Origin: Flavobacteriaceae bacterium
Lineage (GTDB): Bacteria; Bacteroidota; Bacteroidia; Flavobacteriales; Flavobacteriaceae
Length of the DNA: 36,602 bases
NCBI GenBank assembly: GCA_026988395.1
Contig: JALSLI010000167.1
Coordinates: 1 to 36,602, forward strand
Direction: 5' to 3'
The notes under the pieces are model-generated. The model searched no databases, was not told the origin of the DNA, and saw nothing but the letters and a program-made list of their open reading frames with translations. Positions 1 through 36,602 of this stretch are shown piece by piece. The number at the start of each line of letters is the position of its first letter. Position 1 is the stretch's first letter. The position numbers and the translations under genes were made by a program.

Positions 1-597
1 TTCAACGACCAACTTATCATCAACAATATTTAACATAGTAATTAAACGTTCGGAATTGACATTTCCTTCGGCTACACCGGTATAAAAACTATCCCTTTTT
101 AGATAATCTAATCTATCGATATCTAACTGACTTGATATTAATTGATTTAAAAATTTTTTAGGATGTTCTCCTTTAAAAATAGATATTGCCAAATGTAATT
201 TTCCGTTAAATTCTCGGTTTAAAACCTCCATAAATTGTAAAGAAATTTCTTCATGCGAAATATCATTCACAATACTATGCTCTAAAGAATGCGAAAAAGC
301 ACCATGACCAATATCGTGTAATAAAATAGCTATTTGCAAGGCTTCAGCTTCTTCTTTAGTGATATTAACTCCTTTAAACTGTAGAACCTGGATTGCTTTT
401 TGCATTAAAAACAAACAACCAATAGCGTGATGAAATCTGGTATGATTGGCTCCCGGATACACCAAATAAGACAATCCCATTTGTGTAATCCTTCGCAAAC
501 GCTGAAAATAACGATGTGCAATAATATCGTAAATTAATTCACTTGGAATTGTAATAAAACCGTAAATTGGGTCGTTTATAATTTTAAGTTTATTCAT
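1..597 (-). CDS. HD-domain phosphohydrolase (dNTPase-like), C-terminus off window
   Basis: Reverse-strand translation from ATG at 597 reads MNKLKIINDPIYGFITIPSELIYDIIAHRYFQRLRRITQMG... and contains an HD motif (ILLHDIGHGAFSHSLEH). The frame runs off the left edge. Confidence 0.9.
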   Translation of the reverse strand, partial: MNKLKIINDPIYGFITIPSELIYDIIAHRYFQRLRRITQMGLSYLVYPGANHTRFHHAIGCLFLMQKAIQVLQFKGVNITKEEAEALQIAILLHDIGHGAFSHSLEHSIVNDISHEEISLQFMEVLNREFNGKLHLAISIFKGEHPKKFLNQLISSQLDIDRLDYLKRDSFYTGVAEGNVNSERLITMLNIVDDKLVVE

Positions 598-601
598 CTT
601 A

Positions 602-609
602 CAAATGTA
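602..609 (-). promoter_or_regulatory. Bacteroidetes -7 box TACATTTG for the HD-domain gene
   Basis: Matches TAnnTTTG on the minus strand, with its last base 4 nt before the ATG at 597. Confidence 0.5.
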
Positions 610-649
610 ATCAAATGAATTTATTACAAAACTTTAAAAACTAATTTTT

Positions 650-2197
650 ATGGCAAATATACTTTGGGTTGACGACGAAATTGATTTATTAAAACCGCAT
701 ATCTTATTTTTAGAAAAAAAAGGATACACCGTTTACACCACAACAAATGGTGCCGATGCAGTAGATGAAATTGCAAACGAACGACAAATAGATATTGTTT
801 TTCTAGATGAAAATATGCCCGGACTCACCGGAATTGAAACCCTGCAACAAATTAAAAGTATTAGACCAAATTTACCTATTGTAATGATTACAAAAAGTGA
901 GGAAGAATACATTATGGAAGATGCTATTGGTGCAAATATTGCCGATTACCTTATTAAACCGGTAAATCCAAATCAAATATTATTGAGTTTAAAGAAAAAT
1001 TTAGACCATTCTAAATTGGTATCTCAAAAAACGACTTCTAACTATCAACAAGAATTTAGAAAAATTGCAATGGATTTAGCGATGGTAAATTCATATGAAG
1101 ATTGGGTAGAACTATACAAAAAATTGGTTTTTTGGGAAATTCAATTAGAATCCATTGCCGACACAGGTATGATGGAAATTTTAGAAGCTCAAAAAAGTGA
1201 AGCCAACACACTGTTTTATAAATTTATTAAAAAAAACTATGAAAATTGGTTTGAAAACGGAAATGACAATTCACCGGTTTTATCACACCAATTATTCAGA
1301 AAAAGTATAGCTCCGGTAATCGAAAAAGAACAAACATTAGTTGTGGTAATCGATAATTTACGATACGACCAATTACGTGTTATTGAACCAATTATTAATC
1401 AATATTATAAAAAAACGGAAGAATTGAGTTATTTTAGTATTCTTCCTACAGCAACACAATATGCCCGAAATGCTATTTTCTCAGGTCTAACTCCTTTAGA
1501 GATGGAAAAAAAATTTCCACAATATTGGAAAAATGATGAAGATGAAGGTGGAAAAAATCTCTATGAAAAAGAATTTTTAGAGGCACAATTAAAACGTTTA
1601 AGGTTAAACCTGAAATGGGATTATTTTAAAATCACAACTTTAGACAAAGGAAAAGATTTAGCTAAAAATTTTAACAAAATTAAAGAAAACGACCTGACCG
1701 TTGTTGTCTATAATTTTGTAGATATGCTTTCGCATTCAAGAACAGAAATGGAAATGATTAAAGAACTGGCTTCCAACGATAAAGCTTATCGTTCACTAAC
1801 GTTAAGTTGGTTTAAAAATTCGCCTTTATTGGAAATGATCCAAAAAGCACAACAACTTGGTTTAAAATTAATTATCACAACCGATCATGGCACAATTAAC
1901 GTAAAAAGAGCTACAAAAGTAATTGGAAATAAAGATATTACAACAAATCTAAGATACAAAACAGGAAGAAGTTTGAGTTACAACGAAAAAGATGTCTACG
2001 CAGTTGAAGACCCAAAATCTGTTGGTCTACCTTCAGGATATATGACTAGTAAGTATATTTTTGCTAAAGAAGATTTTTTCTTTGCTTATCCTAATAATTA
2101 TAACCACTATGTAAAATATTATAAAAACACGTACCAACACGGAGGACTTTCATTAGAAGAAATGATCATTCCGTGTGTTGTATATGAAAAGAAATAA
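650..2197 (+). CDS. porX: PorX-type response regulator with PglZ domain (T9SS regulator)
   Basis: N-terminal CheY-like receiver (ILWVDDEIDLL, VFLDENMPGLTG, MITKS) fused to an alkaline-phosphatase-fold PglZ region (VVVIDNLRYDQL, ATQYARNAIFSG, IITTDHGT). Confidence 0.93.
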   Translation: MANILWVDDEIDLLKPHILFLEKKGYTVYTTTNGADAVDEIANERQIDIVFLDENMPGLTGIETLQQIKSIRPNLPIVMITKSEEEYIMEDAIGANIADYLIKPVNPNQILLSLKKNLDHSKLVSQKTTSNYQQEFRKIAMDLAMVNSYEDWVELYKKLVFWEIQLESIADTGMMEILEAQKSEANTLFYKFIKKNYENWFENGNDNSPVLSHQLFRKSIAPVIEKEQTLVVVIDNLRYDQLRVIEPIINQYYKKTEELSYFSILPTATQYARNAIFSGLTPLEMEKKFPQYWKNDEDEGGKNLYEKEFLEAQLKRLRLNLKWDYFKITTLDKGKDLAKNFNKIKENDLTVVVYNFVDMLSHSRTEMEMIKELASNDKAYRSLTLSWFKNSPLLEMIQKAQQLGLKLIITTDHGTINVKRATKVIGNKDITTNLRYKTGRSLSYNEKDVYAVEDPKSVGLPSGYMTSKYIFAKEDFFFAYPNNYNHYVKYYKNTYQHGGLSLEEMIIPCVVYEKK

Positions 2198-2201
2198 ATT
2201 T

Positions 2202-2411
2202 TTAATTCTTTCTTAATTTCTCAGCTCTTTTTTTCACTCTATCAATTAACAAACTGTCTTTTTCGAGTTGCAACAAAGCAAAAGAAATTAATTGTGTTAT
2301 TGAGGTATATTTACCTGTCGCCATTTCTCTATTTATAATATCTTGATAATATGGTGCTAATGAAATGGATGTCTTTTTTGTCTTCTCTTTTATATATTTT
2401 ACTTTTCCCAA
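2202..2411 (-). CDS. RHH/ParD-like antitoxin-type protein, no partner toxin next to it
   Basis: 69 aa, TSISLAPYYQDIINREMATGKYTSITQLISFALLQLEKD resembles ribbon-helix-helix CopG/ParD antitoxins. TTG start; the 3' end converges with porX with a 4-nt gap. Confidence 0.6.
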   Translation of the reverse strand: MGKVKYIKEKTKKTSISLAPYYQDIINREMATGKYTSITQLISFALLQLEKDSLLIDRVKKRAEKLRKN

Positions 2412-2565
2412 TGTTACTATTTTTTTTCAATAATACAACTTTTTTTTTAAACAGCAATAACATTGGTTTTCTATACAAATTAAATTTAAGATTACTAAGT
2501 TTTAAATGTTTAAAACTTTGTTTATTTTTTTAAATTTTTATAGCTCCAAAACCCATTTTTACTTG

Positions 2566-2573
2566 TAAATTTG
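2566..2573 (+). promoter_or_regulatory. -7 box TAAATTTG upstream of Fur-family gene
   Basis: TAnnTTTG match overlapping the TTG start proposed by the ORF track, which favours the ATG at 2592 as the real start. Confidence 0.45.
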
Positions 2574-2591
2574 TCTTTTAAATCTAGTAAG

Positions 2592-3047
2592 ATGAGTAGC
2601 GAAAAAAATCAAGAAATTGTTAAAAATGTATTTACCAGTTACTTGGAAACCAACAAGCAACGGAAAACTCCGGAACGATACGCAATATTAGAAGAAATTT
2701 ACAACCACGATGATCATTTTGATATTGAATCGCTTTACGAAGATATGTCTAAAAAAAACTACCGTGTTAGTAGAGCTACTCTTTATAATACCATTGAGCT
2801 TTTATTAGCTTGCGGATTGGTTAGAAAACATCAATTTGGACAAAATCAATCGCATTACGAAAAATCATACTTTAACAAACAACATGATCACATACTACTT
2901 ACCGATACCGGAGAAGTATTTGAATTTTGCGACCCAAGAATTGAACAAATTAAAAAAACAATCGAAGAGGTTTTTGATATAACGATCAACAGCCACTCTC
3001 TTTATTTTTACGGTACAAAAAACAACAAAAACACAACTGATAAATAA
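2592..3047 (+). CDS. Fur-family transcriptional regulator
   Basis: [60 protein letters not shown] is a typical Fur winged-helix segment. Start moved from TTG 2571 to ATG 2592. Confidence 0.9.
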
Positions 3048-3055
3048 ATAATAAA

Positions 3056-4324
3056 ATGGTTAATCTATTACTTGGCTTACAATGGGGCGACGAAGGAAAA
3101 GGTAAAATTGTAGACGTACTTACAAAAAATTACGACATTATCGCTCGTTTTCAAGGAGGCCCAAATGCCGGTCACACCTTAATTTTTGATGGCAATAAAC
3201 ATGTATTACATACAATCCCTTCCGGAATTTTTCATAAAAAAGCCATTAATATTGTTGGTAACGGTGTGGTTATCGATCCGGTAATTTTTAAAAAAGAAAT
3301 TGATAACCTTTCCGGTTATAATATCGATTTTAATAAAAAATTATTAATCTCACGTAAAGCACACGTTATTTTACCTACACATCGTTTGTTAGATGCAGCT
3401 TCCGAAACAGCAAAAGGAAAAGCAAAAATTGGCTCTACTCTTAAAGGAATCGGTCCAACATATATGGATAAAACCGGAAGAAACGGATTTAGAATTGGTG
3501 ATTTTGAATTGGATAATTGGAAAGAAAAATACCAACAATTAACACAAAAACACCTTAATATGTTACGTTGTTACAATGCCGATATTCAATTTGACTTAGA
3601 TGAACTGGAAAAAGAGTTTTTTGAAGGTGTAAAAACCTTAAAAAAACTACAATTTATTGATAGTGAATTTTACATACAACAAGCTCTAAAAGAAGAACAA
3701 ACCATCTTGGCGGAAGGAGCACAAGGATCTCTTTTAGATATCGATTTTGGTACATACCCTTTTGTAACCTCATCAAATACCACCGCAGCAGGTGCCTGCA
3801 CCGGTCTTGGTGTTGCTCCAAACAAAATAGGCAAAGGTTTCGGTATCTTTAAAGCTTATGTTACTCGTGTTGGCTCAGGACCTTTTCCAACCGAATTATT
3901 TGATGATAATGGTAAAAGAATGGCAAAAGTCGGTCACGAATTTGGTGCTACAACCGGAAGACCCAGACGCTGTGGTTGGCTGGATTTGGTTGCCCTAAAA
4001 TATGCCGTAGAAATTAACGGTATAACTGAATTAGCAATGATGAAAGCAGATGTATTATCCGGTTTTAAAACCTTAAAAGTTGCTGTAAAATACAACTATA
4101 AAGGACAAGAAATTTCGCATTTCCCTTATAATATTGAACCTGAAAATGTTACTCCTATCTACAAAGAAGTTAAAGGCTGGCAAGAAGATATAACCAATAT
4201 AAATGAATATGACCAACTACCGGAAACGCTAAAAGATTATATTAAAATGATTGAAGACTATGTAAAAGTTCCTGTTAAAATTGTCTCTGTTGGACCGGAT
4301 AGAAAACAAACTATTTTTAGATAA
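3056..4324 (+). CDS. purA: Adenylosuccinate synthetase
   Basis: GLQWGDEGKGKIVD, GGPNAGHTL, GIGPTYMDKTGRNGFRIGD and TTGRPRRCGWLDL motifs. Confidence 0.98.
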   Translation: MVNLLLGLQWGDEGKGKIVDVLTKNYDIIARFQGGPNAGHTLIFDGNKHVLHTIPSGIFHKKAINIVGNGVVIDPVIFKKEIDNLSGYNIDFNKKLLISRKAHVILPTHRLLDAASETAKGKAKIGSTLKGIGPTYMDKTGRNGFRIGDFELDNWKEKYQQLTQKHLNMLRCYNADIQFDLDELEKEFFEGVKTLKKLQFIDSEFYIQQALKEEQTILAEGAQGSLLDIDFGTYPFVTSSNTTAAGACTGLGVAPNKIGKGFGIFKAYVTRVGSGPFPTELFDDNGKRMAKVGHEFGATTGRPRRCGWLDLVALKYAVEINGITELAMMKADVLSGFKTLKVAVKYNYKGQEISHFPYNIEPENVTPIYKEVKGWQEDITNINEYDQLPETLKDYIKMIEDYVKVPVKIVSVGPDRKQTIFR

Positions 4325-4333
4325 ATACAAATT

Positions 4334-5026
4334 ATGATAAATCACATTGCCGAAAATCTAAAAAAAATAAAACAAGAATTACCGGATAATGTTACGCTTG
4401 TTGCCGTTTCAAAAACAAAACCTGAAAAAGATATTTTAACAGCATACCAAGCCGGACAACGTATATTTGGTGAAAACAAAGTACAAGAAATGGTTGCCAA
4501 AGAACAAAATCTACCAAAAGATATTCAATGGCATATGATTGGACATTTACAACGAAACAAAATTAAATATATAGCTCAGTTTGTTTCGTTAATTCACGGT
4601 GTTGACAGTTTTAAAAAATTAGTTGAAATAAACAAACAAGCAAAAAAACACCAACGTGTAATTAATTGCTTGCTCCAAGTAAAAATTGCTAAGGAAGACA
4701 CCAAATTCGGGTTAAGCTTTAAAGAAACCGAAGCTATTTTACAAAGTGAAAATTTAAAAGATTTAGACAATATAAAAATTTCCGGATTAATGGGAATGGC
4801 GAGTTTTACAAATGATAACGAACAAATAAAAAATGAATTTAATTCATTATATAAATTATTTACCTCTTTAAAAGACAAATACAACACCAAAAATATTGAT
4901 TTAAAAATTCTTTCTATGGGAATGAGTGGTGATTATCCAATAGCAATAAAAAGTGGTAGCAATATGGTACGAATCGGCTCGGCTATTTTTGGAAAAAGGG
5001 ATTATTCTCATAACAACCTCCTATAA
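4334..5026 (+). CDS. YggS/PLPBP family pyridoxal phosphate homeostasis protein
   Basis: VTLVAVSKTKPEKDI, FGENKVQEM, WHMIGHLQRNKIKY, LSMGMSGDYPIAIKSGSNMVRIGSAIFGKR. Confidence 0.95.
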   Translation: MINHIAENLKKIKQELPDNVTLVAVSKTKPEKDILTAYQAGQRIFGENKVQEMVAKEQNLPKDIQWHMIGHLQRNKIKYIAQFVSLIHGVDSFKKLVEINKQAKKHQRVINCLLQVKIAKEDTKFGLSFKETEAILQSENLKDLDNIKISGLMGMASFTNDNEQIKNEFNSLYKLFTSLKDKYNTKNIDLKILSMGMSGDYPIAIKSGSNMVRIGSAIFGKRDYSHNNLL

Positions 5027-5083
5027 AAAATAAAATTCTTTTTCATTCCTTACCATTCAAACACCATTTTTAATTTATCCTTT

Positions 5084-6589
5084 TTATTTCAACAAATACA
5101 CCCAACCTTTGTAAGTTATTTCATCTTCATTATGTAAATATAAAGTATAAAAATAAGTTGCTGTTGGTAATTTTTTTCCTTTATATGTACCTTTCCAATC
5201 CGGATTTTTACGATTCCCTTTAAAAATCAAATTACCGTAACGATTATAGATAAACAATTCAAAATCCTTAAAATTTTCGCGTAAACCATTAATATAAAAA
5301 GTATTATTCGTATCTAAACTTGGTGTAAAAAGTTGCGGAATAACAGGTAAACAATTTTTAGTAAATTGAAAATCAATATTTGCTTCATTATTGTTTTCAT
5401 CAATTTCAGTAATGATAGAATTTCCTGCACCATCATCATCAACGACCAATTTTACATCAAAACTTTCATTTATATCCGTTAAAACGGAAATAATTTGGTT
5501 AAAGACTTCGCTCTCTCCTACTTCCAACTCTAAATTTGTATAAAAAACATCTGATAAAACATTGTTAATGTATAAAGAAATAGGTGTGTTTTGTGGTAAA
5601 ACACCTGTTCCGTTTTGATTAATTACGGTAAACCTTAATTGTAGTTCGTGTTGAAAACAAGCTCCTTCTTCTATTTGATTAATCGCAACGACAGCATCAG
5701 GTAATTGACTGTTTAGTTTGGTTACAATAGCGTTTACCATAACAAAATCTTGTCCGGAAGTCAGCTTAATTTCAGCTTGTGTATCGCCTATTTGGATAAA
5801 ATCTTCCATATTATAAAAATCTAAATCCATATTATACAAGTCGGTTGCTCCAGTAAAACTATTCGTACCGTTAAAAACGTTGGTTTCCGGATTTAACGGC
5901 GGATTACTAACGATATTTCCATTTATTTGCAAAGTTTCGTTTACAGCAAGAGCTGCATCACCTTCCCACGCTAAAAATCCTATTTTTGCACCTTGATTAT
6001 CAATTACATTTAAATCATTAATTGTAATGATTAACTCAGGATTTTGTCCATAAACACTTTCCAATCCGTCATAAATATTTAATTGATTTACAGGCAAATC
6101 ATCTCCTTTATAAACAATTACAATTGCCCATCCTCCAAAATTAATTCCGCTACTGCAATAAGACGAAATAACGTCTATCAAATCCAAATTACTTAACAGA
6201 TAACTGCCGTTTCCGTTGTTTTGCACCAAGTTAGTTACATCGGCAAAACAGCTAAAAAAAGGAATGTTAAAGAAGTTATTTACAAAATTTCTTTCGGCAA
6301 CAATATCTGTATTGTTTAAGGCAACTGTTATATCTCCGGTTCCGGATCCTGCCCAATACAAATATGCTTTTTCAATTTGAACCGTTTCCGGAAGGTCTAA
6401 AACAGCAGAAGAAGATGTATTTATAAAACACGATACTGCCGATTCATTTTCAAACGGATTTAAGGTATTTCCAATCATGGTAAAGTCATATCTACCATTA
6501 AATTGGCGTAATAAAGTGATATTTTGGGCAGAAATTGAGCAAGAACATAAAACCACCAGCAGTTGTATTATGTTCTTTTTAATGTGCAT
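5084..6589 (-). CDS. Secreted protein with T9SS type-B (gliding motility-associated) C-terminal domain
   Basis: Signal peptide (MHIKKNIIQLLVVLCSCSISAQ) and C-terminus FTPSLDTNNTFYINGLRENFKDFELFIYNRYGNLIFKGNRKNPDWKGTYKGKKLPTATYFYTLYL...GWVYLLK. Confidence 0.9.
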   Translation of the reverse strand: MHIKKNIIQLLVVLCSCSISAQNITLLRQFNGRYDFTMIGNTLNPFENESAVSCFINTSSSAVLDLPETVQIEKAYLYWAGSGTGDITVALNNTDIVAERNFVNNFFNIPFFSCFADVTNLVQNNGNGSYLLSNLDLIDVISSYCSSGINFGGWAIVIVYKGDDLPVNQLNIYDGLESVYGQNPELIITINDLNVIDNQGAKIGFLAWEGDAALAVNETLQINGNIVSNPPLNPETNVFNGTNSFTGATDLYNMDLDFYNMEDFIQIGDTQAEIKLTSGQDFVMVNAIVTKLNSQLPDAVVAINQIEEGACFQHELQLRFTVINQNGTGVLPQNTPISLYINNVLSDVFYTNLELEVGESEVFNQIISVLTDINESFDVKLVVDDDGAGNSIITEIDENNNEANIDFQFTKNCLPVIPQLFTPSLDTNNTFYINGLRENFKDFELFIYNRYGNLIFKGNRKNPDWKGTYKGKKLPTATYFYTLYLHNEDEITYKGWVYLLK

Positions 6590-6599
6590 TTGTGTTTTT

Positions 6600-9500
6600 T
6601 TAATATGTTAAACTAAAATGCCCTTTTCTGATAATTTGTTGCCCTTTATTGTCTAAAAAGGTAGCTACAAACCAATAATCTGTTGGCTGTGCCTGTTTAC
6701 CGAGATAAGTACCATCCCAACCTGCATCTACATTTGTAAATTGCGTTATCACCCTACCGTTTCTGTCAAAAATAGAAACCCCAATTAATTGATAGGCTTC
6801 ACTCCCTTTTATTTGCCATACATCGTTGAGTCCATCACCGTTTGGCGTAATAAATTTAGGAAAGCTAATTACCGGAACTTCGGCAGTAGTTTCTCCGCAA
6901 CCATTTATATCGATAATATGAACTATATGCAAACCTTCAGAAACATTATAAAATATATGACCGTCAGGTGCATTTGAAGTTTCAAAATTGCCATCATCCA
7001 AAACGTATTGGTAATTACCCAAACCTTCTACGATTATGGCTATCTGATTATTTGGTGCATTATCTTTTACTTTAATCACGCGTATTTTTGGTGTTTCGGA
7101 AGCGGTAACCATAAAGTTTTTGGTTCGCGAGCAACCTGTTCTATCTAACATTTTGGCTACAACCGAATAATTTCCGGGTTGTTGAATTTCTAAATAATCA
7201 TTTGCAGAATCTATAGTTATTTCATTACCATTTTTATCGTACCAATGATAGGCATAAATATCTGCTTGATTGGTAACTTGTGCAATTATCGGCTGGTTGT
7301 AATTAAGACAGATTTGTGTGTCTTCTATATCAAATTCCGGCAACGGATTTACCACAAACTCAATTGTGGTTTGGATATTACAAGTTGTATTATTTTCATT
7401 TTCCATAATTACCGTGATGGTTTGTGATGGTGTAATAAATGGATTTGGCAACGGACTTGCATTGCCTTCTTCATTAAAAATCTGTATTCCGTCTTCGTTA
7501 AAATACCTAAACTGCATTTCTAATTGCGAATTATTTCCGCCTAAAAAATGATATTCTACCAAAGATGTATCAAATTCGGCTTTACCATCGTGATTATCTG
7601 TTCCGTCATCACATTTTGGATCAAAAGTTACTTGATTTGCAAAATACGGCACAGCATCTACAATCATATTTAAAGTCGTTTCCGAACTGCAAGGACCTTC
7701 AGGATCGTTGGTTGTATCATTTTTGACAATGACTTGAATTGTTTGCGTTCCGGTAAGAAACGGATTTGGTAATGACGGCGAATAAGCTGTTCCATCTTCC
7801 AAAATATAAGTTAATGTTACGCCGGTTTGCCCTTGTAGAATTTCTTGATTATATGTTGAAGTATCAAATTGATAAGTACCGTTTATATCATCTGCACAAG
7901 TACGTTTGTCTTGTGGTTGATGTGCTACGGGAATTGGCTCTACCTGCAATTCTATATACAGATTTTCACCAAAACCTATACAGTCAATATTTAATGTGCT
8001 ATTAACACGAATGTATATTTTCTCGTAATAAGGCGAAGTAATGTTTCGATAATTAGAAATATTGGTAATTTCATTTTGTTGTAACAAACCATCTTGAATA
8101 TTATGGTAATAAGAAACACTTAAATCAGGTTGTTGAGCTGCAGGAAACAAATTAATCACCTCATTAGTAACACTATTAAAATCAAAAGTTGTAATGCCAT
8201 CTGTATCGTCATTATTTTGATTATCATTTCCGTTAAGGTCTAAAAAATCATCACATTTACCAAATAGTTTATAGTAGTTTGCACTTGTAGCAGTAACTAA
8301 AATATGAATAGTAGCTATTTGATAACAGCCATAAAAATTTTCTACTCTTGCATAAATATATCTGGTATTGGTACCAAAAACTGTGGGATTTGCAATTGGA
8401 TTAGTTCCTACATTAGCAGCTGAATTTCCTGTGTAATATGTAATTGTAACCGGAGACGTATCGGAATAAATAACTGAATCTAAATTGGTTAAATCGATAA
8501 AAGTATACCCATCGGTATCATCATCACATTGCTTTACTTCTATGTTGGAAACAACAGTAGGCAACTGGTGATAAGTCACTGTTGCTTCACCTCGCAAAGG
8601 GCAATCACCATTATTAAAATCAACTTTTAACACATATGTTCCATCTGCATAAGGCGTACTTTGATCAATATCTAAATAAGAGGTTGTAATTGGTATCACA
8701 TTTCCGTTTAAAGACCATTCATAAGTTGTTGTGGCAGGATAGGTTGAAGTGTCTGGCTGCAAACGATAGGTATCACCATCACAAAGATCTAAATCAGTAA
8801 TAATATCAGATGATGTGCTATCGATAATATTCAAATTTGCTATAAATAAAGATTGTATAAACGGAGGCAATCCTTGTGTAGAAGAACCTGTACCTAAACT
8901 AACGGAACGATGGCTGTAATTTACACTTGCACCCAAGTTTTCCGGATTATTGATAACACTAATCGTATTTGAACCGTCGCTCGCCCAATAAATTTTACCA
9001 TTAGAAGCTAATTGCAAAGCACCACGAGTATTAACATAACTATGCACTAAGTATCTGGAACTATTTATGGCGTTAAAATCGGGTAAATCCAAATTAAATT
9101 GATATAAATTTTCGGTAGCTCCTTGTTGATAACTTCCGGTACTAATATAAAGGCGTTTACTGTCTATAGAAAATTCAACGCCATAACCTTGATCTCCAGA
9201 TAAATTTAAACCATTTCCGTTAGATACTTGACCTGTAGTTACATCAAAATCATATAAAAAAGTACCACTTTGCATGTTTGCTGCTACCAATTTTGTACCA
9301 TTCGGTGAAACTTTCAAATATCCTCTTACATCACTTGTTGTATTGTTTACGGTAGAAATAACAGCAGAATTAGCAACACCGGTATTATCTACATAATAAG
9401 AATAAAATGTGTCATTTACCAAAGAAATCACCCAATATCCATTACATCCGTCGGCTTCAACAGCCGTAACTTTTTCAGTCCATTGACTACTTAAACCTCC

Positions 9501-9965
9501 GGATAAATTTACCGGTCCCGAGATTACATCGCCTAAACCGGAATCTGCACTCATATCTACTGTATAGTACTTAAAACCTGCATTTGGAGGAGAGCCAGCC
9601 GGAACAGCATTTGTACCAACTGTAAAAAGATAAAAAATATCCGGATTTCCGGGATTGGGTACAATTAAACCGGATTGTGTGCTGGAAGGGTTTCCTCCTA
9701 ATCCACCTCCGTTAGGCATAACTTGATGGTTTCTGTTATAAACTGTAACACCGTCTGTATAAAATAATAGATTTCCGTTTGCATCTGAAAAAGAAGAACA
9801 ACCTTCGGTTGTAGATAAAGCACTATTTGGTAAAGCAACCGGCGTTCCGGAACCAAAATTTAAACCTGCATGATTACCAAAAAACCAATTATCTGCTTGT
9901 CGTTGGGAGAAAACTATAGTTGTAATAAACAAACTTGTTATTAAAAGTGTGTAAATTTTATTCAT
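6600..9965 (-). CDS. Large T9SS type-B cargo protein with N-terminal propeller-like region and repeated extracellular domains
   Basis: Signal peptide, RQADNWFFGNHAGLNFGSGTPVAL N-terminus and C-terminal FPKFITPNGDGLNDVWQIKGSEAYQLIGVSIFDRNGRVITQF...WDGTYLGKQAQPTDYWF...KGHFSLTY. Confidence 0.93.
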   Translation of the reverse strand: MNKIYTLLITSLFITTIVFSQRQADNWFFGNHAGLNFGSGTPVALPNSALSTTEGCSSFSDANGNLLFYTDGVTVYNRNHQVMPNGGGLGGNPSSTQSGLIVPNPGNPDIFYLFTVGTNAVPAGSPPNAGFKYYTVDMSADSGLGDVISGPVNLSGGLSSQWTEKVTAVEADGCNGYWVISLVNDTFYSYYVDNTGVANSAVISTVNNTTSDVRGYLKVSPNGTKLVAANMQSGTFLYDFDVTTGQVSNGNGLNLSGDQGYGVEFSIDSKRLYISTGSYQQGATENLYQFNLDLPDFNAINSSRYLVHSYVNTRGALQLASNGKIYWASDGSNTISVINNPENLGASVNYSHRSVSLGTGSSTQGLPPFIQSLFIANLNIIDSTSSDIITDLDLCDGDTYRLQPDTSTYPATTTYEWSLNGNVIPITTSYLDIDQSTPYADGTYVLKVDFNNGDCPLRGEATVTYHQLPTVVSNIEVKQCDDDTDGYTFIDLTNLDSVIYSDTSPVTITYYTGNSAANVGTNPIANPTVFGTNTRYIYARVENFYGCYQIATIHILVTATSANYYKLFGKCDDFLDLNGNDNQNNDDTDGITTFDFNSVTNEVINLFPAAQQPDLSVSYYHNIQDGLLQQNEITNISNYRNITSPYYEKIYIRVNSTLNIDCIGFGENLYIELQVEPIPVAHQPQDKRTCADDINGTYQFDTSTYNQEILQGQTGVTLTYILEDGTAYSPSLPNPFLTGTQTIQVIVKNDTTNDPEGPCSSETTLNMIVDAVPYFANQVTFDPKCDDGTDNHDGKAEFDTSLVEYHFLGGNNSQLEMQFRYFNEDGIQIFNEEGNASPLPNPFITPSQTITVIMENENNTTCNIQTTIEFVVNPLPEFDIEDTQICLNYNQPIIAQVTNQADIYAYHWYDKNGNEITIDSANDYLEIQQPGNYSVVAKMLDRTGCSRTKNFMVTASETPKIRVIKVKDNAPNNQIAIIVEGLGNYQYVLDDGNFETSNAPDGHIFYNVSEGLHIVHIIDINGCGETTAEVPVISFPKFITPNGDGLNDVWQIKGSEAYQLIGVSIFDRNGRVITQFTNVDAGWDGTYLGKQAQPTDYWFVATFLDNKGQQIIRKGHFSLTY

Positions 9966-9969
9966 AAGC

Positions 9970-9977
9970 CAAAGATA
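9970..9977 (-). promoter_or_regulatory. -7 box TATCTTTG for the 1121-aa T9SS cargo gene
   Basis: TAnnTTTG match ending 4 nt before the ATG (9965). Confidence 0.5.
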
Positions 9978-10061
9978 AAAAAGTTTTGATTAATCTGTTA
10001 GAATAAAGCTTAAATCATTCTAACAATTTATGCACATATAGTAAGATTATGTAAAAACCAC

Positions 10062-10069
10062 TATCTTTG
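10062..10069 (+). promoter_or_regulatory. -7 box TATCTTTG for lpxK
   Basis: TAnnTTTG match, 5 nt before the ATG at 10075. Confidence 0.5.
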
Positions 10070-10074
10070 CCCAA

Positions 10075-11124
10075 ATGAAAAAATTACGCAGACATTTAAA
10101 ACCAATTTCCCATTTATACGAAAAAATCGTAAAAATACGTAATAATCTATATGATAAAGAGATTTTAAAATCTACAAAATTTGATATTCCAACAATCGTA
10201 GTAGGCAATTTAAGTGTTGGCGGAACAGGCAAATCACCAATGATAGAATACCTTGTTAGACTATTAAAAAACGACTATCGAGTTGCCATTCTTAGTAGAG
10301 GTTACAAACGGAAAACAAAAGGTTTTCTGTTAGCAAATAAAAATACCAAAACATTTGAAATTGGTGACGAACCAATGCAATTCTACCAAAAATTTAAAAA
10401 TGAAAATGTTATCATAGCAGTAGATTCCAATCGCGTAAACGGAATAAAAGAACTACTAAAACTACAAAATAAACCACAAATAATTTTGTTAGATGATGCC
10501 TATCAACACCGAAAAGTACAAGGAGGTTTCAACATTCTACTCACGCCTTACAACGAGTTATATGTTGATGACACAATGTTACCTAGTGGAGATTTACGCG
10601 AAAATATTTCAGGAGCAAAACGTGCTCAAATTATTATTGTTACTAAATGTCCGGATTTTTTAAGTGAAGACGAGCAGTTTAAAATTACCAAAAAATTACA
10701 AGTAGAAATACACCAAACAGTTTTTTTTACTAAAATCGCTTACGCAGAAGAAGTTAAAGGTAAATCAAACAATCTACCAATAGAAAAACTACCAAAGTAT
10801 CACGTTTTATTAGTAACCGGAATAGCAAAAACAAAGCCATTAACCAATTTTTTAAAAACAAAACAAATCCCTTACAAACATTTATCTTTTAAAGACCATT
10901 ATAACTTTAAAGAAAAAGATTTAAGACAAATAAGGGACGAATTTCAAAAAATTAATGCCGAAAAAAAAATTATTTTAACCACAGAAAAAGATTATGTTCG
11001 TACATTTGCAAACAGTGATTTAGAAATTTATTATTTACCGATAAAAACCGAATTTCTAAATTTTGAAGATAGTTTTAATACAAAGATAAAGAGATATGTG
11101 GGAAAAAGTACAACAGACCGTTAA
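10075..11124 (+). CDS. lpxK: Tetraacyldisaccharide 4'-kinase
   Basis: VVGNLSVGGTGKSPMIEYLVRLL P-loop, AILSRGYKRKTKGF, GDEPMQFYQKF, DDAYQHRKVQGGFNILL. Confidence 0.96.
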   Translation: MKKLRRHLKPISHLYEKIVKIRNNLYDKEILKSTKFDIPTIVVGNLSVGGTGKSPMIEYLVRLLKNDYRVAILSRGYKRKTKGFLLANKNTKTFEIGDEPMQFYQKFKNENVIIAVDSNRVNGIKELLKLQNKPQIILLDDAYQHRKVQGGFNILLTPYNELYVDDTMLPSGDLRENISGAKRAQIIIVTKCPDFLSEDEQFKITKKLQVEIHQTVFFTKIAYAEEVKGKSNNLPIEKLPKYHVLLVTGIAKTKPLTNFLKTKQIPYKHLSFKDHYNFKEKDLRQIRDEFQKINAEKKIILTTEKDYVRTFANSDLEIYYLPIKTEFLNFEDSFNTKIKRYVGKSTTDR

Positions 11125-11908
11125 TTTTTTAAAAGAACAAGGATTTACAAATCCTGAATATGCCATTGTTTTGGGGTCCGGTTTAGGCAAATTAGTAGAT
11201 GTTATAGAAATAGAAAAAAGCATTCCATATAAAGAAATACCAAATTTTCCGGTTTCTACCGTTGCAGGACACAGTGGAAATTTAATCTACGGTACAATTG
11301 CCGGAAAAAAGGTCGTAGTACAACAAGGTAGATTTCATTATTACGAAGGCTGGGATATGAAACAAGTAACATTTCCTATTCGTGTTTTTAAATTTTTAGG
11401 AGTAGAAAAACTAATCGTATCCAATGCTTCCGGAGGTGTAAATGCCAATTTTAAAGTAGGTGATATCATGCTTATAAATGATCATATCAATATGATGCCT
11501 GAGCATCCGTTACACGGTCCAAATGACGAAAGATTCGGACCAAGATTTGTTGATATGCATGATGCTTATGATAAAAAAATGATTTCCATAATGGAAGATG
11601 TTGCCAAAGATGAAAACGTAAAAATTCACAAAGGAATCTATTTAGCACTCCAAGGACCGACTTTTGAAACTCCGGCAGAATACGGTATGGTTAGAAGAAT
11701 GGGTGCCGATTGTGTAGGTATGAGTACCGTACCGGAAGTTATCGTTGCCAAACATATGAGCATGACCTGTTTTGGTGTTTCAGTGATAACCGATTTAGGT
11801 TTAGAAGGTATTATAGAAGCTGTTTCACACGAAGAAGTACAAAAAGCCGCAAAATCCGCAGAAAAAACACTCAGTAAATTAATCGTGAAATTTTTAGGCA
11901 AATTATAA
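11096..11908 (+). CDS. Purine nucleoside phosphorylase
   Basis: IVLGSGLGKLVD, VAGHSGNLIYG, QGRFHYYEGWDM, NASGGVNANFKVGDIMLINDHIN, YLALQGPTFETPAEYGMVRRMGADCVGMSTVPEVIVA. Overlaps the end of lpxK by 29 nt. Confidence 0.95.
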   Translation: MWEKVQQTVNFLKEQGFTNPEYAIVLGSGLGKLVDVIEIEKSIPYKEIPNFPVSTVAGHSGNLIYGTIAGKKVVVQQGRFHYYEGWDMKQVTFPIRVFKFLGVEKLIVSNASGGVNANFKVGDIMLINDHINMMPEHPLHGPNDERFGPRFVDMHDAYDKKMISIMEDVAKDENVKIHKGIYLALQGPTFETPAEYGMVRRMGADCVGMSTVPEVIVAKHMSMTCFGVSVITDLGLEGIIEAVSHEEVQKAAKSAEKTLSKLIVKFLGKL

Positions 11909-11916
11909 TTATTTTA

Positions 11917-11924
11917 TATATTTG
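11917..11924 (+). promoter_or_regulatory. Candidate -7 box TATATTTG of the trp operon promoter
   Basis: TAnnTTTG match just after the PNP stop codon and 10 nt before the leader-peptide ATG. Confidence 0.5.
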
Positions 11925-11934
11925 CTCCATAGTT

Positions 11935-12000
11935 ATGCAAAAAAACACATTAAATACAAATTGGTGGTGGTTACAATCTAATCTAAAGATCGTAATCTAA
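11935..12000 (+). CDS. Trp leader peptide (MQKNTLNTNWWWLQSNLKIVI*), attenuation peptide
   Basis: Short ORF missed by the ORF track: atg caa aaa aac aca tta aat aca aat tgg tgg tgg tta caa tct aat cta aag atc gta atc taa. It has three consecutive Trp codons (11962-11970), lies directly upstream of trpE and is followed by a terminator hairpin. Confidence 0.88.
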   Translation: MQKNTLNTNWWWLQSNLKIVI

Positions 12001-12039
12001 ATACCTTTGTATTAAATTTAAACCAATAAAATACATCTA

Positions 12040-12071
12040 AAAAAGGCTTGTCGATTACGACAAGCCTTTTT
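12040..12071 (+). terminator. Intrinsic terminator/attenuator hairpin upstream of trpE
   Basis: Perfect 14-bp inverted repeat AAAAAGGCTTGTCG-ATTA-CGACAAGCCTTTTT, the 3' arm ending in a T-tract followed by CTTTTT, 17 nt before the trpE ATG. Confidence 0.9.
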
Positions 12072-12088
12072 CTTTTTATACCATTTAT

Positions 12089-13483
12089 ATGAAAACAATT
12101 AAAATAAAAATCAACAGCAAAAAAATTCTATCAGATACAACAACTCCGGTTGCACTGTATCTAAATCTTAGAGATAAATTTAGTAAAAGTATTCTTTTAG
12201 AAAGCTCGGATTACCATGCAAATGACAACAACTTCTCTTTTATATGCTTAGAACCAATAGTAAGTTTTACGGTAACAAACCAAAAGGTTTCGATTAAAGG
12301 ATTAGAATTGGACAAAACCTATAAAATTTCAAAAGAAAAACCGGTTATCAAAATTTTACAAGATTTAATCAATTCTTTTGAAATAGACAAAATCGGATTT
12401 GTAAACGGTTTTTTCGGATATACAAATTATGATGCTATAAAATATTTTGAAGATATTAAAATCAATTCCAATAAGGATATAAAAAATAAAACTCCGGAAA
12501 TGCATTATGCATTTTTTAAATACATCATACAAATTGACCATTTTAAAAATGAAATGACCATTCTTGAAAATAATACCAAAAATGAAAAATCAAAATTAGA
12601 ATCAATCGTACGATTAGTGCAAAATACCGCTTATCCCTCCTATCATTTTAAAAGAAACGGTAAGGAAAAATCTACAATTACCGACAATGAATTTAAAGAC
12701 TATGTTAAAAAAGGCAAAAAACATTGTCAATTAGGAGATGTGTTTCAAATTGTACTATCCAGACAATTTTCTCAAAAATTTAAAGGTGATGATTTTAATG
12801 TTTATCGTGCTTTACGAGCTGTAAATCCTTCGCCATACTTATTTTATTTCGACTTTGGAAATTTTAAACTTTTCGGGTCTTCGCCGGAAGCACAATTAAA
12901 AGCATCAAATGGTAATGCTATCATTAATCCTATTGCTGGAACTTTTAAACGTACAGGAAACGACTTGGATGATAAAATTGCTGCCGAAAAATTAGCCAAA
13001 GATCCAAAAGAAAATGCCGAACACACAATGTTAGTAGATTTAGCTAGAAATGATTTAAGCAGACACGGAAATAATGTACAAGTAAAAGTATATAAAGAAA
13101 CCCAATTTTACAGTCATGTTATTCATTTGGTTTCCGAAGTGGAAGCAACTCTTAAAAATCCTGACGATGCTTTACAAGTCTTTGCAGATACTTTCCCGGC
13201 AGGAACACTTTCGGGAGCTCCAAAATATCGTGCTATGCAACTTATAGAAAAATACGAAAAACAACAACGCGGATTTTACGGTGGAGCTATTGGCTATTTC
13301 GGATTTGACAAAAGCGTAAATCACGCAATTACTATCCGTAGTTTTTTAAGTAAAAACAATACGCTTTTCTTTCAAGCAGGAGCCGGAATTGTGGTTACAT
13401 CAAATGAAGAAAACGAATTACAAGAAGTAAACAATAAATTAGGTGCTTTAAAGAAAGCATTGCAAATAGCAGAAACCATATAA
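12089..13483 (+). CDS. trpE: Anthranilate synthase component I
   Basis: GDVFQIVLSRQFSQKF, NPSPYLFYFDFGNFKLFGSSPEAQLK, PIAGTFKRTG, FPAGTLSGAPKYRAMQLIEKYE, RGFYGGAIGYFGFD, GAGIVVTSNEENE. Confidence 0.97.
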   Translation: MKTIKIKINSKKILSDTTTPVALYLNLRDKFSKSILLESSDYHANDNNFSFICLEPIVSFTVTNQKVSIKGLELDKTYKISKEKPVIKILQDLINSFEIDKIGFVNGFFGYTNYDAIKYFEDIKINSNKDIKNKTPEMHYAFFKYIIQIDHFKNEMTILENNTKNEKSKLESIVRLVQNTAYPSYHFKRNGKEKSTITDNEFKDYVKKGKKHCQLGDVFQIVLSRQFSQKFKGDDFNVYRALRAVNPSPYLFYFDFGNFKLFGSSPEAQLKASNGNAIINPIAGTFKRTGNDLDDKIAAEKLAKDPKENAEHTMLVDLARNDLSRHGNNVQVKVYKETQFYSHVIHLVSEVEATLKNPDDALQVFADTFPAGTLSGAPKYRAMQLIEKYEKQQRGFYGGAIGYFGFDKSVNHAITIRSFLSKNNTLFFQAGAGIVVTSNEENELQEVNNKLGALKKALQIAETI

Positions 13484-13484
13484 T

Positions 13485-14063
13485 ATGAAAGAAAAAGTAT
13501 TAATACTCGATAATTACGACTCATTTACATACAATATAGCACATTATGTAGATGAAAATCCAAATTATAAAGCCATTGTTATAAGAAATGATGCCATTAC
13601 ATTAGAAGAAGTAAATAAATTTAACACCATAATTTTATCTCCGGGTCCCGGTCTTCCAAAAGATGCCGGAATTACGAATGCTCTTATAAAAAAATATGCT
13701 TCAACTAAAAAAATTCTTGGCGTCTGCCTTGGTATGCAAGCAATTGGTGAGGTGTTTGGTGGAAAATTAAAAAATATGGAAACCGTTTATCACGGAGTAG
13801 CTTCTCCAATAAAAATATCCGAAAAAAATACAATTATCTATAAAGGATTGCCAAACTCTTTTATGGTAGGAAGATATCACAGTTGGATTATCCATAAAAA
13901 ATCTTTTCCGGATATATTAAAAATTACAGCCCAAACCAAACAAGACGAAATTATGTCTATAAAACATAAAGAATATGCTGTTTTTGGCGTGCAATACCAT
14001 CCGGAATCTATCTTAACAGAATATGGAAAAGAAATCATTTCCAATTTTTTAAACCATAAATAA
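13485..14063 (+). CDS. trpG: Anthranilate synthase component II (glutamine amidotransferase)
   Basis: ILDNYDSFTYNIAHY, LSPGPGLPKDAG, LGVCLGMQAIGEVFGG, FGVQYHPESILTEYG. Confidence 0.97.
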   Translation: MKEKVLILDNYDSFTYNIAHYVDENPNYKAIVIRNDAITLEEVNKFNTIILSPGPGLPKDAGITNALIKKYASTKKILGVCLGMQAIGEVFGGKLKNMETVYHGVASPIKISEKNTIIYKGLPNSFMVGRYHSWIIHKKSFPDILKITAQTKQDEIMSIKHKEYAVFGVQYHPESILTEYGKEIISNFLNHK

Positions 14064-14253
14064 AATGAAACATTCATGATTAATTTTTAAACACACAGCG
14101 GAATGATTATAATATTGCAATAAATGAAAGGTGAAAGACACAGAATATAGAAAATAACATTTTTTAAAACACTAATTATAATACAAGTACAAAATATAAT
14201 TGTAAACAAGTGAAATCAAAAAAGATAAATATCCCTTCAAAGACAAACGAAAC

Positions 14254-14347
14254 TCCCCTCTTGAGAGGGGGCGGGGGTGTGTCTATTGAAAAAAAGAAAC
14301 GTTTCAATTAAAATATGAACACACCCCTAACCCCTCTCAAGAGGGGA
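14254..14347. repeat. REPIN/MITE-like nested inverted repeat inside the trp operon (trpG-trpD gap)
   Basis: 29-nt terminal arms TCCCCTCTTGAGAGGGGGCGGGGGTGTGT (14254-14282) and ACACACCCCTAACCCCTCTCAAGAGGGGA (14319-14347), 26/29 complementary. Each arm is itself a hairpin (CCCCTC/GAGGGG) and the interior holds the palindrome GAAACGTTTC. Confidence 0.85.
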
Positions 14348-14511
14348 ATAATGTACCAATTGAGGTAATTTTACTTTATTAATCTTGTATATAGATGCAT
14401 CATATATAAATCAGTACTTTTTTAAAACAAATGCGTTAAAATAAGAAAATGAAAAATAAGTGCAAATTTTATAAACCACTTATTATGAGTATAAAACAAA
14501 ATTATAAACAG

Positions 14512-15507
14512 ATGAAAAAAATATTAAACCAACTTTTTGAACAACAAAAATTATCGGAAAAAGATGCCTATTCTATTTTACTTAGAATTGGAAAAGGCGA
14601 ATTTAATCCGGCACAAATAGCGGCATTTTTAACCGTTTACTTAATGCGAAAAATATCGGTAAATGAACTAAAAGGATTTCAAAAAGCATTGTTAGACTTG
14701 TGTATTCCCATAGATTTATCCGATTTTAATACCATAGATTTATGTGGTACCGGCGGCGATGGAAAAAACACGTTTAACATATCAACGCTTTCTTCCTTTG
14801 TAGTTGGCGGTGCCGGTTATAAGGTTGCTAAACACGGCAACTACGGTGTTTCTTCCTCTTGCGGTTCTTCAAACGTATTAGAATATTTAGGCTATACTTT
14901 TACTAATGATAATGAAACGCTAAAAAGACAATTAGACACTGCTAATTTCTGTATGATGCACGCTCCACTTTTTCATCCTGCCATGAAAAATGTAGCTCCA
15001 ATTAGACGCGAACTAGGTGTGAAAACATTTTTTAATATGTTAGGTCCAATTGTAAATCCAAGTCTTCCAAAAAGCCAATTAACCGGTGTTTTTAATTTGG
15101 AAATCGCTCGAATTTACAATTATCTTCTGCAAGATTCTAATAAAAATTACACCATTTTACATAGCCTAGATGGTTATGATGAAATTTCGTTAACCGGTGA
15201 TTTTAAAGTAATTTCTTCCGTTAACGGAGAAGAATTATTAGCACCACATAATATTGGCTTTCAAAAAATTACAGCAAACTCTATCTATGGAGGTGAAACC
15301 ATAGCAGATGCTGCAAAAATATTTGTAAATATTTTACAAAATAAAGGAACAGAAGCTCAAAATAATGTGGTAATTGCAAATGCATCTTATGCCATTAAAA
15401 CCATAGATTCCGCTTTATCTTATGAAGATTGCAAGGAAATAGCAAAACGTTCAATCATTGAAGGAAAAGCATATAAAGCACTTAAAAAAGTAACCGAAAT
15501 AAAATAA
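14512..15507 (+). CDS. trpD: Anthranilate phosphoribosyltransferase
   Basis: LCGTGGDGKNTFNISTLSSFVVGGAGYKVAKHGNYGVSSSCGSSNVLEYLG. Start placed at MKKILNQLFEQQKLS (14512) rather than 14449 by family N-terminus. Confidence 0.96.
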   Translation: MKKILNQLFEQQKLSEKDAYSILLRIGKGEFNPAQIAAFLTVYLMRKISVNELKGFQKALLDLCIPIDLSDFNTIDLCGTGGDGKNTFNISTLSSFVVGGAGYKVAKHGNYGVSSSCGSSNVLEYLGYTFTNDNETLKRQLDTANFCMMHAPLFHPAMKNVAPIRRELGVKTFFNMLGPIVNPSLPKSQLTGVFNLEIARIYNYLLQDSNKNYTILHSLDGYDEISLTGDFKVISSVNGEELLAPHNIGFQKITANSIYGGETIADAAKIFVNILQNKGTEAQNNVVIANASYAIKTIDSALSYEDCKEIAKRSIIEGKAYKALKKVTEIK

Positions 15508-15509
15508 AA

Positions 15510-16283
15510 ATGACAATATTAGAACAAATAACAGCCTATAAACGCTCAGAAATAAACGAATTAAAAGAAAAAATACCTATTGAAGTTTTAAAAAATCAGG
15601 CTCTTTTTAATCGGAAAACATTTTCTTTAAAAAAGGCAATTAAAGAAAAAACAGGAATAATAGCCGAATTTAAACGAAAATCGCCTTCCAAAGGAATTAT
15701 TAACGATATTGCTAAAGTAAAAGATGTTGTTTTAGGCTATGAAAAATGTGGTGTTTCCGGAATTTCAATATTAACAGATTCTTATTTTTTTGGTGGTTCT
15801 AATGAAGATTTATTTCAAGCAAGAGCAAACGTTAACACACCTATATTACGAAAAGATTTTACCATTTCTACCTATCAAATCTACGAAGCAAAAGCAATTG
15901 GTGCAGATGCTATTTTACTCATTGCTTCCATTTTAACAAAGCAAGAAATTATTGACTTTACAGACCTAGCCCATCAACTGGATTTAGAAGTGTTATTAGA
16001 AATACACAACGAAAAAGAATTGGAAAAATATTACCAAAAGGTCGATTTAATAGGAATTAACAATCGGAACTTAAAAACCTTTAAAGTAGATTTTGAGCAT
16101 GCTGTAAATTTAAGTAAAAAACTACCAAAAGAAAGTATTAAAATTGCCGAAAGTGGTATAAAGACTGCCAAAGACATTCAGTTATTAAAATCAAAAGGCT
16201 TTAATGGATTTTTAATTGGTGAATCCTTTATGAAAACTAAAAATCCTGCTCTTGCTTGTTCTAAATTCACTAAAAAGTTATGA
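15510..16283 (+). CDS. trpC: Indole-3-glycerol phosphate synthase
   Basis: IIAEFKRKSPSKGIIN, ISILTDSYFFGGS, LRKDFTI, GADAILLIASIL, IGINNRNLKTFKVD, AESGIK, GFLIGESFM. Confidence 0.97.
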   Translation: MTILEQITAYKRSEINELKEKIPIEVLKNQALFNRKTFSLKKAIKEKTGIIAEFKRKSPSKGIINDIAKVKDVVLGYEKCGVSGISILTDSYFFGGSNEDLFQARANVNTPILRKDFTISTYQIYEAKAIGADAILLIASILTKQEIIDFTDLAHQLDLEVLLEIHNEKELEKYYQKVDLIGINNRNLKTFKVDFEHAVNLSKKLPKESIKIAESGIKTAKDIQLLKSKGFNGFLIGESFMKTKNPALACSKFTKKL

Positions 16284-16897
16284 ACTTAAAAATAAAAGTT
16301 TGCGGTATGCGAGAAACCGAAAACATAAAAGAATTAATTTTGTTAAAACCGGATTTCATCGGATTTATTTTTCATGAAAAATCCACAAGAAATATTACGG
16401 AAATTCCAAAAATAACAATTCCAAAAACCATTAAAAAAGTAGGTGTTTTTGTAGATAAACCGATGGATTATATTTTGGATAAAAATCATAAATTTCAATT
16501 GAATTTTGTGCAATTACACGGTAATGAATCACCTGAATTCTGCAAAAAATTACACCAAAAAAAAATCAATATCATAAAAGCATTTAATATAGACCAAACA
16601 TTTGATTTTAATACATTAGAAAATTACAAAACGTATTGCTCCTACTTTCTTTTTGATGCCAAAGGAAAGATGGCAGGCGGAAACGGCATTACCTTTAATT
16701 GGAATCTATTACACAAATACCAAAATAAAACACCTTTTTTATTAAGCGGAGGTATCGATGAAACGATGATAAATAAAATCAAAAATTTGAAACATCCACA
16801 ATTTAAAGGCATCGACATTAATAGTAAATTTGAAATAAAACCGGCTTTTAAAAACATTAACAAAATTAAAAAATTAATAACCGAAATAAAAAAATAA
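16280..16897 (+). CDS. trpF: Phosphoribosylanthranilate isomerase
   Basis: KVCGMRETENI, DFIGFIFHEKSTR, VGVFVDKP, VQLHGNESPEFC, FLLSGGIDE, GIDINSKFEIKPAFK. Confidence 0.95.
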   Translation: MNLKIKVCGMRETENIKELILLKPDFIGFIFHEKSTRNITEIPKITIPKTIKKVGVFVDKPMDYILDKNHKFQLNFVQLHGNESPEFCKKLHQKKINIIKAFNIDQTFDFNTLENYKTYCSYFLFDAKGKMAGGNGITFNWNLLHKYQNKTPFLLSGGIDETMINKIKNLKHPQFKGIDINSKFEIKPAFKNINKIKKLITEIKK

Positions 16898-16899
16898 AC

Positions 16900-18081
16900 A
16901 TGAATTACACAGTAGATAAAAACGGATTTTACGGCGGATTTGGCGGAGCCTTTGTGCCGGAAATGCTTTACCACAACGTAAAAGAACTTCAAGATAATTA
17001 TATAAAAATAATCGAATCACAAGTATTTCAAAAAGAATTTAAAGCTTTACTAAAAGATTATGTTGGCAGACCAACTCCTTTGTATTTTGCAAAACGCCTA
17101 TCCAAAAAATATCAAACGAATATTTTTTTAAAACGCGAAGATTTAAACCATACCGGAGCACATAAAATAAACAATACCATTGGTCAAATTCTCATAGCAA
17201 AACACATGGGTAAAAAACGAATTATTGCCGAAACCGGAGCTGGACAACACGGCGTTGCAACAGCTACAGTTTGTGCTTTAATGGGTTTGGAATGTATTGT
17301 ATATATGGGAGAAATTGATATTAACAGGCAAGCACCAAATGTTGCAAGAATGCAAATGTTGGGTGCCGAAGTCCGACCTGCAAAATCCGGCAGTAAAACG
17401 CTAAAAGATGCTACCAACGAAGCTATTTATGATTGGATTGCCAATCCGGAAAACACTTATTACCTTATTGGTTCTGTTGTAGGACCACATCCTTATCCGG
17501 ATATGGTAGCTCGTTTTCAGTCTATTATCAGCAAAGAAATGAAAACACAATTACAAGAAAAAACAGGTAGAGATTATCCTGATAAAATTATCGCTTGTGT
17601 TGGTGGCGGTTCTAACGCCGCAGGAGCATTTTACCATTATCTAAACAATAAAAAAGTAACACTTATTGCTGTGGAAGCTGATGGTTTAGGAGCCAAAACC
17701 AATAAAACAGCAGCAACCACACAAGTTGGCACAAAAGGCATCATACATGGTAGTTTAACGTATTTAATGCAAAATAAAGAAGGACAAATCACCGAACCTT
17801 ATTCCATTTCCGCAGGATTAGATTATCCTGGAATAGGACCTTTACACGCACATTTGTTTTTTTCAAAAAGAGCAACTTTTTTAGGAGCTACCGATAATGA
17901 AGCAGTTGAGGCTGCTTTTGAACTCACGCAATTAGAAGGCATAATTCCTGCTCTTGAATCTGCCCATGCATTGGCCGCTCTTAAAAAAATTGAGTTAAAT
18001 AAAAATGAAAATATAGTAATTAACCTTTCGGGAAGAGGTGATAAAGATTTGACAACTTATATTAAAATTCTAAAAAAATAA
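16900..18081 (+). CDS. trpB: Tryptophan synthase beta chain
   Basis: GFYGGFGGAFVPEML, GRPTPLYFAKRLS, LKREDLNHTGAHKINN, ETGAGQHGVATATVCAL, CVGGGSNAAGAFYHY, NLSGRGDKDLTTY. Confidence 0.98.
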   Translation: MNYTVDKNGFYGGFGGAFVPEMLYHNVKELQDNYIKIIESQVFQKEFKALLKDYVGRPTPLYFAKRLSKKYQTNIFLKREDLNHTGAHKINNTIGQILIAKHMGKKRIIAETGAGQHGVATATVCALMGLECIVYMGEIDINRQAPNVARMQMLGAEVRPAKSGSKTLKDATNEAIYDWIANPENTYYLIGSVVGPHPYPDMVARFQSIISKEMKTQLQEKTGRDYPDKIIACVGGGSNAAGAFYHYLNNKKVTLIAVEADGLGAKTNKTAATTQVGTKGIIHGSLTYLMQNKEGQITEPYSISAGLDYPGIGPLHAHLFFSKRATFLGATDNEAVEAAFELTQLEGIIPALESAHALAALKKIELNKNENIVINLSGRGDKDLTTYIKILKK

Positions 18082-18090
18082 ATTCTGAAA

Positions 18091-18852
18091 ATGAAAAATA
18101 CATTCAAAAAAAATAACATCCTAAATATTTATATAACAGCAGGATTTCCTAAATTAAATGACACTGTAGAGATTGTAAATGAATTGGCTAAGAACAATGT
18201 AGATATTATTGAAATAGGCATGCCTTTTTCAGATCCTTTAGCAGATGGACCAACCATACAGAACAGTAGTAAAAAAGCAATTGAAAACGGTATTACAATC
18301 ACTAAAATTTTTGAACAGATTAAAGAAATTAGAAAATCAACAGATATACCAATTTTATTAATGGGTTATTACAACCAATTGTTACAATACGGAACCGAAA
18401 AATTCTTTAACAAAGCAAAAGAAGTTGGCGTAAACGGCTTTATTATTCCGGATTTACCCTTAGATATTTACCAAAAAAAACTCCAAACATTAGTAAATAA
18501 TTTAGGATTAAATATGATTTTTCTTATCACGCCACAAACAACAAATGAACGAATTATGGCAATTGATAATACCACTTCCGGATTTATTTACGTTGTTTCT
18601 TCGTATAGCATTACGGGTGGCAGTAATGAAATAAGCAAAAAACAAATTAATTATTTTGAAAGAATTAAAAAGATGAATTTAAAAAATCCAACTTTAATAG
18701 GATTTGGTATTCACAATAAAAAAACTTTTGATACTGCTTGTAAATACACCAACGGAGCAATCATTGGCAGTGCCTTTATTAAAGAAATAGGAAAATCCGG
18801 CGATTATCAAAAAACCATTTCAAATTTTATTAAAAACATTCGAAAAGGGTAA
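18091..18852 (+). CDS. trpA: Tryptophan synthase alpha chain
   Basis: YITAGFPKLNDTVEIV, IEIGMPFSDPLADGPTIQNSS, LLMGYYNQLLQYG, GFIIPDLPLD, GFGIHNKKTFD, GAIIGSAFIKEI. Confidence 0.97.
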   Translation: MKNTFKKNNILNIYITAGFPKLNDTVEIVNELAKNNVDIIEIGMPFSDPLADGPTIQNSSKKAIENGITITKIFEQIKEIRKSTDIPILLMGYYNQLLQYGTEKFFNKAKEVGVNGFIIPDLPLDIYQKKLQTLVNNLGLNMIFLITPQTTNERIMAIDNTTSGFIYVVSSYSITGGSNEISKKQINYFERIKKMNLKNPTLIGFGIHNKKTFDTACKYTNGAIIGSAFIKEIGKSGDYQKTISNFIKNIRKG

Positions 18853-18895
18853 TTTTTCAATTAATTGATTATATTCGTCAAAAAAAAAAGAAATC

Positions 18896-20695
18896 ATGCA
18901 ATTAACCACCTTAGATTATCTTATTATTTTTATCTTTTTCGGAATTACCCTAACTATCGGAATAATAGTTTCTAAAAAATCAAGTAAAAATACCGAAGAA
19001 TATTTTTTAAGCGGTAGAAATATGCCATGGTGGTTACTTGGTTTTAGTATGGTTGCAACCACTTTTGCCGCAGACACACCACTTTTTGTTGCCGATGTTG
19101 TTAGGCAGAACGGTGTTTCCGGAAATTGGGTTTGGTGGACTTTTTTACTTACCGGAATGTTAACCGTTTTTATCTATGCCAGACTATGGCGAAGATCTAA
19201 TGTAAAAACCGATTTAGAATTTTACGAACTCCGTTACAGCGGAAAAGTTGCCCAATTTTTAAGAGGATTTAGAGCCATTTATTTAGGTCTTATCTTTAAT
19301 GTGTTAGTTATGAGTGCCGTAATGCTTGCCGCTATTAAAATAGGAGGAATAATGTTAGGTTTAGAAGCTTGGGAAATTGTAATTTACGCCGGAATAATTA
19401 CCGTTATTTTTAGTGCAATTGGTGGATTTAGAGGTGTTGTTTATACCGATTTTATCCTTTTTATTGTAGCTATGATAGGTGCAATTGCTGCCGCCTATTA
19501 TGCCGTTAATTTACCGGAAGTTGGAGGACTCAAACAATTATTAAACAACGAAGCGGTACAAAGTAAAATGGCCTTTTTACCTGATTTTAGCAATAAAGAA
19601 TTATTAATGAGTTTACTTATCATACCACTTGCCGTACAATGGTGGAGTGCTTGGTATCCGGGAGCTGAACCAGGAGGTGGCGGTTATATTGCACAAAGAA
19701 TGTTAGCCGCAAAAGATGAAAAAAATGCCGTTGGAGCAACCTTCTTTTTTAATATTATGCATTATGCTATTCGTCCGTGGCCATGGATTTTAGTTGCGTT
19801 GGCTTCCATAGTTGTTTTTCCAAATTTAGAAAGTTTACACCAAGCTTTCCCTAATATTCCTATGGACAAAATCGGACATGATTTAGCGTATCCTGCCATG
19901 TTAAACTTTTTACCTGCCGGACTAATCGGTTTGGTTATTTCATCGTTAATAGCAGCTTTTATGAGTACTATTTCAACACATCTAAATTGGGGATCTTCGT
20001 ATATTGTAAATGATTTTTACAAACGCTTTGTAAAACCGGAAGCTTCGGAAAAAGAACAAGTCTGGGTTGCCAAAATCTCTACTGTTTTATTAATGATTTT
20101 AAGCTCTCTATTAGCTTTAAGTTTTAGCAACGCACTACAAATTTTTGACACGATTATCGCATTTGGGGCTGGTACCGGTTTAATCTTTATTTTACGATGG
20201 TTTTGGTGGCGAATCAATGCTTGGAGTGAAATTACGGCTATGATCGTTTCCGGAATTGTTTCCATTTCATTAAACAAGTATCAAGAAATACTATTTGGTG
20301 CAGATGCTACATTTCCGGCATGGTCAAAATTTCCGATTATTGTACTAATAACAACTATAGCTTGGGTAATTGTTACCTTACTAACCAAACCGGAAGATGC
20401 CGAAACCTTAGAAAAATTCTACGAAAAAATCCAGCCTGCCTCTTACGGTTGGAAACCTGTAATTAATAAAGCAAGACAAAAAGGAAAAAATCTTTTTAAT
20501 CCTAATGTTGACAGAAGCCTAAGTTTCGGAATTCTAGCAATGGTGATTGGTACAATACTTGTTTATGCTATATTATTTGGTATCGGAAATTTAATCTATG
20601 CAAAGAATTTATATGCTGCCATTTTATTTGCTATTGCTTTATTATGTAGTGTAATACTAACCAAAATGTGGCCAAAAATTAAAGGGAATCTATAA
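18896..20695 (+). CDS. Sodium:solute symporter (SSS) family transporter
   Basis: Multi-TM protein with SKKSSKNTEEYFLSGRNMPWWLLGFSMVATTFAADTPLFVADVVRQNG and GLIGLVISSLIAAFMSTISTHLNWGSSYIVNDFYKRF, typical of SSS transporters. Confidence 0.93.
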   Translation: MQLTTLDYLIIFIFFGITLTIGIIVSKKSSKNTEEYFLSGRNMPWWLLGFSMVATTFAADTPLFVADVVRQNGVSGNWVWWTFLLTGMLTVFIYARLWRRSNVKTDLEFYELRYSGKVAQFLRGFRAIYLGLIFNVLVMSAVMLAAIKIGGIMLGLEAWEIVIYAGIITVIFSAIGGFRGVVYTDFILFIVAMIGAIAAAYYAVNLPEVGGLKQLLNNEAVQSKMAFLPDFSNKELLMSLLIIPLAVQWWSAWYPGAEPGGGGYIAQRMLAAKDEKNAVGATFFFNIMHYAIRPWPWILVALASIVVFPNLESLHQAFPNIPMDKIGHDLAYPAMLNFLPAGLIGLVISSLIAAFMSTISTHLNWGSSYIVNDFYKRFVKPEASEKEQVWVAKISTVLLMILSSLLALSFSNALQIFDTIIAFGAGTGLIFILRWFWWRINAWSEITAMIVSGIVSISLNKYQEILFGADATFPAWSKFPIIVLITTIAWVIVTLLTKPEDAETLEKFYEKIQPASYGWKPVINKARQKGKNLFNPNVDRSLSFGILAMVIGTILVYAILFGIGNLIYAKNLYAAILFAIALLCSVILTKMWPKIKGNL

Positions 20696-20701
20696 AACAA
20701 A

Positions 20702-21121
20702 CTAAATTGTTAATTGCATCTTTGAGCTTATTAATTCAAAATCTTTTTTTGATATTTCGAGCAAACCATAACGGAAAGGAAAACCCCAACTTTTTTTGTT
20801 TGGAATAAACTCCAATTCATTTATTAAGGGTCTTATCTCGGTTTCTTTACAATCTAGAAATTGAACTTTCCTCCTAAAAGGTTCAAATCCTTTAAATTGT
20901 TCTATCTGATAGATTGTATCATCTGTTGCCTTAGCTATTGCCGTAAATTTTTGATATGGTTTTTTATCATTTATACTAATTTTTGAAGAATAAAAAATAA
21001 TATAGTCTTCTTTATGAATCCTTTTTAATGGTGTTTTTTTGCCATGACAAACTTGAAGAATTTTCCATTCTTTTCCTTTTATAACATGATCTTTGGATAT
21101 CACTGCAATCCAATACTTCAT
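20702..21121 (-). CDS. EVE-domain (UPF0310-type) protein
   Basis: MKYWIAVISKDHVIKGKEWKILQVCHGKKTPLKRIHKEDYIIFYSSK..., characteristic EVE/PUA-like N-terminus. Confidence 0.85.
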   Translation of the reverse strand: MKYWIAVISKDHVIKGKEWKILQVCHGKKTPLKRIHKEDYIIFYSSKISINDKKPYQKFTAIAKATDDTIYQIEQFKGFEPFRRKVQFLDCKETEIRPLINELEFIPNKKSWGFPFRYGLLEISKKDFELISSKMQLTI

Positions 21122-21130
21122 TAATTTAAA

Positions 21131-21526
21131 TTAAAAATTATACCACTTTTTTTTCTTCTTTTTTAATGTTTTTTTCTTTAACAAATCTTCATAGATAAAT
21201 GTCCAAGATTGCATACCGCCAAAATTACGGTCATCAATAAAAACATCGGCATGAATTTTACGACTTATATTATTGTCCGGAATTTCCTCAGGATAACTTT
21301 TGTTAACAGCATAAAAATCAATACCGTTTTTTTTACAAAAGGCAACTGCTTCTTCCAATTTTTCTCCACTGCGATAGGTCCATAAAATTAAACGATGCCC
21401 TTTTGCTTGTAGTTCTTTTAATGTTTCAAAGGCAAAAGGTAGTGGTTTTCCTATTTTAGGATAAGCATCCTCCACAATAGTGCCATCAAAATCAACAGCT
21501 ATAATTTTGGTGTTTTTAGGAAACAT
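21131..21526 (-). CDS. HAD-like small hydrolase (BT0820-like)
   Basis: IIAVDFDGTIVEDAYPKIGKPLPFAFETLKELQAKGHRLILWTYRSGEKLEEAVAFCKKNGIDFYAVNKSYPEE, DVFIDDRNFGG. Confidence 0.85.
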   Translation of the reverse strand: MFPKNTKIIAVDFDGTIVEDAYPKIGKPLPFAFETLKELQAKGHRLILWTYRSGEKLEEAVAFCKKNGIDFYAVNKSYPEEIPDNNISRKIHADVFIDDRNFGGMQSWTFIYEDLLKKKTLKKKKKKWYNF

Positions 21527-21531
21527 ACTTT

Positions 21532-23052
21532 TTAACTAATTAATGATTCTTTATCCATTTCTTTAGGCTTATCAATACCTAAAATATGTAAAATTGTTGG
21601 TGCTATATTTGCTAAAACACCATTTTTTACTTCCTTTATATCCTTATCTACAATTACAACAGGAACCGGATTTGTAGTATGTGCAGTGTTTGGTGTTCCG
21701 TCTTCATTTATCATTTTTTCGCTATTACCATGATCGGCAATAATGATGCTTACATAATTATTTTTTAGTGCTGTTGTGACTACATCTTTTAAACAAGAAT
21801 CCACGGTTTCGGCTGCTTTAACTGCTGCTTCAAAAACGCCGGTATGACCAACCATATCGGTATTAGCAAAATTTAAAACAATTAAATCGGCTTCTTGCTT
21901 TTCGATTTCGGGTATAATGGCATCACGTATATCTTTGGCACTCATTTCGGGCTGTAAATCGTAAGTTGCTACTTTTGGTGAAGGTTTTAAAATCCTTTTT
22001 TCGCCTTTAAACAATTCTTCTCTTCCTCCTGAAAAGAAAAAAGTTACATGCGGATATTTCTCTGTCTCGGCAATACGAATTTGTTTTTTGTTATTTTTAG
22101 CCAACACTTCACCAAGGGTATTTTGTAAATTATCCACAGGATAAATCACTTTTATTCCTTTAAAATCTTTGCTATACTCTACCATTGTAACAAAGTACAA
22201 AGGCAATTTTTTTATACCGTATTCCTTAAAATCACGTTGTGTAAGTACTTCTGTCAATTCTCTACCTCTATCTGTTCTAAAATTAAAATAAATAACCACA
22301 TCATTTGGCTGAATTGTAGCAATTGGCTCATCGTTGTCATCTACTTTTACAATTGGTTTTATAAACTCGTCGGTTACACCGTTTTTATAAGACTCTTGAA
22401 TTGCTTTGATGATATCTTTGGTTTTTTTGCCTTTTCCATGTACTAATAAATCATACGCTAACTTTACACGTTCCCAACGTTTATCGCGATCCATTGCATA
22501 ATATCTACCAATTACAGAAGCTATTTTTCCGGTTGTTTTTTTTGTGTAATCTTCTAAATCTTTAATAAAATGTACACCTGATTTTGGATCAGTATCTCTT
22601 CCGTCAGTAAAAGCATGAATGTAGGTATTTTCTACATTTGCATTTTTTGCTGCACGTAAAAGACCTTTTAAATGATTTATATGCGAATGAATTCCGCCAT
22701 CGGAAACCAAGCCTATAAAATGCACTTTTTTATTATTTTTTTTAGCATAATCAAAAGCATCTTGCAATACTTTTTCTTGATCTAAAGTTTTTTCTAAAAC
22801 CGCTTTGTTTATTTTTACTAAATTTTGATATACAATTCTTCCTGCCCCAAGGTTCATATGTCCAACTTCTGAGTTTCCCATTTGCCCTTCCGGAAGTCCT
22901 ACGTGCAATCCGTCTGTTCGTAAACTTGCATTTGGATATTCTTTAAGCAAACTCTCAATAAAAGGTGTTTTTGCTTGATATATTGCGGATACTTTAGGAT
23001 CTTGAGTTATACCCCAACCATCTAAAATAATGAGAATTACTTTTTTTAGCAT
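21532..23052 (-). CDS. gpmI: 2,3-bisphosphoglycerate-independent phosphoglycerate mutase
   Basis: MLKKVILIILDGWGITQDPKVSAIYQAKTPF, LPEGQMGNSEVGHMNLGAGRIVYQNL, SDGGIHSHINHL, FNFRTDRGREL, FANTDMVGHTGVFEAAVKAAE, ADHGNSEKM. Start moved to 23052 because a TACCTTTG box lies at 23071-23078. Confidence 0.97.
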   Translation of the reverse strand: MLKKVILIILDGWGITQDPKVSAIYQAKTPFIESLLKEYPNASLRTDGLHVGLPEGQMGNSEVGHMNLGAGRIVYQNLVKINKAVLEKTLDQEKVLQDAFDYAKKNNKKVHFIGLVSDGGIHSHINHLKGLLRAAKNANVENTYIHAFTDGRDTDPKSGVHFIKDLEDYTKKTTGKIASVIGRYYAMDRDKRWERVKLAYDLLVHGKGKKTKDIIKAIQESYKNGVTDEFIKPIVKVDDNDEPIATIQPNDVVIYFNFRTDRGRELTEVLTQRDFKEYGIKKLPLYFVTMVEYSKDFKGIKVIYPVDNLQNTLGEVLAKNNKKQIRIAETEKYPHVTFFFSGGREELFKGEKRILKPSPKVATYDLQPEMSAKDIRDAIIPEIEKQEADLIVLNFANTDMVGHTGVFEAAVKAAETVDSCLKDVVTTALKNNYVSIIIADHGNSEKMINEDGTPNTAHTTNPVPVVIVDKDIKEVKNGVLANIAPTILHILGIDKPKEMDKESLIS

Positions 23053-23070
23053 GATGATAAATTTAAAATA

Positions 23071-23078
23071 CAAAGGTA
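23071..23078 (-). promoter_or_regulatory. -7 box TACCTTTG for gpmI
   Basis: TAnnTTTG match about 18 nt upstream of the MLKKVILIILDGWG start; it overlaps the ORF-track start at 23073. Confidence 0.45.
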
Positions 23079-23111
23079 GTTATTTAGATACTAAAATCTC
23101 TAATTATAATT

Positions 23112-23768
23112 CTAAGATTTTTCACCAAAAAGTAATGTATTGGTTTTATTAATTCCTTCTTTTTTAAAAAGAATCATTTTTTTATCTAATGATTGTACTA
23201 TTAAATCTAATTTAGTTGAATTTTTTAATAAAATTCCGGCATTAAACAAAAATCGTCCTTTTGGTTTTAAAACCGAATAAATTGAATTCCAAAATACAGT
23301 GCTATAAAAAAAATCAGGTACTAAATTATCTACAAAAATATCTACAAAAATAAAATCGTAGGTATTTTTGGTATTCTTAATAAATTTAGCTGCGTCTTGA
23401 TGAAAAATTTCAATTTTATCGTTGGTATTTATTCCAAATTCATCTTTAGCGATACGAATAATTTCTTTATCCAGTTCTACTGCTGTAATTTTACCGGTAT
23501 GCAAAAAATCTTGTTGTATTTTTTTAATAAAATTCCCTCCGCCAAGACCGAGAATTAAAACTGTATCTTTTTGTTTAATATGTGTATATTTAAAAGCTTC
23601 TTCTAAAATTAAATCTAATGATCCATAAGAAAAATTCGCATTTTTAGTATCTAATAATTTTTTTCCTTGGTACCATGTTATTTCTACATCACCGTTTATC
23701 TCGGAAGCTACCTTCTGTGTTATTGGCCACAAAAAGCTTAACAACTTTTTTAAAAAAATATTTTCCAA
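23112..23768 (-). CDS. Spermidine synthase-like methyltransferase-fold protein
   Basis: VLILGLGGGNFIKKIQQDFLHTGKITAVELDKEIIRIAKDEFG...DKIEIFHQDAAKFIKNTKNTYDFIFVDIFVDNLVPDFF. Confidence 0.8.
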   Translation of the reverse strand: MENIFLKKLLSFLWPITQKVASEINGDVEITWYQGKKLLDTKNANFSYGSLDLILEEAFKYTHIKQKDTVLILGLGGGNFIKKIQQDFLHTGKITAVELDKEIIRIAKDEFGINTNDKIEIFHQDAAKFIKNTKNTYDFIFVDIFVDNLVPDFFYSTVFWNSIYSVLKPKGRFLFNAGILLKNSTKLDLIVQSLDKKMILFKKEGINKTNTLLFGEKS

Positions 23769-24545
23769 TTATCTATCTCTATATTCTTTAATCGCTGCTT
23801 TTATATGGGCAATTCTATTGTCCGGATCCGGATGTGTGGATTGAAATTCCGGTACTCTTTTTCCTCCGACGGAAGCCTTTAAAATTTTCATGACTTCAAT
23901 CATTTCTTCGGGTCTATAGCCAGCATCCATCATAAATTTAACGCCTAATTTATCAGATTCTAATTCGTCATTTCTACCATATTTCATATTAACCATATTT
24001 CCAATCATTGCCGCCATTTGAGCAGCATCTTGACCTCCACCAGCCATTACAGCGGTTAATAAACCTTGTGTTAAACCTTGTTTTGCCATTCTTTCTGCGG
24101 AATGACGACCTAATACATGACCAATTTCGTGACCCAAAACACCTGCTAATTGATCTTCGTTTTTTAATTTTGAAAACAGTGCGTAAGTAATAAACACTTG
24201 ACCTCCGGGCAAAGCAAAAGCGTTTATTGTTTGCGGATCTCTTAACAAATGAAACTCGTAACGATATGGTGTTTTTGAAGCTAAACTACTATTTACCAAC
24301 TTATTCCCAACTCTATCAACTAAATCTTGGTATTTTTGATTAGGATATAATCCTCCGTATTGCCTTGCCATTTGTGGCACGCTACTTAAACCCATACGTA
24401 TTTCATCACTTGGCGTTATGGAAATATGTTGTTTTTTTCCGGTATACGGATTTACTTCACTATTAGAATAATATTTAAACAAAGAAAACAATGCAATTCC
24501 GGCAAATAATAGCAATCTTAGTTTTAAACCACCTCTTCTTCTCAT
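23769..24545 (-). CDS. M48 family zinc metalloprotease
   Basis: INAFALPGGQVFITYALFSKLKNEDQLAGVLGHEIGHVLGRHSAERMAKQG (HExxH), ELESDKLGVKFMMDAGYRPEEM, STHPDPDNRIAHI. Start placed at MRRRGGLKL because a TATCTTTG box (24568-24575) overlaps the ORF-track start. Confidence 0.92.
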   Translation of the reverse strand: MRRRGGLKLRLLLFAGIALFSLFKYYSNSEVNPYTGKKQHISITPSDEIRMGLSSVPQMARQYGGLYPNQKYQDLVDRVGNKLVNSSLASKTPYRYEFHLLRDPQTINAFALPGGQVFITYALFSKLKNEDQLAGVLGHEIGHVLGRHSAERMAKQGLTQGLLTAVMAGGGQDAAQMAAMIGNMVNMKYGRNDELESDKLGVKFMMDAGYRPEEMIEVMKILKASVGGKRVPEFQSTHPDPDNRIAHIKAAIKEYRDR

Positions 24546-24567
24546 ACTAATTAAATTTTGTGCAAAA

Positions 24568-24575
24568 CAAAGATA
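24568..24575 (-). promoter_or_regulatory. -7 box TATCTTTG for the M48 protease gene
   Basis: TAnnTTTG match on the minus strand upstream of the ATG at 24545. Confidence 0.4.
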
Positions 24576-24659
24576 CATATTTTTAAAGAACTAACAATTC
24601 TCACCATTTTTTAAAGGAAAATGTTTATTTTTACAACAATAAATTTTGATTATCTAATT

Positions 24660-26390
24660 ATGGTAAAGGATTCTGTTTTAAATAAATTACCCAAACATTT
24701 ACATGTTTTTACGCAAGAGCAACCTTATGATTCGTACACACCAAAAAACCAAGCAGTTTGGCGGTATATTATGCGAAAAAGCACCAATTATTTAAAAAAT
24801 GTTGCTCATAAATCATATTTAGAAGGCTTAAAAAAAACCGGAATATCAGTAGAATACATTCCAAAAATGGAAGGCATGAACCGAATTTTAAAAGATATTG
24901 GCTGGCATGCTGTTGCGGTTGACGGCTTTATTCCACCTAATGCTTTTATGGAGTTTCAAGCATACAATACACTGGTTATCGCTTCTGATATTAGAACTGC
25001 CGAACATATTGAATATACTCCGGCTCCGGATATTGTTCACGAAGCGGCAGGTCACGCTCCAATAATTGCCAATCCAGAGTACGCCGAATATCTACGTCGC
25101 TTTGGCGAAATAGGCTCAAAAGCCATATCATCTGCTAAAGATTACGAACTTTATGAAGCAATAAGACACTTGTCTATTATTAAAGAAAATCCGAATACGC
25201 CGGAAAAAGACATCATAGAAGCCGAAAAACAAATTGAAGAAATCACTGTAAATATAGGCGAACCAAGCGAAATGGCGAAAATACGTAATTTACATTGGTG
25301 GACAGTAGAATACGGTTTAATTGGCAGTTTAAAAAATCCGAAAATTTATGGTGCAGGTTTGCTTTCTTCAATTGGCGAAAGTGATTGGTGTATGAGTGAT
25401 CAAGTAAAAAAAATACCTTATTCTATTGAAGCGGCAAACGTAGCATTTGACATCACAAAGCCCCAACCTCATTTATTTGTAACTCCTAATTTTGCTCATT
25501 TAAGCTTTGTTTTGGAAGAATTTGCCGATACAATGGCACTTAGAAACGGCGGATTAAAGGGTGTGGAAAAATTAATCGATTCACAAAATTTAGGCACGAT
25601 TGAACTTAATACGGGAATTCAAATTTCAGGTAAATTTACCAGAGTTATCGATGATGAAAATTACCATCCAATTTATTTTCAAACAACCGGAAAAACTGCA
25701 TTAGCTTACAAAAACAAACAGATAATAGGTCACGGAAAAAACTATCATAAAGATGGTTTTGGTTCTCCGGTAGGGAAATTAAAAGGAATAAATTTAGCTA
25801 TCGAAGATATGTCTCCAACCGATTTGGAAGCTTACGGTATCTACGAAGGAAAAACTACTACACTCAATTTTAAAGGAGGTATTACCGTTACCGGAGAAAT
25901 TATTACCGGAAAACGAAACTTACAAGGTAAAATCATCCTTATTTCTTTTAAAAATTGTACGGTAAAATACGGTGATGAAATTTTATTTCATCCGGATTGG
26001 GGTATTTACGATATGGCTGTTGGAGCTGAAATTGTATCGGCTTTTTCGGGTGTTGCAGATCCGGATAATTATGGATTGGAATTTAAAGCTCCCAAAGAAA
26101 AAACACATAAAATTGTATATTCCGATAAAGAAAAAGAAATCCACTTTTTATATCAAAAAGTTAGAAAAATGCGTGAAAACAATAATATTGATGTAACAGA
26201 GTTGATGAATATTTTTAATCAAATTAACAAAAATGATAAAGAATGGCTTTTGGTTTTAGAAATTTATGAATTACTATTAAAAGAAAATAGAAATGAAAAA
26301 AATGAAGTCTTAAATCAATTAAATAATTGGATTGCCACAAGCAACTATGGAAATTTAATAGAGGATGGATTAACCTTACTAAAACCTTAA
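24660..26390 (+). CDS. Aromatic amino acid (phenylalanine-4-) hydroxylase with long C-terminal extension
   Basis: GMNRILKDIGWHAVAVDGFIPPNAFMEFQA, PDIVHEAAGHAPIIANPEYAEYLRRFGEIGSKA (HExxGH), FAHLSFVLEEFADTMALRNGG. Roughly 250 further residues follow the catalytic domain. Confidence 0.88.
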   Translation: MVKDSVLNKLPKHLHVFTQEQPYDSYTPKNQAVWRYIMRKSTNYLKNVAHKSYLEGLKKTGISVEYIPKMEGMNRILKDIGWHAVAVDGFIPPNAFMEFQAYNTLVIASDIRTAEHIEYTPAPDIVHEAAGHAPIIANPEYAEYLRRFGEIGSKAISSAKDYELYEAIRHLSIIKENPNTPEKDIIEAEKQIEEITVNIGEPSEMAKIRNLHWWTVEYGLIGSLKNPKIYGAGLLSSIGESDWCMSDQVKKIPYSIEAANVAFDITKPQPHLFVTPNFAHLSFVLEEFADTMALRNGGLKGVEKLIDSQNLGTIELNTGIQISGKFTRVIDDENYHPIYFQTTGKTALAYKNKQIIGHGKNYHKDGFGSPVGKLKGINLAIEDMSPTDLEAYGIYEGKTTTLNFKGGITVTGEIITGKRNLQGKIILISFKNCTVKYGDEILFHPDWGIYDMAVGAEIVSAFSGVADPDNYGLEFKAPKEKTHKIVYSDKEKEIHFLYQKVRKMRENNNIDVTELMNIFNQINKNDKEWLLVLEIYELLLKENRNEKNEVLNQLNNWIATSNYGNLIEDGLTLLKP

Positions 26391-26534
26391 ATCCAAAAAA
26401 AAAATTTGTGCTACGAAAACCTTTGCTAATTTAATGTAAAAAAAATAGGTTCTTTAATTTTATTTTTACTACTTTAGTCATCTACTAACAACACGAGGAA
26501 AAAATTACTGAAAATTACTAAAAATTGACTTAAT

Positions 26535-29500
26535 TTGTTACGTAAATTATTTGTTTTATTCGTGTTCGTTTATACGATAAAAATTCAATCGCAAGAAACT
26601 GTTTTTTTTCATTACGGAATTGAAAACGGCTTATCTCAAGAAAGTGTTCAAACTATTTTAAAATCTAAAGATGGTTTTTTATGGCTTGGCACACAAGATG
26701 GTTTAAACCGTTTTGACGGAGATAAATTTACGGTTTACAAACATACCAATTCTATAAAAAATAGTATTTCAGGAAATTTTATTACCAACCTATTGGAAAA
26801 TAAAGACCAAATTTGGGTTGGTACTTCTAATAATGGTGTTAGTATTTATAACTCTAAACTAGATAATTTTACACAAATTGGAGTGAAAAATGGCAATTGT
26901 ACGGCTATTGAAAAAGACCGTTTTAACCATGTTTTTGTTAGTTATTATAAAAAAGGTTTGTCTATTTTTACAAATAAAAAGGGTACACTTGTTCAAAAAG
27001 ACATTCCGTTTTTTAAGGATAATAATCTTATTATCACTTCTATAAGGAGTAATAAAGATAGAGAAATATATGTTGGAACAAAATCCGGAAAACTCTTTAA
27101 AACAACCACCTATACCAATGATTTTATTTTTAAAGAAATTCCATTAAACTTAGTAGTTGGTAGTATCAACCACCTTTTATGGGATTATGGAAAGTTGTGG
27201 TTAAGCACATCAAAAGGTGTTTTCTACTTAGAACATAATACCATTAATTTTGTTAAATTAAACGATTCACAATTAACAGTTAATAGCATTAAAAAATACG
27301 AAAATATTTATTTTATAGCTACAGATAATGGTCTGTACAAATGTGAAAATTTTAACGATGAAACCAATAAATTTGGGAAATATAATTTTTTTCAAGGTGA
27401 TAAGAATAATCTAAATTCAATTACATCAAACAGAGTATATGATATTTTAATTGACAATGACTTATTGTGGGTTGGTACAAATAAATTGGATTTACTACCA
27501 TTACAATCTCCCGTCTTTAAAAGTATTAATACAAATACAAAACCGATAATTAGTAACAATCATATTTACTCTATTTATAAAGATAAAGACTATTTATTTA
27601 TAGGAACCAGAAATGGACTGAACTGTGTTAACAACAAAGGAGAAACTTTTACAATTACAAAAGAAAATACAAAAAGCAAGCTTGCCTCTAATGTAATACG
27701 AAGCATCGCCAAAAAAGATGACTATTTATGGCTTGGAACTACTAAAGGTATAACGATTATAAATCTTACTAATTTTAATCCTAAAAACCCAAAACTAAAA
27801 TCATTTTATGCAGAAGAAAACAACAAAACTAGCCTAAGTCATAATAATATCCGTAATATTTTTATCGATAATCAAAATAGAATATGGATTTCTACTTACG
27901 GAGGTGGTCTAAATCTATTTATAGGCGATATAACAAAAAACAGATTTAAATTTAAACATTTTAAATATGATAACCTAAAAAATTCAATTAGTTCGGATTT
28001 TGTTTTTAACATTACCCAAGATGCAGACAATATTTATTGGATTGCAACAAAATTTGGTTTAAACAAAATGGTATATAGTAATGATACACCAAAATTTACA
28101 AACTATCTAAAACAAGAAAACAAACCAAACAAATTACAAAGTAGTAATATTTTAACAACATATCACGATGCTGACAATCAAATGTGGATTGGTACACAAA
28201 ATGGATTGTATCGACTAGATAAAGAAACCGAAATTTTTACAGGTTTTGGAACAAAAGAAGGACTTACAAACAATGTAATATATTCAATTTTAGAAGACAA
28301 TAGAAAAAATTTATGGCTATCTACTAATTCAGGTTTGTTTAAACTTAATAAAAAAAAATTAAAGTTTACACACTACACAATAAAGGAAGGTATTACAAGC
28401 AAAGAATTTAATCTGGGAGCACAATTTAAGGATACAAAAAAAAATCTTCTTTATTTTGGAGGAACAAAAGGAGTCAGTTATTTTAATCCTAATGAAATAG
28501 ACAGACTCTACCAAGAAAGCAACTTAAAATTCACGTCATTAAACATTAAAGGGAAAGTAATAAAACCACAAAACAATCCTTCATTTTTAAAAGAAAATAT
28601 TACCAAAACCAAACTTATAACATTAAATCATAAAGATTTTCCAATATATCTTGGCTTTTCTGAATTTAATTTCAAACCTTATAAAAATACTTCTTTTTAT
28701 TATAAATTAATCCCAAACGATGCCAACTGGAATCTCGTAAAAAAAGGTAATGAAATCCAATTATTAAACCTCTCCCCGGGAGAATATCAATTGCAAGTAA
28801 AAGGCAAATCGCAGAACAAACTATGGACAAAAAACCCTTTGCAAATAAGCCTTATCGTAAATCCTCCTTGGTATAGCTCTAACCTGTCTTTTTTTATCTA
28901 TTTTTTACTATTTTCCGCTTTGATTTATTATATCTTTAAACGCATTGTAAAACAAAAATTAGCACATCAAGAAGTAGTTAGATTGAAAGAATTAAACAAT
29001 TTAAAAACAACACTTTACACTAATATCACACATGAGTTTAGAACACCTATCACTGTAATTTTAGGAATGACAGATAGTATAAAAGAAAAATTGAAAAACA
29101 AATCTGAAAATGCTTCAAAAGAACTAGAACTGATCGAAAGAAATTCTAAAAATTTACTAAAGTTAGTGAACCAAATTTTAGATTTATCGAAACTGGAAAA
29201 AGGAAAATTAAAACTTAATCTGGAACAAGCAAATATTGTAACTCTTATAAAATACATCACCGAAAGCTTTTCATCCTTTGCTGAAGAAAAAGGTATTTCA
29301 TTAGTTTTTTATACTGAAGAAGATACCATATTAATGGATTATGATGCCAATAAAATTTCGCAAATTGTAACTAATTTACTTTCTAATGCAATAAAATTTT
29401 GTAATTCAGGAGATAAAATTTTTGTACACTTAAATAAAAAAAACAACCAATTACAACTAAAAATTAAAGATACCGGAATAGGTATCGAAGAAAAAAATCT

Positions 29501-30539
29501 AAACCACATTTTTAACCGTTTTTATCAAGTAGAAAACAGCAATTCTAAAAATAATAGTGGCACCGGTATTGGATTAGCTCTAACCAAAGAGTTAATATTA
29601 ATGATGAATGGTAAAATACAAGTAAAAAGTAAAATTAATAAAGGTACAACTTTTACCATTCTATTACCAATTACACAAAATAAAAAAATCACTATTGCTA
29701 AAAATAAACCTTTAATTAAAATAGAAAAAAAACAGAAACAAATAGAAGATAAATTAATTATAAATACCAACAACAAAAACCTACCAATAGCCTTAATTGT
29801 TGAAGATAACAATGATGTTGCTACCTATATTGTTTCATGCTTAGAAACCAATTACCAAATTAGTTATGCCAAAAACGGAGAAGAAGGCATCCAAAAAGCC
29901 ATGGAAATTATTCCGGATATCATAATAAGCGATGTTATGATGCCAAAAAAAGATGGTTTTGAACTTTGTAAAATTCTAAAAAACGATATAAAAACCAATC
30001 ACATTCCTATCATATTATTAACAGCAAAAACCAATCAAAAAGACAAACTAAAAGGATTGAAATATGGTGCCGATGCCTATCTTACAAAACCTTTTAATAA
30101 AGAAGAATTACTTATTAGAATAGATAAACTAATTGCTATTCGTAAAAAAATTCAAAAAAAGCACCAAAATATAGATGCTTTGATAAAAGATGTAAAAACA
30201 GATAATTTTGAAGACCTTTTCTTAAAAGAAGTCATCGATGCTATCCATCAAAATATAGATAATGTTGATTTTAATGCTAAAGAATTAACAAAGTATCTAG
30301 GTTTAAGCGATTCTCAATTATACCGTAAAATTAAAGCCTTAACCAATATGTCGGTTGCCATTTTTATTAGAAAAACACGCTTACAAAAAGCAAAAGAATT
30401 ATTACTAAAAGATCCTAAATTAACGATTTCAGAAGTATGCTACGCTACCGGTTTTAATCAACCAAGTTGGTTTAGTAGAGTTTTTAAACAAGAATTTGGC
30501 ATTTCACCAAAAGGGCTCAAAAACACAGATAAACAGTAA
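26535..30539 (+). CDS. One-piece hybrid two-component system (Reg_prop beta-propeller, Y_Y_Y, TM, histidine kinase, receiver, AraC HTH)
   Basis: Signal peptide; repeated LWLGTQDGLNRFD / IWVGTSNNGVSIY propeller motifs; TM near residues 780-800; NITHEFRTPITVILGM H-box, NLLSNAIKF, DTGIGIEEKN, GTGIGLALTKEL; ALIVEDNNDVATYIV...IIISDVMMPKKDGFELCK receiver; AraC C-terminus KIKALTNMSVAIFIRKTRLQKAKELL...GFNQPSWFSRVFKQEFGISPKGLK. TTG start. Confidence 0.95.
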   Translation: MLRKLFVLFVFVYTIKIQSQETVFFHYGIENGLSQESVQTILKSKDGFLWLGTQDGLNRFDGDKFTVYKHTNSIKNSISGNFITNLLENKDQIWVGTSNNGVSIYNSKLDNFTQIGVKNGNCTAIEKDRFNHVFVSYYKKGLSIFTNKKGTLVQKDIPFFKDNNLIITSIRSNKDREIYVGTKSGKLFKTTTYTNDFIFKEIPLNLVVGSINHLLWDYGKLWLSTSKGVFYLEHNTINFVKLNDSQLTVNSIKKYENIYFIATDNGLYKCENFNDETNKFGKYNFFQGDKNNLNSITSNRVYDILIDNDLLWVGTNKLDLLPLQSPVFKSINTNTKPIISNNHIYSIYKDKDYLFIGTRNGLNCVNNKGETFTITKENTKSKLASNVIRSIAKKDDYLWLGTTKGITIINLTNFNPKNPKLKSFYAEENNKTSLSHNNIRNIFIDNQNRIWISTYGGGLNLFIGDITKNRFKFKHFKYDNLKNSISSDFVFNITQDADNIYWIATKFGLNKMVYSNDTPKFTNYLKQENKPNKLQSSNILTTYHDADNQMWIGTQNGLYRLDKETEIFTGFGTKEGLTNNVIYSILEDNRKNLWLSTNSGLFKLNKKKLKFTHYTIKEGITSKEFNLGAQFKDTKKNLLYFGGTKGVSYFNPNEIDRLYQESNLKFTSLNIKGKVIKPQNNPSFLKENITKTKLITLNHKDFPIYLGFSEFNFKPYKNTSFYYKLIPNDANWNLVKKGNEIQLLNLSPGEYQLQVKGKSQNKLWTKNPLQISLIVNPPWYSSNLSFFIYFLLFSALIYYIFKRIVKQKLAHQEVVRLKELNNLKTTLYTNITHEFRTPITVILGMTDSIKEKLKNKSENASKELELIERNSKNLLKLVNQILDLSKLEKGKLKLNLEQANIVTLIKYITESFSSFAEEKGISLVFYTEEDTILMDYDANKISQIVTNLLSNAIKFCNSGDKIFVHLNKKNNQLQLKIKDTGIGIEEKNLNHIFNRFYQVENSNSKNNSGTGIGLALTKELILMMNGKIQVKSKINKGTTFTILLPITQNKKITIAKNKPLIKIEKKQKQIEDKLIINTNNKNLPIALIVEDNNDVATYIVSCLETNYQISYAKNGEEGIQKAMEIIPDIIISDVMMPKKDGFELCKILKNDIKTNHIPIILLTAKTNQKDKLKGLKYGADAYLTKPFNKEELLIRIDKLIAIRKKIQKKHQNIDALIKDVKTDNFEDLFLKEVIDAIHQNIDNVDFNAKELTKYLGLSDSQLYRKIKALTNMSVAIFIRKTRLQKAKELLLKDPKLTISEVCYATGFNQPSWFSRVFKQEFGISPKGLKNTDKQ

Positions 30540-30646
30540 GCTCTACTACTTTAGGATTACTTAAAAATACTACTTTTTAATACATTATTGAACAAATAAT
30601 ATACTTATTTGAATAGATAATACAACCCTTTACATATCATCTATTC

Positions 30647-30654
30647 TATTTTTG
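30647..30654 (+). promoter_or_regulatory. Candidate -7 box TATTTTTG upstream of the LRR array
   Basis: TAnnTTTG match in the HTCS-LRR intergenic region; no clear -33 element seen. Confidence 0.3.
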
Positions 30655-30785
30655 TCTCAGAAACACAAGCTAACTATTGTGAATTCTGAGTTTAAAATGT
30701 TATGCCTATCCAATAGATAAAAACTCAAAATCAACATTTTTCTTGTTACTCTAAAAAAATTATAAAATCGTTAAAGTAAATAATT

Positions 30786-33700
30786 ATGAAAAAAACACTT
30801 ACTCTTTTAGCAATCTTAATTGCAACAACACTTTTCGCACAACAAACCTATGTGCCAGATGATAATTTTGAACAAGCTCTTATAGATTTAGGTTATGATA
30901 CCGTTTTAGATGATTATGTACCAACAAATGTCGTTAGTTATATTCAAATTTTGGATATTCCTAATAAAGGGATATATGATTTAACGGGAATTGAAGATTT
31001 TGTAAATTTAGCTTACCTTTCTTTATGGGGAAATCATATAACAAGTATTGATTTAAGAAATAGTGTTGTTTTACAAGAATTATATCTTGCGGGGAACCCA
31101 ATAACAGTTTTAGATTTATCGCATAATGTACTTTTAACCAGGTTAAGTGTTCTTAATTGTCAATTAAAATACTTAAATGTGCAAAACGGAAATAATATTA
31201 ATTCGGTTGAATTTAATGCACATAATAATCCTGATTTAACCTGTATCCAAGTAGATGATGCTGCTTATAGTACTGCCAATTGGACTGGTAATGATCCTAT
31301 AGCATCTTTTAGTACAGATTGTGGGCAAACCTTTGTTCCAGGTGATAATTTTGAGCAAGCTTTAATTACTTTGGGTCTGGATTCGGGTGCGTTAGATGAT
31401 ATTGTTACAACAAGTAATATAAATGGAATTACCAATCTTAATGTTTCAAATAAAAATATTACTGATTTTACAGGTATTGAAGATTTTATTGCACTTACCA
31501 GCTTAAACTGTGGTTCTAATAATCTAACCGAATTAGCTCTTACAACCAATACAAACCTAACTACATTAACTTGTAGCAACAATCAATTAACATCTTTAGA
31601 TATAAGCCAGTTGAGTTCTCTAAATTATTTAGATTGTAATTTTAATCAACTAACAAATATAGATGTGTCTCAAAACACACAGTTAACTGTCTTGGCTTGT
31701 AGAGCCAATCAATTGACTAATATAGATGTTTCTAATAATAATTTACTACAATATTTTTCTTGTCGTGATAATTTATTGATAGACTTAGATGTCTCTAACA
31801 ATCCTGATTTAGTACGATTATGGTGCTTTAATAATCAATTAACGAGTTTAAATGTAAAAAATGGAGCTAATACCAACATTTCCAATAGTAATTTTAACGC
31901 AACAAACAATCCTGGCTTAGATTGTATTCAAATTGATGATTTGGCTTGGAATACCACTAATTGGACTAACATCGATTCGCAATCTTATTATAGTGAAGAT
32001 TGTAATGCAACCTATGTGCCTGATGATAATTTTGAACAAGCCTTAATAGACCTCGGTTTTGACACTGTTTTAGATAATTATGTAACTACTGCTAATATTA
32101 ATACGATAACATTCTTAAATATTAGCAATAAGAATATTTCAGATTTAACAGGTCTTGAAGATTTTACAATGTTACAATATTTAAATTGTGATAATAATTT
32201 GCTAACCAATATAGATATAATTATTAACCTCCTTCATTTAACTGATTTATTCTGTATAAATAATCAATTAACCAGTCTTGATGTGAGTAATAATAGCAAT
32301 CTTGATAACTTACGTTGTGAAAATAATTTACTAACCTCATTAAATGTATCGCAAAATACCGCTTTACAAAATTTGAACTGTAAAGACAATCAAATAACGT
32401 CTTTAGATTTAAGTTTAAACACTTCAATGTACTCTTTAAACTGTCAAAACAATCAATTAACCGAATTAAATTTTAAAAATGGAAACAATGCAGCTATAAC
32501 TACAAGTACAGGGTTTAGAGTAAACGGAAATCCAAACTTATTTTGTATTGAGGTAGATGATGTAGCTTATAGCACAAGTTCTTGGTATTTTGGCTATGAT
32601 GCACAAATGTATTTTAGTGAAGATTGTAATTCAACCTATGTACCTGATGATAATTTTGAACAAGCTTTGATAGATTTAGGTTATGATACCGTATTAAATA
32701 ATTATGTATTAACTACTAATATTAATACCGTTACCAGTTTAGATGTTTCCAACAAATCTATTGCCGATTTAACAGGAATTGAAGGATTTACAGCTTTAAC
32801 GAATTTACAATGTAATAGCAATCAATTAAGCAGTTTAGACATTAGTCAAAATACGGCATTAACTAACTTGACTTGTAATAGTAATCCTCTTGGAAGTTTA
32901 GATGTTTCTCAAAATACAGCATTGACCAATTTAAATTGTCAAAATGCACAATTAACGAGTATTGATGTAACACAAAACACCAGTTTAACAAATTTGAATT
33001 GTAAACAAAATCAATTAACGGCTTTAGATGTTTCGCAAAATACTGCTTTAACTGTTTTAGATTGTAGAAGTAATCAAATAGATGCTTTAAATTTATTCAG
33101 CAATACAAATTTAACCAGTATAAATTGTAGTTCAAACCAAATAGTCGCTTTAGATATAACAAATAGTCCTTCGATAACTTTTTTTAGTACATCAAATAAC
33201 TCTTTGGAAAGTTTAGATTTGGCGAATGGAAACAACACCATACTCACAGGTTTTTTTGCTACAGGAAATCCTAATTTAAACTGCATCAATGTAGATAATG
33301 TAACTTGGAGTACAGCCAATTGGACTAATATTGACACACAATCTTACTTTGCTACCGATTGTAATATTACCTACGTACCTGACGATAATTTTGAACAAGC
33401 CTTGATTGATTTAGGATATGATAGCGGTGCATTAGATAATTATGTGCCTACTGCTAATATTTCAGGAGTTACAAATTTAGATATTTCAAATAAAAATATT
33501 GCAGATTTAACAGGAATTGAAGATTTTGCAGCTCTATATCAATTGGTGTGTAATAACAATCAATTAACAAGTATAAATTTAACTCAAAATACTGCTTTAA
33601 CTTGGTTAAATTGTAGTTTTAATATGCTTAATAGTATAGATGTTAGTCAAAATACAGCATTAACCTCTTTTATTTGTAGTGTTAACCAATTAACTAATTT

Positions 33701-35375
33701 AGACATTAGTCAAAATACAGCATTAACCTCTTTTACTTGTGGTGATAACCAATTAACCAATTTAGATGTTTCAAATAATATAAATCTAACATATCTAAGC
33801 TGTGGAGAGAACCAATTAACTACTCTAGATATAAGTCAAAATATAGCTTTAGAAATAGTGGGATGTAATGCCAATCAACTAACAAGTTTAATCTTAGGAA
33901 ACAATACAGCCTTGTCAGAATTGTATTGTGAAGACAACCAATTAACGAATTTAAATTTAACACAAAATACAGGTTTAACAAAGTTATATTGTAAAAATAA
34001 TTTGTTAACTAATTTAGATTTGTCGAACAATACAAATCTATTGTTGTTGTATTGCGAAAATAATCAATTAACAAATATCAATATAGGCAATAACTCGGTT
34101 TTAACCAATTATATAGCCAGTGGTAACCAATTGGGTTCTATTGATATTACACCAAACTCAGCAATAACCTATTTTTGGGTAGAAAATAACAATTTAACAA
34201 ATCTAATACTTAAAAATGGAAACAACACCAATATGGCTATTCGTATTTGGGGAAACCCTAATTTAATTTGTATTGAAGTAGATGATGTGGCTTGGAGCAA
34301 TTCTCAAACCAATTGGACATTAGCTATTGATGCTATTGCAAGCTTTAGCGATGATTGCGGGAATATAACTACTACGTACGTACCTGATGATAATTTTGAA
34401 CAAGCTTTAATAGATTTAGGTTATGACAATATTTTAGATGATTATGTGGCTACAAACAGCATCAATTCCATTACAAATTTAAGTGTTAGTAATAAAAATA
34501 TTACTGATTTAACAGGGATTGAAGACTTTGTTGCACTTACAGTTTTGCATTGTGCTAATAACCAATTAAGCTCATTAAATCTTACTCAAAATACCGTTTT
34601 AGAAGAATTAAACTGTAATTACAATCAAATAACTGCTTTAAATCTTAGTCAAAATACTTCTTTAGCTATTTTAAGAGCTCATGATAATCAGATAAACAAT
34701 ATAGATTTAAGTGCAAATACTGCATTAACCGAGTTGTCAATTGGTAAAAACTTACTGTCAAGTATTGATTTAAGTACTAATTTAAATTTAACAGTATTAG
34801 GTATATCATACAACCTATTTACTGCTATTGATGTAAGTTTAAACAACCTTTTAGAAGTAGTACATTGTCATTTTAATTCTTTTTCAAGTTTAGATTTTAG
34901 TGCAAATACTTCATTAATAGCATTATATTGTAATAATAACCCTCCATTAACCGATTTGGATATGAGAAATGGTAATAATACGAATATTACCGACAATGCT
35001 ATTATGACTCATGGCAACCCTAATTTAACCTGTATTAATGTAGATGACGCAGCGTGGAGTACTGCAAATTGGACAACGTATGTAGATGTACATTCTAGTT
35101 ATAGCGAAAACTGCACCTTATCCGTTAATCAATTTAATTTAGAAAACGCTTTTAATATTTATCCAAATCCTGTAAAAGAACAATTTACTATTCAAAATGA
35201 TGCAGGTTACGTAATAGATGCAATTAGTATCTATACAATACTTGGTAAATTAATATATAAATCTAAAGACATTCAAAACACCATTGACGTAAGCACTTTA
35301 TCTAACGGAATGTATTTAATAAAACTAAATAGTAATAATAAAATAATCACTAAGAAAATAATAATAAATAAATAA
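30786..35375 (+). CDS. Secreted multi-module LRR protein with T9SS type-A C-terminal sorting domain
   Basis: Signal peptide MKKTLTLLAILIATTLFAQ; six modules, each starting (T/A)YVPDDNFEQALIDLGYD or a close variant, followed by about 21-aa LRRs (LTNLDVSQNTALTxLxCxxNQ) and a cap (NPNLTCIxVDDxAWSTANWT). C-terminus FNIYPNPVKEQFTIQNDAGYVIDAISIYTILGKLIYKSKDIQNTIDVSTLSNGMYLIKLNSNNKIITKKIIINK. Confidence 0.95.
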   Translation: MKKTLTLLAILIATTLFAQQTYVPDDNFEQALIDLGYDTVLDDYVPTNVVSYIQILDIPNKGIYDLTGIEDFVNLAYLSLWGNHITSIDLRNSVVLQELYLAGNPITVLDLSHNVLLTRLSVLNCQLKYLNVQNGNNINSVEFNAHNNPDLTCIQVDDAAYSTANWTGNDPIASFSTDCGQTFVPGDNFEQALITLGLDSGALDDIVTTSNINGITNLNVSNKNITDFTGIEDFIALTSLNCGSNNLTELALTTNTNLTTLTCSNNQLTSLDISQLSSLNYLDCNFNQLTNIDVSQNTQLTVLACRANQLTNIDVSNNNLLQYFSCRDNLLIDLDVSNNPDLVRLWCFNNQLTSLNVKNGANTNISNSNFNATNNPGLDCIQIDDLAWNTTNWTNIDSQSYYSEDCNATYVPDDNFEQALIDLGFDTVLDNYVTTANINTITFLNISNKNISDLTGLEDFTMLQYLNCDNNLLTNIDIIINLLHLTDLFCINNQLTSLDVSNNSNLDNLRCENNLLTSLNVSQNTALQNLNCKDNQITSLDLSLNTSMYSLNCQNNQLTELNFKNGNNAAITTSTGFRVNGNPNLFCIEVDDVAYSTSSWYFGYDAQMYFSEDCNSTYVPDDNFEQALIDLGYDTVLNNYVLTTNINTVTSLDVSNKSIADLTGIEGFTALTNLQCNSNQLSSLDISQNTALTNLTCNSNPLGSLDVSQNTALTNLNCQNAQLTSIDVTQNTSLTNLNCKQNQLTALDVSQNTALTVLDCRSNQIDALNLFSNTNLTSINCSSNQIVALDITNSPSITFFSTSNNSLESLDLANGNNTILTGFFATGNPNLNCINVDNVTWSTANWTNIDTQSYFATDCNITYVPDDNFEQALIDLGYDSGALDNYVPTANISGVTNLDISNKNIADLTGIEDFAALYQLVCNNNQLTSINLTQNTALTWLNCSFNMLNSIDVSQNTALTSFICSVNQLTNLDISQNTALTSFTCGDNQLTNLDVSNNINLTYLSCGENQLTTLDISQNIALEIVGCNANQLTSLILGNNTALSELYCEDNQLTNLNLTQNTGLTKLYCKNNLLTNLDLSNNTNLLLLYCENNQLTNINIGNNSVLTNYIASGNQLGSIDITPNSAITYFWVENNNLTNLILKNGNNTNMAIRIWGNPNLICIEVDDVAWSNSQTNWTLAIDAIASFSDDCGNITTTYVPDDNFEQALIDLGYDNILDDYVATNSINSITNLSVSNKNITDLTGIEDFVALTVLHCANNQLSSLNLTQNTVLEELNCNYNQITALNLSQNTSLAILRAHDNQINNIDLSANTALTELSIGKNLLSSIDLSTNLNLTVLGISYNLFTAIDVSLNNLLEVVHCHFNSFSSLDFSANTSLIALYCNNNPPLTDLDMRNGNNTNITDNAIMTHGNPNLTCINVDDAAWSTANWTTYVDVHSSYSENCTLSVNQFNLENAFNIYPNPVKEQFTIQNDAGYVIDAISIYTILGKLIYKSKDIQNTIDVSTLSNGMYLIKLNSNNKIITKKIIINK
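30846..35110 (+). repeat. Six degenerate module-level tandem repeats (roughly 0.5-1.0 kb each) built from ~63-bp LRR units
   Basis: The VPDDNFEQAL motif recurs at about 30850, 31330, 32010, 32635, 33370 and 34380. Module lengths differ in keeping with different numbers of 63-bp units. Confidence 0.85.
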
Positions 35376-35382
35376 ACACATT

Positions 35383-36525
35383 ATGAAAAAAACACTTACT
35401 ATTTCAGTAATTTTAATTACAACTGCATTTTTCGCACAACAAACCTACGTACCAGACGACAATTTTGAACAAGCGCTTATCAATTTAGGTTATGATAGCG
35501 GAGCCTTAGATGATTATGTACCAACTACTAATATTAACACCATCACCTATTTATATATTAATAATAAAAATATAGCAGATTTAACAGGAATACAAGATTT
35601 TGTTGCTCTACAAACCTTAAGGTGTCATTCTAACCAACTAACCAGTTTAGATATTTCTAATAATACGGCTTTAACCGCTTTGTGGTGTTATTCTAACCAA
35701 CTAACCAGTTTAGATATTTCTAATAATACTGCTTTAGATACTTTATGGTGTAGATTTAATCAATTAACTAATTTAGACGTTTCTAATAATACGGCATTAC
35801 TTTCATTATCGTGTTCATATAATCAATTAACCAACTTAGATGTTTCTAATAATACTTCTTTAACTAATTTATCTTGTGACGGTAATGAATTAACCAGCTT
35901 AGATGTTTCTAATAATACTGCTTTATCGTCTTTATCTTGTGACGATAATCAATTAACCAATTTAGATATTTCTAATAATACGGGTTTAACAGCTTTATCT
36001 TGTGACGATAATCAATTAACCAATTTAGATATTTCTAATAATACGGGTTTAACAGCTTTATCTTGTGCAGATAATCAATTATTAACCTCTTTAAATGTAA
36101 AAAATGGAAACAACACAAATATTTATGACGATGATTTTGAAGTTGAAAACAACCCAAACCTTACTTGTATTATAGTAGATGACGCTGCTTGGAGCACTGC
36201 AAACTGGACATCTTATATTGATGCAACAAGCACCTTTGTAAACAATCAAGCAGCGTGTGATGCTTTGGCGAGTGTTTCTGAAAACAATTTAGAAAATCAA
36301 ATAAGCATTTTTCCAAATCCTGCTGCAAATAGCATTCACATTCAAAATGATGCAGGTTACGTAATAGATGCAATTAGTATCTATACAATACTTGGTAAAT
36401 TAATCTATCAATATAAGGATATTCAAAACAGTATTGACGTAAGTGATTTATCTAACGGAATGTATTTAATAAAACTAAATAGTAATAATAAAATAATCAC
36501 TAAGAAAATAATAATAAATAAATAA
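35383..36525 (+). CDS. Single-module LRR protein with T9SS type-A C-terminal sorting domain (paralogue of preceding gene)
   Basis: MKKTLTISVILITTAFFAQQTYVPDDNFEQALINLGYDSGALDDYVP, LRRs LTNLDVSNNTALxxLSCDDNQ, and a C-terminus nearly identical to the upstream gene. Confidence 0.95.
   Translation: MKKTLTISVILITTAFFAQQTYVPDDNFEQALINLGYDSGALDDYVPTTNINTITYLYINNKNIADLTGIQDFVALQTLRCHSNQLTSLDISNNTALTALWCYSNQLTSLDISNNTALDTLWCRFNQLTNLDVSNNTALLSLSCSYNQLTNLDVSNNTSLTNLSCDGNELTSLDVSNNTALSSLSCDDNQLTNLDISNNTGLTALSCDDNQLTNLDISNNTGLTALSCADNQLLTSLNVKNGNNTNIYDDDFEVENNPNLTCIIVDDAAWSTANWTSYIDATSTFVNNQAACDALASVSENNLENQISIFPNPAANSIHIQNDAGYVIDAISIYTILGKLIYQYKDIQNSIDVSDLSNGMYLIKLNSNNKIITKKIIINK
35941..36066 (+). repeat. 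Exact tandem duplication of a 63-bp LRR unit
   Basis: gacgataatcaattaaccaatttagatatttctaataatacgggtttaacagctttatcttgt at 35941-36003 is repeated without change at 36004-36066. Confidence 0.93.
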
Positions 36526-36542
36526 ACACATTATGAAAAAAA
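36341..36542 (+). repeat. Long direct repeat of 35191-35392 (T9SS sorting-domain end, stop, spacer and start of next gene)
   Basis: The two segments align at a constant 1150-bp offset with no indels. Long runs are identical, including tatctaacggaatgtatttaataaaactaaatagtaataataaaataatcactaagaaaataataataaataaataaacacattatgaaaaaaa. Confidence 0.9.
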
Positions 36543-36602
36543 TACTACTAATAAGCATTGCATTATTATTGCATTCAATATCTAATGCACAAATTGTAAA
36601 CA
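36533..36602 (+). CDS. Start of a third secreted protein, truncated by window edge
   Basis: ATG at 36533 with signal peptide MKKILLISIALLLHSISNAQIVN..., 7 nt after the previous stop codon, same spacer as before the preceding gene. Confidence 0.7.
   Translation, partial: MKKILLISIALLLHSISNAQIVN

Follow-up and report, generated by a model that had tools for sequence, protein, structure and literature searches.

A trp operon preceded by a tryptophan-rich leader

The window examined in the current study, i.e. the entire 36,602-nt stretch of DNA that was analysed, contains seven consecutive plus-strand ORFs whose matches to NCBIfam models identify them as the genes of a trpE-trpG-trpD-trpC-trpF-trpB-trpA operon. 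For trpE and trpF, the best match is the named enzyme, with a score below the curated equivalog cut-off. The first gene of the operon, trpE (12089-13483, plus strand), has flavobacterial proteins as its closest named relatives and begins 17 nt past the stem of an intrinsic terminator that is followed by CTTTTT, and the gene upstream of the leader matches an NCBIfam model for purine-nucleoside phosphorylase. The leader region and the operon comprise the following features:

11915-12052, plus strand: match to the Rfam covariance model RF01692 (Bacteroid-trp), model positions 1-131 of 131
11917-11924, plus strand: Bacteroidota -7 promoter element TATATTTG (TAnnTTTG), read from the sequence, with the same element in relatives
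11935-12000, plus strand: trpL-like leader ORF of 21 codons encoding MQKNTLNTNWWWLQSNLKIVI, with ATG at 11935 and TAA at 11998-12000
11953-11966, plus strand: segment 1, 5' arm of the 1:2 protector hairpin, paired with 12002-12013 in the minimum free energy (MFE) structure
11962-11970, plus strand: putative regulatory Trp codons, three consecutive TGG in the sequence
11990-11997, plus strand: element L, TCGTAATC, in the last leader codons beside the stop, complementary to the apex at 12053-12060
12002-12013, plus strand: segment 2, 3' arm of the 1:2 hairpin and potential 5' arm of a 2:3 hairpin (MFE, swap test)
12030-12046, plus strand: segment 3, the pre-terminator AATACA and the AAGG of the terminator 5' arm, a potential partner of segment 2
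12040-12071, plus strand: intrinsic terminator, a perfect 14-bp stem (12040-12053 with 12058-12071), loop ATTA, then CTTTTT (sequence, MFE)
12053-12060, plus strand: terminator apex GATTACGA, i.e. the last 5'-arm base, the loop and the first three 3'-arm bases, able to pair with element L
12089-18852, plus strand: the trp operon, seven consecutive ORFs identified with NCBIfam models

A preliminary description of this DNA had placed a 21-codon ORF, its WWW run (11962-11970) and the terminator (12040-12071, 17 nt from trpE) exactly to the base. A chance ORF is ruled out as its explanation, both by its uniqueness as the sole WWW-containing short ORF on the two strands of the 36.6-kb window and by shuffling, since the 180-nt upstream region was dinucleotide-shuffled 2000 times without producing a short ORF with even a WW pair.

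The putative promoter lies very close to the leader. In F. psychrophilum and F. johnsoniae, TAnnTTTG occupies positions -12 to -5 relative to the transcription start site (TSS) (PMC9723704; PMC6847099), and it was found upstream of the leader ATG in 161 of the 175 leaders that we parsed for comparison. At the focal leader, the TSS is accordingly expected at ~11929, which would leave a 5' UTR of ~6 nt. When 5' UTR length is estimated from the position of the promoter element in this way (the gap from TAnnTTTG to the ATG minus four), it is ≤8 nt in 83 of the 161 leaders, and 12 leaders would be exactly leaderless. The genome-wide median 5' UTR of F. psychrophilum is 24 nt (PMC9723704).

The leader belongs to the Bacteroid-trp family

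The element had initially been regarded as unannotated and its sequence as unrelated. Both statements were mistaken, as a cmscan search matched it to RF01692 at 52.9 bits, above the gathering score of 49, and this is the sole gathering-level Rfam match in the whole window. The RF01692 model starts upstream of the predicted TSS, covers a 1:2-type hairpin, and ends within the 5' arm of the terminator. Besides its score over the full model, the focal element shares with Bacteroid-trp RNAs its place upstream of trpEGDCFBA and a Trp-rich ORF that has consecutive Trp codons and lies ahead of a terminator. Its presumed novelty likewise does not hold. Weinberg et al. predicted Bacteroid-trp in 2010 and listed it as an RNA of Bacteroidetes with a likely cis-regulatory role (PMC2864571), a study of F. 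psychrophilum had already likened it to the trp leader of E. coli (PMC6414381), and a flavobacterial transcriptome reported "strong clues" for leader-peptide attenuation before amino acid operons (PMC9723704). The focal element is neither an unannotated kind of element nor a new principle, but an ordinary locus of a known family.

Amongst 201 genomes of the same taxonomic family (one per genus), 144 contain an RF01692 match at E ≤ 0.001. As an approach independent of the Rfam model, 49 trpE genes were gathered by protein similarity, and 40 of these are preceded by a WW or WWW leader with a terminator, the failures including both proteobacterial genes. Within the genus of the window itself, only two of six genomes have an RF01692 match at E ≤ 0.001, yet wherever the sequence upstream of a trpE copy of this genus could be read, it contained a WW or WWW leader. 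Those of three genomes (G001, G002, and G004; leaders L029, L065, and L066) are clear in the sequence and missed by RF01692. A missing match should therefore not be equated with a missing element, as same-genus leaders exist even though the model misses most of them; RF01692 under-calls divergent members of its family.

Across the 175 parsed leaders, the Trp run comprises three codons in 160 and two in 15, and the pairs of the terminator stem are largely retained with compensatory changes (171 leaders). The alignment of relatives that had been suggested as a check thus shows a conserved WW/WWW leader and terminator together with co-varying stems, and the conserved leader, Trp codons, and terminator strongly support the originally proposed ribosome-mediated attenuation at Trp codons, which outranks the other explanations by a wide margin. 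They also bear upon the notion that the short ORF and terminator are constitutive and do not respond to Trp, for example boosting reinitiation or giving rise to an sRNA. Terminated leaders can indeed act in trans, as exemplified by rnTrpL of S. meliloti (PMC7298713). However, two or three Trp codons are near-universal before trpE and His runs occur before hisG, a pattern that only amino acid sensing would explain, so we consider a constitutive element extremely improbable.

Co-varying contacts within the leader

The leader region folds far more stably than expected from its composition, with an MFE of -37.2 kcal/mol where shuffled sequences average -15.95 (z -6.8). Of the three alternative pairings drawn by hand in the preliminary description, the 1:2 hairpin is present in the MFE structure and co-varies, with segment 1 fitting its own segment 2 better than swapped ones (p = 2e-4). 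The stretch past the Trp codons gives the same value with L (p = 2e-4, swap test) and forms the inner part of this protector hairpin.

The pairing that had been proposed as the main antiterminator, 2:3, fared less well. It can form in the focal leader (-2.9 kcal/mol), so the sequence pairing itself stands, but its comparative support is weak: own versus swapped partners differ at p = 0.026, the local hairpin has a mean z of -0.47, and conserved pairs are few (45.5% and 55.3%) in an AU-rich region that aligns poorly. The swap test is blind to pairings that never vary, and 2:3 is thus unsupported by it rather than excluded. As a sole antiterminator, 2:3 was rejected, due to its weak own-versus-swapped signal and the lack of any excess stability in the local hairpin.

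It is instead the contact listed second in the preliminary description, 11990-11997 with 12053-12060, that emerged as the best-supported alternative helix. Element L (TCGTAATC) and the apex (GATTACGA) form a perfect 8-bp duplex of -5.9 kcal/mol in the focal leader. Across the family, the L motif, typically TTCGTGAA or TCGTGA, reads as the reverse complement of the loop together with the first 3'-arm bases of the terminator, and it sits near the leader stop independently of the reading frame. It may precede, span, or follow the stop codon, yet its distance to the last Trp codon stays at ~17 nt throughout, and this constancy despite a shifting stop points to selection on the nucleotides rather than on the peptide. 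L has changed along with the terminator loop wherever the latter is unrelated in sequence, as in leaders L203 (GGGATTCTG with CAGAGTCCC) and L211 (GGATTCAG with CTGAATCC). Further co-changed examples are L153 (TTGTCGCAAT with ATTGCGACAA) and L062 (GAGAAGC with GCTTCTC).

This co-variation is also evident statistically. In the 37 leaders whose apexes are divergent, i.e. lack the common TCAC, L pairs with its own apex at -10.8 kcal/mol versus -7.1 kcal/mol with swapped ones (p = 5e-5; 0/20000 permutations reached the observed value). The test depends upon sequence diversity among the leaders: reduced to 32 or to 8 non-redundant leaders, it gave p = 5e-5 and p = 1e-4, respectively, and the strictest non-redundancy gave p = 0.17 with three leaders only, which carries no power. 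In a 10-nt sliding window, the own-minus-swapped signal appears only ~12-22 nt past the last Trp codon, with a sharp maximum at 16-18 nt (-7.1 vs -3.4). In a MAFFT alignment built without structure, 81.1% of the cells in the eight L:apex column pairs are standard pairs, compared to 20.6-49.9% in six slid registers, with the outermost two pairs being variable (99/153 and 29/129). Several distant leaders, such as L060, L063, L214, and L218, have a weak L signal or none. The complementarity and position of L, like the leader, the terminator, and the 1:2 pairing, are thereby established by comparison and computation.

L and the apex also constitute inverted repeats, with the typical motif TTCGTGAA of the family being close to a palindrome on its own, as might be expected if a DNA-binding repressor recognized the site. 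A repressor on this repeat, or another sensor such as a T-box tRNA-sensing element or TRAP, is nonetheless very improbable. Non-Watson-Crick cells of the L:apex helix comprise 27 G-U versus 12 A-C, an excess that favours RNA pairing on the transcribed strand, although the register was picked by best score and this pair-type table is descriptive only; the persistence of complementarity through unrelated sequences likewise indicates RNA pairing. A T-box or any other catalogued riboswitch was rejected, as RF01692 alone reaches the Rfam threshold anywhere in the window. A TRAP-type attenuator was rejected because it would call for ~7-11 closely spaced (G/U)AG triplets, and a lone UAG is the only one in the leader RNA before the terminator (11929-12039), where GAG is absent. 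All of these sensors would leave the Trp codons unexplained.

The literature that we searched, which did not extend to supplements (including that of Weinberg et al. 2010) or subscription papers, yielded no description of the L:apex contact, and the RF01692 model includes neither the terminator loop and 3' arm nor the L:apex helix. Within a family of switches that was already catalogued, the comparison of 175 relatives brought to light a conserved, co-varying contact between leader end and terminator tip that is absent from the Rfam entry.

Folding with a ribosome on the leader

Constrained folding, which had been suggested as a further check, was performed with a masked ribosome assumed to cover ~13 nt downstream of the A-site codon start and 18 nt upstream. 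The alternative helices do switch with ribosome position while the terminator emerges. When the Trp codons of the focal leader are occupied by a ribosome and the RNA is exposed to 12060, L:apex forms with P 0.94-0.96 and encloses a nested 2:3 hairpin of P 0.91; 2:3 has P 0.84-0.91 over transcript ends from 12050 to 12060. When the ribosome is at the stop, the probability of L:apex falls to 0.0 and the terminator forms as soon as the RNA is free up to 12064. If the ribosome is left out, L is partly sequestered by the 1:2 hairpin (P 0.92). The same pattern extends to 173 leaders. With the transcript three bases past the loop, L:apex is present in 99% of leaders stalled at the third Trp codon versus 3% of those at the stop, and with half of the 3' arm exposed, the mean terminator P is 0.25 when stalled versus 0.93 at the stop.

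At full length, however, the terminator is the equilibrium fold in all ribosome states (focal P 0.96; family mean 0.94-0.96). Equilibrium folding consequently fails as the cause of switching, and the preliminary description, which had weighed competing helices without considering kinetics, fell short on this point. Because the full-length terminator wins in every state, we infer that antitermination must be kinetic and co-transcriptional.

A candidate kinetic attenuator

Based upon these features, the best explanation of the locus, and a probable one in our judgement, is a ribosome-mediated transcription attenuator of the trp operon that belongs to the Bacteroid-trp family and is wired through L:apex, a reading that draws upon sequence comparison and modeled folds. 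Only ~6 nt would separate the transcription start from the leader ATG, and ribosome loading would be immediate, without a Shine-Dalgarno sequence; to our knowledge, Bacteroidota is a phylum without such sequences. When charged tRNA-Trp is scarce, the ribosome would stall on the three TGG codons and open the 1:2 hairpin, leaving L (11990-11997) exposed just past its edge. As the apex (12053-12060) emerges, it would be captured by L, with the weak 2:3 hairpin enclosed, and L:apex, perhaps together with 2:3, would delay closure of the terminator until the polymerase clears the U-tract, thus permitting readthrough. When Trp is plentiful, the ribosome would proceed to the stop and cover L, such that the terminator forms and trpE is off. 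If no ribosome is present, L would be partly sequestered in the 1:2 hairpin and the terminator would presumably form as well.

Two other wirings of the same attenuator have to be considered. In the first, the arrangement is of the classical E. coli type, with 2:3 (12004-12013 with 12030-12046) acting as antiterminator and L:apex being minor or accessory. Such a role for 2:3 would be consistent with its appearance in stalled folds before the apex emerges (P 0.84-0.86 at transcript end 12050) and with its predicted occupation of the base of the terminator 5' arm. Since comparison favours L:apex far more strongly than 2:3 (p 0.026, mean z -0.47, pairs 45.5%/55.3%), this wiring seems quite unlikely. 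In the second, L:apex would not compete with the terminator at all, but would form a pseudoknot upon the completed hairpin, which it might stabilise or weaken, or by which it might pace the polymerase. As the contact takes up the loop and only the top three base pairs, the remaining 11 bp of the stem might stay closed, and coexistence as a pseudoknot is possible in principle. We nevertheless regard a pseudoknot as unlikely, as three observations match the behavior expected of a competitor: 1) the helix takes in the first 3'-arm bases in most relatives, 2) the partner in his leaders is the 5' arm plus loop, and 3) the position of L leaves it free only while the ribosome stalls at Trp, which is the state in which readthrough is expected.

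Should the L:apex wiring be correct, the family-wide helix may matter as a concrete candidate antiterminator for Bacteroid-trp RNAs. Moreover, a conserved ribosome-mediated attenuation implies that in these leaders the ribosome follows close behind RNA polymerase.

Parallels in other leaders and known attenuators

In the E. coli trpL leader, segment 2, which follows the stop codon, pairs with the 5' arm of the terminator. The current leaders are similar in their Trp codons, in having a terminator-competing strand beside the leader stop, and in the apparent use of ribosome position as the switch. They differ in that L pairs mainly with the loop and the start of the 3' arm, in their near-leaderless start with no Shine-Dalgarno sequence, and in the absence of detectable homology. 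By analogy, L is best regarded as the positional counterpart of the E. coli segment 2, with another target in the trp leaders. The trpL/rnTrpL leader of Sinorhizobium meliloti is also a Trp attenuator, with a leader ORF that begins directly at the transcript 5' end or beside it, but it is alphaproteobacterial, unrelated in sequence, and acts in trans after termination (PMC7298713).

A closer parallel is found upstream of hisG. All 22 relatives having hisG encode a His-rich leader followed by a terminator (L228-L249), and what follows the His codons is able to pair with the 5' arm and loop of the terminator. This contact likewise favours its own partner over swapped ones (-9.1 vs -7.2 kcal/mol, p = 5e-5), with a peak 11-13 nt past the His run. 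The hisG leaders therefore share with the trp leaders a leader peptide, a terminator, and an element in the stop region complementary to the apex; they differ in their His codons and in that L pairs with the 5' arm and loop rather than with the loop and 3' arm. The his-leader L resembles a classical antiterminator strand. In F. psychrophilum, the leaders of hisG and other amino acid operons were described as structured 5' elements without Rfam matches (PMC9723704).

L:apex thus suggests a design common to the trp leaders and the flavobacterial hisG leaders. In its broadest form, the proposal would be that the attenuators of at least the trp and his operons of Bacteroidota share a design that has not been described, whereby an L-like element, located around the leader stop at a fixed distance past the stalled ribosome, pairs with the nascent terminator apex and serves as a purely kinetic, co-transcriptional antiterminator that is masked by the terminating ribosome, all upon near-leaderless transcripts lacking Shine-Dalgarno sequences. 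We consider the chances of this general proposal to be evenly balanced.

Leader ORFs rich in Ile, Val, and Leu were also observed upstream of ilvD (L251, L253, L257, L259, L264, L266, and L268). Their terminators are of the form GCCTTCC...GGAAGGC, and by eye their stop regions look complementary to the loop (TAGGAA/TTCCTA in L268). In the genus of the window, whose six genomes are 70-94% complete, hisG had no match in any genome (G000-G005) and ilvD was found in one, even though the window carries the trp operon, which suggests either His and branched-chain auxotrophy or missing parts of the assemblies.

Additional features of the window

Within the operon, trpG and trpD are separated by a 385-nt gap (14064-14448) that holds two CCCCTCTTGAGAGGGG palindromes (14255-14270 and 14331-14346) bracketing an inverted repeat that resembles GGGGGTGTGT...ACACACCCC. 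The 16-mer has 29 strand-counted matches in the assembly at ≤1 mismatch, versus 0 for a reversed control, and the palindromes and inverted repeat are probably a small mobile repeat. Upstream of the leader, the minus strand at 6600-9965 encodes a 1121-aa predicted secreted protein, the C-terminal end of which looks by eye like the domains of gliding/T9SS cargo proteins.
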